Positions 1 through 64,000 of a stretch of 64,000 nt of DNA are shown one piece after another (the stretch's first letter is position 1; every line of letters starts with the position of its first letter). The position numbers were made by a program, and so were the translations under genes. The stretch comes from Polaromonas sp. AER18D-145. Lineage in GTDB: Bacteria > Pseudomonadota > Gammaproteobacteria > Burkholderiales > Burkholderiaceae_C. The stretch lies in contig NZ_NBZV01000034.1 of NCBI RefSeq assembly GCF_002379095.1, forward strand, positions 1-64,000, given 5' to 3'. The notes under the pieces were generated by a model. The model did no database searches and had not been told where the DNA came from. It was given only the letters and a program-made list of their open reading frames with translations.

Positions 1-172
1 CGGCTGGGCCGGGGTGGCGGACGGGGGGCGGACAGACATGAGCCAAGTTTGGCGCAAGCTGGCACGATTTGCAACCTGTGTGGCGGCCGTCTGGCGGCTT
101 TTGCGCCTAAGCTGCGGTATTGGCGTTAAGGTGTGGCCCATGCGCGGCCGCCCGCGCCGCTGTGAGGAATCT

Positions 173-1807
173 ATGCCTGTTCTGGAGACAAAACTCAACG
201 CCCGCTCGGCCGACTTTCAGGCCAATGCCGCCGCCATGCGCGCGCTGGTGGACGACCTGAAGCTGCAGGTGGCCAAGGCCGCTGCCGGCGGCGGTGAAGC
301 GGCCCGGGCCAAACACGTGGCGCGCGGCAAGCTGCCGCCGCGCGAGCGGGTGCAGATGCTGCTGGACCCGGGCACACCCTTCCTGGAGCTGGCACCGCTG
401 GCGGCGCTGGCCATGTACCCCGACCGTGACGGCAGCGACAGCGCGCCCTGTGCCGGCGTGATCACCGGCATAGGCCGCGTCAACGGTGTGGACTGCATGA
501 TCGTCTGCAATGACGCGACCGTGAAGGGCGGCACCTACTACCCGATGACGGTCAAAAAGCATTTGCGCGCGCAGGAAGTGGCGCAGCAAAACCGCCTGCC
601 CTGCATTTACCTGGTGGATTCGGGCGGTGCCAACCTGCCGAACCAGGACGAGGTGTTTCCCGACCGCGACCATTTCGGCCGCATCTTCTACAACCAGGCC
701 AACATGAGTGCGCAGGGCATTGCGCAGATTGCCGTGGTCATGGGCAGTTGCACGGCCGGCGGCGCCTACGTGCCGGCCATGAGCGACGAAACCATCATCG
801 TCAAGAACCAGGGCACCATCTTCCTGGGCGGCCCGCCGCTGGTGAAAGCCGCCACCGGCGAAATCGTCACCGCCGAAGACCTGGGCGGCGGCGACGTGCA
901 CACCCGGCTGTCGGGCGTGGCCGACTACCTGGCGCAGAACGACGCCCACGCGCTGGCGCTGGCGCGCTCGGCGGTTGCCAACCTGAACGCAAATTTCAAT
1001 AGAAAAGTGCCTGAAGTCCTTTCCAGCCGTGCGCCGCGTGCTCCTGAATATGCAGCAAACGAGGTGTACGGCGTGGTGCCCACGGACACCCGCAAGCCCT
1101 ACGATGTGCGCGAGATCATTGCCCGCATCGTGGATGGCAGCGAGTTCGACGAGTTTAAGGCGCGTTTCGGCAGCACGCTGGTCACCGGCTTTGCGCACAT
1201 CGAAGGCATGCCGGTCGGCATCATCGCCAACAACGGCATCCTGTTCAGCGAGTCGGCGCAAAAGGGCGCCCACTTCATCGAGCTGTGCTGCCAGCGCAAG
1301 ATCCCGCTAGTGTTCTTGCAGAACATCACCGGCTTCATGGTCGGGCGTAAGTACGAGGCTGAGGGCATTGCGCGCCACGGTGCCAAGATGGTGATGGCCG
1401 TGGCCACGGCGCAGGTGCCCAAGTTCACCATCATCATCGGCGGCAGCTTCGGCGCCGGCAACTACGGCATGTGCGGCCGCGCCTACAGCCCGCGCTTTTT
1501 GTGGATGTGGCCGAACGCGCGCATCTGCGTCATGGGCGGCGAGCAGGCCTCTTCCGTGCTGGCCAGCGTGCGACGCGACGCGATCGAGGCCAAGGGCGGC
1601 AGCTGGAGCGCCGACGAAGAAAAGGCCTTCAAGCAACCCATGCTGGACCAGTTCGAGCACCAGTCGCACCCGTATTACTCCAGCGCGCGACTGTGGGACG
1701 ACGGGGTGATCGACCCGGCCGACACGCGCCGCGTGCTGGCGCTGGGCCTGCGCGCCAGTCTGAACGCCCCGATTCCCGAGCCGAAGTTCGGCGTCTTCCG
1801 CATGTAA
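173..1807 (+). CDS. liuB: Acyl-CoA carboxylase beta (carboxyltransferase) subunit, probably methylcrotonyl-CoA carboxylase
   Basis: 544 residues. Carboxyltransferase half of a biotin-dependent acyl-CoA carboxylase; it moves CO2 from biotin to the acyl-CoA, most likely 3-methylcrotonyl-CoA in leucine/isovalerate breakdown. The two crotonase-like carboxyltransferase lobes are visible, with Gly-rich oxyanion motifs such as [12 protein letters not shown] and, in the second lobe, [16 protein letters not shown]. The frame is open upstream to base 14, but ATG 173 has a GAGGAA ribosome site 5 bases ahead and gives the usual family N-terminus. Acyl-CoA dehydrogenase, hydratase, alpha subunit and HMG-CoA lyase genes follow on the same strand, which is why the methylcrotonyl substrate is preferred over propionyl or geranyl-CoA. 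Residues about 272-293 may be derived from a short repeat (see findings). Confidence 0.9.
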
Positions 1808-1825
1808 CCGGCCCAGGAAAAGAAA

Positions 1826-2965
1826 ATGTCCAACGCTTCCATCTACGACACGCCCGAATACGAATCCCTGCGCGACCAGATCGCCCGCTTCATTGCCAAG
1901 GAAGTGGAGCCGCACGCCGCCGCCTGGGAGGAACAGGGCTTTGTGCCGCGCGAAGTCCTCAAGCGCATGGGCGCCGTCGGCCTGTTCGGCCTGATGTACG
2001 AAGAAAAATACGGCGGCGCCGACAGCGACGCGATGACAAACCTGGTGTTTGCCGAGGCGTTGTCGCAGTCCACCTTTGCCGGCTTCATCATCACCGTGCT
2101 GGTCCACACCGACATGGCCAGCCCGCACCTGCACCACGCGGGCAATGCGGAACAAAAAGACAAGTACCTGAAGAAGGTGATTGCCGGCGAGCTGATCACC
2201 GCGGTCGGCATCACCGAGCCGGGCGCCGGCTCCGACGTGGCGGGCATACGCAGCACCGCCAGGCGGGACGGCGACGACTGGGTCCTCAACGGCACCAAGA
2301 TGTTCATCACCAACGGCGTGCATGCCGACCTGTACTTTGTGGCGGCCAAGACCGGGCCGGGCAAGCGCGACATCTCGATGTTCATCGTCGAGAAAGGCAC
2401 GCCGGGTTTCACCGTCGGCCGCGCGCTGAAGAAAACCGGCTGGTTGTCGTCCGACACGGCCGAGCTGATCTTCGACAACGTGCGCATCCCCGCCTGGAAC
2501 CTGCTGGGCGAGGAGGGCAAGGGTTTTTATTCGGTCATGAAAAACTTCCAGACCGAACGCATCGCGCTGGGTGCCATGGCGGTGGGCCACTGCCAGCAGG
2601 CGCTCAAGCTCACGCTGGACTACGTGCGCCAGCGCCAGGCCTTTGGCGGGCCGCTGTGGGACCAGCAGGTGATCCGCCAGCGCCTGGCCATGCTGGACGC
2701 GAAGACGCGTGCCGCACGCGCCTTCATGTACCACTGCGCCTGGCGTGTCACGCAAGGCCACGACATCGTGCAGGACGTGTCCATGCTCAAGGCGCTGACC
2801 GGTGAGCTGGTCAACGAGGTGGTGCAGACCTGCCAGCAGTTTCACGGCGGCATGGGCTTCATCCGCGAGACGGCCATCGAGCGCCTGTGGCGCGATGCAC
2901 GCGTGCTGGCCATAGGCGGCGGCGCCACCGAAGTGATGCTGGAAGAAGTGGCCAAGCGTTACTGA
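1826..2965 (+). CDS. Acyl-CoA dehydrogenase
   Basis: 379 residues, FAD-dependent acyl-CoA dehydrogenase of the usual length, 18 bases after liuB. The family signature GITEPGAGSDVAG and the C-terminal motif GGMGFIRE are present. The position that carries the catalytic Glu in medium-chain enzymes is Gly here (AIGGGATEV), whereas Glu244 in TERIALGAM lies where isovaleryl-CoA and long-chain dehydrogenases keep theirs. That fits oxidation of a branched or long acyl-CoA. The cluster suggests isovaleryl-CoA, but the N-terminus is unlike typical LiuA, and a citronellyl-CoA-type (AtuD-like) substrate is possible, so no symbol is given. Confidence 0.88.
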   Translation: MSNASIYDTPEYESLRDQIARFIAKEVEPHAAAWEEQGFVPREVLKRMGAVGLFGLMYEEKYGGADSDAMTNLVFAEALSQSTFAGFIITVLVHTDMASPHLHHAGNAEQKDKYLKKVIAGELITAVGITEPGAGSDVAGIRSTARRDGDDWVLNGTKMFITNGVHADLYFVAAKTGPGKRDISMFIVEKGTPGFTVGRALKKTGWLSSDTAELIFDNVRIPAWNLLGEEGKGFYSVMKNFQTERIALGAMAVGHCQQALKLTLDYVRQRQAFGGPLWDQQVIRQRLAMLDAKTRAARAFMYHCAWRVTQGHDIVQDVSMLKALTGELVNEVVQTCQQFHGGMGFIRETAIERLWRDARVLAIGGGATEVMLEEVAKRY

Positions 2966-2991
2966 GCTATTGAGCTACTGAGGAAGAAACC

Positions 2992-3777
2992 ATGAATCAC
3001 CTGCAACTGGCCTGCGACGGCGGCGTCGCCACCGTCACTCTCAATCGCCCCGACGTTCGGAACGCCTTCAACGACGAAGTCATCGCCGAGATGACCGCAT
3101 GTTTCCAGGACCTCGGTGCGCGTGATGACGTGCGCTGCATCCTGCTGGCGGCCAACGGCACGGCCTTCTGTGCCGGCGCGGACCTGAACTGGATGAAACG
3201 CATGGCCACCTATTCGCGCGAGGAAAACCTTGCCGATGCGGGTGCGCTGGCGGAAATGCTGCGCGTGATTTATGCCTGTCCCAAACCGACCATCGCGCGC
3301 GTGCAGGGCGACGTATATGCGGGCGGCACCGGCCTGGTGGCGGCCTGTGACATGGCGGTGTCGGTGGACACGGCCGGTTATTGCCTCAGCGAAGTGAAGC
3401 TGGGCCTGATTCCCGCGACCATCAGCCCGTATGTGATTCGCGCCATGGGCGCGCGGGCGTCGCACCGCTACTTCCTGACCGCCGAACGTTTCAGTGCCGC
3501 AGAAGCCCTGCGCATCGGCTTTGTGCATGAGGTGGTGAGTGCCGCCGAGCTCGACGGCAAGGTGGCCGAACTGGCGAAAACGCTCGTCAATGCCGGCCCG
3601 CAGGCGGTGCGCCTGTGCAAGAAACTGGTGCAGGACGTGGCGGAGCAGGCCATCACCCCGGCGCTGGTGCAGATGACGGTGGAAGGCATTGCCGACATCC
3701 GCGTCAGCCCGGAGGGCCGTGAAGGCGTGCAGTCTTTTCTGCAAAAACGCAAGCCCAACTGGCTGCCATCGGCCTGA
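2992..3777 (+). CDS. liuC: Enoyl-CoA hydratase, probably methylglutaconyl-CoA hydratase
   Basis: 261 residues, crotonase fold. N-terminal TVTLNRPDVRNAFND and the oxyanion segment AFCAGADLNWM (about residues 59-69) are standard, as is the YAGGTGLVAACD helix. The gene lies 26 bases after the acyl-CoA dehydrogenase gene in the same run. In the leucine pathway this step hydrates 3-methylglutaconyl-CoA to HMG-CoA, the substrate of the HMG-CoA lyase encoded 5 kb downstream. Family is certain; substrate is inferred from context. Confidence 0.85.
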   Translation: MNHLQLACDGGVATVTLNRPDVRNAFNDEVIAEMTACFQDLGARDDVRCILLAANGTAFCAGADLNWMKRMATYSREENLADAGALAEMLRVIYACPKPTIARVQGDVYAGGTGLVAACDMAVSVDTAGYCLSEVKLGLIPATISPYVIRAMGARASHRYFLTAERFSAAEALRIGFVHEVVSAAELDGKVAELAKTLVNAGPQAVRLCKKLVQDVAEQAITPALVQMTVEGIADIRVSPEGREGVQSFLQKRKPNWLPSA

Positions 3778-3795
3778 AGCCACGGCACGCCGACC

Positions 3796-4932
3796 ATGAA
3801 GCTGAAGACGCTGTTTCTTGTTGCTGCGCTGCTGGGGGCCTGGCTGGCCCCGGCCGCGGCGCAGTCCGGCGACCTGGATGCCTCGCTCAACGAGACGGTG
3901 GTGCAGATTCCCAAAGCCGGGTCGCCTGCGCTTGCGCTGGAAACCACCGTTTACAAACCCGAGGGCGCGGGGCCTTTTCCCCTGGCCATCATCAACCACG
4001 GCAAGGCCTTTGGCAAGGCGCGTGAGCAGGCGCGTTATCGCCCGGCGATTGCGGCCCGCTATTTTCTGCAGCGCGGCTACGCGGTCATTGTCCCGATGCG
4101 GCAGGGGTTCTCGAACTCAGGCGGCAACTATGCCGGGGCCGGATGCGATCTCGAGGGCAATGGCCTGGCGCATGCCGGTGACGTGAAGGCCACGCTCGAT
4201 TACGTGACCGCGCAGCCGTGGGCAGACAGGAACAACATCGTCGTGCTGGGCCAGTCCCACGGCGGGTGGACCACGCTGGCCTTTGGGGCGCAAGCCTATC
4301 CCGGCGTCAAGGCCCTGGTCAACTTTGCCGGCGGCCTGCGGCAGGAAAAGTGCCCGGGCTGGGAGCAGGCCCTGGCGCTTGGCGCCGGCCGTTATGCCCG
4401 GGACACCCGCTTGCCGTCGCTCTGGTTTTATGGTGACAACGACAGCTACTTCAGCACCCACACTTTTCGCGCCATGCACGCGCAGTACACGGCCTCGGGC
4501 GGCAAGGCCAGGCTGGTGGCTTTTGGCGAGTTCGGAAGCGATGCGCACCACCTGTTTGGGTCGCGTGCCGGCCAACCGGTCTGGCAACCCGAAGTCAGCC
4601 GCCTGTTGGCCGCCGTGGGCCTGCCGAGCGAGCGACAGGCGAAGTTTGCCAAATACGGAACCGCCGGCCTGACGCCCCTTCCGCCGGAAACGGACTTTGC
4701 CGCGCTGGAAAATATCATCAAGCTGCCGCATGTCAAAAGCGCAGGCCGTGCGGGCTACCAGGCGTATCTGACGAAACTGATTCCGCGCGCGTTTGCCATC
4801 GGGGCCGACGGCGCCTGGGGCTGGGCCGACGGGGGTGAAGACCCGCTGAAACGGGCACTGGAGAACTGCCAGCGCCACAGCAAGGCCGAGTGCCGGCTGT
4901 ATTCGGTCGACGACTTTGTCGTCTGGCAGTAG
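3796..4932 (+). CDS. Secreted alpha/beta hydrolase (dienelactone hydrolase-like)
   Basis: 378 residues. N-terminal signal peptide with a hydrophobic core and AAAQS cleavage region, so probably periplasmic. The alpha/beta hydrolase core begins near residue 50; the nucleophile elbow is GQSHGGW (Ser about residue 154), and later Asp (GDND) and His (DAHH) are candidate triad members. The C-terminal quarter after residue about 270 has no recognised domain. It sits between liuC and the alpha subunit genes, but no leucine-pathway reaction needs a periplasmic esterase, so the role is unknown. Confidence 0.75.
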   Translation: MKLKTLFLVAALLGAWLAPAAAQSGDLDASLNETVVQIPKAGSPALALETTVYKPEGAGPFPLAIINHGKAFGKAREQARYRPAIAARYFLQRGYAVIVPMRQGFSNSGGNYAGAGCDLEGNGLAHAGDVKATLDYVTAQPWADRNNIVVLGQSHGGWTTLAFGAQAYPGVKALVNFAGGLRQEKCPGWEQALALGAGRYARDTRLPSLWFYGDNDSYFSTHTFRAMHAQYTASGGKARLVAFGEFGSDAHHLFGSRAGQPVWQPEVSRLLAAVGLPSERQAKFAKYGTAGLTPLPPETDFAALENIIKLPHVKSAGRAGYQAYLTKLIPRAFAIGADGAWGWADGGEDPLKRALENCQRHSKAECRLYSVDDFVVWQ

Positions 4933-4944
4933 GCGCGGATTGCG

Positions 4945-5616
4945 ATGCAGGCCATGGACACCGCACAACTGATTGCCCTCGCCGGCGCGCTCGGCTGGGC
5001 CAGCGGCGTGCGGCTGTACCTGGTGGTGCTGCTGACCGGCCTGGCCGGCTTCATGGGCTGGATCACGCTGCCGCCCGGCCTGCATCTGCTGGCGCATCCT
5101 GTGGTGCTGGGTGCCAGCGGCTTCATGGTGCTTGTCGAATTTTTTGCCGACAAGATTCCGGGGCTGGATTCGCTGTGGGACGTGGTGCACACCCTGATCC
5201 GCATTCCCGCCGGCGCGGCCCTGGCGGCCGGCGTGTTCGGCGCCGACAGCGGGCTGATGGCGCTGCTTGCGGCGCTGGCGGGCGGCACGCTGGCGGCCAC
5301 CAGCCATGCCGCCAAGGCGACGACCCGCGCGGCCATCAACACCTCGCCCGAACCCTTCAGCAACGTGGGGGCGTCCCTGCTCGAAGACGGCCTGGTGCCG
5401 TTGGGCCTATGGCTGGCGATTGCGCATCCGCTGGTGTTTGTGGTCGTGCTGTTGCTCGTGCTGGTGGTCAGCGTGTGGCTGATCCGCCTCTGCTGGCGCT
5501 TCCTGACGCAGCTGTTTGTCCGTGTTGCCCGCATTTTCAGCGGCAAGCCTGATACCGGCCTGCCGCCTGCCTTTACCTTGAAATCCCCTTTCTCAAAGAA
5601 CGACCGACATGTTTAA
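4945..5616 (+). CDS. DUF4126 family membrane protein
   Basis: 223 residues, several hydrophobic helices (residues about 9-33, 43-60, 85-120, 150-185) and a short polar tail. The segment SHAAKATTRAAINTSPEP is characteristic of DUF4126. Function unknown. A second ATG three codons in (MDTAQL) is also possible. Its last codons, CAT GTT TAA, overlap the first, incomplete copy of the alpha-subunit start (ATGTTTAA), so the two genes were probably once translationally coupled. Confidence 0.75.
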   Translation: MQAMDTAQLIALAGALGWASGVRLYLVVLLTGLAGFMGWITLPPGLHLLAHPVVLGASGFMVLVEFFADKIPGLDSLWDVVHTLIRIPAGAALAAGVFGADSGLMALLAALAGGTLAATSHAAKATTRAAINTSPEPFSNVGASLLEDGLVPLGLWLAIAHPLVFVVVLLLVLVVSVWLIRLCWRFLTQLFVRVARIFSGKPDTGLPPAFTLKSPFSKNDRHV

Positions 5617-5643
5617 AAAAATACTGATCGCCAACCGCGGTGA
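5609..5643 (+). repeat. Partial duplicate of the alpha-subunit gene start
   Basis: 35 bases from ATG that match the true gene start at 5727-5761 with a single mismatch (C/T at the ninth codon). The copy encodes the same first 11 residues, then diverges. The two copies are 118 bases apart. Confidence 0.9.
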
Positions 5644-5726
5644 CCAGCCGCAAAGCGGCGCAGCAGCGAAGCTACATCGCATGGCACGCGGAGCGTGCGC
5701 AGGCTATTTCACCGCGAGAACCCACC

Positions 5727-5734
<8 letters not shown>
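5609..5734 (+). other. 41-codon upstream ORF made by the duplicated start
   Basis: Reading from the duplicated ATG gives a 41-residue peptide that begins MFKKILIANRG and stops at TAA 5732-5734, inside the ATGTTTAA at the true start of the alpha subunit. It could pass translation from DUF4126 to the alpha subunit by termination-reinitiation. No sign that the peptide itself has a function. Confidence 0.4.
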
Positions 5735-7718
<1,984 letters not shown>

Positions 7719-7887
7719 GGGCGATGGCCTCCGGCGGCGCCGCCAGGAAGGTCTGCATGAGGCCCGGCAAGCGCCCCATCACCGTTCTCCCTGAGCTTGT
7801 CGAAGGGCTTCGACAAGCTCAGCCCGAACGGGGTGCGGGGAAAACATCAACCGGGCCCGGACGCCACGGTGGCGGCACAATCACGGC
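7719..7887. repeat. Intergenic region with REP-like palindrome (family A, copy 1)
   Basis: The gap holds a perfect 14-bp inverted repeat, TGAGCTTGTCGAAG at 7792-7805 and its complement at 7808-7821, followed by CCCGAACGGG. This is the widespread proteobacterial palindromic repeat; related copies lie at 34222-34282 and 57198-57300. It may end or stabilise the alpha-subunit transcript. Nothing else was recognised in this gap. Confidence 0.85.
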
Positions 7888-8817
7888 ATGAAAATTTCCT
7901 TTTGTTGTACCGATACCAAGGCCGAGCCCTGGCTGGCCGGATTGCGCGCCGCCTTTCCGGCCGATCACGTGGAACAGTGGGCGCCGGGCGCCCCGCCGGC
8001 AGACTATGCGGTGGTCTGGGCGCCGCCCCAGCAGTTTCTGGACGAGCAGCCGCAGCTCAAGGCCTTGTTCAACATCGGGGCGGGCGTGGATGCGCTGATG
8101 AAGCTGCGCCTGCCGCCCCAGGCGGCCGTGGTACGGCTGGACGATGCCGGCATGTCGGTGCAGATGGCCGAGTATGTGTGCCATGCGGTGATCCGGCATT
8201 TCCGCGAATTCGACGGCTACGAGGCCGATGTCAAACAGGGCACATGGTCCTACCGCAAGCCACGGCTGCGCCAGGATTTTCCGGTCGGCGTCATGGGCCT
8301 GGGCGTGCTCGGCGAACGTGTGGCCCGGGCGCTGGCGCAGTTTGACTATCCGGTTCTGGGCTGGAGCCGGTCCACCAAAACGATAGCGGGCGTGCAGTGT
8401 TTTTCAGGGCAGGCCGGGCTGGATGATTTCCTGTCGGGCACGCGCGTGCTGGTGTGCCTGCTGCCGCTGACCCCCGACACGCAGGGCATCATGAACCGGC
8501 AAACGCTGTCCAGGCTGCGGCCCGGCGGGTACGTCGTCAACGTGGCGCGCGGCACGCACCTGGTGGACGAGGACCTGATGGCGCTGCTCGACAGCGGCCA
8601 TCTGGCCGGCGCCACGCTGGATGTCTTTCGCACCGAACCGCTGCCGGCCACCCATCCATTCTGGAAACACCCCCTCATCACCGTCACGCCGCACACCTCG
8701 GCCCGGACCCTGCGCGAGGAAAGCATTGCGCAGATTGCGGGCAAGATCGCGGCGCTCCAGGCGGGGCAACCGATTGCCAGCCTTGCCGGTGTGGTTGACC
8801 CGAAAAAAGGATACTGA
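7888..8817 (+). CDS. D-2-hydroxyacid dehydrogenase, glyoxylate/hydroxypyruvate reductase A type
   Basis: 309 residues, GhrA-like NAD(P)-dependent 2-hydroxyacid dehydrogenase, full length. The nucleotide-binding loop is GVMGLGVLGERVA; the catalytic trio is visible as Arg in NVARGTH, Glu in DVFRTEPLP and His in TPHTSAR. It reduces glyoxylate, hydroxypyruvate or a related 2-keto acid. Its place between the carboxylase and HMG-CoA lyase genes has no obvious pathway meaning. The stop codon is followed within 3 bases by a family B repeat. Confidence 0.85.
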   Translation: MKISFCCTDTKAEPWLAGLRAAFPADHVEQWAPGAPPADYAVVWAPPQQFLDEQPQLKALFNIGAGVDALMKLRLPPQAAVVRLDDAGMSVQMAEYVCHAVIRHFREFDGYEADVKQGTWSYRKPRLRQDFPVGVMGLGVLGERVARALAQFDYPVLGWSRSTKTIAGVQCFSGQAGLDDFLSGTRVLVCLLPLTPDTQGIMNRQTLSRLRPGGYVVNVARGTHLVDEDLMALLDSGHLAGATLDVFRTEPLPATHPFWKHPLITVTPHTSARTLREESIAQIAGKIAALQAGQPIASLAGVVDPKKGY

Positions 8818-8818
8818 T

Positions 8819-8920
8819 GTTGCCCCCACGGTCGTTCGCTTCGCGTAACTCCCTGCCCCCCGAGGGGGCCGCTGCGCCTGCGGCCCGGCGAAGCCGGTTC
8901 CGCGGCCCCTGCTTGGTTGC
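8819..8920 (-). repeat. Family B repeat, copy 1 (post-stop repeat)
   Basis: GC-rich about 100-bp repeat that begins GCCCCCACGGTCG right after the dehydrogenase stop, has the hairpin CCCCCCGAGGGGG in the middle, and ends in CGGTTCCGCGGCCCCTG. It is the reverse complement of copies at 32478 and 43046. Strand is given relative to those copies. Confidence 0.85.
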
Positions 8921-8967
8921 TAACCGGTTACCGCCTCGCGATCACAATATGTCCTGAAGGAGCCCCA

Positions 8968-9876
8968 ATGAAACTGCCAGCCAGAGTCAAAATTGTTGAT
9001 GTTGGTCCGCGCGACGGCCTGCAGAACGAAAAAGCGCAGGTGCCCGCCGCCGTCAAGATCGAGCTGGTGCACCGCCTGCAGGACGCCGGCCTCACTGAAA
9101 TTGAAGTCACCAGTTTTGTGTCGCCCAAATGGGTGCCGCAAATGGCGGACGCTGCCGAGGTCATGGCCGGCATCACGCGCAAGCCCGGTGTGCGTTATTC
9201 GGTGCTGACGCCCAACATGAAGGGCTTCGAGGCCGCCGTGTTGTCCAAACCCGATGAAATTGTCGTGTTTGCCGCCGCCAGCGAGGCTTTCAGCCAGCGC
9301 AACATCAACTGCTCCATCGCTGAAAGCATTGAGCGTTTCCGTCCCGTGGCCGAGGCCGCCCGGGCGCACAACATTCGCGTGCGCGGTGCGATTTCCTGCG
9401 CCGTGGGCTGCCCTTACGAAGGCGAGGTCGCGCCGGAGCGTGTCGAGATGGTGGCGCGCCTGCTCAAGGACATCGGTGTGCAGCACATCGGTGTGGCGGA
9501 CACGATTGGCGTGGGCACGCCGCTGAAGGTCCAGCGCGCGATGGAAGCCGCACTGAAACACTACGCCATCGACGAGGTGTCCGGGCATTTTCACGACACC
9601 TATGGCCAGGCCCTGGGCAACACGCTGATCTGCCTCGAAATGGGCATCTGGAACTACGACACCTCGTCGGCCGGCCTGGGCGGCTGCCCGTATGCCAAGG
9701 GCGCGACCGGCAATGTGGCGACCGAAGACGTGGTCTACATGCTGCAGGGCATGGGCATAGACACCGGCATCGACCTCGACAAGCTGATTGATGCCGGCAA
9801 GTTCATCAGCGACTACCTGGAGCGCAAGCCCAATTCGCGCGCCGCCACCGCCTTGCTCAACAAGAGGCTGGGGTGA
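8968..9876 (+). CDS. liuE: Hydroxymethylglutaryl-CoA lyase
   Basis: 302 residues, HMG-CoA lyase (TIM barrel, divalent metal); cleaves HMG-CoA to acetyl-CoA and acetoacetate, the last step of leucine/isovalerate breakdown. Start of the barrel VDVGPRDGLQNEK, metal ligands in HFHDTYG, and the active-site Cys loop GLGGCPYAKGATGN are all present. ATG 8968 is chosen over the upstream frame extension to 8917 because AAGGAG lies 5 bases ahead of it and the protein then begins at the conserved KLPARVKIVDVGPRDG. It follows a family B repeat and overlaps the next gene at TGATG. Confidence 0.93.
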   Translation: MKLPARVKIVDVGPRDGLQNEKAQVPAAVKIELVHRLQDAGLTEIEVTSFVSPKWVPQMADAAEVMAGITRKPGVRYSVLTPNMKGFEAAVLSKPDEIVVFAAASEAFSQRNINCSIAESIERFRPVAEAARAHNIRVRGAISCAVGCPYEGEVAPERVEMVARLLKDIGVQHIGVADTIGVGTPLKVQRAMEAALKHYAIDEVSGHFHDTYGQALGNTLICLEMGIWNYDTSSAGLGGCPYAKGATGNVATEDVVYMLQGMGIDTGIDLDKLIDAGKFISDYLERKPNSRAATALLNKRLG

Positions 9877-10631
9877 TGTGTGGCGGTGAGCTCAAGGTGT
9901 TGCCTGAAGGCGTGCAACGCGTCGCCGCGGAACTGCAGGCCAAGGGCCACCCGCATTCGCCGGTGATGCTGGACGATGCGGCGCGCACCGCGCAGCAGGC
10001 GGCCGATGCCCTGGGCATCGCCCTGGGCCAGATCGCCAAAAGCATCATCTTTCGCCGCAAGTCCGATGACGCGGTGGTGCTGGTCATCACGGCCGGCGAC
10101 CAGCGGGTCGACGAGCGCAAGGTCGAAGCCCTGGTCTGCCCCGATGGCAAGCGGCTGGGCCGGGCGGATGCGGCGTTTGTCAAAACCCGCACCGGCTTTT
10201 CGATAGGCGGCGTCTCGCCGCTGGCGCATGCCACACCGCCCGTCACGCTGATCGACCAGAGCCTGTTCCGTTTTGAAGAGGTCTGGGCGGCGGCCGGCCA
10301 CCCGCATGGGGTGTTCAAACTCAGCCCGCAGGGGCTCGTCGCCCTCACCGGCGCGCCTGTGGCCGACGTGGCGGTGGACCCGGTGCAGGAACAGGTCGCG
10401 CAGCAACGCGCTATCTTTCTGGTAGCGGACCGCGCCCGTGAAATAAAGGGTCAGACCGAAAACCTTCCTTCGCCCTGCATCTCGGTGTGCCGCATGGACG
10501 CGGTCAGCGGCTGGTGTGAGGGCTGCTTCCGTACCCGCGACGAAATTGCCGGCTGGAGCGGGGCGACGGATGCGGGCAAACGTGTGGTCTGGACCCTGAT
10601 CGAGCAGCGCATGGCCGCGCTGCAAGCCTGA
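9876..10631 (+). CDS. YbaK-type aminoacyl-tRNA deacylase fused to a DUF1289 domain
   Basis: 251 residues in two parts. Residues about 1-165 form a YbaK/ProX editing domain, with the typical AKSIIFRRKSDD strand and GGVSPLAH loop; this family hydrolyses mis-charged Cys- or Ala-tRNA. Residues about 195-245 are a DUF1289 zinc-ribbon-like domain with the pattern PCISVCRMD, CEGCFRT and EIAGW. The linker (about residues 178-195) coincides with a short repeat. The start ATG shares a base with the liuE stop (TGATG), so the two are probably co-translated; GTG 9873 is an alternative. No functional link to leucine breakdown is known. Confidence 0.8.
   Translation: MCGGELKVLPEGVQRVAAELQAKGHPHSPVMLDDAARTAQQAADALGIALGQIAKSIIFRRKSDDAVVLVITAGDQRVDERKVEALVCPDGKRLGRADAAFVKTRTGFSIGGVSPLAHATPPVTLIDQSLFRFEEVWAAAGHPHGVFKLSPQGLVALTGAPVADVAVDPVQEQVAQQRAIFLVADRAREIKGQTENLPSPCISVCRMDAVSGWCEGCFRTRDEIAGWSGATDAGKRVVWTLIEQRMAALQA
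10408..10462 (+). repeat. Family E short repeat inside the YbaK-DUF1289 gene
   Basis: Contains CTATCTTTCTGGTAGC then GCGCCCGTGAAATAAAGGG, matching the complement of the intergenic copy at 27421-27480 (GCCCGTGAAATAAGGGCTG). It is read in frame and forms the linker between the two domains. Confidence 0.6.
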
Positions 10632-10671
10632 CTGACCCTGTCCTCAACGCATCCACCCCGGCGAGCGTGCC

Positions 10672-11313
10672 ATGAAACACATCACCTTCTACCTCGACTT
10701 CATCTCGCCCTATGCCTACCTGGCTTTCGAGAAGCTGCCCGAGGCCCTGAAGGGCCTCAGCTACAGCGTGACCTACAAGCCGCTGCTGTTTGCCGGCCTG
10801 CTCAAGCACCATGGACAGCTCGGTCCCGCAGAAATCCCCGGCAAGCGCGACTGGACTTACCGCCAGGTGTTGTGGCTGGCCCACCAGCACGGCATCAGGC
10901 TGCAACTGCCTGCCAGTCATCCGTTCAACCCGCTGGGCCTGCTGCGCCTGGCCGTGGCCTGCGATGCGCACGGCACGCCCAACCGTTATGTCTGCGAGAC
11001 CCTGTTTCGCCACGTGTGGCAGAGCGGGCTGGAGGCGGCCGATTCGCAGCGGCTCGCTGCGCTGGCGGCGTCACTGGCGCCGCAACGCGACATCGACGGT
11101 GCGGACGTGAAAGCGCAGTTGAAGGCGCACAGCGACGAGGCCATCGCGCAGGGTGTGTTTGGCGTGCCCGCGCTGGCGGTGGACGGCAAGCTGTTCTGGG
11201 GTCTGGATGCGCTGCCCATGCTGCGCGCTTTTCTGCTCGGCGACGCCTGGTTTGACGGCCCGGACTGGGACGCGGCCAGTCAGCTTGCGACGGGCGTCTC
11301 GCGTCGGAAATAG
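10672..11313 (+). CDS. 2-hydroxychromene-2-carboxylate isomerase / DsbA-like thioredoxin-fold protein
   Basis: 213 residues, kappa-class-GST/DsbA-like fold of the 2-hydroxychromene-2-carboxylate isomerase family. The N-terminus FYLDFISPYAYLAF has Ser in place of the CXXC of disulfide oxidoreductases, and the cis-Pro loop FGVPALAVDGKLFWG is present. Family members isomerise chromene carboxylates in naphthalene breakdown or conjugate glutathione. No aromatic ring-cleavage genes are adjacent, so the substrate is unknown. A short gap follows the YbaK fusion, so it may be co-transcribed. Confidence 0.8.
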   Translation: MKHITFYLDFISPYAYLAFEKLPEALKGLSYSVTYKPLLFAGLLKHHGQLGPAEIPGKRDWTYRQVLWLAHQHGIRLQLPASHPFNPLGLLRLAVACDAHGTPNRYVCETLFRHVWQSGLEAADSQRLAALAASLAPQRDIDGADVKAQLKAHSDEAIAQGVFGVPALAVDGKLFWGLDALPMLRAFLLGDAWFDGPDWDAASQLATGVSRRK

Positions 11314-11493
11314 CCCGCCACCCGGCATTCTCCGCATACCGAAAATTTCTCCGGGGGTTTTCCCTTGCCTTGTCAGGTGGCGATAAGTTTGGCGCAAGCT
11401 CCTGTTGGTTTCGCGTCAGAGCTGGGTCAGAGTCTCCAAAAATAATCTCTTCAACCTCCATGTCGGGGGTGTTCAATTATTGGAGACAACATC
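11314..11493 (+). promoter_or_regulatory. Upstream region of the MFS transporter gene
   Basis: 180 bases without a gene. It holds the leader of the transporter gene, with GGAGA about 8 bases before ATG 11494. No confident -10/-35 pair was found. Confidence 0.3.
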
Positions 11494-13152
11494 ATGGCAA
11501 CTGCAGTCGCCCCCAGGCCGATGAGCGCCGAAGAGAAGAAAGTCATCTTCGCTTCGTCACTCGGCACTGTTTTCGAGTGGTATGACTTTTACCTCTACGG
11601 TTCGCTGGCAGCCATCATTGCCAAGCAGTTTTTCAGCGGACTCGATGAAGGTTCGGCCTTCATTTTTGCCCTGCTCGCGTTTGCAGCCGGTTTCATCGTG
11701 CGTCCGTTCGGCGCATTGGTGTTCGGCCGTCTCGGCGACATGATCGGCCGCAAATACACCTTCCTGATCACCATCCTGATCATGGGCCTGTCGACCTTCA
11801 TCGTCGGCCTGCTGCCCAACTACGCCACCATCGGCGTCGCCGCGCCCGTGATCCTGATTGCGCTGCGCATGCTGCAGGGTCTGGCACTTGGTGGCGAGTA
11901 CGGTGGTGCAGCCGTGTATGTGGCAGAACACTCGCCCCACGGCAAGCGCGGTGCCTATACCTCGTGGATCCAGACCACAGCCACGCTGGGCCTGTTCCTG
12001 TCGCTGATGGTGATTCTGGGTACGCGTACCCTGCTCGGTGAAGCGGCTTTTGCTGACTGGGGTTGGCGCATTCCCTTCCTGCTGTCCATCCTGTTGCTGG
12101 GCGTGTCGGTGTACATCCGGCTGAGCATGAATGAGTCACCTGCCTTCACCAAAATGAAGGCCGAAGGCAAGACCTCCAAGGCACCTTTGTCCGAATCCTT
12201 CGGCCAGTGGAAAAACCTGAAGATCGTCATCCTGGCGCTGATCGGCCTGACGGCCGGCCAAGCGGTGGTCTGGTATTCGGGCCAGTTCTATGCACTGTTC
12301 TTCCTGACACAGTCCCTCAAGGTGGACGGCGCCACAGCCAACATTTTTGTTGCTGTTTCGCTGCTGATCGGCACGCCTTTCTTCGTCATTTTCGGCACGC
12401 TGTCAGACAAGATCGGCCGCAAGCCCATCATCATGGCCGGTTGCCTGCTGGCCGCGTTGACCTACTTCCCGGTGTTCACCGCGCTGACCAAAGCCGCCAA
12501 CCCTGATCTTGCTGCCGCACAGGCGAAGAACAAGGTCGTTGTGACGGCTGACGCGAGCGAGTGTTCGTTCCAGTTCAACCCGACCGGCACGGCAAAGTTC
12601 ACCAGCTCCTGCGACATCGCCAAGCAGGTGCTCGCCGGCGCATCGGTGAGTTATGAGAACGCGCCCGGCGCCGCCGGTGTACCCGCCACCATCAAGATTG
12701 GCGAGACCGTCATCTCCAGCTATTCCTCCAAAGGCCTGCCTGCGGATGAAGCCAAGAAGAAGGACGCCGCGTTCAAGAAGCTGGTTGCTGACGACCTGAA
12801 GGCTGCCGGTTATCCGACCAAGGCCGATCCGGCCAAGGTGGACAAGTTCATGGTGATTGCCATCCTGTCCTACCTGGTGCTGCTCGTGACCATGGTCTAC
12901 GGCCCGATCGCGGCCATGCTGGTGGAACTGTTTCCCACGCGTATCCGCTACACCTCCATGAGCCTGCCGTACCACATTGGCAATGGCTGGTTTGGCGGCT
13001 TGCTGCCCACCACGGCCTTTGCCATCGTGGCGCAGACGGGCAACATGTACAACGGCTTGTGGTATCCGATCATCATTGCCGGCATGACCGTCGTGATTGG
13101 CACCTTGTTTATCAAGGAAACCAAAGACGTCGACATCTACGCTGACGACTGA
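11494..13152 (+). CDS. MFS transporter, metabolite:H+ symporter type
   Basis: 552 residues, major facilitator of the metabolite:H+ symporter (ProP/ShiA/KgtP-like) group. N-terminal TVFEWYDFYLYGSLA and the loop 2-3 motif GRLGDMIGRKYTF are typical, as is GTLSDKIGRKP in the second half. The protein is about 110 residues longer than the usual 430-440 because of a hydrophilic insert at about residues 334-449, between two late helices and likely outside the membrane; the insert has two Cys (about 357 and 373). The substrate is probably a carboxylate but cannot be named. A rho-independent terminator follows. Confidence 0.85.
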   Translation: MATAVAPRPMSAEEKKVIFASSLGTVFEWYDFYLYGSLAAIIAKQFFSGLDEGSAFIFALLAFAAGFIVRPFGALVFGRLGDMIGRKYTFLITILIMGLSTFIVGLLPNYATIGVAAPVILIALRMLQGLALGGEYGGAAVYVAEHSPHGKRGAYTSWIQTTATLGLFLSLMVILGTRTLLGEAAFADWGWRIPFLLSILLLGVSVYIRLSMNESPAFTKMKAEGKTSKAPLSESFGQWKNLKIVILALIGLTAGQAVVWYSGQFYALFFLTQSLKVDGATANIFVAVSLLIGTPFFVIFGTLSDKIGRKPIIMAGCLLAALTYFPVFTALTKAANPDLAAAQAKNKVVVTADASECSFQFNPTGTAKFTSSCDIAKQVLAGASVSYENAPGAAGVPATIKIGETVISSYSSKGLPADEAKKKDAAFKKLVADDLKAAGYPTKADPAKVDKFMVIAILSYLVLLVTMVYGPIAAMLVELFPTRIRYTSMSLPYHIGNGWFGGLLPTTAFAIVAQTGNMYNGLWYPIIIAGMTVVIGTLFIKETKDVDIYADD

Positions 13153-13220
13153 TCCCGGGAATGACAGTCTTGTGGTTCTGCCCGGTCCCCGGGCGGAACC
13201 ACCGAACAAGTTTTTTACAA

Positions 13221-13246
13221 ACCCCCGCGTTGCCGGGGGTTTTTTT
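13221..13246 (+). terminator. Rho-independent terminator after the MFS gene
   Basis: Stem ACCCCC...GGGGGT with a short GC-rich loop, followed by a run of T. It lies 69 bases after the MFS stop and just before a small gene. Confidence 0.8.
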
Positions 13247-13259
13247 CTGGAGAAATAGC

Positions 13260-13439
13260 ATGTGGAAAATAGCACTCGCCTTCGTGGTCTTTGCCGGTCT
13301 GGCCATCTTCATCCTGAGCAAGGGCGGAGACATTGACATGGGGGGCGAAAAGCATGGCATCGAGGTCACGCATGAAGCCCCGACGCCGGCATCGGCCGCT
13401 TCAGCCGCTGCGTCGGCCGTGTCCGCGCCTGCACGTTAG
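13260..13439 (+). CDS. Small single-pass membrane protein
   Basis: 59 residues. One N-terminal membrane helix (about residues 2-19, KIALAFVVFAGLAIFILS), then a short acidic stretch and an Ala/Ser-rich tail. ATG 13260 is preceded by TGGAGA at a good distance; the open frame upstream runs through the terminator and is not used. Function unknown. Confidence 0.65.
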   Translation: MWKIALAFVVFAGLAIFILSKGGDIDMGGEKHGIEVTHEAPTPASAASAAASAVSAPAR

Positions 13440-13459
13440 TCCGTCCACCGACCCGCATC

Positions 13460-13927
13460 ATGATTTACGCCAAGACCGAGGCCGGGCAGCAGGCCTTGAA
13501 AGACCGGTCCCTGCTCACGCCCCGACAGCGCTCCGCCTTCATCCTGTTTGACGGCAAACGTTCCGTTTCGCAGGTGCTGGAGGCGACGGCGGGCCTGGGT
13601 GTGACGCCGGCAGAGCTGGTTGAACTGGTGGAGTTGGGTTTTCTCACCCCCAGCCAGCAGTCCGTCGAAACGGCCGCCACCGCGGCGGCGCAGGCGGCGG
13701 CAATGGTGGCCAGGAAGGAGGGCAGCGATGCCGCCAATGACCGCTACAAGCAGGCCTACCCGATCGCTGCACAGTTGACGGGGGCGCTGGGGCTCAGGGG
13801 GTTCAGGTTGAACCTGGCCGTCGAGGGTGCGGCAGATGTGGAGGCCCTGCTTGCGCTGCTTCCAAAAATCAGGGAAGCCGTCGGGGCCGGCAAATGCAGC
13901 GCGCTGGAACAGGCCCTCAAAGGCTGA
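13460..13927 (+). CDS. Hypothetical protein, Burkholderiales type
   Basis: 155 residues. N-terminal part (TEAGQQALKDRSLLTPRQRSAF onwards) looks like a small winged-helix or helical bundle, with repeated LVEL helices at 47-60; an Ala-rich helix follows, and a C-terminal alpha/beta part ends near the stop. No family recognised beyond similar proteins expected in related genomes. The frame of the convergent binding-protein gene runs over its 3' end only because that gene lost its own stop. Confidence 0.6.
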   Translation: MIYAKTEAGQQALKDRSLLTPRQRSAFILFDGKRSVSQVLEATAGLGVTPAELVELVELGFLTPSQQSVETAATAAAQAAAMVARKEGSDAANDRYKQAYPIAAQLTGALGLRGFRLNLAVEGAADVEALLALLPKIREAVGAGKCSALEQALKG

Positions 13928-15084
13928 GGGCCCTGGGGGACTAGGAGCCTGTCGGGCTTGGGAGTCGTCGGCTGCAAATCGACCGCAGCGGTCCATTTTT
14001 CACCGTCTTTTTGTCCCATAGCTGGGCTATGGGCCTGCAAATGCGGCAAAAACTGTCCTCGCTGGGGCCGATTTTCGCTTTCGACGCCCTCCAGGGCGGC
14101 CTGGATTTTTTCGCGCGTCGGTTTGGCGCCGGCCCGTTTCAACCCTTCGACCAGGACCTTGGCAGCGGCAAACCCTTCGAGCATGGCCGGGCTGATGTCG
14201 CCAGTGCCTTTGGCCTTGGACAGTTCCTGGGCTTCCTTGACCATGGAATAGGCAATGGAGCGTTCATAAGGAAAGACCTGGGTCACGATCACGCCGCGCG
14301 CATTGTCGCCCAGGCTTTTGATGAAGCCGCTCGATGCATTGTTGGACAGCGTCACGATCTGCGCAGCGGAGCCGGCGGCACGAAAGGCTTTCATGCCATC
14401 GACCACCGCCTGGCCGGAGGCCACCATGATGATGGCCTGCGCATTGGACTGGACCACCTTGGGCACGATCGGCCCGAAGTCGGGCTTGCCTCGGTTGAAT
14501 TTTTCCAGCACCGCAGGCTGCAGCTTGGCGGCAGCGAAGCCTTTTTGCGCGCCGGCCACGCCGTCGGCACCGAAGCTGTCGTCGGCATAAACCAGGCCGA
14601 TGCGCGTGATGCCCATCGAGCTCAGGTGGGTGATCGCCTTCTCAGCTTCGCGCTGGTAGGTGGCGCGCACGTTGAACACGTGTTTTTTGACCGGCTGGTG
14701 CAGCACCATGGCGCCAGTGGACGGACCCACCAGCGGCACGCCGTGCTTTTCGAGGAGCGGAAGCATGGCTTCCGTGTGGGGTGTGCCACGGGTCAGGAAC
14801 ATGGCTGCGACGTTCTGTTCCTCGATCAGCTTGCGGGCATTTTCGCCGGCCAGTTTGGGGTCGAACTTGTCGTCGAGCGAGATCAGTTCAATCTTCTGCC
14901 CGTTGACACCGCCCTTGGCATTGATGGCGTCGATGTAGAGCTTCGCTCCGTCCGTGGTTTCCTTCACGCCGGCGCCCACGGGGCCGGTAAAGCCCGCGGT
15001 CTGCCCGATCAGGATTTGTGCCTGGCTGGCGTGGCTCACGGCCGCGAGCAGGAGTGCAGCGCACCAGAAATTCAGCTTTTTCAT
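13756..15084 (-). pseudogene. Branched-chain amino acid ABC transporter substrate-binding protein, 3' end replaced by a repeat element
   Basis: Starts with a good ribosome site (AAGGAG) and a signal peptide ending SHASQA, then a LivK-type periplasmic binding protein: IGQTAGFTGPVGAGVKE, GVPLVGPSTG, TYQREAEKAITHL, YADDSFG. Recognisable homology stops near residue 335 (REKIQAALEG), where families of 375-400 residues still have about 40-50 residues. From there the frame reads through a MITE-like repeat (13943-14089) and on into the antisense of the neighbouring gene, giving 442 residues. The protein may fold poorly; whether it still binds ligand is unknown. No permease or ATPase genes are adjacent. 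Confidence 0.75.
13943..14089 (+). mobile_element. MITE-like element, truncated copy (family C, copy 1)
   Basis: Starts with the 20-bp end AGGAGCCTGTCGGGCTTGGG and matches the complete copy at 38713-38877 for 147 bases with few differences, but the right-hand inverted end is missing. The break lies in the 3' part of the binding-protein gene. Contains an internal hairpin CCCATAGC/GCTATGGG. Confidence 0.85.
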
Positions 15085-15264
15085 GTCATATCTCCTTGGG
15101 CTGTTGAGTTTACGCTGTCAATCTCACCGTTCGGTGGGGAAACTACGGGCGGGATAACCAGAGGACGGGTCAACGCAAAGGGCTGGCGGGCGGCTTAACC
15201 CTACGCCGCCGATTCGCACGAGCGCTGTCTAGAATGTTTGACCTACAAGGAAAGCCCCCCACCC
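15085..15264. promoter_or_regulatory. Divergent region between the binding-protein gene and uvrA
   Basis: 180 bases between divergent starts. It must hold both promoters; no clear -10/-35 pair or SOS (LexA) box was recognised by eye. Confidence 0.3.
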
Positions 15265-18200
15265 ATGACCCAGGGAACCATCCGCATTCGCGGCGCGCGA
15301 CAGCACAACCTCAAAAACATTGATCTTGATATCCGCACGGGGGAAATGACGGTGGTCACCGGCCCCAGCGGGTCCGGCAAGTCCTCGCTGGTGTTTGACA
15401 CGCTGTTTGCCGAAGGCCAGCGCCGTTATGTGGAAACTTTCTCGGCCTATGCACGGCAGTTCCTGGACCGCATGGACAAGCCGGCGGTGGACAAGGTGGA
15501 AGGGGTGCCACCGGCGATTGCGATTGACCAGACCAACCCGGTTCGCAGTTCGCGCTCCACCGTGGGCACCATGACCGAACTCAACGACCACTTAAAACTT
15601 TTGTATGCACGTGCCGCGCAGCTTTTCGACAAAAAGACTGCGCAGGCCGTGCGCCATGACACACCGGAGTCGATTTATGCCGAGCTGATGGCGCGCACAG
15701 CGGGCAGCGATTCCAGAGTGGTCATGACCTTCCCGGTGGAACTGCCCGGCAATACCAGCGCCGAGGAAGTGACGCAGTGGCTGTCGGCCAGCGGCTTCAC
15801 GCGTGTGCATGCAGAGCGCGACGTGGCGACACCTGCCGGGCCGCGCATGAGCGACGCCGGGCCGCCCCAAGGCGCGAAGGCCCCCTCGGGGGGCAGCGCA
15901 GTACGCGAAGCGACAAGCGTGGGGGCCATTAAATTGCTCGACGTGGTGGCCGACCGCTTTCGTGTCCAGACCGCCGAGAAGGCGCGGGTGATCGAAGCCA
16001 TCGAGCTGGCGCTCAAACGCGGTGGTCGCCTCAATGTGTATGTGCAGCCTGCGCAGGAGGGCGCTGCGGAGGAGATGTGGCGCTTTTCGACCGGCCTGCA
16101 TTGCCCCGAGAGCGACCTGCGTTACGGCGAACCGACACCCTCGCTGTTTTCCTTCAATTCGGCCATGGGGGCCTGCGACACCTGCCGCGGTTTTGGCCGC
16201 GTCATCGGCGTCGACTACGGCCTGGTGATTCCCAACGACAAGCTGACCCTGCGCTCGGGTGCCATCAAGCCCATGCAGACGCCGGCCTGGAAAGAGGCCC
16301 AGGACGACCTGATGCGCCATGCCGAGACGGCCGGCATCCCGCGCGACACGCCCTGGTACAAACTCACCCCCGAGCAGCAGGGCTGGGTCATCAACGGCTC
16401 GCCGAACTGGAATGGCAAATGGAACCAGCACTGGTTCGGCATCAAGCGCTTCTTCGCCTACCTCGAGAGCAAGGCCTACAAGATGCACATTCGTGTGCTG
16501 CTGTCCAAATACCGCAGCTACACGCCCTGCGAGACCTGCGGCGGCGCGCGCCTCAAGCTGGAGGCCCTGCTCTGGCGCCTGGGTTCGAAAGACGCGGCCG
16601 ATGCGGCGCTGCCGCCGGCCAAACGTTTCATGCCGGTCGGTGTGGACTGGACGCGTGCGCAACTCGAGGCCCTGCCGGGCCTGAGCCTGCACGACCTGAT
16701 GCAGTTGCCGATCGACCGGCTGCGGGATTTTTTCAACGGGCTGGCACCGGCCGCGCTGCAGGACGGCAGCGCGCCCGATGCCGAGTTCAAGGCACTCAAG
16801 TCGCTGTTCGAGGAAATCCACACCCGGCTCAAATACCTCAGCGATGTCGGCATCGGCTACCTGACGCTGGACCGGCAAAGCCGCACGCTGTCGGGCGGTG
16901 AGGTGCAGCGCATCAACCTCACCACCGCGCTCGGCACTTCATTGGTCAACACGCTGTTTGTGCTCGACGAACCGTCGATCGGCCTGCACCCGCGCGACAT
17001 GAACCGCATCACCCAGGCCATGCACCGGTTGCGCGATGCCGGCAACACGCTGGTGGTGGTCGAGCACGACCCGGCGGTGATGCTGGCCGCCGACCGCATG
17101 ATCGACATGGGTCCGGGCCCGGGCGAGAAGGGCGGCCAGATTGTTTTCGACGGCACGCCGGAAGACCTCAAACACGCCGACACGTTGACCGGCGCCTACC
17201 TCGGCTCGCGCAAGCAGGTCGGCATGGGCTTCAAGCGCCCGGTGACGGACAACACGCCGCGTCTGATTCTGGAAGGCGCGCGCGACCACAACCTGAAAAA
17301 CCTCACGGTGGAATTTCCGCTGCAGCGCCTGGTCTGCGTGACCGGTGTCAGCGGGTCCGGCAAGTCCACGCTGATGCAGGACATCCTGGCACCCGCACTG
17401 CTGCGCCAGTTCGGCAAGGCCACGGAAACACCCGGCCTGCATGACCGGCTGATGGGTGCGGATTATCTGACAGATGTGGTGTTTGTCGACCAGTCGCCGA
17501 TCGGCAAGACGGCGCGCTCCAACCCGGCCAGTTATGTGGGCGCCTGGGACGCGGTGCGCGAGCTGTTTGCGCAGGCCCCCATGGCCCGCCAGCGCAGTTA
17601 CACCGCGTCCAAGTTCAGTTTCAACAACGGCGACGGGCGCTGCCCGACCTGCGGCGGCTCGGGCTTTGAACATGTGGAGATGCAGTTCCTCAGCGACGTC
17701 TACCTGCGTTGCCCCGACTGCGACGGCAAGCGTTACCGGCCCGAGATCCTGGAAGTCACCATTGAACGCAAGGCGATCGGTGATGTGCGTGCACGCCTGA
17801 TGAATGTGTCCGATGTTCTGGACCTGACGGTCAGCGAGGCCTGCGCGCTGTTTGCGCAGGACCGCGAGGTGATCCGTGCGTTGCAGCCCATCGTGGATGT
17901 CGGCCTCGAATACGTGAAGCTGGGCCAACCGGTGCCGACGCTGTCGGGTGGCGAGGCGCAGCGCCTCAAACTCGCCGGTTTCCTGGCCGGCGCATCGAAA
18001 ACCGCGAGCAACAGCCGGCAGCCGCTGGCGCTGAAAAACATCAACCGCGGCACGCTGTTCCTGTTCGACGAGCCGACCACCGGTCTGCATTTCGACGACA
18101 TCGCCAAACTGATGCGTGCGCTGCGCAAGCTGCTCGATGTCGGCCATTCGCTGATCATCATCGAGCACAACCTTGACGTGATTCGCTCGGCCGACTGGCT

Positions 18201-21200
18201 GATTGACCTGGGTCCCGAAGGCGGCGAGGCCGGCGGCTTGCTGGTGGCCCAGGGCACGCCCGAAGCCGTGCGCGAGCACCCGACCTCCCACACCGCGCTG
18301 GCGCTGCGCGAGTACGAGCAGGCCATGGGCAAGGTGCATGGTGTCGAGGAGGCGCGGCCCAAGGTCTGGACCACCAAACCGGCGTTTTCCAACCTGATCC
18401 AGATCGTCAATGCCAAGGAGCACAACCTCAAGAGCCTGTCGGTCAACATTCCGCGCGGCCAGTTCAACGTGGTGACCGGCGTGTCGGGGTCCGGCAAGTC
18501 CACGCTGGCGTTTGACATATTGTTCAACGAGGGCCAGCGGCGTTACCTGGAGTCGCTCAACGCCTATGCACGCAGCATCGTGCAGCCGGCCGGCCGGCCC
18601 GAGGTGGACGCGGTCTACGGCATTCCGCCGACCGTGGCGATCGAGCAGCGCCTGTCGCGCGGCGGACGCAAGTCCACCGTGGGCACGACCACCGAGGTCT
18701 GGCATTTCCTGCGCCTGCTTTACGTGAAGCTCGGCATCCAGCATTGCACCAAAGACGGTGCGGCGGTGATGCCGCAGAGCGCCGAAAGTATTGCCGCGCA
18801 ACTGCTCAAGGCGCACCGTGGCCAGCACATCGGCCTGCTGGCGCCGCTGGTGATCAACCGCAAGGGCGTCTACACGGAACTCGCCGACTGGGCGCGGCCG
18901 CGCGGCTACACGCATTTGCGCGTGGACGGCGAATTTCTGCCGACCACGGGCTTTCCGCGCATCGACCGCTTCAAGGAGCACACGGTGGAGCTGCCGGTGG
19001 CCGACATCCACGTGACCCCCGCCAACGAGGCCGCGCTGCGCCAGGCGCTGGCCACCGCGCTGGAACACGGCAAGGGGGTGGTGCATGTGCTGGCCCCGCT
19101 GGATGGCTTGCGCGGCGCGATGCTGGCCGGCACGCCCACCCGGCAGATCGGTAGCTTGCAGGCCTCGTCCACCAAACGTGCTTGCCCGGTCTGCGCCACC
19201 TCCTACCCTGAACTCGACCCACGCCTGTTCAGCTACAACAGCAAACACGGCTGGTGCCCGGACTGCGTGGGCACCGGTGTCAGGCTCACCAAGGAACAGC
19301 GCAAGGTGTTTGACGACTCGGTGCGTGACGACGACAACAAGGGCCGCGAGCAGAGTTTTGTCGAGGCCGATGTGGACGAGGTGCTGGACGCCGTCTGCCC
19401 GGCCTGCGCCGGCTCACGCCTGAACGCGCAGGCGCGTGCCGTGAAGTTTGCGGGGGTGGGCATTGCCGACATCGCCGCGCTGTCGGTGACCGACGTGCGC
19501 CGCTGGGTCGAGACGCTGGCGCTGTCAGGGCGCGAGGCCGGCATTGCGCGCGACCTGATTCCCGAGATCAAGAGCCGGCTCGAATTCCTCGAGGACGTGG
19601 GCCTGGGCTATTTGACGCTGGACCGTGGCGCGCCCACGCTGTCGGGCGGCGAAGCCCAGCGCATACGGCTGGCGGCGCAGTTGGGTTCCAACCTGCAGGG
19701 GGTTTGTTATGTGCTGGACGAGCCGACCATCGGCCTGCACCCGCGCGACAACCAGATTTTGCTGCGCGCGCTGGGCAAGCTCAGCGAACGTGGCAACACG
19801 CTGGTGGTGGTTGAGCATGACGAAGACACGATTCGCCGCGCCGACAACATCATCGACATCGGGCCCGGCGCCGGCAAACGCGGTGGCCAGCTCGTGGGGC
19901 AGGGTACGGCCGAACACCTGGCGACCCTGCCGGATTCACTGACCGGGCGCTACCTGGCCAACCCGCTGATTCACCCGCTGCATGCGCGGCGTGAGACGCA
20001 GTGGGCCCTCACCCCAGCCCTCTCCCCGCAGGGGCGAGGGAGTGGAACGGGTTTGCTCCCTCTCCCCTTGGGAGAGGGCAGGGGTGAGGGCTCCCCGCTC
20101 AAGCCCCTGAGCAAGCAGAAGGCCGCAACGCTGAAGGCCCAGGCGCTGAAAGCGGCGGCCGCCCGTGCCAGCGCGCTGCACAATGCCGCGCCGGCGGCAG
20201 CCAGCCCGTTCACCTCCTGGCTCACCGTGGTCGGGGCCGACCTGCACAACCTCAAGAACGTCTCGGTCAAGGTCCCGCTGTACCGGTTGGTCGCGGTGAC
20301 GGGGGTGTCGGGGTCGGGCAAATCAACCCTGGCGCGCGATGTGCTGCTGACCAATGTGCAGGCCGGCGTGGCGCAACGTTCGACGCGGGCCGGGCGTGAG
20401 GCCGACGATGCCGGCAAACACCCGGCATGGACCGGCTGCGAAGACATCGAGGGTTACGAGGTGGTGGACCGTGTGCTCGAAGTGGACCAGACGCCGATCG
20501 GCAAGACACCGCGCTCCTGCCCGGCCACCTACATCGGTTTCTGGGACACGGTGCGCAAGCTGTTCGCCGACACACTCGAAGCCAAGGCGCGCGGTTACGG
20601 CGCCGGGCGTTTCAGTTTCAACACCGGCGAAGGCCGCTGCCCGACCTGCGAAGGTGCCGGCGTGCGCACCATCGGCATGAGCTTCCTGCCGGACGTGAAG
20701 GTGCTCTGCGAAACCTGTCACGGCGCGCGTTTTAACCCCGAGACCCAGGCCGTGACCTGGCGCGGCAAGAACATCGGCGACGTGTTGACCATGGAAGTCG
20801 ACGAAGCCGTCGAGTTTTTCGCCTCCATGCCGAGCATTGCGCACCCGCTGCAGTTGCTCAAGGACGTGGGCCTGGGTTACCTGACGCTGGGCCAGCCGTC
20901 GCCGACGCTGTCGGGCGGCGAGGCGCAGCGCATCAAGCTGGTGACCGAACTGTCCAAGGTGCGCGACGATATCACGCGGCGCGGCCAGAAGGCGCCGCAC
21001 ACCTTGTATGTGCTGGACGAGCCCACGGTGGGCCTGCATATGGCTGATGTCGAAAAACTGATCCATGTGCTGCACCGGCTGGTCAATGGCGGCCACAGCG
21101 TGGTGGTGATCGAGCACGACCTCGACGTGATCGCCGAAGCCGACTGGGTGATCGACCTGGGACCGGACGGCGGCAACGCCGGCGGCCAGGTGGTCGCGGC

Positions 21201-21273
21201 CACGACGCCGGAGCAGGTGGTCAAGCTGGGCACGGCAACCGGGAAGGCGCTGGCACCGGTGTTGGCACGTTAG
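15265..21273 (+). CDS. uvrA: Double-length UvrA (excinuclease ABC subunit A, two tandem UvrA units)
   Basis: 2002 residues, about twice normal UvrA (about 940). Four ATP-binding modules are present: Walker A at about residues 32, 693, 1072 and 1679 (one GPSGSGKSS and three GVSGSGKST) and signatures [17 protein letters not shown] at about 542, 893, 1459 and 1882, each followed by a DEP(S/T) Walker B. Zinc-finger Cys pairs occur in each half ([32 protein letters not shown]). UvrA finds DNA damage and loads UvrB; this fused form is known from related beta- and gammaproteobacteria and is thought to be a second UvrA, so a normal uvrA probably lies elsewhere. Two unrelated repeats sit in frame at residues about 191-222 and 1581-1609. 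ATG 15265 is chosen for the conserved start; AAGGA lies about 11 bases ahead. TTG 15238 is an alternative. Confidence 0.88.
15837..15930 (+). repeat. Family B repeat inside uvrA (copy 2)
   Basis: Carries GCCCCCTCGGGGGGCAG, then a stretch ending GCGAAGCGACAAGCGTGGGGGCC, the same end as the intergenic copies at 31226, 32478, 43046 and 62181. It is read in frame as about 31 residues rich in Gly, Pro and Ala within the first UvrA half. Confidence 0.75.
20005..20091 (+). repeat. Palindromic repeat inside uvrA (family D, copy 1)
   Basis: 87 bases (29 codons) bounded by a 22-bp inverted repeat with one mismatch, GCCCTCACCCC at one end and GGGGTGAGGGC at the other. Read in frame it gives the familiar [10 protein letters not shown] and [10 protein letters not shown] peptides. 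It lies in the linker between the two ATPase modules of the second UvrA unit. Confidence 0.9.
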
Positions 21274-21393
21274 GGGAAAGACCTGCAAAATCGGCGGGAT
21301 ATGGGTTGGTGACGGGGAAAAAGAATGACGAGGTCATAAAATTACCAAACAGTAATATTATTACCTTTTGTTTCAATCGAACGGAAAAACACC

Positions 21394-22224
21394 ATGACCC
21401 CGATTTCCCTGAACCGTTGCATGCCCGGTTTTTCGCTCTCAGCCTTGCTGCTGGCCATCGCCATGCCGGTTGCCGCGCAGAGCCCTGCCTCGCCAACGGA
21501 CGAGGCTGAAGTCACGTTTCATCCCTGGGAGGTGCCATCGCCTCGTTCGGCTGAAACCTACTTCACCAATCTGCGGGATGGCGGGGTGTATGAAGCGCCG
21601 TTTGTCGCGCGGTTTGGCCTGTCCATGCGCGGTCTGGTGCCCGCAGGCAAGACCGCGGGCCGCGCTGGCCATCACCATTTGCTGGTGAATCAGGATTTGC
21701 CGCTGGACTTCAAGAAACCCCTGCCTTTCACCGACCAATACATCCACTTCGGCAAGGGACAGATGGAAATGCTCGTCAACCTGCCACCCGGCAAGTACCA
21801 GTTCCGCCTGCTGCTTGCTGACCAGGGCCACATCCCCTACTTTGTCTACAGCAAGCCGCTCCAGCTGACCGTCAGCAAACAGAACAAGGCTGTCACACCG
21901 GCTGCGGTGCAGGGGCCTCCACGCGTCGAGCTGCTGAGCCCGGCGGACCGTGAAACCGTCAAGGGCCCGTTTCAGTTCCATGCCAGCGGCTACAGCGTGT
22001 CGCATGTGGCTGCCAAGGCTGCGGATACAGGCCATTTCCGGCTGACCATGGAGCGTGCCGGGCGCAAGCCGGAGGTGCTCAACTTCACCGGCGGCCAGAC
22101 CGAAACCTGGCTCAACCCGCCCGCGGGCGACTACAACATGCGGCTGGAAATGGTCAGCAATGCCGCAGATGGCAAGGTTCTCAGTGCGGCCAAACCATCG
22201 ACCCTGTCGGTCGCCGCGCGCTAG
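21394..22224 (+). CDS. Secreted DUF4399 protein
   Basis: 276 residues with a signal peptide ending VAAQS. The DUF4399 core is recognised from AGHHHLLVN, the QYIHFGKGQ strand and [14 protein letters not shown] (residues about 90-165); a second half of similar beta-sheet character follows (residues 185-270). Probably periplasmic; function unknown. It converges on the HAD gene across a strong inverted repeat. Confidence 0.75.
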
Positions 22225-22288
22225 GAGTCTGGGCGGCAGAAGGCGTCGAAGCTTTGCAGCCGACGTACCTTCCGCCGCCCCAGACTCC
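22224..22288. terminator. Inverted repeat between convergent genes
   Basis: Arms GGAGTCTGGGCGGC (22224-22237) and GCCGCCCCAGACTCC (22274-22288) pair fully apart from one extra G, around a 36-base loop. It starts at the stop codon of the DUF4399 gene and precedes the convergent HAD stop. A two-way terminator is likely, although no T run follows; it may also be a repeat. Confidence 0.5.
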
Positions 22289-22297
22289 CAGGCTTGC

Positions 22298-23125
22298 TCA
22301 GGCCGGGACGCTTCGCGCCGCCAGCAGCGCCGCCGCGACTTCGGCAAAGCCCGCGCCACGTTCCCCCTCGGTGATGTAACGCGGCTTGTGGCTCAGTTCG
22401 GCTTCAAAGCGGCGGATGTTGGCCACGCCCACCGAATGGGCAAAGGCCTCGAACATCAGCTGGTCGTTGGTCGAGTCGCCGACATAGACCCAGTGCCCCC
22501 TCTCCGCGTCGAGGTCGCGACCGAACAGCTCGCGCACGATCCAGCGCGCGCCCTCGAGCTTGTTGTGCGCGCCGAACCAGCCGTTGATGTGGATGGAACT
22601 CACCGTGGCGTTCATGCCTTCGCTTTGCATGATCTGCACCGCCTGCGCGATCTGCGCCGACGGCAGGTGCACAAACTCGCTGTGGTCGATCGCAATGTCG
22701 GTTTCGCGGCCGGGGCTGTCCTCGGATAACACGGCGCCAGGCACGTCATGCATCACACGCCGGGCCACCTGCTGCATGCAGGCGTAGTTGGCCAGGCGTG
22801 TCGGCGCATCCTGTTGATACAGTTTTGATAGCTGCTCGCGTCCGCCAGTCGAGGGCTGGTGCCCGATTTGGCTTGCAAGCAGGGCCACGGCGCCGTTTTC
22901 AGCGACGATGGCATCGACCGGCCAGCGCAACGCAAAAGGTTCGCTCCAGCCCACCGGCCGCCCGGTGATGGGAATCACATGCAGGCCGGCGGCCTTCAGG
23001 TCGCCAAGGGCCTGCAGCGCGTCGGGTGTGATCGCGCCGTCGGTGGTCAGGGTGTCGTCGATGTCGGTAAAAACGCCGGTGATGTGTTGCCGGTCTTGCG
23101 CGGGCCAGGTTTTCAGGGCTTTCAT
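22298..23125 (-). CDS. HAD-superfamily (IIB) phosphatase, sucrose-phosphatase-like
   Basis: 275 residues. HAD motif I is FTDIDDTLT (about residues 18-26); motif II lies in PITGRP; motif IV is GDSTNDQLMF. The cap is of the type seen in sucrose and mannosyl-3-phosphoglycerate phosphatases, so a sugar phosphate is the likely substrate. ATG 23125 is chosen because the longer frame to 23233 would run back through the divergent SAH riboswitch. A short family E repeat (22821-22872) is read in frame. Confidence 0.75.
   Translation of the reverse strand: MKALKTWPAQDRQHITGVFTDIDDTLTTDGAITPDALQALGDLKAAGLHVIPITGRPVGWSEPFALRWPVDAIVAENGAVALLASQIGHQPSTGGREQLSKLYQQDAPTRLANYACMQQVARRVMHDVPGAVLSEDSPGRETDIAIDHSEFVHLPSAQIAQAVQIMQSEGMNATVSSIHINGWFGAHNKLEGARWIVRELFGRDLDAERGHWVYVGDSTNDQLMFEAFAHSVGVANIRRFEAELSHKPRYITEGERGAGFAEVAAALLAARSVPA
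22821..22872 (+). repeat. Family E short repeat inside the HAD gene
   Basis: TTTTGATAGCTGCTCGCG...GGGCTGG...CGATTTGG fits the family pattern GATAGC-GCGC-GGGCTG-CCAATTTG. Read in frame within the HAD protein. Confidence 0.5.
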
Positions 23126-23152
23126 GACGAAAGTGTCGCATGCCTGTACAAT
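23124..23152 (+). promoter_or_regulatory. Candidate promoter for the riboswitch and ahcY
   Basis: TACAAT at 23147-23152 is a good -10; ATGACG at 23124-23129, 17 bases upstream, is a weak -35 and overlaps the start codon of the divergent HAD gene. Transcription would begin just before the riboswitch. Confidence 0.5.
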
Positions 23153-23159
23153 CGTCGGT

Positions 23160-23229
23160 TCCTGAGGAGCGTTGCAACCCACGACATGTGGTCTAGGCTC
23201 AGGACTTTCATTTGCAACCACGCTCACCC
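23160..23229 (+). ncRNA. SAH riboswitch
   Basis: The conserved S-adenosylhomocysteine aptamer core is visible: TCCTGAGGAGCG, TTGCAACC, then AGGCTCAGGA and a distal CGCTCACCC. TCCTGAG pairs with CTCAGGA (P1), and GAGCG can pair with the distal CGCTC to form the pseudoknot. It lies about 107 bases before the ahcY start, the classic place; SAH binding switches on the gene that removes SAH. Confidence 0.9.
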
Positions 23230-23336
23230 GCATGTGCTTTCAAGCCGGGTGAGATCCAACAGACTCCCCGCCAATTTGTAGCCTTGTGGCCGTGGCTATT
23301 TTGCCCAATTGGACCCTTGATCTTGGAGATACCCCA

Positions 23337-24776
<1,440 letters not shown>

Positions 24777-24788
24777 ACGGCCGTAGTT

Positions 24789-24873
24789 CTCCCTCTCCCC
24801 CCGGGAGAGGGCCGGGGTGAGGGCCGGCCGCCGGCAGCCCTCACCCTCACCCTCTCCCAAAGGGCGAGGGGGC
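24789..24873. repeat. Palindromic repeat after ahcY (family D, copy 2)
   Basis: CTCCCTCTCCCCCCGGGAGAGGG and GGGGTGAGGGC, then CCCTCACCCTCACCCTCTCCC, the same sequence family as the copy inside uvrA at 20005-20091. It fills the gap between ahcY and tlyA. Confidence 0.8.
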
Positions 24874-24897
24874 AAAACCATGGAGCTCGATGCCTAG

Positions 24898-25893
24898 ATG
24901 CGCGCTGACTTATTCCTCGTCGACAACGGCTTTGCCGCCACCCGTTCCCAGGCCCAGCGCCTGATCGCTTCGGGTGTGCAGTGGCGCGCCGAGGAAAGCG
25001 CGCCCTGGAAGAAGGTCGCCAAAAATGGCGACGAGATTCCGGACGGCGCCGAGTTGCAGATCCCCGACACCACCGAAGCCAAGTACATCTCGCGCGGCGG
25101 GCTCAAGCTCGAAGGTGCGCTCAAAAGCACCGGCCTGAGCGTGACGGGCCTGCGCTGCCTGGACATCGGGCAATCCACCGGCGGCTTCACCGACTGCCTG
25201 CTGCAGCACGGTGCCGTGCAGGTGGTTGGCGTGGACGTGGGCCATGGCCAGTTGCACCCCAGCCTGCGCGGCGACCCGCGCGTGGTGTGTATCGAAGGCC
25301 TCAACGCCCGGTCCATGACTGCTTCTGATTTGATAGCGGGCCCCGCCCATGCAGCGGAGGCTGAAGGCCAATTTGACGATGACGATTTCGAGGCGGACGA
25401 GGGCGAGGCCGTCGAAGCCGACTTCGATTTCCTGACCGGCGACCTGTCCTTTATTTCCCTGACGCTGGTGTTGCCCGCCGTGGTGCGGCTGCTGAAAGCC
25501 GGCGGTGATCTGCTGATGCTGGTCAAACCCCAGTTTGAGCTGCAACCCGGCCAGATCGGCAAGGGCGGCATTGTGCGTGATGCCGCGCATTTCGAGTTTG
25601 TCGAAAAACGCCTGCGCGATGCCTGCGCTGCGCTGGGGCTGGACGTGAAAGCCTGGCTGGCCTCGCCGATTGAAGGCGGGGACGGCAACCGCGAGTTTTT
25701 CATTCACGCGGTCAAAGGCCACCACACGACCGGTGAAGACCAGCCGCTGCCGGCGGCGCCGCCGCGCAAGGCCGCCAAACGCACACCGCGCAGCGAACTG
25801 CGCGCGATGCATGAGGCGCATGAGGACTCTGAAGAAGCACACGCGGGCCAGCACGGTCCGGCGCGCGGCAAACGCCGCGACAAAGACGACTGA
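24898..25893 (+). CDS. tlyA: TlyA family rRNA (cytidine) methyltransferase
   Basis: 331 residues. N-terminal S4 RNA-binding domain (RADLFLVDNGFAATRSQAQRL) and an FtsJ-type methyltransferase domain with the SAM motif CLDIGQSTGGFTDCLLQ (about residues 86-101) and LVKPQFE. TlyA enzymes methylate ribose of 16S/23S rRNA cytidines. The protein is longer than the usual 245-270 residues because of an acidic insert at about 142-182, partly from a family E repeat, and a basic C-terminal tail (ending RGKRRDKDD). Start is ATG directly after a TAG, with no strong ribosome site. Confidence 0.85.
   Translation: MRADLFLVDNGFAATRSQAQRLIASGVQWRAEESAPWKKVAKNGDEIPDGAELQIPDTTEAKYISRGGLKLEGALKSTGLSVTGLRCLDIGQSTGGFTDCLLQHGAVQVVGVDVGHGQLHPSLRGDPRVVCIEGLNARSMTASDLIAGPAHAAEAEGQFDDDDFEADEGEAVEADFDFLTGDLSFISLTLVLPAVVRLLKAGGDLLMLVKPQFELQPGQIGKGGIVRDAAHFEFVEKRLRDACAALGLDVKAWLASPIEGGDGNREFFIHAVKGHHTTGEDQPLPAAPPRKAAKRTPRSELRAMHEAHEDSEEAHAGQHGPARGKRRDKDD
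25322..25376 (+). repeat. Family E short repeat inside tlyA
   Basis: CTGATTTGATAGC...GGCTGAAGGCCAATTTGA; its last 18 bases are the exact complement of 27421-27438. Read in frame as part of the acidic insert of TlyA. Confidence 0.8.
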
Positions 25894-25932
25894 TCCGCGC
25901 TGCGCAGCCCCGAAGAACAAGTGAGACTGGTG

Positions 25933-26763
25933 ATGAATCTTCCGATCAGCTTTGAATTTTTCCCGCCCAAGACACCTGAAGGCGCCGACAAGCTGCGCCT
26001 GACACGCCAGGCGCTGTACGCGCACCAGCCCGAGTTCTGCTCGGTCACCTTTGGCGCGGGTGGTTCCACCCAGGAAGGCACCTTTGGCACGGTTGGCGAA
26101 ATCCTGAAGGAAGGCATGGCTGCCGCCTGCCACTTCTCCTGTGTCGGCGCGACCAAGGCCACGGTGCGCGAGCAGCTCGCCGCCCTGCAGGCCATGGGCG
26201 TCAAGCGCCTGGTGGCCCTGCGCGGTGACCTGCCCAGCGGTTACGGCATGGGTGGCGAGTTTCATTACGCCAGCGACCTCGTGGCTTTCATCCGTGAGTT
26301 CACCGGCGATGCCTTTCACATCGAAGTGGCGGCCTACCCCGAAATCCACCCGCAGGCCAAATCGGCCGATGCCGACCTGCAGGCCTTCGCCGCCAAGGTC
26401 AAGGCCGGCGCCAATTCGGCCATCACCCAGTATTTTTTCAACGCGGACGCCTACTTCCGCTTTGTGGAGGACACCCGCCGGCTCGGCGTGGATGTGCCCG
26501 TGGTGCCCGGCATCATGCCGATCACCAGCTCCACCCAGCTGATGCGGTTTTCCGATGCCTGCGGTGCCGAGATTCCGCGCTGGATCCGCCTGCGCCTGCA
26601 GGGTTTCGGCGACGACACGGCATCGATCAAAAGCTTCGGCCTCGACGTGATCACCGACCTGTGCGACCAGCTGCAGACTGCGGGTGTACCCGGCATTCAT
26701 TTTTATACGATGAACCAGGCCGCTGCGACCACGGAAATCATCCGGCGTCTGCAGCCGATTTGA
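25933..26763 (+). CDS. metF: Methylenetetrahydrofolate reductase (NAD(P)H)
   Basis: 276 residues, single-domain FAD-dependent MetF; reduces 5,10-methylene-THF to 5-methyl-THF, the methyl donor for methionine synthesis. ISFEFFPPKTPEG, SVTFGAGGST, ALRGD and QYFFNAD are family signatures. ATG 25933 gives the standard N-terminus; GTG 25921 in frame is less likely. Lies 39 bases after tlyA, with ahcY upstream, so the SAH-controlled unit may include it. Confidence 0.93.
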   Translation: MNLPISFEFFPPKTPEGADKLRLTRQALYAHQPEFCSVTFGAGGSTQEGTFGTVGEILKEGMAAACHFSCVGATKATVREQLAALQAMGVKRLVALRGDLPSGYGMGGEFHYASDLVAFIREFTGDAFHIEVAAYPEIHPQAKSADADLQAFAAKVKAGANSAITQYFFNADAYFRFVEDTRRLGVDVPVVPGIMPITSSTQLMRFSDACGAEIPRWIRLRLQGFGDDTASIKSFGLDVITDLCDQLQTAGVPGIHFYTMNQAAATTEIIRRLQPI

Positions 26764-26767
26764 AGCG

Positions 26768-27409
26768 ATGCCTGGTTTGGCCAGCCTGCTGAAGTCGCGC
26801 ACCATCGGGCAGGCCATGGCCCTCGGCCTGCTGGTGCTGCTGGCGGCCTGTACGACAGCGCCACCGTCACCTGGCCGCGCCGCGCCCGGTCCTGTGCCGA
26901 TGATGGCCCCACCGACGCCCGCGCCGGCCAGCCCCGAGGCCGGGGGCACGCCGACGGACGCTGCGCCGCTGTCCATGGGTTCGGCCAGCGATCTGCCGCG
27001 GCCAGCGTTGCTGGCGGGTGAACCAGCGCGCGAGTTCGAGCGCGGCGCCGCCTCGTGGTACGGCCCCGGTTTTCATGGCCGGCTGACGGCCAGCGGCGAA
27101 CGCTACGACATGCACGCCTTCACGGCCGCGCACCGCACCTTGCCGTTTGGCACCATGGTGCGGGTGCACAGCCTGGTCAACGGTCGTGACGTGGATCTGC
27201 GCATCACCGATCGCGGCCCTTTCAGCCGCAACCGCATCATCGACGTGAGCCGCGCTGCGGCGGCAGAACTCGGCATGCTGGGCCTGGGCTTCAAGGAAGT
27301 GGTGTTGCTGGTTCCGGAATCCACTCCGGCCCCGGTTGCCGCACCGCCGCGACCGGTCAGGAAATCCCAGCGCAGCGCCGGACGCGTGCCGGTGCCCAGG
27401 GTGCGCTAA
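26768..27409 (+). CDS. rlpA: RlpA-like septal ring lytic transglycosylase lipoprotein
   Basis: 213 residues. Lipobox LLAAC gives a lipidated N-terminal Cys, followed by a Pro/Ala-rich linker and one double-psi beta-barrel domain (about residues 92-180): ASWYGPGFHGRLTASGE, the catalytic-type Asp in ITDRGPF, and RIIDVSRAAA. RlpA cleaves denuded glycan strands of peptidoglycan. The C-terminal SPOR domain of E. coli RlpA is absent. Starts 5 bases after the metF stop. Confidence 0.85.
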   Translation: MPGLASLLKSRTIGQAMALGLLVLLAACTTAPPSPGRAAPGPVPMMAPPTPAPASPEAGGTPTDAAPLSMGSASDLPRPALLAGEPAREFERGAASWYGPGFHGRLTASGERYDMHAFTAAHRTLPFGTMVRVHSLVNGRDVDLRITDRGPFSRNRIIDVSRAAAAELGMLGLGFKEVVLLVPESTPAPVAAPPRPVRKSQRSAGRVPVPRVR

Positions 27410-27420
27410 GCGTCTGTAAA

Positions 27421-27480
27421 TCAAATTGGCCTTCAGCCCTTATTTCACGGGCACCGGCAGCTCCTGAATAGATCGCTAAA
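27421..27480 (-). repeat. Family E short repeat, intergenic copy
   Basis: TCAAATTGGCCTTCAGCCC, then TTATTTCACGGGC and GCTCCTGAATAGATCGC. This free copy shows the family best; the in-gene copies in tlyA and the YbaK fusion match it. The remaining gap to 27737 shows nothing recognisable. Confidence 0.75.
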
Positions 27481-27737
27481 TAGCAATTGTCTGGCCGTGC
27501 TGAATCGCACAGGTGCGGCTTGATCGACTGCAGACAAAAAACCGCGATGGAAGAACGGGGCCCGCCCGGCCATGGGCAAGCCTGACCCACCCACAGTCTG
27601 GCGTCCATGGCTTGTCCGCGCACCGTGCATCCCTGCAGCTGAGCAGCGCGATTTGTTGTTGGCCGAATCCGCAATAGCCCCTCGTGCAGGTATGGCAAGG
27701 CCTCAGCGCCGGCGCCAACATCCTTGGCTTACTAGAA

Positions 27738-27755
27738 TTTCAGTAATTACTGAAA
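27738..27755. promoter_or_regulatory. Perfect 18-bp palindrome, probable GbsR/MarR operator
   Basis: TTTCAGTAATTACTGAAA is a perfect palindrome 21 bases before the regulator start. Such sites just ahead of GbsR/MarR genes are commonly autoregulatory operators; here control of the whole regulator-oxidase operon is inferred. Confidence 0.7.
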
Positions 27756-27776
27756 ACTCAGAAGACACGGACCGCC

Positions 27777-28403
27777 ATGAACCTCGCCCCCCTGACCCAG
27801 CGTTTTGTCCTGCACTTCGGCGAGATGGGCAGCCGCTGGGGCATCAACCGCACCGTGGGGCAGATTTATGCGCTGCTGTATGTGTCGCCGCGCGCGCTCA
27901 ATGCCGACGACATTGCCGAGGCGCTGGCGTTTTCGCGCTCCAACGTCAGCATGGGGCTGAAAGAGTTGCAGTCGTGGAACCTGGTGCGGTTGCAGCACCT
28001 GCCCAACGACAGGCGTGAGTATTTTCAGGCGCCGGAAGACGTGTGGGCCATTTTCCGCACCCTGGCCGAGGAGCGGCGCAAGCGCGAGATCGATCCGACG
28101 CTGTCCATGCTGCGCGACGCGCTGATGGAGCAGCCGTCGGCGCTGGATGACATCCACGCCCAGGCGCGCATGAAGCAGATGCACGACCTGATCGAACTCA
28201 TGACCGGCTGGCTGGCCGACGTGCAGAAGATGGACTCGGCCACGCTGGTCAGCCTGATGAAGATGGGCGCCAAGGTGCAGAAGCTGCTGGAGGTCAAGGA
28301 CAAGGTGACCAGCACGGTGAAGGCCGGCTTGACAGGCCGCGCCGCTGCCCCCAAGCTGGCAGCACCGCCGGCCGCTGTTCCCGAAGAAAACAACCGGAGC
28401 TGA
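27777..28403 (+). CDS. GbsR/MarR family transcriptional regulator
   Basis: 208 residues. Winged helix at about residues 17-85: GINRTVGQIYALLYVSPRAL, then the recognition region ADDIAEALAFSRSNVSMGLKEL and a basic wing PNDRREYF. The C-terminal half is helical, probably for dimer contact. Its TGA overlaps the ATG of the oxidase subunit I gene, so regulator and oxidase are one operon, and the palindrome at 27738 suggests self-control. The signal is unknown (oxygen, cyanide or redox state are guesses). Confidence 0.85.
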   Translation: MNLAPLTQRFVLHFGEMGSRWGINRTVGQIYALLYVSPRALNADDIAEALAFSRSNVSMGLKELQSWNLVRLQHLPNDRREYFQAPEDVWAIFRTLAEERRKREIDPTLSMLRDALMEQPSALDDIHAQARMKQMHDLIELMTGWLADVQKMDSATLVSLMKMGAKVQKLLEVKDKVTSTVKAGLTGRAAAPKLAAPPAAVPEENNRS

Positions 28404-29806
28404 TGATGGACGGATTCGACGCATTCCTGCTGGCGCGCATCCAGTTCGCGGCCAACATCACTTTTCACATCCTGTTTCCGACGATCAGCATTTCGCTGGC
28501 CTGGGTGCTGCTGTTCTTCAAGCTGCGCTTCGTCAAGACCGGCCAGCAACACTGGATGGACGCCTACCAGTTCTGGGTGAAGATTTTTGCGCTGACCTTT
28601 GCGCTGGGCGTGGTCAGCGGCATCACCATGAGTTTCCAGTTCGGCACCAACTGGCCGGGCTACATGGAAAAGGTCGGCAACATCGCCGGGCCGCTGCTCG
28701 CCTATGAAGTGCTGACGGCCTTCTTCCTGGAGGCGACCATGCTGGGCGTGATGTTGTTCGGCCGCGAACGCGTCAGCGAGACCCTGCACACCGTGGCCAC
28801 GCTGCTGGTGGCCGGCGGGACCACGCTGTCGGCGTTCTGGATCCTGGCGCTCAACTCCTGGATGCAGACGCCGGCCGGCTTTGAAATGATCAACGGCCAG
28901 GCCCATGTGACGAGCTGGTTCGAGGTGATTTTCAATCCCTCGTTCCCCTACCGCCTGGTCCACATGCTGCTGGCCTCGGGCCTGACGGTGGCCTTTCTGG
29001 TGGCCGGCATCTCCGCCTACCGCTGGCTGCGCCAGGACCGCGGCGCCGAGGTCATGGCCAGCCTGAAGACCGGTGTCTACATGGCGGCGCTGCTGATTCC
29101 GCTGCAGATCATCGCGGGCGACCTGCACGGGCTGAACACGCTGGAGCACCAGCCGGCCAAGCTGGCAGCCATGGAAGGCATCTGGAAAACCGAAAAAGGC
29201 GCGCCGGCCGTGCTGTTTGCCCTGCCCGATGAAAAGGCGAAGGCAAACCGCTACGAAATCGCCATCCCGAAACTGGCCTCGCTGTACCTGACGCATTCGC
29301 TGGATGGCGAGGTCAAGGGCCTGGACCAGTTCGAAGGCAAACACCCGCCGGTGGCGCCGGTGTTCTGGGCCTTCCGCATCATGGTCGGCGTGGGTGTGCT
29401 GATGCTGCTGGTCAGCTGGGCCAGCACCTGGCAGCTCGCCCCATGGAGGAAAGACCCGGAACGCAACTTGAGGCCCTGGCATGCGAAGCTGCTGGTGGCC
29501 ATGACCTTTGCCGGCTGGGTGGCGCTGATTGCCGGCTGGTACGTCACCGAGATCGGCCGGCAGCCCTGGTTGGTGACCGGTGTGCTGACGGCGGCCGAGG
29601 CGGCATCCAGCGTGCCCGCGCCGCGCATCGCCCTCACGCTGTCCCTTTACCTCACGCTGTATGCGGCGCTGATCGTGGCCTACATCTCGGTGGTGTTTTA
29701 CCTGGCGCGCCACAGAAAACATACCGACAAGCCGTTTGGCACCGGCCTGGAAGACACGCCCAATCCCGTGACCTACCCTGAACAGGAAGGAGCTCCCCGT
29801 GCTTGA
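28403..29806 (+). CDS. cydA: Cytochrome bd-type quinol oxidase subunit I (CioA-like)
   Basis: 467 residues, nine-helix heme-binding subunit of a bd-type quinol oxidase in the inner membrane; oxidises quinol and reduces O2. Candidate heme ligands are His22 (NITFHILFP), the His in PYRLVHMLLASG and the Met in FWAFRIMVG. It is about 55 residues shorter than E. coli CydA, consistent with the short Q-loop of the cyanide-insensitive (CioA) branch. Start ATG overlaps the regulator stop; ATG 28406 is equally possible. Confidence 0.92.
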   Translation: MMDGFDAFLLARIQFAANITFHILFPTISISLAWVLLFFKLRFVKTGQQHWMDAYQFWVKIFALTFALGVVSGITMSFQFGTNWPGYMEKVGNIAGPLLAYEVLTAFFLEATMLGVMLFGRERVSETLHTVATLLVAGGTTLSAFWILALNSWMQTPAGFEMINGQAHVTSWFEVIFNPSFPYRLVHMLLASGLTVAFLVAGISAYRWLRQDRGAEVMASLKTGVYMAALLIPLQIIAGDLHGLNTLEHQPAKLAAMEGIWKTEKGAPAVLFALPDEKAKANRYEIAIPKLASLYLTHSLDGEVKGLDQFEGKHPPVAPVFWAFRIMVGVGVLMLLVSWASTWQLAPWRKDPERNLRPWHAKLLVAMTFAGWVALIAGWYVTEIGRQPWLVTGVLTAAEAASSVPAPRIALTLSLYLTLYAALIVAYISVVFYLARHRKHTDKPFGTGLEDTPNPVTYPEQEGAPRA

Positions 29807-30830
29807 CTTTGCGCCCGACCTGACCCAAGCCGCGGGCTGGATGCCCATTGTTTTCCTGGTGGTCATGGGCCTGGCGATGCTGGCCTACGTGATCCTGGAC
29901 GGGTACGACCTGGGCGTGGGCGTCTTGATGCGCCGCGCCAGCGACGACGACAAGGACACCATGATTGCCAGCATCGGCCCCTTTTGGGACGCCAATGAAA
30001 CCTGGCTGGTGCTGGGCGTCGGCATTTTGCTGACGGTGTTCCCGCTGGCGCATGGCGTGATCCTCGGCGCGCTGTATCTGCCGGTGGCCTTCATGCTGAT
30101 CGGGCTGACGCTGCGCGGTGTGGCCTTTGACTTCCGCGTGAAGGCGCGCGCCGCGCACAAGCCGCTGTGGAACCGCCTGTTCTACACCGGTTCGTTGCTG
30201 GCCAGCTGGGCCCAAGGCTACATGCTGGGTTCGCTGATCACGGGTTTTGCCGACACCTGGTGGACCATGGTGTTCAACGCCGTGATCGGGTTGGCGCTGG
30301 TGGCCGCCTACTGCCTGCTGGGTGCCGGCTGGCTCATCATCAAGACCGAAGGTGCGCTGCAACTGCAGGCCGTGCGCTGGGCGCGTGCCAGCCTGCTGTT
30401 CACCATGGCCGGCGTGGCCGCCATCTCGATCGCCACGCCGCTGGTCAGCCAGCGCATTTTCGAAAAATGGTTTTCCTTTCCCAACATCGTGTTGCTGCTG
30501 CCGATTCCGGCGGTCACCGCCGTGCTGTTCGCCATCATTTTCCGCAGCCTGCAGCGGCTGCCGGTGCGCCTGGGCCAGGGCAATGAATACGGCGCCTGGG
30601 TGCCCTTCGGCGCGACGGTGGGCGTGTTCCTGCTGGCGTTTTACGGCCTGGCCTACAGCCTGTTTCCGTGGCTGGTCATTGACCGGATCACGATCTGGCA
30701 GGCGGCCACGGCGCCCGAAGCGATGGGTGTCATTCTGGTGGGTGCGCTGGTGGTGCTGCCCATGATCATCGGCTACACGGTGTTTGCCTACCGCGTGTTC
30801 TGGGGCAAAAGCACGGCGCTGAAATATTAA
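29799..30830 (+). CDS. cydB: Cytochrome bd-type quinol oxidase subunit II (CioB-like)
   Basis: 343 residues, membrane partner of subunit I. LAYVILDGYDLGVG and the following FWDANETWLV are subunit II signatures. GTG start at 29799, with AAGGAG 6 bases ahead, overlaps the end of cydA by 8 bases. No cydX-like small gene follows, as is usual for Cio-type oxidases. Confidence 0.92.
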   Translation: MLDFAPDLTQAAGWMPIVFLVVMGLAMLAYVILDGYDLGVGVLMRRASDDDKDTMIASIGPFWDANETWLVLGVGILLTVFPLAHGVILGALYLPVAFMLIGLTLRGVAFDFRVKARAAHKPLWNRLFYTGSLLASWAQGYMLGSLITGFADTWWTMVFNAVIGLALVAAYCLLGAGWLIIKTEGALQLQAVRWARASLLFTMAGVAAISIATPLVSQRIFEKWFSFPNIVLLLPIPAVTAVLFAIIFRSLQRLPVRLGQGNEYGAWVPFGATVGVFLLAFYGLAYSLFPWLVIDRITIWQAATAPEAMGVILVGALVVLPMIIGYTVFAYRVFWGKSTALKY

Positions 30831-30890
30831 GGGCGTTGCGGCCGGCTGGCGATAGAATCCAGCCTTTCCTCACGTTGCCAACCCATCCTC

Positions 30891-31223
30891 ATGAGAACGC
30901 AGAGCAAATACAACGCATCCCTGCAGTCGGCCGTTGGGCTGACAGACGCGCAGCGCCAGACCGCCGAGCAAAAATTCCTTGACGTGATGGAGTACGCGCT
31001 GGGCGGCGCGTCCGCGGTGCGCGGCGCTTATGTGGAATGGCTGGCGGCGCGTTCGATGCGCGCCGAAAACCCCGATGTCCCGCGCTCGGCCGAAGAAACC
31101 CTGGCGATTGCCCGCTGGGAACAGGCCGCAGACCACGCCACGCGTGCAGTTTTCCGTCAGATGAAAATTGCAACCCAGAATGCTTTTTTCGAACTCCACG
31201 TCTGGAATTCGAGAACCCACTGA
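30891..31223 (+). CDS. Hypothetical protein
   Basis: 110 residues, no signal peptide or membrane helix, mostly helical by composition (GLTDAQRQTAEQKFLDVMEYAL and later EETLAIARWEQAADHATRAVF). No family recognised. ATG follows a short gap after cydB; co-transcription is possible. Codon use is like its neighbours, which supports a real gene. Confidence 0.55.
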   Translation: MRTQSKYNASLQSAVGLTDAQRQTAEQKFLDVMEYALGGASAVRGAYVEWLAARSMRAENPDVPRSAEETLAIARWEQAADHATRAVFRQMKIATQNAFFELHVWNSRTH

Positions 31224-31225
31224 GA

Positions 31226-31330
31226 CCGCCCGGAGGGCAGGGGAGACGCAGCGACGAGCATGGGCGCATCCCCTTCAAGCAGGGGCCGCAGGCGCAGCGC
31301 ATGACACGAAGTGAAAAGCGTGGGGGCCCT
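31226..31330 (+). repeat. Family B repeat, copy 3 (degenerate)
   Basis: Contains GGGCCGCAGGCGCAGCGC and ends AAGCGTGGGGGCC, 8 bases from the stop codon of the reverse-strand paaE gene. The central hairpin is lost. Confidence 0.65.
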
Positions 31331-31335
31331 GAAAT

Positions 31336-32454
31336 CTAGCGGTCGTCGTAGCTGATGCGCACGCTGTCGCTCAGGGGCCGCGCCTGGCAACTCAGCACAA
31401 AGCCTTTTTGCACTTCCCAGTCTTCCAGCGTGAAGTTTTTTTCCATGGAGACTTGTCCCTCGAGCACCTTGGCTCGGCAGGTGCAGCAGACGCCGCCCTT
31501 GCAGCTGTAGGGCAGGTCCAGGCCGGCGGCCAGTGCCACGTCCAGCACGCGTTCATGCGCAAACATGCGCAACTCGTGCGCCTTGCCATCCAGCTGCACC
31601 GACAGGCGGATGGCACCCATGGCCTCCCTGTTTTTCAAGCCTTTTTGGCCTCCAGCGCCCTCCTCTGTTGCGCTAGCAGCTCCTGATTTCATAGCATTGG
31701 CGGGTTGCGCCGCGCTGGTGAAACGTTCGGCGTGGATGCGTTCCTTCGGTACGCCAGCCGCCAGCAGGGCCTGCAGGCAGCCTTCGATCATGGCTTCCGG
31801 CCCGCAGACAAAGGTTTCGTCGATGCTGGCCGGCGGGATCAGCGTGGTCAGCAGTTCGCTGACCTTGGCCGCGTCGAGCCGGCCGTTGAACAGCGGGACA
31901 TCCTGCGACTGGCGCGAAAGCAGGTGGACCAGGCTGAGGCGGGACGGATAACGGTCCTTGAGGTCCTGCAGCGCTTCATTGAACAGGATGCTGCTGCTGC
32001 GCTGGTTGCAGTACACCAGCGTGAAGGTGGCGCCGGCTTCGCCGGCCAGCGTGCTGGCGATGATGGACAGCAGCGGCGTGATGCCCGAGCCGGCCGCCCA
32101 GCCGACGCGGTGCACCGCACCGCTCAGGCGCGGCGTGAAGCGGCCGTCCGGCGGCATCACGTCCAGGGTGTCGCCGGGCTGCAGCTGCGTGGCCCAGTTG
32201 GAGAAGACGCCGCCTTCGACCGGCTTGATGCCGACCTCGATGTCGTGTTCGGCGGCCAGGCGCTGCGTGCTGCTGCAAATGGAATAGCTGCGGCGCACCG
32301 GCGCGCCGTCTATCGTGGCCCTGAGCGTGAGGAACTGGCCCGGCGTGAAGCCATACAGGTTCCGCAGTTCGGGCGGGATGGCAAAGCTGACGGCCACAGC
32401 GCCGGCCGCTTCGGGCGTGACGCGTGAAATGGTGAGTGAATGGAAGTAGGACAT
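31336..32454 (-). CDS. paaE: Phenylacetyl-CoA 1,2-epoxidase, reductase subunit
   Basis: 372 residues. N-terminal FAD domain (TPGQFLTLRA, RRSYSICS), NAD(P)-binding domain (GSGITPLLSII) and a C-terminal plant-type [2Fe-2S] domain with Cys in YSCKGGVCCTCRAKV and LSCQA. Passes electrons from NADPH to the PaaA di-iron centre. The linker before the ferredoxin domain (about residues 253-273) comes from a family E repeat. It is separated from paaD by a 122-base gap filled by a family B repeat, unlike the overlapping genes upstream. Confidence 0.93.
   Translation of the reverse strand: MSYFHSLTISRVTPEAAGAVAVSFAIPPELRNLYGFTPGQFLTLRATIDGAPVRRSYSICSSTQRLAAEHDIEVGIKPVEGGVFSNWATQLQPGDTLDVMPPDGRFTPRLSGAVHRVGWAAGSGITPLLSIIASTLAGEAGATFTLVYCNQRSSSILFNEALQDLKDRYPSRLSLVHLLSRQSQDVPLFNGRLDAAKVSELLTTLIPPASIDETFVCGPEAMIEGCLQALLAAGVPKERIHAERFTSAAQPANAMKSGAASATEEGAGGQKGLKNREAMGAIRLSVQLDGKAHELRMFAHERVLDVALAAGLDLPYSCKGGVCCTCRAKVLEGQVSMEKNFTLEDWEVQKGFVLSCQARPLSDSVRISYDDR
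31636..31695 (-). repeat. Family E short repeat inside paaE
   Basis: TTTTTGGCCTCCAGCGCC...GCGCTAGCAGCTCCTGATTTCATAGC. Read in frame in the linker between the reductase and ferredoxin domains of PaaE. Confidence 0.65.
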
Positions 32455-32477
32455 GTGAAGTCAGTTGCCGGTGTTTT

Positions 32478-32576
32478 CTTGACCAGCCGGGGCCGCGGAA
32501 CCGGCTTTGCCGGGCCGCAGGCGCAGCGCCCCCTCGGGGGGCAGAGAGCTACACGGAGTGAGCGAACGTGGGGGCA
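32478..32576 (+). repeat. Family B repeat, copy 4, between paaD and paaE
   Basis: GACCAGCCGGGGCCGCGG, GCCGGGCCGCAGGCGCAGCG, hairpin CCCCCTCGGGGGG, end GAACGTGGGGGCA directly against the paaD stop codon. Best-preserved copy together with 43046-43144. Confidence 0.9.
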
Positions 32577-33077
32577 TCAATAACTCTTGAAGTAGTCGAA
32601 GGGCTCCAGGCAGTCCAGGCACTTGTACAGCGCCTTGCAGGCGGTGGCGCCAAAGTGCGAGGTCTCGGTCGTGTTGACCGAGCCGCACTGCGGGCAGGCC
32701 ACGGCCTCCGCCGCCTGGTGCCGGGGCGCAAAGCGGATGACCTTGTCGCTGCCGGGCGTGGTGGTGTGCGGCGGCGCAATGCCGTAGCTGCGCAGCTTGG
32801 CTTTCGCGGCCGCGCTCATCCAGTCGGTGGTCCAGGCCGGCGCCAGCTGGGTGGTGATGCGCGCGCTGAGCTGGTGCTGCGCCAGCGCGGCGCGGATGTC
32901 GTCCTCGATCTGCCCCATGGCCGGGCAACCGCTGTAGGTCGGCGTGATGATGACTTCCACGCCGCCCTCGACATGGCGCACGTCGCGCAGAATGCCCAAC
33001 TCGCGGATGGACACCACCGGGATCTCCGGGTCGGGCACGGCTTCGAGCACGTCCCAGACCTGTTGCAGGGTGTTCAT
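32577..33077 (-). CDS. paaD: Phenylacetyl-CoA epoxidase assembly protein PaaD
   Basis: 166 residues, DUF59/MIP18-like N-terminus (VLEAVPDPEIPVVSIRELGIL) and a C-terminal Cys-rich zinc or Fe-S ribbon (CPQCGSVNTTE... CLDCLEPF). Needed for maturation of the PaaABCE complex. Start at ATG 33077 gives the usual family N-terminus; ATG 33155, which overlaps the paaC stop (ATGGTGA), would add 26 residues of low-complexity sequence and is the alternative. Confidence 0.88.
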   Translation of the reverse strand: MNTLQQVWDVLEAVPDPEIPVVSIRELGILRDVRHVEGGVEVIITPTYSGCPAMGQIEDDIRAALAQHQLSARITTQLAPAWTTDWMSAAAKAKLRSYGIAPPHTTTPGSDKVIRFAPRHQAAEAVACPQCGSVNTTETSHFGATACKALYKCLDCLEPFDYFKSY

Positions 33078-33148
33078 CACCACCACCTTCCCGCTTGCGG
33101 GAGGTGTTCCATCACGGCTCTCTGGAGCGCGTGGTGGGTGCGAAGCGC

Positions 33149-33940
33149 TCACCATAGAGCGTCCGGATGGGCGCGCGCCAGGCTTTGCATTTCGGCCAGC
33201 AGCGGCGCCAGGTGGTCGCCGTGTTGTCCGTTTTTGCCCTGCGGCAAGGCTGTGCCGGGGGCCGGGCGCTGCAGCCCGGCTTCCTGCAGGGCGTCGTTGA
33301 CCAGTTCGTCCCAGCGGTTTTGCAGGGACGCGGTGGCTGTTGTCAGCCCCTCTGCCGAGGCTTCTTTTTCCACAGCGCTTGGCGCCCAGAATTCAGCGGT
33401 GTAGGGCATCAAACGGTTCAGGGCGGCCTGGGTGCGGGCCTGCGAGTCGGCGGTACCGTCGCCCAGGCGCACCAGCCAGTCGCGCGAGTGGCGAAAGTGG
33501 TAACGCACTTCCTTGAACGACTTGCCGGCAATCGCGGCCAGCTGCGCATCTTTCGATGTCTGCAGCACTTCCCACTGCAGCAGCATCAATGCGCTGTAGA
33601 GAAAATTGCGGACGATGGTGGTGGCGTAGTCGCGCTCCGAGGTGTCGGACGCATGCGGCAGTTCCAGCAGGGTGTAGTTGCGGAAGTCGGTGGCATCGCG
33701 GAAGTAGGCCAGCGAATCTTCCGTCGCGTCCTCTCCTGCCACCACGGCGGCATGCTGGTACAACATGCGCGCCTGGCCGATCAGGTCCAGGCTCATGTTG
33801 GCCAGCGCGATGTCTTCCTCCAGCACCGGGCCGTTGCCGCACCACTCGGCATTGCGCTGGCCAAGCACCAGCGCGTTGTCGGCCAGGTGCAGCAGGTGGT
33901 CCAGCGGGGCCGTTCTAACGGGAGCTTCAACGGTATTCAC
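33149..33940 (-). CDS. paaC: Phenylacetyl-CoA 1,2-epoxidase structural subunit
   Basis: 263 residues, ferritin-like helical subunit that pairs with PaaA to form the catalytic core. LHLADNALVLGQRNAEWCG, EDIALANMSLDLIGQARML and YHFRHSRDWLVRLGDGT are typical. Its start overlaps the paaB stop by 4 bases (ATGA type), so it is translationally coupled. Confidence 0.93.
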   Translation of the reverse strand: MNTVEAPVRTAPLDHLLHLADNALVLGQRNAEWCGNGPVLEEDIALANMSLDLIGQARMLYQHAAVVAGEDATEDSLAYFRDATDFRNYTLLELPHASDTSERDYATTIVRNFLYSALMLLQWEVLQTSKDAQLAAIAGKSFKEVRYHFRHSRDWLVRLGDGTADSQARTQAALNRLMPYTAEFWAPSAVEKEASAEGLTTATASLQNRWDELVNDALQEAGLQRPAPGTALPQGKNGQHGDHLAPLLAEMQSLARAHPDALW

Positions 33941-34296
33941 ATGTGGCCCACTTCGTCAGGGATCTCGTAAAAGGTCGGGTGCCGGTAGATCTTGTCGGCC
34001 ATGGGCTCAAAAAACGCGGCCTTGTCGTCCGGCTCGCTGGCGGTGATGGTGCTAGATGGCACCACCCAGATGCTCACGCCCTCCTGGCGCCGTGTGTAAA
34101 CGTCGCGCGCCATCTGCAGCGCCTGCTGCGCATCGGCGGCGTGCAGGCTGCCGCAGTGTTTGTGTTCCAGTCCTTGTTTGCTGCGTACGAACACTTCCCA
34201 CAGAGGCCAGTCGCCCACCACCGTTCGGGCTGAGCTTGTCGAAGCCCCGGCAAGCCCTTCGACAGGCTCAGGGCGAACGGGAGAGATGGTATTCAT
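33937..34296 (-). CDS. paaB: Phenylacetyl-CoA 1,2-epoxidase subunit PaaB with repeat-encoded N-terminus
   Basis: 119 residues. The family core begins at [24 protein letters not shown] (about residue 30) and is normally near residue 5; PaaB usually has about 95 residues. The extra N-terminus (residues about 5-26, with RPEPVEG and ASTSSARTV) is encoded by a family A palindromic repeat. No start codon lies between the repeat and the core, so the extension is probably translated. ATG overlaps the paaA stop (ATGA). Confidence 0.88.
34222..34282. repeat. REP-like palindrome at the 5' end of paaB (family A, copy 2)
   Basis: CGTTCGGGCTGAGCTTGTCGAAG and CTTCGACAGGCTCAGGGCGAACG as two arms around a short GC-rich loop. 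Same family as 7792-7821 and 57198-57300; read in frame in paaB. Confidence 0.9.
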
Positions 34297-35300
34297 GCGG
34301 CCTCCTTCAGTGCGCGTGCGCGTTGCTTGGTGGCATGCGCCTGTGCCGCATCGCGCACCCACTGGCCATCCTCATGCGCTTTCACGCGATTCGCCAGGCG
34401 CTCCTTGTTGCAGGGGCCGTTGCCGTTGACCACGGCCCAGAACTCGTCCCAGTCGATCGCGCCGTAGTCGTGCTGCTGGCGTTCCTCGTTCCACTTCAGA
34501 TCGGGGTCGGGCAAGGTCACGCCCAGCACCGCGGCCTGCGGCACCGTGGCGTCGACAAACTTCTGGCGCAGCTCGTCGTTGGAAATGCGCTTGATGCCCC
34601 AGCGCATGCCTTGTGCGGTGTTGGTGCTGGCCGCATCGGGCGGGCCGAACATCGCCAGCACCGGCCACCACCAGCGGTTCACCGCGTCCTGCACCATGGC
34701 GCGCTGCTCGGGCGTGCCCTGCATCTGCACCATCAGGCTTTCAAAGCCCTGGCGCTGGTGAAAACTTTCTTCCTTGCAGATGCGGATCATGGCGCGCGCA
34801 TACGGCCCGTAGGAGCAGCGGCAGATGGGCACCTGGTTCATGATGGCCGCGCCGTCGACCAGCCAGCCGATCACGCCGACATCGGCCCACTGCAGCGTCG
34901 GGTAGTTGAAGATGGAGCTGTACTTGGCCTTGCCGGTGTGCAGTGCATCGAGCAACGCATCGCGGCCCACGCCCAGGGTTTCGGCGGCCGAATACAGGTA
35001 GAGGCCGTGGCCGCCTTCGTCCTGCACCTTGGCCAGCAAAATCGCCTTGCGTTTGAGCGAGGGTGCGCGCGAAATCCAGTTGCCTTCGGGCTGCATGCCG
35101 ATGATCTCGCTGTGCGCGTGCTGGCTGATCTGGCGCACCAGGGTGCGGCGGTAGGCCTCGGGCATCCAGTCCTGCGGCTCGATCTTCTGGTCGGCGTCGA
35201 TTTTTTCGTCGAAGCGGGTCTGCAACGCGTCGGGGGCTGCCGGGACCGACGCCAGGGCCGGGGCCGACGCGTCGGGCACGTCGAGTGATTGTGTGTACAT
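34293..35300 (-). CDS. paaA: Phenylacetyl-CoA 1,2-epoxidase catalytic subunit
   Basis: 335 residues, di-iron monooxygenase subunit that makes the ring 1,2-epoxide of phenylacetyl-CoA. The carboxylate/His iron ligands are visible in [13 protein letters not shown] and [13 protein letters not shown]. The N-terminal 25 residues are Ala/Pro-rich and poorly conserved. First gene of paaABCDE; promoter and TetR-type operator lie just upstream. Ligase and downstream ring-opening genes (paaK, paaZ, paaF-H) are not in the window. Confidence 0.95.
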
Positions 35301-35343
35301 GTCTTGTCTCCTGTCACCCGGTCTGCAGGACGGGGTAGGCCGG

Positions 35344-35380
35344 AGTATAGCGAATTAACCGACCGGTCGGTCGGTTAATT
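35344..35380 (-). promoter_or_regulatory. paaA promoter with TetR-type operator
   Basis: On the reverse strand TATACT (35344-35349) is a good -10. Directly upstream lies an inverted repeat with 12-bp arms, AATTAACCGACC and GGTCGGTTAATT, 4 bases apart (35353-35380). ACCGACCGGTCGGT inside it is itself a perfect palindrome. The site covers the -35/-10 spacer, so a bound repressor (PaaR-like TetR, induced by phenylacetyl-CoA) would block RNA polymerase. No tetR gene is in the window. Confidence 0.75.
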
Positions 35381-35403
35381 GTTGACTCCGCCGCAGGGGG
35401 CTT

Positions 35404-35783
35404 TCAGCTCGCCCGTGCGAGGTCCGCGAGCAGGGCGTCGGCCGATGCATACCGGTGGTCGGGGTTTTCGCCATCAGTTTGTTGACGATGTGCAGCAGCG
35501 CGGCGTGCGCCGCGGGCAGCACCGGCGTGTCGGCGTGCAGGTGCCTGGCCAGCAGCAGTTCCAGCGATTCCGCGATGAAGGGGCGCCGTCCGGCCAGCAT
35601 CTCGAACAGCATGACGCCCTGGCTGTACAGGTCGGAGCGGGCCGTCACGGCTTTGCCGCTGACCTGGGCGAGGCCGGACCGGCCATCGGCGGCCGCGACC
35701 GCCTCGAAACCCTCCAGCGTCAGCAGGCGGGCGAGGTTGCTGCGGATCGCGTCGCCGTCCTCCACCACCAGGATCACATGCAT
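35404..35783 (-). pseudogene. Remnant of a receiver domain / Ser-Thr kinase protein
   Basis: The first 40 codons are the start of a response-regulator receiver (VILVVEDGDAIRSNLARLL, then GFEAVAAADGRSGLAQ) that breaks off. They run straight into the C-terminal part of a Ser/Thr kinase domain (SDLYSQGVMLFEMLAGRRPF, about codons 49-68). Near 35465-35470, in a GAAAACCCC run, the frame slips: the other frame continues the kinase end as NPDHRYASADALLADLARAS and stops at 35404. So there is at least one large internal deletion plus one frameshift. The intact gene was probably a receiver-kinase fusion. Confidence 0.75.
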
Positions 35784-35814
35784 GCGCAGATCCTTTGCCG
35801 GCGGCAGTTGCCGG

Positions 35815-36813
35815 TCAGCCGCCGTGGTCCAGCGTGAAGCCGGCGTTGCGATCCTGTCCCAGGCGCGCCACCAGCTGTGGCAGGGCCGCCTGCAGGTCGG
35901 CCTTGAGCGTGTGCGGCGGGTTGATCACAAACATGCCGCTGGCCGGCAGGCCCGGGCGTTTGACGTCGCCGGCCTCGTCGGTGGTGAGCTTGCTGGACTT
36001 GACCGTGAGCGTGGCGTTGAGCCAGCTGCGGCCCGCCTTGGTCGCCAGCGTCTTGAGCTTGCGCGGCAGGTCATGGGCCTCGGGGCGCGGAATGATGGGG
36101 TACCAGACCACGTAGGTGCCGGTGGCAAAACGCTTGACGGCATCGCCCATGCAGGCGGCGACGCGGGCATAGTCACTCTTGATCTCGTAGCTCGGGTCGC
36201 ACAGCACCATGGCGCGGCGCGCCGGCGGCGGCAAGAAGGTCTTCAGCACCTCAAACCCGTCCTCGCACGCCACCGTGACCTGACGGCCCACGCCCAGTTG
36301 TGCGATGTTGCCGGTCAGCGACTTGAAATCGGTCGGATGCAGCTCGAACAGCTTGAGCTTGTCGCGGCCGCTGAGAAACTGCTGTTCGATGAACGGCGAG
36401 CCGGGGTAAATCTTCAAGTGCGCCGGATCGCCGCTTGCGGCGAACTGTGGGTTCAGGCCGCGCAGCAGGTCGACATAGTCCTGCAGCGCAGGGGCCAGGG
36501 GCTCTTCGGCCGGTGCTTTCGTTGCGCCTGGGGCTTTGGGGGCTGCTGCTTTTTTGATAGCTGCTGGCGTTGATGCAGAAACGGCTGCAGGCGGTTTTGA
36601 TGCGGAAACCAGGCGGAAGATGCCTTCCTGCGCTTCGCCGCTGGTTTCGGTGTAGTCGCCGTCGAGGCGGTACAGCCCGGCGCCGGCGTGCGTGTCGATC
36701 ACGGTCAATGCCGTATCTTTCTGGGTCAAATACTTCATCAACGCAATCAGCGTGGTGTGCTTGAGCACATCGGCATGGTTGCCGGCATGGAAGGCGTGGC
36801 GATAACTGAACAT
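35815..36813 (-). CDS. rlmJ: 23S rRNA (adenine2030-N6)-methyltransferase
   Basis: 332 residues, RlmJ/ComJ family; methylates A2030 of 23S rRNA. The N-terminus FSYRHAFHAGNHADVLKH is diagnostic, and the catalytic motif is DPSYE (DPPY type). About 50 residues longer than E. coli RlmJ, mainly because of an Ala/Lys/Pro-rich insert at about residues 70-105 that includes a family E repeat. Start ATG 36813. Confidence 0.9.
   Translation of the reverse strand: MFSYRHAFHAGNHADVLKHTTLIALMKYLTQKDTALTVIDTHAGAGLYRLDGDYTETSGEAQEGIFRLVSASKPPAAVSASTPAAIKKAAAPKAPGATKAPAEEPLAPALQDYVDLLRGLNPQFAASGDPAHLKIYPGSPFIEQQFLSGRDKLKLFELHPTDFKSLTGNIAQLGVGRQVTVACEDGFEVLKTFLPPPARRAMVLCDPSYEIKSDYARVAACMGDAVKRFATGTYVVWYPIIPRPEAHDLPRKLKTLATKAGRSWLNATLTVKSSKLTTDEAGDVKRPGLPASGMFVINPPHTLKADLQAALPQLVARLGQDRNAGFTLDHGG
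36551..36602 (+). repeat. Family E short repeat inside rlmJ
   Basis: TTTTTGATAGCTGCTGGCGTTGATG, then ACGGCTGCAGGCGGTTTTGATG. Read in frame as part of the low-complexity insert of RlmJ. Confidence 0.7.
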
Positions 36814-36998
36814 GTCGCTATGTTAACGGGCGCCGCCCGACAGGCTCTTTTTAATCGCGCCGGGCTGCCAGGCCGGATGCTTGCAATCTGCAACACAATA
36901 CCGACGGCCGCCGCGCTGCGGCCGTCCGGGCGCCTTGACGGCAGCAGGGTGTCCATGCCTAATTACAGCCCTTACATTGCCCCAGCCCGTTCCCGTTC
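36814..36998. promoter_or_regulatory. Divergent region between rlmJ and the kinase gene
   Basis: 185 bases between divergent starts. It holds a GC-rich hairpin (GGCCGCCGCGCTGCGGCC) and presumably both promoters; no clear -10/-35 pair was seen. Confidence 0.25.
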
Positions 36999-38714
36999 AT
37001 GACCGCCCCGCCCAGTCCGACCCCCGTTTCACTGATCACGCACGTGGATGCCTTGCCGGTGGGCACGCGCCTGGGCGAGTTTGAAGTGCTGGGGTTGCTG
37101 GGGGTCGGCGGGTTTGGCATGGTCTACCAGGCGTTTGACCACTCGCTGCAGCGGCCGGTGGCCATCAAGGAGTTCATGCCGGCTACGCTGGTCTGTCGCG
37201 GCGCGGATGGCGCGGTGGTGGTTCGCGACCCGGCCGACCAGGCGGCCTTTCAGGCCGGGCTGCAGTCGTTTGTGGCCGAGGCGCGGCTGCTGGCGCAGTT
37301 CGACCATCCCTCGCTGGTCAAGGTTTTTCGTTACTGGGAGGCGCACCAGACCGCCTACATGGTGATGCCCCTCTACCGCGGCATCACGCTGCAGGCGGCG
37401 CGCAGCCAGATGCGCAGCCCGCCGACCGAGGCCTGGCTGCGCAAAGTCCTGTGGGCGGTGCTGGGCGCACTCAAGACCCTGCACCAGGGACGCGCGGTGC
37501 ACCGCGATGTCTCGCCCGACAACATCTTCCTGCAGGACATCGGCCCGCCGGTGCTGCTGGACCTGGGCGCGGCGCGCCATGCCATGGGCGGCAAGACGCA
37601 GGACCTGACCGATGCCTTCAAGCTCAGTTACGCGCCGCTTGAGCAGCACGCCGGCGCGCCCGACATGCGCCAGGGGCCGTGGACCGACCTGTATGCGCTG
37701 GCCGCCGTGGTGCACGGCGTGCTTTGCAACAAGCCACCGCTGCCGGCCACCTTTCGGGCCGTGCGCGACCGCCTGCCGCCTTTTGCCCGTGTGGCGCGCA
37801 CGGTGCAGGAGCAGTTTGGCCTCGGTTATTCGCAGCCGTTTGTGCAGGCGATCAGCCAGGCGCTGGCGATCGACGCCAAGGACAGGCCGCAAAGCGTGGG
37901 GGCCCTGGTGCAACTCATGGCGCTCGAAACGCCCAATGGCATGTCCCGTTTCGACTGGCGTGCCGAGCTGGGCCCGATCTGGGCGCTGCCGGGTTTGTCT
38001 GTCCCGCGGCCGGCGACCAGGGCGGAGTCGCCGTCGCCTTCACCGCAGCCCCCGGCAGCGGCGCCCCGCAATGATCCGACACAGCCACTGGCGGCTGCGC
38101 CCCGGCGACGGGATCCTGCTGCCCCGCGGCCGGTTGCTTCCGTCTCGGCGTCGGCTCCCACCGCGGCCGCGCCCGCCCGGTTCGGTCCCTCGTGGCGTGT
38201 GGGTGCGAGCGTGGTGGCCGTGGCCTTCGTGGCCCTGTTGCTGGGGCTGATGCTGGGACGCGGCGTCCGCGCGCCCGAGACCGGGGTCGCGCAGTCCCCG
38301 GCCCTTGCTGCGCCCGTGCAGCGGGTCGCGGAACTACCGCCCGCCAAACTTGCCCAACCCGTGGCGGTGGCACCGGTGCAACAGGTCGCAGTTGCTGCCA
38401 GGGCACCTTTGCCAACGGAACAGCGGCCAAGCCCCGCCGCCAGGCGCGCCCCACCGAAAAAGACAGCGCCGACTGTCGATACCGCGAGCCCGTCGCCACT
38501 ACCGCCACCGGTGGTTGCCGTGGCACCGGAGCGGGTGGAGGTGTTGCAGCGTGTGAAGCCCCCCGATCCGCTCGCCTTGTGTGCCGACAGCAACTTCGTG
38601 GCCCGACCCATGTGTATTTTCCAGCAGTGCCAGAAGCCGGAGATGGCCAGGCTCCCCCTGTGTGTTGAAAACAACGCCCGGCTGCAGAACAGCCGGCGGG
38701 CCGACGGGTTCTAG
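36999..38714 (+). CDS. Membrane-anchored serine/threonine protein kinase
   Basis: 571 residues. Kinase domain at about residues 26-305: Gly loop LLGVGGFGMVYQA, ATP Lys in RPVAIKEFM, catalytic loop HRDVSPDN (about 168) and metal Asp in DLGAAR (about 188). The catalytic-loop Lys of HRDLKxxN is Ser here. A Pro/Ala-rich linker, one membrane helix (about 398-421) and an outside segment follow, ending in a four-Cys motif C-X10-C-X4-C-X10-C. Substrate unknown. The stop codon TAG (38712-38714) lies partly within the end of a MITE-like element, so the last residues may once have been different. Confidence 0.85.
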   Translation: MTAPPSPTPVSLITHVDALPVGTRLGEFEVLGLLGVGGFGMVYQAFDHSLQRPVAIKEFMPATLVCRGADGAVVVRDPADQAAFQAGLQSFVAEARLLAQFDHPSLVKVFRYWEAHQTAYMVMPLYRGITLQAARSQMRSPPTEAWLRKVLWAVLGALKTLHQGRAVHRDVSPDNIFLQDIGPPVLLDLGAARHAMGGKTQDLTDAFKLSYAPLEQHAGAPDMRQGPWTDLYALAAVVHGVLCNKPPLPATFRAVRDRLPPFARVARTVQEQFGLGYSQPFVQAISQALAIDAKDRPQSVGALVQLMALETPNGMSRFDWRAELGPIWALPGLSVPRPATRAESPSPSPQPPAAAPRNDPTQPLAAAPRRRDPAAPRPVASVSASAPTAAAPARFGPSWRVGASVVAVAFVALLLGLMLGRGVRAPETGVAQSPALAAPVQRVAELPPAKLAQPVAVAPVQQVAVAARAPLPTEQRPSPAARRAPPKKTAPTVDTASPSPLPPPVVAVAPERVEVLQRVKPPDPLALCADSNFVARPMCIFQQCQKPEMARLPLCVENNARLQNSRRADGF

Positions 38715-38877
38715 GAGCCTGTCGGGCTTGGGAATCGTCGGCTGCAAATCGACCGCAGCGGTCCATTTTTCACCGTCTTTTTGTCCCATCGCTGGGCTAT
38801 GGGCCTGCACATCCGGCAAAAACTGTCCTCGCTGGGGCCGATTTTCGCTTTCGACGCCCCAAGCCCGACAGGCTCCT
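38713..38877. mobile_element. MITE-like element, complete copy (family C, copy 2)
   Basis: 165 bases with perfect 20-bp terminal inverted repeats, AGGAGCCTGTCGGGCTTGGG at 38713-38732 and its complement at 38858-38877, and no coding capacity. The first 147 bases match the truncated copy at 13943-14089. Internal sequence includes a CATTTTTCACCGTCTTTTTG segment and a GCTGGGCTATGGGC hairpin region. No obvious target duplication. Confidence 0.88.
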
Positions 38878-38982
38878 CGCTCCAAAAGGCCCCAAAAGAC
38901 CCGGAACCGGCCGCCGAACGGCCGGAACAGGGCGTTTCGGCGGCGCGGACCCGCAATGCTGCGCACGCAGCCCCGGATTTTG

Positions 38983-38988
38983 TATAAT
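38983..38988 (+). promoter_or_regulatory. -10 box of the rplM-rpsI promoter
   Basis: Perfect TATAAT 122 bases before rplM, downstream of the MITE-like element. The -35 region (about 38960-38965) is weak. The 39000-39110 leader is long, as expected for a ribosomal protein operon, but no known leader motif was identified. Confidence 0.65.
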
Positions 38989-39110
38989 GGAAGGCTTCGC
39001 AGCGATCGGCTGGCCCCGCGGCGAAGCTTGAACCCCACCTAAGAGGTTTCCATCAGAGAAACACCGACCGTGGAAAAGGGCTGCTCAAACCAACTTTTGA
39101 AAAGTAAACC

Positions 39111-39539
39111 ATGACAACTTTCAGCGCAAAACCCGCTGACGTGGTGCATGAGTGGTTTGTGATTGACGCGACCGACAAGGTCCTCGGACGAGTAGCCAGC
39201 GAAGTTGCTCTCCGTTTGCGCGGCAAACACAAGGCCATTTATACGCCTCACGTCGATACCGGTGACTTCATCGTCATCATCAACGCAGCCCAGCTTCGTG
39301 TCACCGGCGCCAAGTCGACTGACAAGATCTACTATCGCCATTCGGGTTACCCCGGCGGTATCTCGGCGACGAATTTCCGCGACATGCAAACCAAGTTCCC
39401 GGGCCGCGCCCTGGAAAAAGCCGTCAAGGGCATGCTGCCCAAGGGCCCGCTCGGTTACGCCATGATCAAAAAACTCAAGGTGTACGGTGGTGCAGAGCAT
39501 CCGCACACCGCCCAACAGCCTAAAGTGCTGGAAATTTAA
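39111..39539 (+). CDS. rplM: 50S ribosomal protein L13
   Basis: 142 residues, full-length L13 (uL13), early-assembling large-subunit protein. [19 protein letters not shown], the [14 protein letters not shown] segment and [11 protein letters not shown] are diagnostic. Twelve bases before rpsI, the standard rplM-rpsI operon. Confidence 0.98.
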
Positions 39540-39550
39540 GGAGCCTTGAG

Positions 39551-39943
39551 ATGATTGGTGAATGGAACAATGGCACCGGCCGTCGCAAATCAAGCGTCGC
39601 CCGTGTGTTCATCAAAAAAGGCACTGGCAAGATCACGGTCAACGACCGTGACATCCAGACCTTCTTCGGTCGCGAAACCTCGATCATGATCTGCAAGCAG
39701 CCCCTGTACCTGACCAACCATGTCGAAACCTTCGACATCATGGTCAACGTGCACGGCGGCGGCGAGTCCGGCCAGGCCGGTGCGATCCGCCACGGCATTA
39801 CCCGCGCGCTGATCGACTATGACACCACCCTCAAGCCGGCGCTGAGCCAGGCCGGGTTTGTCACGCGTGATGCGCGTGAAGTCGAGCGTAAGAAAGTCGG
39901 CTTCCGTTCGGCACGCCGTCGCAAGCAGTTCAGCAAGCGTTAA
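39551..39943 (+). CDS. rpsI: 30S ribosomal protein S9
   Basis: 130 residues, full-length S9 (uS9), whose C-terminal tail contacts tRNA in the P site. [19 protein letters not shown] near the start, [14 protein letters not shown], and the basic C-terminus ending FSKR are diagnostic. Followed at once by a strong terminator. Confidence 0.98.
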
Positions 39944-39962
39944 TCCGCTTTTGCTGTCCCCG

Positions 39963-39996
39963 AAAAGCCGCCTGGTTTGCGCCAGGCGGCTTTTTT
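39963..39996 (+). terminator. Rho-independent terminator of rplM-rpsI
   Basis: Stem GCCGCCTGG (39967-39975) with CCAGGCGGC (39982-39990), then six T. Confidence 0.95.
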
Positions 39997-40093
39997 CATG
40001 GCATTTGCAGCAAGCCCTCGGGGCTGCTGCCGATACAAATCCTTGCCGTTGCCTGCCGGGCAGCGTTCAGCGGAGGCGACATCTGAGTGCACA

Positions 40094-40834
40094 ATGCACT
40101 CCCTGGAAGACAACCCAAGGTCGCTTTTGAAATTCCGTCTGTTTCGCCGTCGCCTGACCATCAGCTCTCCGCGCATGGCCATTCGCACGTCTTTGCCCTG
40201 GCCGCTGCGCTGGGCGCTGGGCGCGATGATGCTGGGGTTTTCTGCGGCCATCGCGCTGTGGACCTTCGAGCTCGGCGTCAGCATCGCGGGGCTGGACAAG
40301 GATGCCAAGCTGGAGCTGACCAGGCTGCGGGAAGAGGTCGCCGCACTGCGCGCGGAGCGCGACAAATCGCAATCGATCGCCAATATTTCGGGCAGCCTGC
40401 TGACCACCGAGAAGGCCGCGCAGGACAAGATGGTGGCCCAGATCCGCCAGCTCGAAGCGGACAACCGGTTGCTGCGCGACGATCTCGGCTTCTTTGAAAA
40501 GCTCCTGCCTGCCGGCGGTGCGGAAAGCGCCGCCATCCGCAGCCTGCAGGCCGAAGCCCTGACCGACCTGCAGGTCAAGTGGCAGGTGCTGGTGATCCAG
40601 CCGGTCAAGGACGCTCCGGTGTTCAATGGCAAGCTGGAACTGATTTTCAGCGGCACCCTGGCCGGCAAGCCATGGACAACAGGCTTGTCGGGCGGCGCCC
40701 AGCTCCTGCAATTCAAGCAGTACCGCCGCATCGAGGGGGTGCTCGACCTACCCCCCCTGGCCGTGGTAAAAACGGTGACCGCCAAAGTCGTCGAGGGAAC
40801 GGCCGTCCGCTCCGTCCAGACCATCAAGCTCTGA
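40094..40834 (+). CDS. DUF6776-type protein, membrane-anchored coiled coil
   Basis: 246 residues. Basic N-terminus, one membrane helix (about residues 38-60, RWALGAMMLGFSAAIALWTF), a coiled coil (about 70-130, KLELTRLREEVAALRAER onwards) and a C-terminal beta domain (VKWQVLVIQPV to the end). Betaproteobacterial genomes often have this gene between rpsI and bactofilin. Possibly a cell-wall or scaffold partner of bactofilin; this is inference. The start is uncertain: ATG 40094 has no near ribosome site. Confidence 0.7.
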   Translation: MHSLEDNPRSLLKFRLFRRRLTISSPRMAIRTSLPWPLRWALGAMMLGFSAAIALWTFELGVSIAGLDKDAKLELTRLREEVAALRAERDKSQSIANISGSLLTTEKAAQDKMVAQIRQLEADNRLLRDDLGFFEKLLPAGGAESAAIRSLQAEALTDLQVKWQVLVIQPVKDAPVFNGKLELIFSGTLAGKPWTTGLSGGAQLLQFKQYRRIEGVLDLPPLAVVKTVTAKVVEGTAVRSVQTIKL

Positions 40835-40873
40835 ATCCCCGCTTCAACACTCAGAATCTCACAGGATTTGTCC

Positions 40874-41272
40874 ATGTTCGGTAAAAAATCGCAGCCCCCG
40901 ATCAAAAGCCTGATTGCCCAGGGCAGTTGCATAGAAGGCAACCTGAAGTTCACCGACGGCTTGCGCATCGATGGCGAAGTGATTGGTGACATCCGCGCCA
41001 ACGAGGGCAGCCCCAGCATTCTGGTGATCAGCGAGTCGGCCTGTGTCACCGGGGCTATCTATGCCGACCATGTCATCATCAACGGTCGCGTCATGGGGCC
41101 GGTGCACGCGGCGGAACTTCTCGAGTTGCAGCCCAAGGCCAAGATCCAGGGTGATGTGGCCTACAAAGCGCTTGAAATGCATCAGGGCGCCGTCATCTTT
41201 GGTCAGTTGCGTCCCACCAACCACGAGGTCAGCGACAAGCCCCTCCTGAAACTGGCAGCCAACAACGCCTGA
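40874..41272 (+). CDS. Bactofilin
   Basis: 132 residues, bactofilin (DUF583) beta-helix protein that polymerises into membrane-bound filaments for shape or polarity. SLIAQGSCIEGNLKFTDGLRIDGEVIGDI and the following six-residue beta-helix pattern of Val, Ile and Gly are clear. ATG 40874 follows AGGA; TTG 40868 is an alternative. Follows the DUF6776 gene by 39 bases, probably the same operon. Confidence 0.92.
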   Translation: MFGKKSQPPIKSLIAQGSCIEGNLKFTDGLRIDGEVIGDIRANEGSPSILVISESACVTGAIYADHVIINGRVMGPVHAAELLELQPKAKIQGDVAYKALEMHQGAVIFGQLRPTNHEVSDKPLLKLAANNA

Positions 41273-41386
41273 GGGTGGGTCCCTGTCAGTAAGTGCTTAC
41301 AGTCTGGTGGAAGCCAGTATGGGCCTTATGGTTGATCGAATTGCTGTAGTATTAAAAACATCAAGTTGTGAAAAACGGAGTTCCCC
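41273..41386 (+). promoter_or_regulatory. Upstream region of erpA
   Basis: 114 bases with an interrupted palindrome GTAAG-TG-CTTAC (41289-41300) and an AT-rich stretch GTAGTATTAAAAACATC. The erpA promoter must be here; no proper -35/-10 spacing could be assigned and no IscR site is certain. Confidence 0.35.
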
Positions 41387-41752
41387 ATGAGCGCAGTAGC
41401 TGAAAACATCCAGACCGAAATGCCCGCCCCCTTTGTCTTTACCGACAGCGCGGCGGCCAAGGTGGCGGACCTGATTGCCGAAGAAGGCAATCCGGACCTG
41501 AAGCTGCGCGTGTTTGTTCAAGGTGGCGGCTGCTCCGGCTTCCAGTACGGCTTCACCTTCGACGAAATCACCAACGAAGACGACACCACCATGACCAAAA
41601 ATGGCGTGTCGCTGCTGATCGATGCCATGAGCTACCAGTACCTGGTGGGCGCTGAAATTGATTACAAGGACGACCTCGAAGGCGCCCAGTTCGTGATCAA
41701 GAACCCCAATGCCACCAGCACCTGCGGTTGCGGCTCCAGCTTCTCGGCCTGA
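41387..41752 (+). CDS. erpA: Iron-sulfur cluster insertion protein ErpA
   Basis: 121 residues, A-type Fe-S carrier that delivers clusters to apoproteins. The three Cys are in [11 protein letters not shown] and TCGCGSSF near the C-terminus. Single gene with its own leader and terminator. Confidence 0.95.
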
Positions 41753-41768
41753 GTTTTCCCGGCCGCTT

Positions 41769-41796
41769 TAAAAAAGGACCTTCGGGTCCTTTTTTC
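41769..41796 (+). terminator. Rho-independent terminator after erpA
   Basis: AAAAAAGGACC-TTCG-GGTCCTTTTTT: a stable stem capped by a UUCG tetraloop with a T tract; symmetrical, so it may also serve the convergent anmK gene. Confidence 0.95.
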
Positions 41797-41815
41797 ATGC
41801 CCGCTGGCTAAAACC

Positions 41816-42979
41816 TCAGGTCTGCGCCACCTGGCAGGCCCGGTACAGGGCACCCAACACGCGCGGGCCGCGGGCGCCCGTGACGGCTGGCAGGCTACCC
41901 GGTTGCCGCAGGTGCCAGGCCCGGGCCAGCCATGCAAAGGCGGCGGCTTCCACCTGCAGTGGAGGCAGGCCGCGCGCGGTGGTGGGCTGGACGCTCACCC
42001 CGGGCAGGGCCAGGGCCAGCTGCCGCATCAGTTCGTCATTGAAGGCGCCGCCGCCGCAGACCAGCAGTTCGGTGGTGTGGGGCGCGTGGCGCATCAGGTC
42101 GCGCGCGCAGGCCTGCGCCGTCAATGCCGTCAGGGTGGCCTGCACATCCTGCGGTGCGCTGACCTCCGGGCCGCTGAGCTGCCCGGCCAGCCATTCGGGG
42201 TTGAACAGGTCGCGCCCGGTGCTTTTGGGCGGCGCCTTGGCAAAGTAGGGCGCCGCCAGCAGGCGCGCCAGCAGGCCTGGAACCACGGTCCCTGACGCCG
42301 CCCAGGCGCCTAGCGCGTCGTAAGGCTGGCCGGTGTGCTGCAGGCACCAGAAGTCCATCAGGGCGTTGCCGGGTCCGCAGTCAAAACCTGTGACCGGGCC
42401 GCCGTGCGCCGGCAGCAGCGTCAGGTTGCTGATGCCGCCGATGTTAAGGACCGCGACGGCGCGCTCGGTCTGCGCAAAAACGGCTTGGTGAAACGCAGGC
42501 ACCAGCGGCGCGCCCTGGCCGCCGGCCGCGAGGTCAGCGGTGCGGAAATCGGCGACCACGTCCAGCCCGGTGAGTTCAGCCAGCAGGGCCGGGTTGTTCA
42601 GTTGCAGCGTGTAGCCTGCATCTGATCCACCACTGAGCGTGTCGTCCCCGAATTCCTGCGGCCGATGGCGCACGGTCTGCCCGTGGGCGCCGATGGCGCG
42701 CACCTGGTCTGTCGTGATGCCCTGGCGGCCCGCCTGCGCCAGCAGGGCACGGACCACCTGTGCGTACACCAGGGCCAGCTGGTTGGCCGCCAGCGCAGCG
42801 CGGTGCAGTTCGTTGTGGCCGGCGGTGTTGAGCGCCAGCAGCTCGGCCCGGAAGGTGGCCGGGAAGGGGGCGGACGCCGAGGCCATGACACGTGGCACCG
42901 GGGGGCCGAAATCCACCAGAACGCCGTCTGCGCCATCGAGCGAGGTGCCCGACATCAACCCCATGTAGTAATCAGCCAT
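41816..42979 (-). CDS. anmK: Anhydro-N-acetylmuramic acid kinase
   Basis: 387 residues, AnmK of the ASKHA fold; phosphorylates 1,6-anhydro-MurNAc during cell-wall recycling. GLMSGTSLDGADGVLVDFG at the N-terminus, NIGGISNLTLLP, FDCGPGNALMD and LLVCGGGAFND are diagnostic. Upstream of it on the same strand lies the M23 peptidase gene, another cell-wall enzyme, across a family B repeat. Confidence 0.95.
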   Translation of the reverse strand: MADYYMGLMSGTSLDGADGVLVDFGPPVPRVMASASAPFPATFRAELLALNTAGHNELHRAALAANQLALVYAQVVRALLAQAGRQGITTDQVRAIGAHGQTVRHRPQEFGDDTLSGGSDAGYTLQLNNPALLAELTGLDVVADFRTADLAAGGQGAPLVPAFHQAVFAQTERAVAVLNIGGISNLTLLPAHGGPVTGFDCGPGNALMDFWCLQHTGQPYDALGAWAASGTVVPGLLARLLAAPYFAKAPPKSTGRDLFNPEWLAGQLSGPEVSAPQDVQATLTALTAQACARDLMRHAPHTTELLVCGGGAFNDELMRQLALALPGVSVQPTTARGLPPLQVEAAAFAWLARAWHLRQPGSLPAVTGARGPRVLGALYRACQVAQT

Positions 42980-43045
42980 GAGGCATTTTGCCGCAAGGGT
43001 GACTAGAGGAGTGATTTATGGATGAGCGACCGTGGGAGCTCTTCA

Positions 43046-43144
43046 GACCAGCCAGGGCCGCGGGTCCGGCTTTGCCGGCCCGCAGGCGCAGCGGCCCCCT
43101 CGGGGGGCAGGAAGCGACACGCAGTGCGCGACCGTGGGGGCCTG
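43046..43144 (+). repeat. Family B repeat, copy 5
   Basis: GACCAGCCAGGGCCGCGGG, GCCGGCCCGCAGGCGCAGCG, CCCCCTCGGGGGGCAG, end GCGCGACCGTGGGGGCC, a few bases from the stop of the reverse-strand M23 gene. A second short copy of the end (GAGCGACCGTGGGAGC) lies at 43023-43038. Confidence 0.9.
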
Positions 43145-43145
43145 T

Positions 43146-44522
43146 TTATTCAGCCCGGGTCTGCGTGATGTCCGCTGCAGCCTGCAGCTGTTGCTTCACA
43201 TTGCCTGCGAGTTTGCGGAACAGGGGTTGCGCTGCCGCCGACAGGGGAACGGTTTCGTTCTGCTGGGCAATGGTCATCGGGTCCTGGTGGGCGCCGTTGA
43301 CGCGGAATTCGAAGTGCAGGTGCGGCCCGGTGGCCCAGCCGGTCGAGCCGACGGCGCCGACGTTCTGCCCCTGGCTCACGCTTTGGCCTCTTTGCACGTT
43401 GATACGGCTCAAATGGGCATACACGGTGGTGTGGTTGTTGCGGTGTTTGACAAACACGACGTTGCCAAACCCGTTTTGCACGCCGGCAAACTCGACCACG
43501 CCATCGCCGATGCTGCGCACGGCCGTGCCTGTCGGCGCGGCGTAGTCGACACCGAGGTGGGCGCGCCATGTCTGCAGGATGGGGTGAAAACGCATCTTGA
43601 AGCCGCTGCTGACACGCGAGAACTCCATGGGCGAGGCCAGGTAGGCGCGGCGCAGGCTCTGGCCGTCGAGTGTGTAGTAGCCACCTTTGGCTGTGCTGTT
43701 GCCGCCCGCCTGGTCGCGGAACCACATGGCCTGAAGTGTCTTGCCGTTGTTCATGAATTCGGTGCTGACCACCCGGCCGGTACGCAGCGCTTCACCGTCG
43801 GCTTCCAGCGTTTCGTAAACCACGCTGAAACGATCGCCTTTGCGCAGGGCGCGGTGGAAGTCGATATCGCCCGAGAAAATTTCTGCGATCTGGACCGCCA
43901 CGGCGTCAGGGATTCCTGCATCGTCGGTGGCGGCAAACAGGGAGGTACGGATGGTGCCACTGGCCAGCTGGGTCGAGCTGGTGTAAGCCGCAGTTTCCAC
44001 GCGGGACGAAAAACGGTTGTCCGCCGCACGTTCGACCACCAGCCGGGTGAATTTTTCCTCGTCGTCGGTGGCCCAGCGCACGGTCAGCTTGAGCAGCTGG
44101 TTGTTGTCTGTCGCTTCAACCGTGACATTCTTGCCGGGGCGGCCCATCAGGGTCAGGCGACCGTTGGCATTGCTGCGCAAAAAGGCAGCGGCTGCGGCGT
44201 CGTCAATGTTCAGGCGCTTGAGCAGGGCGTCGGCCGTGTCGGTGCTGCGCGTGGTTTCGCTGCGAAACAGCTTGAACTGGAAATTGCCCAAGGCTTCGGT
44301 CTGTGCCTCGGTGGGCAGGCTCTGGACGGCTTCCAGGACCTGGCGGACCGGCAGGTCCGCAGCATCGGGCGCGAGCGGTGCGACGCCGAAGGCGGTGACC
44401 CCGGTTCCCAGCAGCAAGGCTGCCAGCGTGCCTGTGATTCTTTTAGGATGGCGGCGAAGCAGGTTTGTGACTGCTTGCAGCGCGTAAGCGAGATCGGTCT
44501 TGATCAAAACTGGGGTTCCCAA
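43146..44522 (-). CDS. M23 family metallopeptidase (peptidoglycan endopeptidase)
   Basis: 458 residues. N-terminal membrane anchor (about residues 28-48), an OapA/LysM-like middle part, and a LytM/M23 domain at about 320-425 with the zinc ligands in RAHLGVDYAAPTG and HLHFEF. Cuts peptidoglycan cross-links (MepM type). Divergent from tyrS. Confidence 0.92.
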   Translation of the reverse strand: MGTPVLIKTDLAYALQAVTNLLRRHPKRITGTLAALLLGTGVTAFGVAPLAPDAADLPVRQVLEAVQSLPTEAQTEALGNFQFKLFRSETTRSTDTADALLKRLNIDDAAAAAFLRSNANGRLTLMGRPGKNVTVEATDNNQLLKLTVRWATDDEEKFTRLVVERAADNRFSSRVETAAYTSSTQLASGTIRTSLFAATDDAGIPDAVAVQIAEIFSGDIDFHRALRKGDRFSVVYETLEADGEALRTGRVVSTEFMNNGKTLQAMWFRDQAGGNSTAKGGYYTLDGQSLRRAYLASPMEFSRVSSGFKMRFHPILQTWRAHLGVDYAAPTGTAVRSIGDGVVEFAGVQNGFGNVVFVKHRNNHTTVYAHLSRINVQRGQSVSQGQNVGAVGSTGWATGPHLHFEFRVNGAHQDPMTIAQQNETVPLSAAAQPLFRKLAGNVKQQLQAAADITQTRAE

Positions 44523-44715
44523 CCTTTGTAGGCTTCAGGCCGCAGAAGCGGCCTGATAGCGACTGATGATGGTGTTGTGCACTCCCCTGCAAAAGACGGA
44601 CGGTGCAACAACTTAGAATCGGTTTGCAATTTGCGGGCCAACCTGCTTCGGGCCCCGCAACGGCAGAAACGCGATTATATCTGTCAGACAACTGCCCGAC
44701 CTGTGAAAAACCCTT
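44523..44715. promoter_or_regulatory. Divergent region between the M23 gene and tyrS
   Basis: 193 bases. Perfect inverted repeat CAGGCCGC-AGAA-GCGGCCTG at 44536-44555 in the M23 leader. GATTATATC near 44672-44680 is a possible -10 for tyrS. No T-box was recognised. Confidence 0.4.
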
Positions 44716-45948
44716 ATGAATCAAGAGCTTGTTACAAACTTTCCCGTGACGGACCGTGCCAGGGAGGCCTTGGCCGTGTCCCTGCGGGGCTGTGAGGAAC
44801 TGATTCCCCAGGATGAATGGCTGAAAAAACTCGCGCGTTCGGAGGCTACCGGTGTTCCGCTGCGCATCAAATTGGGGCTGGACCCGACCGCGCCTGACAT
44901 TCATGTCGGACATACCGTGGTGCTGAACAAAATGCGTCAGCTCCAGGATCTGGGCCATACAGTCATCTTTCTCATCGGCGACTTTACCAGCCTGATCGGC
45001 GATCCGTCGGGCCGCAACAACACGCGTCCTCCGCTGACACCGGAGCAGATCAAGGCCAACGCCGACACCTACTACCGCCAGGCTTCCCTGGTGCTGGACC
45101 CGGCCCGGACCGAGATCCGCTACAACAGCGAGTGGAGCGACCCGCTGGGCGCACGCGGCATGATCGAGCTGACTGCCAAATACACGGTGGCGCGCATGAT
45201 GGAGCGCAACGATTTTCATGACCGTTTCAAGGCCGGCACGCCGATCAGCGTGCATGAGTTCCTTTATCCGCTGATGCAGGGTTATGACTCGGTGGCCTTG
45301 AAGGCCGACCTGGAACTCGGCGGCACCGACCAGAAGTTCAACCTGCTGATGGGCCGCCACCTGCAGGTCGAATACGGCCAGGAGCCGCAATGCATTTTGA
45401 CCATGCCGCTGCTCGAGGGGCTGGACGGCGTGGAGAAGATGTCCAAGAGCAAGAACAACTACATCGGCATTTCCGAAGATGCCAACACCATGTTTGCCAA
45501 GGTGCTGTCGATTTCGGACGTGCTGATGTGGAAGTGGTTCACCCTGCTGAGCTTCAAGACCGAGGCCGAGATCGCCGCGCTGAAGAAGGAAGTCGAGGGC
45601 GGGCGCAACCCGAAAGACGCCAAGGTGGCGCTGGCCAAGGAGATCACGGCCCGTTTCCATTCCACCGCCGCGGCAGACGCCGCCGAGCAGGACTTCATCA
45701 ACCGCAGCAAGGGCGGTGTGCCTGACGAGATCCCCGAAGTCGCGCTGAGTGGCGCACCGCTGGGCATTGCCGCGCTGCTCAAGACGGCGGGGCTGGCCGC
45801 CTCCACCGGCGAGGGCAACCGGCTGATCGAGGGAGGCGGCGTGCGCGTGGACTCCAGCGTGGTCAGCGACAAGGCGCTCAAGCTGGGCGCCGGCACCTAC
45901 GTCGTGCAAGTCGGCAAGCGGAAGTTCGCCCGCGTGACGCTTTCCTGA
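44716..45948 (+). CDS. tyrS: Tyrosyl-tRNA synthetase
   Basis: 410 residues, class I synthetase. HIGH-type motif HVGH (in [11 protein letters not shown]), the tyrosine/anticodon core [24 protein letters not shown], and a C-terminal S4 RNA-binding domain (about 345-405). The pattern is that of the TyrRS form common in betaproteobacteria (TyrZ-like). Confidence 0.96.
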
Positions 45949-45962
45949 AGCGTGGGCAAGCC

Positions 45963-46877
45963 ATGAAGCTGCCCACACTGCAATCCCTGACACCGCAACG
46001 CCTGCTGATGGCTTCGGTGGTGGTGGCGCTTGTCACCATCGTGCTGAAAACCGGGGCCTGGTACATCACCGACTCGGTGGGTTTGCTGGCCGACGCCATG
46101 GAGTCCTTCGTCAATCTGGCCAGCGCGATCTTCGGGCTGACCATGGTCACGATTGCGCAGCGGCCTGCCGACGACGAGCATCCCTACGGGCACCACAAGG
46201 CCGAGTATTTCTCCTCCGGGTTTGAGGGGGTGCTGATCATCGCCGCGGCACTGGCCATCATCTGGGCGGCGGGCCACCGGATTTTTGACCCGCAGCCCCT
46301 GCAACAGGTGGGTTGGGGTCTGGCGCTGTCCGTAGCCAGCTCGGGTCTCAACGGCCTGCTGGCCTGGCTCATGTTCCGCTCCGCTAGGGCGCACCGCTCG
46401 ATTGCGCTTGAAGCCGATGCCAGGCACCTGGTCACCGACGTCTGGACCTCGGCGGGCGTGGTCGTGGGCATCGGGGCCGTCACGCTGACGGGCTGGCTGT
46501 GGCTCGATGCGCTGGTGGCGATCGGAGTGGCACTGAACATCCTCTGGGAAGGGGGCCACCTGATGTGGCGCTCGTCGCAGGGCCTGATGGACGAGGCGGT
46601 GGAGCCCGAGGTGCTGGCCGACATTCACAAGACCCTGGAGGAGTTCCAGCACCACACCATCCGCTTTGATCACATCAGCACACGCCGCTCGGGCCAGCGC
46701 CGTTTTGTGGACATGCACATGCACATGCCGGCCAGCTGGTCACTCGGGCGTGCAGCTGCGGTCCGCGCCAGTGTCGAGCAGGCGCTGATGAGTGCCGTGC
46801 CGGGCCTGCGCGCCACCATCGAGCTGCTGCCTTCGGACGTGGAAGCGCACTTTGACGACAAGAAGGACCTGATTTGA
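45963..46877 (+). CDS. Cation diffusion facilitator transporter
   Basis: 304 residues, CDF metal/H+ antiporter (FieF/CzcD group) with six membrane helices and a C-terminal cytoplasmic domain. Metal-binding Asp/His residues lie in [29 protein letters not shown] and [14 protein letters not shown]. The substrate is likely Zn, Fe, Co or Cd. Fifteen bases after tyrS and overlapping dtd. Confidence 0.92.
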
Positions 46878-47320
46878 TCAGCGTGATACAGCGCGTGAGC
46901 CAGGCGCGTGTGGTGGTGGGTGGTGAAGTGGTTGGCCAGATCAGCGCCGGCTTGCTGGTGCTGCTGTGCGCCGAGCGCGGTGATGCCGATGCGCAGGCCG
47001 ACAAGCTGCTCGCCAAAATTCTGAAACTGCGGATCTTTTCAGACGAGGCCGGCAAGATGAACCGCAGCGTGCAGGACGTGGCCGGTGGCCTGCTCGTCGT
47101 GAGCCAGTTCACGCTGGCCGCCGATGTGTCGGGCGGCAACCGGCCCAGCTTCACTGGTGCAACGGCGCCCGATGAGGGGCGCCGGCTGTATGACTACTTT
47201 GTAGCGCAGGCGCGGCTGGCGCATCCCTTGGTGCAGACCGGGCAGTTTGCGGCGGACATGCAGGTGCACCTGGTCAATGACGGGCCGGTGACGATCCCCC
47301 TGCGGATCGAACCGCTGTGA
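46874..47320 (+). CDS. dtd: D-aminoacyl-tRNA deacylase
   Basis: 148 residues, Dtd; removes D-amino acids (and Gly from tRNA-Ala) from charged t[20 protein letters not shown] and the cis-Pro motif NDGPVT are the active-site signatures. TTG start at 46874 overlaps the stop of the transporter gene (TTGA). The same run as tyrS, a fitting neighbour. Confidence 0.94.
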
Positions 47321-47325
47321 GTTAA

Positions 47326-47378
47326 AAGCTATTTGCGCCTGTCCGATGTGGGCTGGAGGCCAGCTTTTCAGAATTCTG
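47326..47378. repeat. Family E short repeat after dtd
   Basis: AAAGCTATTTGCGCC...GGGCTGGAGGCCAGCTTTTC, a degenerate intergenic copy directly after the dtd stop. Confidence 0.45.
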
Positions 47379-47479
47379 GTGCGGCTTCCCGCGGCGGACC
47401 GCCATCGCGAACCTGCCTCGCTGGCCGCTACAATGCGCGGCAAAAACCCATGGGTGGCTCCCGCCCGAAGGACGCACGC

Positions 47480-48514
47480 ATGAGAAAATTCCTGAGCGCC
47501 ACCGCCCTTGTGTTGCTGGCCACCCTGTCCCGGGCCGATCCGGTTCCGCTGATCGACACGCACGCGCATTTCCAGACGATCCCCTACAAGGACCTGGAAG
47601 CCTCGCACAAGGCCGCGCTCGCCAACATGGACCGGATGAACATCGCACGATCTCTGCTGATGCCGTCGCCCTTTGCCACCTTGACGCCGCAGTGGTTCTA
47701 CGACATCGAAGACCTGCAGTTCGCCGTCAAGGCCAATCCCGGGCGGTTTGCCCTGCTGGGTGGCAGTTCCCTGAACATCATGATCCACGGCACGGCGCCA
47801 AGTGCGGTGACCGATGAAGTGCGCGCAAAATTTCGTAAACGCGCGCTGGAGATCGTTGCTGCGGGCGCCGTCGGCTTTGGGGAAATATCTGCGCTGCATG
47901 TGTCCATCCCGGCGATGGGCCCCAAGCATGCTTATGAAGATGCCCCACCAGACCATCCCCTGCTTTTGCTGCTGGCCGACATCGCCGCGGAAAACGGCAT
48001 CCCGATCGATCTGCACTGCGACCTGGTGCCCGAAGACATGCCGCTACCCGAGGCTCTGCGCCCTAACCTGCTCAATCCGCGGCAACTCCAGGCCAACCTG
48101 CCGGCGCTGAAACGGTTGCTGTCGTACAACCACAAGACGCGCATTGTTTGGTCGCACGTCGGCCTGGAACCGGTGCCGACGCGCCAGCCCGAGTTGGTGC
48201 GGCAGATGCTCCAGGCGCATCCCAATCTTTTCATGAGTTTTCGGCTGAACCGCGGTTTGCCGCGGCCGTCCGCCGCGCTCGACCCTGACGGCAGGCTCAA
48301 GCCCGTGTGGATCGATCTGATAAGGGAATTTCCCGACCGGTTCATGCTGGGCAGCGATGCTTTTTATGGCCGCAATGGCATTGTGCGCGGCTCGAGTGAG
48401 GAAGGCATGCGCAACCTGCGTGGCCTGATCGAGCAACTGCCGCCAGAACTGCAGAGCAAGGTCGCCAGCGAGAACGCCATCCGTCTGTACCGCTTGGCGC
48501 CACTGGCCAACTAG
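47480..48514 (+). CDS. Secreted amidohydrolase-family metal-dependent hydrolase
   Basis: 344 residues. Signal peptide (KFLSATALVLLATLSRA), then an amidohydrolase-2 type TIM barrel: N-terminal metal motif DTHAHF, DLHCD, WSHVGLEP and a late GSDAFYG. Probably periplasmic. Substrate unknown. ATG 47480 is chosen as it starts the signal peptide; the upstream frame to 47333 has no such sequence. Confidence 0.78.
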   Translation: MRKFLSATALVLLATLSRADPVPLIDTHAHFQTIPYKDLEASHKAALANMDRMNIARSLLMPSPFATLTPQWFYDIEDLQFAVKANPGRFALLGGSSLNIMIHGTAPSAVTDEVRAKFRKRALEIVAAGAVGFGEISALHVSIPAMGPKHAYEDAPPDHPLLLLLADIAAENGIPIDLHCDLVPEDMPLPEALRPNLLNPRQLQANLPALKRLLSYNHKTRIVWSHVGLEPVPTRQPELVRQMLQAHPNLFMSFRLNRGLPRPSAALDPDGRLKPVWIDLIREFPDRFMLGSDAFYGRNGIVRGSSEEGMRNLRGLIEQLPPELQSKVASENAIRLYRLAPLAN

Positions 48515-48559
48515 CGTTGCGTGACAGCCGTAAGCCGACCGCAAGGCGGTAGCGGTGCC

Positions 48560-49012
48560 TCAGTAGGGATTGTCAAACCCCAGCGCCGCCAGCAGCAGGA
48601 TTTCCAGCGTTTCCATTTCGAGTGCATCCCACTCGCCGGTTTCATGGTCCCAGCCCTGGGCGTGCAGCGTGCCGTGCACCAGCAGGTGGGCGTAATGCGC
48701 CTGCAGGGTTTTGCCCTGCTCGCGGGCCTCGCGTTCCACCACGGGCGCACACAGCACCAGATCGGCCGTGACCAGCGGTGCCTGCGTGTAGTCGAAGGTC
48801 AGCACGTTGGTGGCGTAGTCTTTTTGCCGGTAGCTGCGGTTCAGCGCCTGGCCTTCTTCGGCGTCCACGATACGCACGGTGATTTCGGCATCGCTGTCCA
48901 GCGCATGGCGTATCCAGCGCGCCACGCTGTGGCGCGGCAGGGCTGCGCGGTGGCGACGGGCGTCCTTGATGTCGCCGAATTGAAGCGACAGGGCCAAATT
49001 TTTAAGAGCCAT
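48560..49012 (-). CDS. ybeY: Endoribonuclease YbeY (16S rRNA maturation)
   Basis: 150 residues. Zinc motif H-X3-H-X5-H in [24 protein letters not shown]-like end region; N-terminal part contains the [11 protein letters not shown] signature. Processes the 16S rRNA 3' end and takes part in ribosome quality control. Start overlaps the phoH stop, the conserved phoH-ybeY pair. Confidence 0.95.
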
Positions 49013-50015
49013 TTCGGCTCTTTGTCCTTGTGGGGCGGGCGACAGGCACTATCGAATCGATAGCGTCGTCGATGCCCGGGGTTTTGCCCTTGTAGCCGTC
49101 ATAGGCGTCCACAATGCGCGCCACCAGGGGGTGCCGCACCACGTCGGCGCTGGTCAGGCGGGTGATCGCAATGCCCTTGACGCGCTTGAGCACACGTTCG
49201 GCATCAATCAGCCCGCTGAGCTGCGTGCGCGGCAAATCGACCTGGCTGACGTCGCCGGTGATCACCGCCTTGGCGCCAAAGCCGATGCGGGTCAAAAACA
49301 TCTTCATCTGCTCGGGTGTGGTGTTCTGCGCCTCGTCAAGGATCACAAAGGCGTGGTTCAGCGTGCGGCCGCGCATGAAGGCCAGCGGCGCGATTTCGAT
49401 CTGCTGGCGCTCGAAGGCCTTCTGCACTCGCTCAAAACCCATCAGTTCATACAAAGCGTCATACAGCGGGCGCAGGTAAGGGTCCACCTTCTGGTTCAGG
49501 TCGCCGGGCAGAAAACCCAGGCGCTCACCGGCCTCGACCGCCGGGCGCGTCAGCACGATGCGCTGCACCGCGCTGCGCTCCAGCGCATCCACCGCGCAAG
49601 CCACGGCCAGGTAGGTTTTGCCGGTGCCGGCCGGGCCGATGCCGAAAGTGATGTCGTGGGTGGCGATGTTTTCCAGGTAGGCGCCCTGGTTGGTGGTGCG
49701 CGCGCGCAGGTCGGCACGGCGGGTGGACAGCGCCATCGCACCGTCGGGGGCGATGCTCAGCGCGGTGTCGCCGGCCAGCATCAGCTGCACGGTTTCCTCG
49801 GGAATCGGGCGCTGCGCCATTTCATACAGCGCCTGCAACACTTCCAACGCCTGCTGCGCCTTGGCCTTGGGTCCGTCGATCTTGAACTGCTCGAAGCGGT
49901 GCGCAATCGTGACCTGCAGCGCCGCCTCGACGGTGCGGATGTGCGAGTCCATGGGGCCGCACAGGTGGCCCATGCGGGTGTTGTTCGGCGGGGTGAAGGT
50001 GTAGCGGAGGATCAA
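49002..50015 (-). CDS. phoH: PhoH family ATPase
   Basis: 337 residues. Walker A in [13 protein letters not shown], Walker B in [20 protein letters not shown] and [20 protein letters not shown] are PhoH hallmarks; the family includes predicted RNA helicase/ATPases linked to YbeY. TTG 50015 is chosen because it gives the usual [12 protein letters not shown]-terminus, and AAGGA lies about 11 bases ahead; longer frames up to 50282 overlap the divergent ruvA. Confidence 0.9.
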
Positions 50016-50110
50016 AAGGGTGTTTTCCTTGAAGCAAGGCAGACAGATGGGTGATTGTCCCCCGATATTCAAGTCAGCGGGCGTGCGGGCACGACTGCTA
50101 AGATTTGCCC

Positions 50111-50683
50111 ATGATCGGAAGAATAAGTGGCCTGCTGGCCGAAAAGAACCCCCCGGAACTGCTGGTGGACTGCAACGGCGTGGGTTACGAGGTGCTGGTG
50201 CCCATGAGCACCTTCTACAACCTCCCCGGTCTGGGTGAAAAAGTCTCGTTGCTGACGCACTTTGTGGTGCGCGAGGACGCACAACTCCTGTACGGCTTCG
50301 GTAGCACCAGCGAACGTGCCGCCTTTCGCCAGCTGATCAAGATTTCCGGCGTCGGCCCGCGTACCGCGCTCAGCGTGCTCAGCGGCATGAGTGTGGACGA
50401 GCTGGCCCAGGCCGTGACCCAGCAGGAAGCCGGCCGCATCATCAAGGTGCCCGGCATCGGCAAAAAAACCGCCGAACGCCTGCTGCTCGAACTCAAGGGC
50501 AAACTCGGCGCCGACATGGGCATCACGGTCAGCGTGGCCGACGACATGCAGTCCGACATCCTGCAGGCCCTGGTGGCCCTGGGTTACAGCGACCGCGATG
50601 CGGCGCTGGCGCTCAAGGCGCTGCCGAAAGACATTGGTGTCAGCGACGGCATCAAGCTGGCTTTGAAAGCCCTCGCTAAATGA
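50111..50683 (+). CDS. ruvA: Holliday junction branch migration protein RuvA
   Basis: 190 residues, full length: OB-fold ([19 protein letters not shown]), paired helix-hairpin-helix ([13 protein letters not shown] and [17 protein letters not shown]) and the C-terminal RuvB-binding domain. Binds four-way junctions with RuvB. ATG overlap with ruvB follows. Confidence 0.97.
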
Positions 50684-51753
50684 GCATACAAACCGACGAC
50701 TTCGACATGTCCGGCGTGCCGCCGGTGAAGCGGGTCATGTCGGCTGCGCCGGCCTCGCCCAACGAGGAAGCGATAGAACGCGCCTTGCGGCCCAAGCTGT
50801 TCGACGACTACGTGGGCCAGTCGAAGGTGCGCGAGCAGCTCGAGATTTTCATAGGCGCGGCCCGCAAACGCAGCGAAGCCATGGACCATGTGCTGCTGTT
50901 CGGCCCGCCCGGCTTGGGCAAGACCACGCTCTCCCACATCATTGCGCACGAGCTCGGCGTGAACCTGCGCCAGACCTCGGGGCCGGTGCTGGAAAAGCCC
51001 AAGGACCTGGCCGCGCTGCTGACCAATCTCGAGAAAAACGATGTGTTGTTCATCGACGAGATCCACCGCCTGAGCCCGGTCGTCGAGGAGATCCTGTACC
51101 CCGCGCTGGAGGACTACCAGATCGACATCATGATCGGCGAAGGCCCGGCGGCGCGCTCCATCAAGCTCGACCTGCAGCCTTTCACCCTGGTGGGTGCCAC
51201 CACCCGCGCCGGCATGCTGACCAACCCGCTGCGCGACCGTTTCGGCATCGTTGCGCGGCTGGAGTTCTACAGCGCCGACGAGCTGGCGCGCATCGTGCGG
51301 CGCAGCGCGGGCCTGCTCAAGGTACCGATGGACGAAGACGGCGGTTTTGAAATTGCACGCCGTTCGCGCGGCACACCGCGCATTGCCAACCGCCTGCTGC
51401 GCCGCGTGCGCGACTATGCCGAGGTCAAGGGCGCAGGCCACATCACCCTGGACATCGCCAACAAGGCGCTGGCCATGCTGGATGTCGATCCCCAGGGGTT
51501 CGACGTGATGGACCGCAAGCTGCTCGAAGCGGTGATCCACCGCTTTGACGGCGGCCCGGTGGGCCTCGACAACATCGCCGCCAGCATCGGCGAAGAGCGC
51601 GACACGATTGAAGACGTCATCGAACCCTATTTGATCCAGCAGGGTTATCTGCAGCGCACGCCGCGCGGCCGCATCGCGACGCTGGCGGCCTACCGGCATC
51701 TGGGCGTGACACCGCCCGGAACCGGCGCAGGGTTGTTTGAACCCGGAACCTGA
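50680..51753 (+). CDS. ruvB: Holliday junction helicase RuvB
   Basis: 357 residues, AAA+ motor. Walker [14 protein letters not shown], Walker B FIDEIHRL, sensor motif [18 protein letters not shown] and a C-terminal winged helix. Overlaps ruvA by 4 bases (ATGA). Confidence 0.97.
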
Positions 51754-51760
51754 ACTCCCC

Positions 51761-53065
51761 ATGAGCCTGGCACACACCCTTTCCCTGAAGCGCGGCTGGA
51801 TCTGGATGGGGGTCGCGGCCATGGTTGTGGTGGCAGCCGGCGCGGCCTGGTTTGTCCAGAAAAGTCCCCGGGTCGATGTGCTGGAACTGCGTTATGCGCC
51901 GCTGCTGCGGACCCTGCAGTTTTCTGCCCGCGTGGCGACCCTGTCGCGCGTGGACGTGGGCAGCACCGTGACCGGGCGCGTCGCCCAGGTGCGGGTGGCC
52001 GAAGGTGCGCAGGTGCGCCAGGGCGACGTGTTGGTCCAGCTCGAAACCGAGGAGCTGCGCGCCGCCGTGACGCAGGCGCTGGCTTCCGAGCGCCAGGCCC
52101 AGGCGCGGCTGGCCGGCTTGCGCAGCACCGGCCGGACGGCCGCCCAGGCCAGCCTGGCGCAGGCCGACTCGACGCTGAAGGCGGCCGCGGCCGAGCTGGC
52201 ACGCACCCAGCAGCTGGTGGCGCAGGGTTTTCTCAGCGAAGCGCGGCTCGATGAAGTCCGGCGCGCCGTCGAAGTGGCCCGTGCGCAGCAGGCCGGCGCC
52301 CGCGCACAGACCCAGGCCAACGCCGATGCCGGGACCGACGTGGCCCAGGCCCAGGCGCAACTGGCGCTGGCCAGCGCCGCCACGGCGGCGGCGCGCGCCC
52401 GCCTGGCGCAGGCGGCCGTGCTGGCACCGACCGATGCACGTGTGTTGACACGCGATGTCGAGCCGGGGCAGATTGTGCAGCCCGGCAAGGCCCTGATGAG
52501 CCTGGCGCTGGTCGGCCCCACGCAACTCACGGCGCAGGTGGACGAGCGTTTCCTCGACCAGCTGCAGCCGGGGCAGAAGGCGGCTGTGGTGGCCGACGCT
52601 TTTGCCGACCAGCGTTTTGCCGCCCGCGTGTTGTCGATTGCCCCCGCGGTCGATGCCCAGCGCGGCGCGATCGAAGTCAAGTTTGCGCTCGAGCAGCAGG
52701 CACCGGCCTTTTTGCGGGAAGACATGACCCTGTCGGTCGAGGTCGAAACCGGCCGGCGCGAACGCGCCCTGGTGTTGCCGCTGAGCGCCCTGCGTAGCCA
52801 GACCTCGCCCGCCACAGCGACGGTGCTGGTCGCCGACGCGGGTCGCGCGCAGGAGCGCCAGCTGCGCCTGGGCCTGCGCACGCTGGACGCGGCCGAGGTG
52901 CTCGAGGGCCTGGCTGAAAGTGACGCCGTGCTGCTGGGCAGCAACGTCCCGGCCGGCGCCCGGATTCGCGCGCGCGCCGTGGCCTGGACGCCGGGGCAGC
53001 CGGTCGCCAGGGCCGCGGCCACGTCCGAAGCGGGCTCGGCCATGAGCAACGCTATCGGGCGCTGA
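51761..53065 (+). CDS. Periplasmic adaptor (membrane fusion) protein of an ABC exporter
   Basis: 434 residues. N-terminal membrane anchor (about 11-30), lipoyl-like and long Ala/Gln-rich coiled-coil hairpin (about 95-205), then beta-barrel and membrane-proximal domains. RND/MacA-type adaptor. Followed 6 bases later by an FtsX-type permease and then an ATPase, so the three form a MacAB/LolCDE-like exporter. Starts 7 bases after ruvB. Confidence 0.88.
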   Translation: MSLAHTLSLKRGWIWMGVAAMVVVAAGAAWFVQKSPRVDVLELRYAPLLRTLQFSARVATLSRVDVGSTVTGRVAQVRVAEGAQVRQGDVLVQLETEELRAAVTQALASERQAQARLAGLRSTGRTAAQASLAQADSTLKAAAAELARTQQLVAQGFLSEARLDEVRRAVEVARAQQAGARAQTQANADAGTDVAQAQAQLALASAATAAARARLAQAAVLAPTDARVLTRDVEPGQIVQPGKALMSLALVGPTQLTAQVDERFLDQLQPGQKAAVVADAFADQRFAARVLSIAPAVDAQRGAIEVKFALEQQAPAFLREDMTLSVEVETGRRERALVLPLSALRSQTSPATATVLVADAGRAQERQLRLGLRTLDAAEVLEGLAESDAVLLGSNVPAGARIRARAVAWTPGQPVARAAATSEAGSAMSNAIGR

Positions 53066-53071
53066 AGCGGC

Positions 53072-54298
53072 ATGATCCCCGGGCTTGGTTTTGAATGGCG
53101 CGTGGCGCTGCGTTTCCTGCGCGAGGGGCGCATGCAGACCGTGCTCATCATCGTCGGCGTGGCAGCCGGTGTGGCGGTCATCGCCTACATTTCGGCGCTG
53201 ATCAGCGGCCTGCAGGGCAGCACCTTGACCAAGACCCTGGGCGCGCAGGCGCACATCAGCGTGCGTGCGCCGGACGACGTGGTCACGCCCGCCTGGCCGG
53301 CCGAGCCGGGCACCACCGCGCTGACCGACACCCAGCCGCGCGCCCAGCGCCTGCGCTCTGTCGCCAACTGGCAGGCGCTGCTGCCGCTGCTCGAAGCCAT
53401 GCCGGGCATCGCCGGCGTGTCCCCCATGGTGTCGGGCGCCGGCCTGGCCCTGCGCGGCGAAGCCACCCAGGCGATTGCGCTGATGGGCGTGGACCTGGAC
53501 CGCTACGACCGTGTCGTCGGGCTGCGCAGCAAGGTGATCAGCGGCACCGCGCGGCTGGCGCCGGGCGAGGCCATCGTGGGCCGTGAACTGGCGGCCGATC
53601 TGGGCGTGCGCGCCGGTGACCGCCTGACCGTGCAGACCGGCCTGGTCAGCGACTCGGTGCGTGTCACCGCGCTGGTGGACCTCGGCGTCAAGGACCTGAA
53701 CCGGCGCACCGTCATCGTGCCGCTGCGCGCGGCGCAAAACCTGCTGGGCCTGCCCGGCGGCGCCACCAGCCTGGACCTGACCGTGAAAGACGTCTGGTCG
53801 GCCCAGGCGCTGGCCAGTGACCTGCGCCAGCAGTTTCCCTACAAGATCGAAAGCTGGCAGGAGAGCAACGCGCAGCTGGTGTCTGCCCTCAACGCCCAGT
53901 CGGTCAGCACGGCGCTGATACGCGGGGTGGTGCTGGTGGTGGTGGTGCTGGGCATTGCCAGCGTGCTGGTGGTGTCGGTCGTGCAAAAGCGCCGCGAGAT
54001 TGGCATCCTGCGCGCCATGGGTGCCACGCGCGGGCAGATCCTGCGGCTTTTCCTGGTGCAGGGCGCGGTGGTGGGCGCGCTCGGCTCGGCGCTCGGCATT
54101 GCACTGGCCGTGCTGATGATCTGGCTGTTTACGACCTTCGTGCGCGGCTCCGACGGGCTGCCGCTGTTTGTCATCACACTGCCGCTGGCCACGGCGCTGC
54201 AGGTGGCGCTGATCGCTACCGTGTGTGGTGTGCTGGCCGCGGTAGCGCCGGCGCGGCGCGCCGCGGCGCTGGACCCGGCGCAGGCGATACGGATGTGA
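53072..54298 (+). CDS. ABC transporter permease, FtsX/MacB type
   Basis: 408 residues. One N-terminal membrane helix (about 24-45), a periplasmic MacB-like domain (about 50-270) and three C-terminal helices (about 285-310, 335-360, 370-395) with KRREIGILRAMGATRGQI, the mechanotransmission-type signature. Works with the ATPase encoded next. Confidence 0.9.
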   Translation: MIPGLGFEWRVALRFLREGRMQTVLIIVGVAAGVAVIAYISALISGLQGSTLTKTLGAQAHISVRAPDDVVTPAWPAEPGTTALTDTQPRAQRLRSVANWQALLPLLEAMPGIAGVSPMVSGAGLALRGEATQAIALMGVDLDRYDRVVGLRSKVISGTARLAPGEAIVGRELAADLGVRAGDRLTVQTGLVSDSVRVTALVDLGVKDLNRRTVIVPLRAAQNLLGLPGGATSLDLTVKDVWSAQALASDLRQQFPYKIESWQESNAQLVSALNAQSVSTALIRGVVLVVVVLGIASVLVVSVVQKRREIGILRAMGATRGQILRLFLVQGAVVGALGSALGIALAVLMIWLFTTFVRGSDGLPLFVITLPLATALQVALIATVCGVLAAVAPARRAAALDPAQAIRM

Positions 54299-54302
54299 CC
54301 CC

Positions 54303-55031
<729 letters not shown>

Positions 55032-55311
55032 TCCGCGGGTATCGCTGGTTAAACAGCAGAAACGCGACCCTTCTTGAGCGTCCTCAGAAGACAGTCACCA
55101 TCGATTGGGCTCAGAAAAGTTGTTTAAGAAAAGGGTGAAGAAGTCCACCGGGAAAAGCAGACATTTAACGTCCCAGGTTAACCGGCGCCGGAGCCCGAAG
55201 GCGGAGGGCACCAACATGGGCCATGGCCCTTATTCGCGTCCGCGTTGAACTGCCCGTTAGGCCGGGGCTCGCGGGCACGATGTTGAACTTTCGTTGAAAT
55301 CAACGTGGCAT
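55032..55311. other. Gap after the exporter genes, containing an attC site
   Basis: 280 bases without a gene between two unlike regions: exporter genes on the left, cassette-like gene on the right. Its central 100 bases form the attC described separately; the rest shows nothing recognisable. Confidence 0.6.
55163..55262 (-). other. Integron attC recombination site
   Basis: Read on the reverse strand the 100 bases start GCCTAACGGGC (R'' core RYYYAAC), continue AGTTCAACGCGGACGCG (L'' with an unpaired C relative to L'), carry a GGGCCATGGCCC palindrome in the loop part, and end GCGCCGGTTAACC (L') and GGGACGTTAAAT (R' core GTTRRRY). Both pairs of core boxes, their order and the extra base are those of attC sites. 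It lies 50 bases downstream of the stop of the reverse-strand gene at 55312, where a cassette attC should be. No integrase is in the window. Confidence 0.75.
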
Positions 55312-56055
55312 TCAGAGATTTTCGGAAGTGCTCGACGCATCTGTTTGTTTAAAGCTTGCCCTGATTTGATCTAGGTGGCGCCTGCTCTCTTGGAAGTCAT
55401 CGAAGACGCTCGCTTCTGATTCGATCTCTTCCCCACGGATCAGTTTTCCTTCTGCACCTGTTGCCTCGTACAGGCCTAGCCAGCATTCCCGTGCGGCATT
55501 CATCAAAGCTGCGCGAATGACCTCCTCTACATGCTTGGGGCGCGGTGTTACAAGCTCTTCGGTTAGCTTCACGCAGCTCTGAAGCCTCATTACGCATTCT
55601 TCGATAAGAAGAACGAGCTTCCCCATTGGAATTTGCATCGGGTCCAGAGACAGGAGGCGTGATCTGACTTCTCGGAGTTGTGTAGCTTCCTCTGGCCAAT
55701 AGACATGGGGGCGACCGACGGAGCGAGCGACACTTTCGCAGGTCCGCGCCGCAGAAAAGAATACGACTCTCAGCGTTCTCACTCTTCGGATTTGCTCGGC
55801 TCTTTCATCGGCCTTCTTTCTTTTGATCTCTAGTGAATGTTGGCGTTGAACGACTGCGAGCGCAGCCACGATTGCCGCGACCGATCCAATTGCTTGGATC
55901 CAAGCAGGAGCACTTGATTTGAGGAATTCGGCTACCCAGGGCCACCCAGCGACGGCGGTGAGCGCAAGGAGGGAAATTAGTCCGAGCACCGTTCCAGCCC
56001 CAAGGACGGCAACCCATCCCCCCTCTGGTTCGTGATCAGGCTGGTTTTTTATCAA
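55312..56055 (-). CDS. Hypothetical membrane protein, probable integron cassette gene
   Basis: 247 residues. Two membrane helices (about 14-37 and 48-69) followed by a long, charged, mostly helical cytoplasmic part (KRKKADERAEQIRRVRTL onwards). No family recognised. Base use is visibly lower in GC than the neighbours, and an attC lies just after its stop, so it is most likely an acquired cassette. No second attC or attI was found upstream. Confidence 0.65.
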   Translation of the reverse strand: MIKNQPDHEPEGGWVAVLGAGTVLGLISLLALTAVAGWPWVAEFLKSSAPAWIQAIGSVAAIVAALAVVQRQHSLEIKRKKADERAEQIRRVRTLRVVFFSAARTCESVARSVGRPHVYWPEEATQLREVRSRLLSLDPMQIPMGKLVLLIEECVMRLQSCVKLTEELVTPRPKHVEEVIRAALMNAARECWLGLYEATGAEGKLIRGEEIESEASVFDDFQESRRHLDQIRASFKQTDASSTSENL

Positions 56056-56368
56056 GGATAGGTCGCTTCCATCAAAATATGCTGATTTGGGACACTATAA
56101 AAAATCCTAACTCTGATATATCCCGCAAAACTGCGGAATAACATGGCGCCTTGTCAGATAACATGGCACAGAAAAATCGAAAAAGATGCTTGTAGTCATG
56201 GAATTAGCTTGATCGACTGCATGTTTACACAGGAAGATTGAATCTGACAAAGTCGCCGTCACGATTTCAGTTCAAGGTGTGCCATTCTCAGGCAACTGCC
56301 GCGTTTAGGCCAGCTCTGCGGTCACACCCTTGCTCGGGGACTCGCGCCGCCTGACTACACTGGTGCAG
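56056..56368. promoter_or_regulatory. AT-rich gap with palindrome and direct repeats
   Basis: 313 bases without a gene. Contains CCGCA-AAAC-TGCGG (56123-56136) and two direct copies of ATAACATGGC (56138-56147 and 56158-56167), 20 bases apart. This is either the promoter/operator of the cassette gene or a recombination site. Confidence 0.45.
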
Positions 56369-57109
56369 ATGAGCACCTCTCCACCACCACCCCGCGTGCG
56401 AGACCGCCTGGCTGCCTATTTCCGCAGTGGCGATGCCATGCGCAGCCGCAGCGTGAGTGATGTCGTGCTGTCGGGCACGGTTGACGTGCCTGCGCCTCCT
56501 GCCAGGCTGGTGGCCGACTGGGAAAGGGATATCTTGCTGCACCTGGAACTGGAGCCCGGCGACGTCGAGGCCTTGCCTTTGGTGCGAGCGCGTGCGCGCT
56601 GGCCGGACTACCGGCGCTGCGTGCAGGCGGTGTCGGACTGGGTACACACGCTGGGCCTGCAGGAGGTGCTGGCTTCTTCTGAGGTCGCCCTGATGGCCTG
56701 CCGCGGCGCGAGGTACCACCACGACGGCGCGCAGTATGGCGGCGCGGCCTTCTGCAATCTCTTTCTGAGCGAGGACAAGGGGCTGGACCTGCATTTTCCG
56801 GCAACAGGTTTTCGCATTCCCCTGCGCCGGGGCACGGCGGTGGTTTTCGATACCGGTCAGCCGCATGCCGTGATCGAGCGCCGCGGCCCCGGCTTTGATG
56901 CCGCCGATTTCCCAGCTGGGCAGGACTGCAGCCTGGTTTTTCTGAGCTGGGAGCTGCCCATGGAGAACACCGCTGTCGGGCAGGCATTGGGGATCCGCTT
57001 CGACACCGACCCTTCGACTGCCCTGCTGCTGGACGATGAGCAGGTCTGGCTGAACGGCGGCCCGGCCAGTGTGTGCCCGGCGTCCGGTCGGTGGTGCCAG
57101 GCAGACTGA
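56369..57109 (+). CDS. 2-oxoglutarate/Fe(II) oxygenase-like protein
   Basis: 246 residues. A His-X-Asp motif in RYHHDGAQYGG and a distal His followed by Arg in GQPHAVIERR fit the HXD...H iron site and 2OG-binding Arg of small prolyl-hydroxylase-like oxygenases; beta-strands lie between (AAFCNLFLSEDKGLDLHF). Family assignment is by pattern only. ATG 56369 is the first start before the Pro-rich N-terminus; the frame is open 13 codons further. Target unknown. It stands alone between the cassette gene and a REP cluster. Confidence 0.6.
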   Translation: MSTSPPPPRVRDRLAAYFRSGDAMRSRSVSDVVLSGTVDVPAPPARLVADWERDILLHLELEPGDVEALPLVRARARWPDYRRCVQAVSDWVHTLGLQEVLASSEVALMACRGARYHHDGAQYGGAAFCNLFLSEDKGLDLHFPATGFRIPLRRGTAVVFDTGQPHAVIERRGPGFDAADFPAGQDCSLVFLSWELPMENTAVGQALGIRFDTDPSTALLLDDEQVWLNGGPASVCPASGRWCQAD

Positions 57110-57197
57110 CCACCCCGGCGCACACTGCTTGGTGGCCCTGCCGGCTAACGCTTTCTGGCCCGTCGGCCCCCACGGATGTTTCCGTAATTCGTGACAC

Positions 57198-57300
57198 CCC
57201 ACCGTTCGGGCTGAGCCTGTCGAAGCCTTCCCTGAGCTTGACGAAGGGCCCTTCGATCCTTCGACAAGCTCAGGACAGGCCAAGCTCAGGGCGAACGGAA
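57198..57300. repeat. REP-like palindrome cluster (family A, copy 3)
   Basis: Compound repeat: CCGTTCGGGCTGAGCCTGTC..., CCCTGAGCTTGACGAAGGG, CTTCGACAAGCTCAGGAC, AGCTCAGGGCGAACGG. Two nested copies of the family seen at 7792 and 34222. The rest of the 57110-57329 gap shows nothing else. Confidence 0.9.
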
Positions 57301-57329
57301 GTGGATTGCTGTCGTGATTTATGGAAGTC

Positions 57330-57572
57330 TCAATGATTGCCCATTTTTCCCTGGAGCACGGCCACCAGATGGCCCTTGGCCTCGGCCAGCTGTGCCTTGT
57401 CGCTGTCGTGCACCTTTCGGAAAAATGCGGCGCATTCGGCGGAGCCGGCCTGCTCGGCATCCTTGATGTACTGGTCGTAGGCCATGAGCGCTTGCGCCTT
57501 GTTCTGGATCAGCGTGATCCAGTCATATTCCAAGTTGCTGATGGGGTGGCGGTCGGTGGATTGCTCTTGCAT
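57330..57572 (-). CDS. Small helical protein
   Basis: 80 residues. AGGAG about 5 bases before ATG 57572 and normal coding bias support a real gene. Sequence is helical with EYDWITLIQNKAQALMAYDQY and KVHDSDKAQLAEAKGHL, a pattern like one half of a four-helix (ferritin-like) bundle, but no metal ligands can be assigned. Lies 113 bases downstream of the start side of the hydroxylase fusion gene's 3' end on the same strand. Function unknown. Confidence 0.6.
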   Translation of the reverse strand: MQEQSTDRHPISNLEYDWITLIQNKAQALMAYDQYIKDAEQAGSAECAAFFRKVHDSDKAQLAEAKGHLVAVLQGKMGNH

Positions 57573-57685
57573 GAAAACTCCTGTTGAAATGCAAAAGCAT
57601 AGGAAGCCGGGGGGCCGCCATCTGTAGGCCCGCACCGACGGATGCGCTTCCCTATCGCCGCGAGATGCACGTTGCGGCTGTGCGC

Positions 57686-59410
57686 TCAGCTCGTTCGCTG
57701 CCCTGAAGTGGCGGGCCGCGCGTTGTGCACGATCAGGAGCTGCGCGATGTAGTAGGTGCCCAGCACCCACAGCTGTGCCATGGGCAGGGGCTGGGCGAAC
57801 TTGTTGGTTGCCAGCAGCGCGTCACTGAGCATGAAAAAGCCGGCACCGATGGCCACGCCCAGCGATGCACGGTCACGCAGCACCGTGGCCCGGCCGATCG
57901 CCTGCGCGGCCATCAATGCAATCACGATCACGTAGGCGGCCACGGCAAAACGCAGCACCGGGTTGAGCCCGTTGAGCAGGAAGGCGTACATCAGCGCACC
58001 GACGCCCAAGGTGGCGGCCAGCGCGCGCCGGCTTGGAAACCAGGGCTGGCCCTGCTTGAACAGGGCGATGTAAAACAGGTGTGCGATCAGGAAAGACAGC
58101 AGACCGGGGATGAAGAAGCCCGGAAATATCAGAAAGCAGTCACCAGCCAGTGAAAAGGCCAGCCCCGCCAGAAGATATATATCAAATCTGCCTGAAACCC
58201 TTGTGGAATAAGCGCGAGTAGCTACAAAAACAAGAGCAAAACCAAGCGCCAGCGGCTTGAACACGCGGTGCAGTTCCACCAGTCCCAAGGTGCTGGTTGC
58301 CGTTGCCAGTGCCGCGGCCTCGATCAGCAGCACCTCGGTCATCGTCAGGCGGCCCTGCAGCGCAGCGCCCACGGCCCAGAGCCCGGTGGCCAGCACCCCC
58401 AGCCAGATCGCCGAGTGCGAGGCCGGCAGGCTGTCGGCGTACCAGAGGAACAGGGCGACGCCCTGCAACAGCAGGACAAACTGCACGGCGCCGAACCACA
58501 TCAGGGGGCGGCTCATGGTCGGGTGGTAACGCTGCAGCCGCGTGATGTCAAAAGGCGGTTTGGGAAAACGCGCGCTCACGTCAGCCGGGCGCCAACCGGG
58601 CGGCTTGAACCAGATGCGGAGCTTGTCGCCCCAGTTCCTGGCGTGCCAGGCGTCTTTGGCGAGGGCCCAGTACACCTCGGCGTTGGACCACAGCGGGTCC
58701 CAGCTGTTGAGCGGGCTGCGTGTGCCGTAAATACATTTCTCGTCTTCCTCGCGGAAGCTGCCGAAGAGCCTGTCCCAGACGATCAGGATGCCGCCGTAGT
58801 TCCTGTCGACATAGTTGTCGTTGACCGCGTGGTGCACCCGGTGGTTGGACGGCGAGCAGAACCAGCGGTCGAACCAGCCGAGCTTGGGCACGTGTTCGGT
58901 GTGCACCCAGAACTGGTAGAGCAGGTCGATCAGCACGACCACGCCGAAGACCAGCGGCGGCACGCCGGCAATCGCCATCGGCACGTAGAAAATCCAGCCG
59001 AGCAGGGCGCCGCTGCTGGTCTGGCGCAGCGCCGTGGACAGGTTGTAGTCCTGGCTCTGGTGGTGCACCACATGCGCGGCCCAGAAGACCGCGCTTTCAT
59101 GGCCGGCGCGGTGCAGCCAGTAGTAGCAGAAGTCGTAGAAGACCAGGGCGATCAGCCAGCCGTACCAGGTGGTCCAGAAGGCTTCGTCGGGAAACAGCGC
59201 CACCGACGAATAGATGGCGGTGTAGATGCCGATGCGGAACAGCCGCGTGAACACCGCGCTGATCTGGCTCAGCATGCCCAGGCTGATGCTGTTGATCGCG
59301 TCGCTCAGGCGGTAGGTGTTGCGGCCCTTCGCATAGCCCCAGGCGAACTCGATCGCGATCAGCAGGAAAAAAACCGGGGTGGCGAGGACGATGATCTGGC
59401 TTGGGGTCAT
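57686..59410 (-). CDS. Fatty acid hydroxylase (sterol desaturase/alkylglycerol monooxygenase-like) fused to a YhhN lysoplasmalogenase-like domain
   Basis: 574 residues, integral membrane protein. Residues 1-300: di-iron hydroxylase of the sterol desaturase family with His boxes HRAGH (100-104), HVVHH (113-117), H170/H173 and HRVHH (190-194), followed by helices to about 375. Residues about 385-563: YhhN (TMEM86) domain with the two conserved acidic motifs GD (Asp424) and SD (Asp530). Alkylglycerol monooxygenase cleaves ether lipids by O2 oxidation, and TMEM86B/YhhN cleaves the vinyl-ether bond of lysoplasmalogens, so both halves point to ether-lipid turnover. That joint role is inference; the hydroxylase could also act on other lipids. 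A family E repeat sits in frame at the junction (about 393-411). Confidence 0.82.
   Translation of the reverse strand: MTPSQIIVLATPVFFLLIAIEFAWGYAKGRNTYRLSDAINSISLGMLSQISAVFTRLFRIGIYTAIYSSVALFPDEAFWTTWYGWLIALVFYDFCYYWLHRAGHESAVFWAAHVVHHQSQDYNLSTALRQTSSGALLGWIFYVPMAIAGVPPLVFGVVVLIDLLYQFWVHTEHVPKLGWFDRWFCSPSNHRVHHAVNDNYVDRNYGGILIVWDRLFGSFREEDEKCIYGTRSPLNSWDPLWSNAEVYWALAKDAWHARNWGDKLRIWFKPPGWRPADVSARFPKPPFDITRLQRYHPTMSRPLMWFGAVQFVLLLQGVALFLWYADSLPASHSAIWLGVLATGLWAVGAALQGRLTMTEVLLIEAAALATATSTLGLVELHRVFKPLALGFALVFVATRAYSTRVSGRFDIYLLAGLAFSLAGDCFLIFPGFFIPGLLSFLIAHLFYIALFKQGQPWFPSRRALAATLGVGALMYAFLLNGLNPVLRFAVAAYVIVIALMAAQAIGRATVLRDRASLGVAIGAGFFMLSDALLATNKFAQPLPMAQLWVLGTYYIAQLLIVHNARPATSGQRTS
58177..58232 (-). 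repeat. Family E short repeat inside the hydroxylase-YhhN gene
   Basis: On the reverse strand TTTTTGTAGCTACTCGCGCTTATTCC, then AAGGGTTTCAGGCAGATTTGATAT, a good match to the family pattern. Read in frame at the start of the YhhN domain. Confidence 0.65.
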
Positions 59411-59685
59411 CCTGCCATTTTGTCGCAGCGCAGGTCAAAGCGCCTCTGGCAACAACCCTGATAACGGGCTTAGCCAAACCGTACTCTTTGCAGTCTCTTG
59501 CCCAGCCTGCAAGGCAGGACCGACAGTGAGACCCCCAGCGGTTTCGTTACGGACAAACTGCTCTTCGCGGTAATCTATTGGCCATACAGAAAAACTTCAG
59601 CCCGCCATATTCAATTCAACGCCGGTCACGTTACATTCCACGTAAGCATCCGGCCAAGTGCTGTGGAGTGGGAAAATAGACATAC
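59411..59685. other. Divergent gap between the fusion gene and the AT-rich gene
   Basis: 275 bases; nothing recognised except a short AT-richer stretch before 59686. Holds the promoters of both divergent genes by position. Confidence 0.3.
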
Positions 59686-60285
59686 ATGACAATCGAACGC
59701 AGTACTTTCGCGGGGATGACCGATTACACGGGCGTCTCGCTGGCTGATATCTTGATGCATTTACGCGACTGGGAGCGAAACACCAGTCAGGCTGCGGCCA
59801 ACTTGCGGGCTCATTCGATTCGCGTTGAGGCAGAAAAAGAGCGCCTGCAAAATCCTCGAGCCGTTCTCGCCTTCTGTGCGAAGTTTTCCGAGCTGTTCGG
59901 CAGATACGCGGCAGATCTTAAGAGATTGGTTTCCGAACTACCCAGCGGAGTTCGCGATGCTCATGTGAAGATTGTGCGGCAGCTCTATGACAGTGCAAAG
60001 CATGAAGACGACTCAATCCTCCGGTTTAGGAACGACTACGTTTATGGGGCGTTGAAGGACGAATCTTTGCGCCACTTCTTGGAGGACATCTACACTGATG
60101 CTCGCGAAGTTATGGTGGATTTTCAAGACCTTTCTAACCTCGCACCGCGGCTAGAAACATTTGTTGGAAGCGAACCGCCTCGAGAGGTGTTGACGGATTT
60201 TCATCTGAAGCCAAATGTATTTGGTTTGGGATGGAACATAAACAGAACGCTTGCAAGAATCAACAGATGGTGGAGAAATCGGTGA
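59686..60285 (+). CDS. Hypothetical protein, possible integron cassette gene
   Basis: 199 residues, soluble, mainly helical (LADILMHLRDWERNTSQAAANL onwards), with a basic C-terminus ending RINRWWRNR. No family recognised. Codon use includes many A/T-ending codons unlike the neighbours, a sign of transfer. A doubtful attC lies directly after the stop. Confidence 0.6.
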   Translation: MTIERSTFAGMTDYTGVSLADILMHLRDWERNTSQAAANLRAHSIRVEAEKERLQNPRAVLAFCAKFSELFGRYAADLKRLVSELPSGVRDAHVKIVRQLYDSAKHEDDSILRFRNDYVYGALKDESLRHFLEDIYTDAREVMVDFQDLSNLAPRLETFVGSEPPREVLTDFHLKPNVFGLGWNINRTLARINRWWRNR

Positions 60286-60288
60286 CGC

Positions 60289-60350
60289 TCTCTAACAAGT
60301 CCATCAAATCCATTCCCGTGTAGCAGCTTAGTCAGGGCCGACGTTGGGTT
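60289..60350 (+). other. Possible degenerate attC site
   Basis: TCTAACAAGTCC begins 4 bases after the stop of the AT-rich gene, and CCGACGTTGGGT ends the site with a GTTRRRY core; lengths suit a short attC. The arms pair poorly by eye, so this is weaker than the site at 55163. Confidence 0.35.
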
Positions 60351-60360
60351 TCCTGTTTAC

Positions 60361-61488
60361 TCAGGTCAACGCACCTCTGGCATCCACCTTAATGATCTGC
60401 TCGACCTTGCCATGTTCCAGGCCGCCACGCACGCCCAGCAGGTGCTCGTGCAGGTTGACGGTCGGGTCGCAGTGGCCGGGGATCAGCCACACCGTGTCGC
60501 CCAGCGCCGGCAGCACCGCGCCGCGCAGGATGCCGTGTTCATCGCCGCCGTTGGCGTAGTCCAGTGCCAGGCCGTGCACCGCCGGCAGGCCGGAGTCGAT
60601 GGCGTGGCTTTTGTGTCCGGCATCCACCACCGCGTGGCTGGCGCAGACGCTCATGACCTGGCTTTTGACAAACAGCGCGTGTTCGAAGGGCGGTTGCGCC
60701 GGGTCGCGCTCGTTGTCGGCGTAGTCGCTGTCCATGAACAGGTAGGAGCCCGCCTGCAACTCGCCGTACACGCCGCTGGCGGTTTCCAGCGCAAAGGTGC
60801 CGGTGCCTGCGCCGGTGACCAGCGGTACCGCGTGGCCGGCCGCCTGCAGCGCGGCCCGGGTGGTCTGCACATGGGTGATCACCTGCGCAATCGCGGCCTG
60901 CCGCTCTGCCACGGTGCGCAAATGCTGGGCACGACCGTGGTAGGCCTGCAGGCCGCCAAACTGCAGCGCCGGGTGCAGAGCCATCTCATTGGCCAGTGCG
61001 ACGGCGGGCGCGCCTGGCGCCAGGCCGCAGCGGCCATGGCCGACGTCGATTTCGATGAAGACGCGGATGGCCGCATGCTGGCCGTGCGCGGCCTGGGCCA
61101 GCCGGCGCAGGCCTTCGAGGCTGTCGACCGCGATGGCCAGCTGGCCGCCCAGCGCCTGCAGCTCCCTGGCGACCGCCATCACGCGCTTGAGCTTGAAGGG
61201 CGAGACCACCTCGTTGCTGATGTAGATGTTGTTCACGCCCAGCGCCGCCAGCGCTTCGGCTTCCGAGGTTTTCTGGACGCAGACGCCGACCGCGCCGCGG
61301 GCCATCTGCAGCCTGGCCAGGGTGGCGCTTTTGTGCATCTTGGCGTGTGGCCGCAGCATGACGCCGTGCTGCGCCGCGAACGCCGCCATGCGGTCCAGGT
61401 TGCGCTCCATCGCGTCGAGGTCGATCACCAGCGCGGGGGTGTCGATGGCCGCGGCAGGGCGGCCCAGCAGGTCAGACAGCAGGTGCAT
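60361..61488 (-). CDS. D-threonine aldolase-like PLP enzyme (DSD1 family)
   Basis: 375 residues, fold type III (alanine racemase N-terminal) barrel. PLP Lys in RPHAKMHKS (Lys50) and the C-terminal metal site GHCDPTVN are hallmarks of metal-dependent D-threonine/D-3-hydroxyaspartate aldolases and D-serine dehydratase. Substrate is a D-3-hydroxy amino acid. Its ATG shares a base with the stop of the phosphatase gene upstream (TGATG), so the two are co-translated. Confidence 0.9.
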   Translation of the reverse strand: MHLLSDLLGRPAAAIDTPALVIDLDAMERNLDRMAAFAAQHGVMLRPHAKMHKSATLARLQMARGAVGVCVQKTSEAEALAALGVNNIYISNEVVSPFKLKRVMAVARELQALGGQLAIAVDSLEGLRRLAQAAHGQHAAIRVFIEIDVGHGRCGLAPGAPAVALANEMALHPALQFGGLQAYHGRAQHLRTVAERQAAIAQVITHVQTTRAALQAAGHAVPLVTGAGTGTFALETASGVYGELQAGSYLFMDSDYADNERDPAQPPFEHALFVKSQVMSVCASHAVVDAGHKSHAIDSGLPAVHGLALDYANGGDEHGILRGAVLPALGDTVWLIPGHCDPTVNLHEHLLGVRGGLEHGKVEQIIKVDARGALT

Positions 61489-62132
61489 CAGGTGGTCGTT
61501 TCATCGAGGGAGTTGTTGTTGTCCAGGTGCTGGGTGTCGGCCCAGCCGACCAGTGTGAAACCGTTCGGCGTCCAGAGCAGGCGGTTGATGGCCGCATTGC
61601 CCAGTGCCCAGGTGCGCGGCGCCTGGATGTCCAGCCGGGTCGCGGCCCGGTACAACACGTCCATCACGCCGCCGTGGCCGACCAGCACGATCAACTCGCC
61701 GGCATGGCGCGCCGCGAGTTTTTCGGCGGTGGCGACCACCCGTTCGCGCAACTGCAGCAGCGACTCGCCGCCGGTCGGGGCAAAAGCCGGGTCGCGTGTG
61801 CGCCAGCGCCTGGCCTGTTCGGGCAGAACGGCTTCGATCTCGGCAAAGGTCTTGCCCTGGAATTCGCCAAAATGCCGCTCGCGCAAGCCTTGTTCGGCGG
61901 TCACCGCCACACCGGTGGCGCGGCTGATCGCCATCGCCGTTTCATGGGCGCGCCCGAGGTCGCTGGCGTAAATGGCGCGTATGGGTTCCTCCGCCAGCGC
62001 ACGGGCCAGGCGCTCGGCCTGCCAGCGGCCAGTGTCGTTGAGCCCGACATCGAGCTGGCCCTGGATGCGGGTGTCCACATTCCAGGTGGTTTCACCGTGG
62101 CGGATGGCCAGCACGCGCGCGGATTCACTCAC
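61488..62132 (-). CDS. Histidine phosphatase family protein
   Basis: 214 residues, phosphoglycerate-mutase-like fold with catalytic His in AIRHGETTWN, then ERHFGEFQGKTFAEIE and the second His in LIVLVGHGGVMD. Substrate is a small phosphorylated molecule (cobalamin ribazole phosphatase or sugar phosphatase type cannot be told apart). GTG 62132 is chosen: it begins just before the conserved strand, and the longer frame (to 62285) crosses a family B repeat. Confidence 0.88.
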   Translation of the reverse strand: MSESARVLAIRHGETTWNVDTRIQGQLDVGLNDTGRWQAERLARALAEEPIRAIYASDLGRAHETAMAISRATGVAVTAEQGLRERHFGEFQGKTFAEIEAVLPEQARRWRTRDPAFAPTGGESLLQLRERVVATAEKLAARHAGELIVLVGHGGVMDVLYRAATRLDIQAPRTWALGNAAINRLLWTPNGFTLVGWADTQHLDNNNSLDETTT

Positions 62133-62180
62133 CGCGCAGCCTCGCAAAATGCCGCCGATCGCGAAGCGCAGGCGGCCTCT

Positions 62181-62300
62181 CCAGACCAGCAGGGGCCGCG
62201 GAACCAGCTCTGCCGGGCCGCAGGCGCAGCGCCCCTCTTCTTCGTGCAAGGGGCAGCGCACCGCCGTAGGCACGCGAAGCGACAAGCGTGGGGGCCGACA
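62181..62300 (+). repeat. Family B repeat, copy 6
   Basis: CAGACCAGCAGGGGCCGCGG, GCCGGGCCGCAGGCGCAGCG, end GCGAAGCGACAAGCGTGGGGGCC, close to the stop of the reverse-strand lipoprotein gene. Central hairpin altered to CCCCTCTTCTTCGTGCAAGGGG. Confidence 0.85.
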
Positions 62301-62303
62301 TGG

Positions 62304-62924
62304 TTAGCGGGGTATTTCCACGCTAACACGGCGCGGCCCGGCCGGCGGCACCGGAAAGCCGCGTAGGGCGGCGTCCAGCATGGCCGACAGCACCGGGTCG
62401 GTGTCCAACCAGGGCTCCTCGCTGACCGCGCGCGTTTCATACACGGCCACGTTGCTGCGCAGCTCGCGCATCACGATGCTGACTTCGCGCCGGTAAATCG
62501 GCGTCTCCATGCCGCCCAGCGGAAAACCGAAACTGAAGCCGACATTGGCGCCGCCGCCACCGCTGCCGCCGCCGATGAAGATGTTGGGGTTGCCATAGGG
62601 GTAGTAGCCGCCGTCCCAGCGCGAGCGCAACATGGGCTGGGAGCTGGCGCTGACCTGCACGCTCAGGCTTGCGGCCTGCGGGTTGTGCTGCAGGCCGACC
62701 CTGGCCAGCGCGGCCTGGGCCAGGCCTTCCAGCCGGGCCTGGGATATGTCCGCCTGCTGCGAGGGCAAACGCTCGAAGCGGTAGCCGCTGCCCGGTGCCG
62801 GCGGTGTAGGTGCCCACCGGGCGAAGCTGTTGACCTCGCTGCCGACCACGCGGCTGCTGGCGCAACCGCCCAGCAGCCCCACCAGCGTTGCTGCAAAAAT
62901 GATAGCTTTCAGCGCTCTGTACAT
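62304..62924 (-). CDS. DUF4136 lipoprotein
   Basis: 206 residues. Lipobox LLGGC places the acylated Cys at residue about 21. DUF4136 region with RFERLPSQQADISQ, a Gly/Tyr-rich stretch (GGYYPYGNPN, GGGSGGGGANVGFSFGF) and the late strand WLDTDPVLSAMLDAALRGFP. Outer-membrane lipoprotein of unknown function. Confidence 0.82.
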   Translation of the reverse strand: MYRALKAIIFAATLVGLLGGCASSRVVGSEVNSFARWAPTPPAPGSGYRFERLPSQQADISQARLEGLAQAALARVGLQHNPQAASLSVQVSASSQPMLRSRWDGGYYPYGNPNIFIGGGSGGGGANVGFSFGFPLGGMETPIYRREVSIVMRELRSNVAVYETRAVSEEPWLDTDPVLSAMLDAALRGFPVPPAGPRRVSVEIPR

Positions 62925-62955
62925 AAGGCCTCCAGGTCTGAATGGCTTGTAAGAC

Positions 62956-63897
62956 TTACAGCGTCACGACGCCCAGTCCGGGCCGGACGGGTTCAAAAAA
63001 CTCTTCCATGTCAAAGGCCTTGTCGCCTTCCGGGTCCGGCATGCCGGTGCTGCGAATGCCCTTGAAGTCGTGCAACTTGCCGTCCATCAGGTGCGAGGGC
63101 ACGACGTTTTGCAGCGAGGTGAACATGTTCTCGAGGCGGCCCGGAAATTTCTTGTCCCACTCGCGCAGCATGTTGCCGACCTGCACACGCTGCAGGTTCT
63201 GCTGGCTGCCGCACAGCGTGCACGGGATGATCGGGAAGTCGCGCACCTGCGCCCACTTGATCAGGTCTTTCTCGGGTACATAGGCCATGGGCCGGATCAC
63301 CACGTGTTTGCCGGTGTCGCTGACCAGCTTGGGCGGCATGCCCTTGAGGCGCGAGGCAAAAAACATGTTCAGGAAAAAGGTCTGCAGCATGTCGTCGCGG
63401 TGGTGGCCCAGCGCGATCTTGGTCGCGCCCAGCTCCTCGGCCACGCGGTACAAAATGCCGCGGCGCAGGCGCGAACACAGCGAACACATGGTCTTGCCCT
63501 CGGGGATCACGCGCTTGACGATGCTGTAGGTGTCCTGCGTCTCGATGTGGAAAGGCACACCGAGTTTTTCCAGGTACTGCGGCAGGATGTGGTCGGGAAA
63601 GCCGGGCTGCTTCTGGTCGAGGTTGACGGCGATCAGCTCGAAGTTGATGGGCGCGCGCTTTTGCAGCTTGAGCAGGATGTCCAGCATCGCGTAGCTGTCC
63701 TTGCCGCCCGACACGCAGACCATGACCTTGTCGCCTTCCTCGATCATGTTGAAGTCGACAATCGCGCGGCCAACCTCGCGGCACAGGCGTTTTTCGAGCT
63801 TGTGTTCCTCGCGTTCTATCTTCAGGCCCACCTTGGCCGTGGCCGCAGCGTCTTCACCGGCGGCGTCATTCATCATTTCATTCAATACGGCACTCAT
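62956..63897 (-). CDS. ttcA: tRNA 2-thiocytidine(32) synthetase TtcA
   Basis: 313 residues. PP-loop [12 protein letters not shown] and the Fe-S cluster Cys pair C-X2-C in SLCSRLRRG (MCSLC) with a later CTLCG; together they bind the [4Fe-4S] cluster used to thiolate C32 of tRNA. Full length; start ATG 63897 with AGGTAA-like leader. The gene upstream (partial) is probably folB. Confidence 0.94.
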
Positions 63898-63927
63898 GGA
63901 TTTACCTCAGGTTGTCGGTGTGGTGCT

Positions 63928-64000
63928 TTACCACTGGCCGGTCTCGACACGAATGGCCACTTCGCAGTCGTCAAAAATTTCAAGTTTGGCAATTTTCACG
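63928..64000 (-). CDS. C-terminal end of a gene, probably dihydroneopterin aldolase (partial)
   Basis: Only the last 23 codons and TAA lie in the window, ending in CEVAIRVETGQW. The KLEIFDDCEVAIRVE pattern resembles the last strand of FolB, and folB next to ttcA is usual in related genomes. Identity rests on little sequence. Confidence 0.45.
   Translation of the reverse strand, partial: VKIAKLEIFDDCEVAIRVETGQW

Follow-up and report, generated by a model that had tools for sequence, protein, structure and literature searches.

The fusion gene and its surroundings

The window, by which we mean the whole 64,000-nucleotide stretch of DNA analysed here, carries on its minus strand a gene for a protein in which an alkylglycerol monooxygenase (AGMO)-like di-iron hydroxylase is joined to a YhhN domain. 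The features of this gene and its upstream neighbour are as follows.

57686..59410, minus strand: gene for the 574-aa fusion of an AGMO-like di-iron hydroxylase with YhhN (open reading frame, ATG start, Pfam; also encoded by the best 80 among 294 related contigs)
58757..59158, minus strand: FA_hydroxylase domain (residues 85-218), containing the His boxes and remaining essential AGMO residues (PF04116, 6.6e-30; residues in 81/81)
59099..59113, minus strand: His box 1, H100 and H104, then E105 (motif positions, alignment)
59060..59074, minus strand: His box 2, H113, H116 and H117 (motif positions, alignment)
58829..58843, minus strand: His box 3, H190, H193 and H194 (motif positions, alignment)
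58343..58510, minus strand: two predicted membrane helices, residues 301-356, at the place of AGMO TM6-7 (model helices 301-327 and 330-351)
57722..58342, minus strand: YhhN domain, eight predicted helices, residues 357-563 (PF07947, 8.4e-43; model; residues in 81/81)
60361..61488, minus strand: PLP enzyme, the upstream neighbour (Ala_racemase_N plus D-ser_dehydrat; Pfam, synteny)

A first-pass annotation of this DNA had described a single unbroken 574-residue frame holding both a hydroxylase and a YhhN domain, and had proposed a domain search as a check. The minus-strand open reading frame confirms this, with both families over cut-off in the one frame: FA_hydroxylase (PF04116) scores 104.7 bits against a cut-off of 31 (6.6e-30, residues 85-218), and YhhN (PF07947) scores 146.6 bits against a gathering cut-off of 25.6 (8.4e-43, residues 381-562). 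The list of histidines and the motif contexts likewise place the His boxes at 100-104, 113-117 and 190-194, and Asp424 and Asp530, exactly where they had been claimed. The genome as a whole has two FA_hydroxylase matches, of which the fusion is one, and no YhhN match besides it.

A contig scan confirmed 294 relatives, of which the best 80 were kept; all 80 encode the same fusion, and addition of the window's own protein gave a set of 81. Many of them come from Polaromonas, Ramlibacter, Variovorax, Acidovorax and Hydrogenophaga, with the nearest matches in Polaromonas. Since the 80 are the closest relatives, residue counts over this set describe the fusion group and not both families at large. 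The 81 aligned fusions are single frames of 559-621 aa with zero internal stops, and each contains both domains, which excludes the frame error joining two genes that the first-pass annotation had listed for checking. In comparisons with five close relatives, residues 1-300 show a dN/dS of 0.07-0.14 and residues 357-563 one of 0.16-0.27; the short stretch between the halves is looser (0.09-0.65). With an open fusion in all 81 aligned proteins and in 48 of the 299 genomes of a family sample (29 genera), and with low dN/dS in both halves, the idea that a frame error, an assembly join or chance neighbours were read as a single gene is so improbable that we rule it out. A plasmid search returned 126 matching records, in each of which no more than 80% of the query was covered, and hence no fusion on a plasmid.

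In many relatives the fusion gene comes after ttcA, a lipoprotein-like gene, a phosphatase-like gene and the PLP enzyme (these names are labels, the PLP enzyme alone being Pfam-checked), and the genes upstream in synteny give no pointer to lipids. Among the six nearest relatives, the PLP gene ends about 20 bases from the fusion in L004 and L006-L009 and about 1,050 bases from it in L005; in the window the distance is about 930-950 bases. The corresponding gap in the window (59431-60393) contains a 199-aa plus-strand frame (59686-60285) with no Pfam match up to E 0.1, and on its flanks the tail of the PLP gene recurs as an imperfect direct repeat of 32 bases. Beside the fusion lies a frame of about 80 aa (57333-57572), 93-98% identical in seven relatives (L004-L009, L046), for which no family scored over cut-off. 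A 259-aa frame at 56330-57109, also with no Pfam family over cut-off, is 83-87% identical in six close relatives and resembles, by eye alone, a small iron-dependent oxygenase.

Conserved residues of the two halves

In human AGMO, nine histidines and six further residues (Q162, D233, N235, Y236, W243 and D244) are essential, according to the available text of PMC7911779. Mapping by the spacing published there, and not via alignment to the human sequence, located counterparts of all 15 residues, with almost unchanged spacing, in 81/81 fusions; the six non-histidine counterparts, in the same order, are Q130, D202, N204, Y205, W212 and D213. E105, which aligns with human E137, is kept in 80 of the 81 fusions (R in one) and is variable outside them. 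The same AGMO-essential residues are also found in a broader clade of hydroxylases of roughly 300 residues (10/10 examined; the misaligned L205 was disregarded in this comparison), so their presence is no proof of ether-lipid activity.

The AGMO C-terminal domain PF24858 (AGMP_C) is absent from the 15 families matched by any of the 81 fusions up to E 1. Weak matches to it, the best at 4e-6, were found up to the same E in 14 of the 34 members of a second alignment (A2), in which the window protein is the only fusion. The other members of A2 are 33 of 39 unfused longer-type proteins, those left out being L098 (no start), L120, L124 and L125 (stops), and L136 and L138 (choice). The fit to the ornithine-lipid hydroxylase model NF052566 is poor (56.4 bits against a cut-off of 475), and NCBIfam gives one other weak match. 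At the position of human Q162, L202, the sole relative over the NF052566 cut-off, has F, and the genome's own paralogue has N; Q130 separates the hydroxylase half from the ornithine-lipid type. The AGMO-like plus YhhN naming in the first-pass annotation stands on the residues conserved in 81/81, on the weak AGMP_C matches of the unfused relatives and on the poor OlsE fit, and is qualified by the lack of AGMP_C in the fusions. The only pterin-related gene seen in the genome encodes a pterin carbinolamine dehydratase.

For the YhhN half, the available part of PMC11994398 reports eight positions tested in human TMEM86A and TMEM86B, among which G81 was not crucial in TMEM86A. The counterparts of these eight are K385, G423, D424, H444, G522, S529, D530 and Y553, present in 81/81 fusions, with H444 two residues off the position predicted from TMEM86A spacing. 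Because the YhhN proteins of human, Legionella and M. tuberculosis are lysoplasmalogenases (available text of PMC11994398 and PMC9052158), the C-terminal half is, by analogy, probably one as well.

Domain boundary and membrane topology

Three separate YhhN genes align to the fusion from residues 357, 360 and 361, and a second set of four from residues 357-379. On the other side, the matches of unfused hydroxylases in the family sample end at query residue 346-358 in 48 of 67 cases, earlier in 9 and later in 10. The predicted structure has helices at 301-327 and 330-351, followed by eight helices between 357 and 563. The alignments of separate genes and the model together indicate that the YhhN part really begins near residue 357 rather than at the Pfam start; the domain that had been placed after residue 385 is present, and its beginning is moved forward. 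Given the end points of the hydroxylases, the start points of the separate YhhN proteins and the model helices, the most fitting description of the protein is an AGMO-like unit that runs through its seventh helix and then continues, in place of AGMO's last helices, into an entire YhhN unit.

The model is poor in its hydroxylase part (pLDDT below 50 for residues 172-231), and given the low confidence of this core, inter-site distances were left unused. Averaged over the 81 proteins, Lys plus Arg per loop is 1.0-4.0 on the His-box side, rising to 18.5 in the long His-box-3 region, and 0.0-1.0 on the opposite side, a clean alternation. From these loop charges and the model we infer that the His boxes are cytosolic. 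The same evidence predicts that the eight-helix YhhN half has both ends in the cytosol, like the M. tuberculosis protein, which has an N-in, C-in topology in the accessible text of PMC9052158. On this topology, the key YhhN residues would sit in the half of their helices nearer the periplasm.

Neither the protein nor its alignment had a match among PDB sequences up to E 1, and Foldseek gave no match at E 0.001 or better, with the hydroxylase half barely covered. A second fold comparison aligned the YhhN half to GPCR-like and rhodopsin-like bundles with a best Z of 12.2 over 166 residues, which is below the level that the tool rates as safe for helical bundles and thus consistent with the rhodopsin-like fold proposed for YhhN (PMC9052158, available text), and no more.

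Distribution, proposed role and known relatives

The two families were followed in an order sample of 399 genomes (YhhN over cut-off, hydroxylase at E 1e-20 or better) and a phylum sample of 299 genomes (hydroxylase at E 1e-30 or better). The hydroxylase is found in 18 of 20 YhhN genomes of the order sample (the exceptions being G372 and G608) versus 55/399 overall, and in 48 of 67 YhhN genomes of the phylum sample versus 67/299 overall; Fisher values of 3e-15 and 1e-24 for this co-occurrence ignore shared ancestry. Seen from the hydroxylase side, YhhN is missing in 37 of 55 order-sample genomes; in the phylum sample, 19/67 YhhN genomes have no hydroxylase and 19/67 hydroxylase genomes no YhhN. 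At a strict threshold, close hydroxylases share a genome with YhhN in 14/20 (phylum sample) and 14/31 (order sample) cases.

Six of the 18 order-sample genomes with both are fusions in the window's own family, and G651 carries a distant fusion (33% identity). In four more, belonging to four different other families, the two genes are adjacent on one strand and occur in both orders: YhhN comes first in G568 (gap 2 bases), G310 (gap 1) and G606 (gap 36), and the hydroxylase comes first in G549, where an uncertain YhhN start leaves no gap figure. The remaining seven have the genes on different contigs (G255, G316, G358, G400, G564) or far apart on one contig (G246, G593). Together, the fusion, the tight gene pairs and the co-occurrence support a functional link between the two activities.

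The G651 fusion (L159:2091-3827) reads, by eye, GG where the GD motif is expected and HD in place of SD, and its hydroxylase has N at the D202 position. Given the changes at these two motifs, its YhhN half may be inactive.

Within the family sample, an unfused hydroxylase (E 1e-77) was counted in 67 genomes and a YhhN-side match without attached hydroxylase (E 1e-30) in 12; G880 falls in both groups, and G703, with a partial match to residues 149-491 in a 407-aa frame, in neither. G246, the one of the 67 examined for a YhhN gene elsewhere in its genome, has one. At the place of the fusion, beside the same PLP-enzyme or phosphatase-like gene, there are several loci of both one-half kinds, such as the hydroxylase alone in L179, L183 and L198 and YhhN alone in L164, L165 and L172, which indicates that the halves are not strictly interdependent. 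L164, L165, L166 and L169 have YhhN-only genes of 289-307 aa with two AGMO-type helices still ahead of YhhN, and no further hydroxylase part within the 7-8 kb examined. Because these helices are retained and the rest of the hydroxylase is absent, the best reading is that these loci lost the hydroxylase after fusion, the two helices being an apparent scar. The hydroxylase-only G834 runs to the end of its contig and may be a cut fusion.

Two quick trees, both with long branches, bear on the history of the fusion. In the hydroxylase tree (28 of 92 fusions, 51 unfused proteins), three label changes are needed, the unfused L177 and L178 stand among the fusions, and the fusions' 46-row group also takes in 16 unfused proteins from other families, so a single origin of the fusion is possible but not shown. 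In the YhhN tree, 28 of 92 fusions and 12 YhhN-only proteins of the same family form one group (support 95), separate from 14 further YhhN proteins.

Both AGMO and YhhN count as ether-lipid families, which in animals break different kinds of ether bonds, and the AGMO and lysoplasmalogenase reactions both end in a similar hemiacetal and release a fatty aldehyde. This shared chemistry makes joint removal of ether lysolipids the simplest reading, and we tentatively propose, as possible rather than probable, a membrane enzyme with two activities, both of which cleave ether lipids with release of fatty aldehydes. The protein would lie in the inner membrane, where the AGMO-like di-iron domain at its N-terminus would use O2 and a reduced pterin to hydroxylate the first carbon of an alkyl-ether chain, and the hemiacetal so formed would collapse, releasing a fatty aldehyde and leaving a glycerol derivative. 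At the C-terminal end, the YhhN domain would hydrate the vinyl ether of a lysoplasmalogen, which likewise leads through such a hemiacetal to a fatty aldehyde. The joined protein could handle both saturated and vinyl ethers, its two coordinated activities serving one pathway that scavenges or detoxifies ether lysolipids from other organisms. Since the sites are predicted to face opposite membrane sides, such coordination seems more likely than a channel passing one intermediate. Obligate channelling is set back by these seemingly opposite-facing sites and by the loss of either half in some lineages. For the single-chain ether-lipid enzyme suggested in the first-pass annotation, the functional link is thus supported by the fusion, the gene pairs and the co-occurrence; the ether-lipid degradation and the scavenging of plasmalogens we infer. 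The aerobic plasmalogen desaturase family PF10520 has no match in the genome (the model matched 0 controls and 2 of 150 sampled phylum genomes), which fits an external substrate without demonstrating one.

The main rival, which we consider somewhat unlikely, keeps the YhhN half as a lysoplasmalogenase and has the hydroxylase half modify a different lipid or metabolite (membrane lipid, hopanoid or secondary metabolite), the fusion serving joint placement or regulation. It draws on PRUB680, an AGMO-like bacterial enzyme of Pseudoalteromonas rubra that cyclises prodigiosin and so has a substrate other than an ether lipid (available text of PMC6667630 and PMC7484904), on the spread of the AGMO-essential residues through the wider clade, on the lineages that lost one half and on the majority of order-sample hydroxylase genomes (37 of 55) that lack YhhN. 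However, the neighbouring pairs in four other families, in both orders, point to a shared pathway, as do the strong co-occurrence seen from the YhhN side and the ether-lipid character of both families.

A sequential scheme appears distinctly improbable: the hydroxylase, or desaturase, would make a labile ether or hemiacetal from one non-plasmalogen bacterial lipid, and YhhN would break it. The fusion, gene pairs and co-occurrence would fit it as well, as would the undetected PF10520 desaturase and the many YhhN-bearing bacteria that do not encode plasmalogen synthesis (PMC9052158, available text), but the apparent placement of the two sites on opposite membrane faces speaks against it, as do loci with YhhN only or the hydroxylase only. 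A broader proposal, to which we give little credence, casts the hydroxylase as YhhN's general partner in metabolism across many proteobacteria, producing a bacterial ether or hemiacetal lipid, not host plasmalogen, that YhhN breaks. If true, this would account for the retention of YhhN in bacteria that do not produce plasmalogens, with the fusion as a mark left by a two-step lipid pathway not yet described.

The bifunctional ether-lipid enzyme remains our preferred reading, and its conserved natural fusion ties two ether-cleaving families together functionally. Bacterial YhhN is widespread, yet many of its owners encode no plasmalogen synthesis (PMC9052158, available text), and the fusion offers a compact test protein for the roles of bacterial YhhN and AGMO-like enzymes. 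The open literature searched contained no description of a hydroxylase-YhhN fusion, although the architecture may well stand in Pfam or InterPro tables, and the accessible parts of the AGMO literature searched reported no measured AGMO activity of a bacterial protein. We know of no measured activity for any such fusion.

Among known systems, PRUB680 is AGMO-like too, a likeness drawn from its published description alone; it acts on a pigment, and the available description makes no mention of a YhhN domain. OlsE (NF052566) shares the broad hydroxylase superfamily, but the fusion falls far short of its model, and L202, which exceeds the cut-off, differs at the Q130 and D202 positions. AGMO (TMEM195) has in common with the fusion the FA_hydroxylase domain, the nine histidines and six other essential residues, and two helices at the TM6-7 place. 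It differs in having its last two helices (TM8-9 in the available text of PMC7911779) where the fusion has a complete YhhN; the fusion, moreover, has no AGMP_C match and is bacterial, its pterin use and activity being putative. The lysoplasmalogenases (YhhN; TMEM86A/B, Legionella, M. tuberculosis) share PF07947, the eight predicted helices, the N-in/C-in pattern and the eight tested residues; whereas the characterised members are not described as fused in the available sources, the domain here forms the C-terminal half of a hydroxylase.
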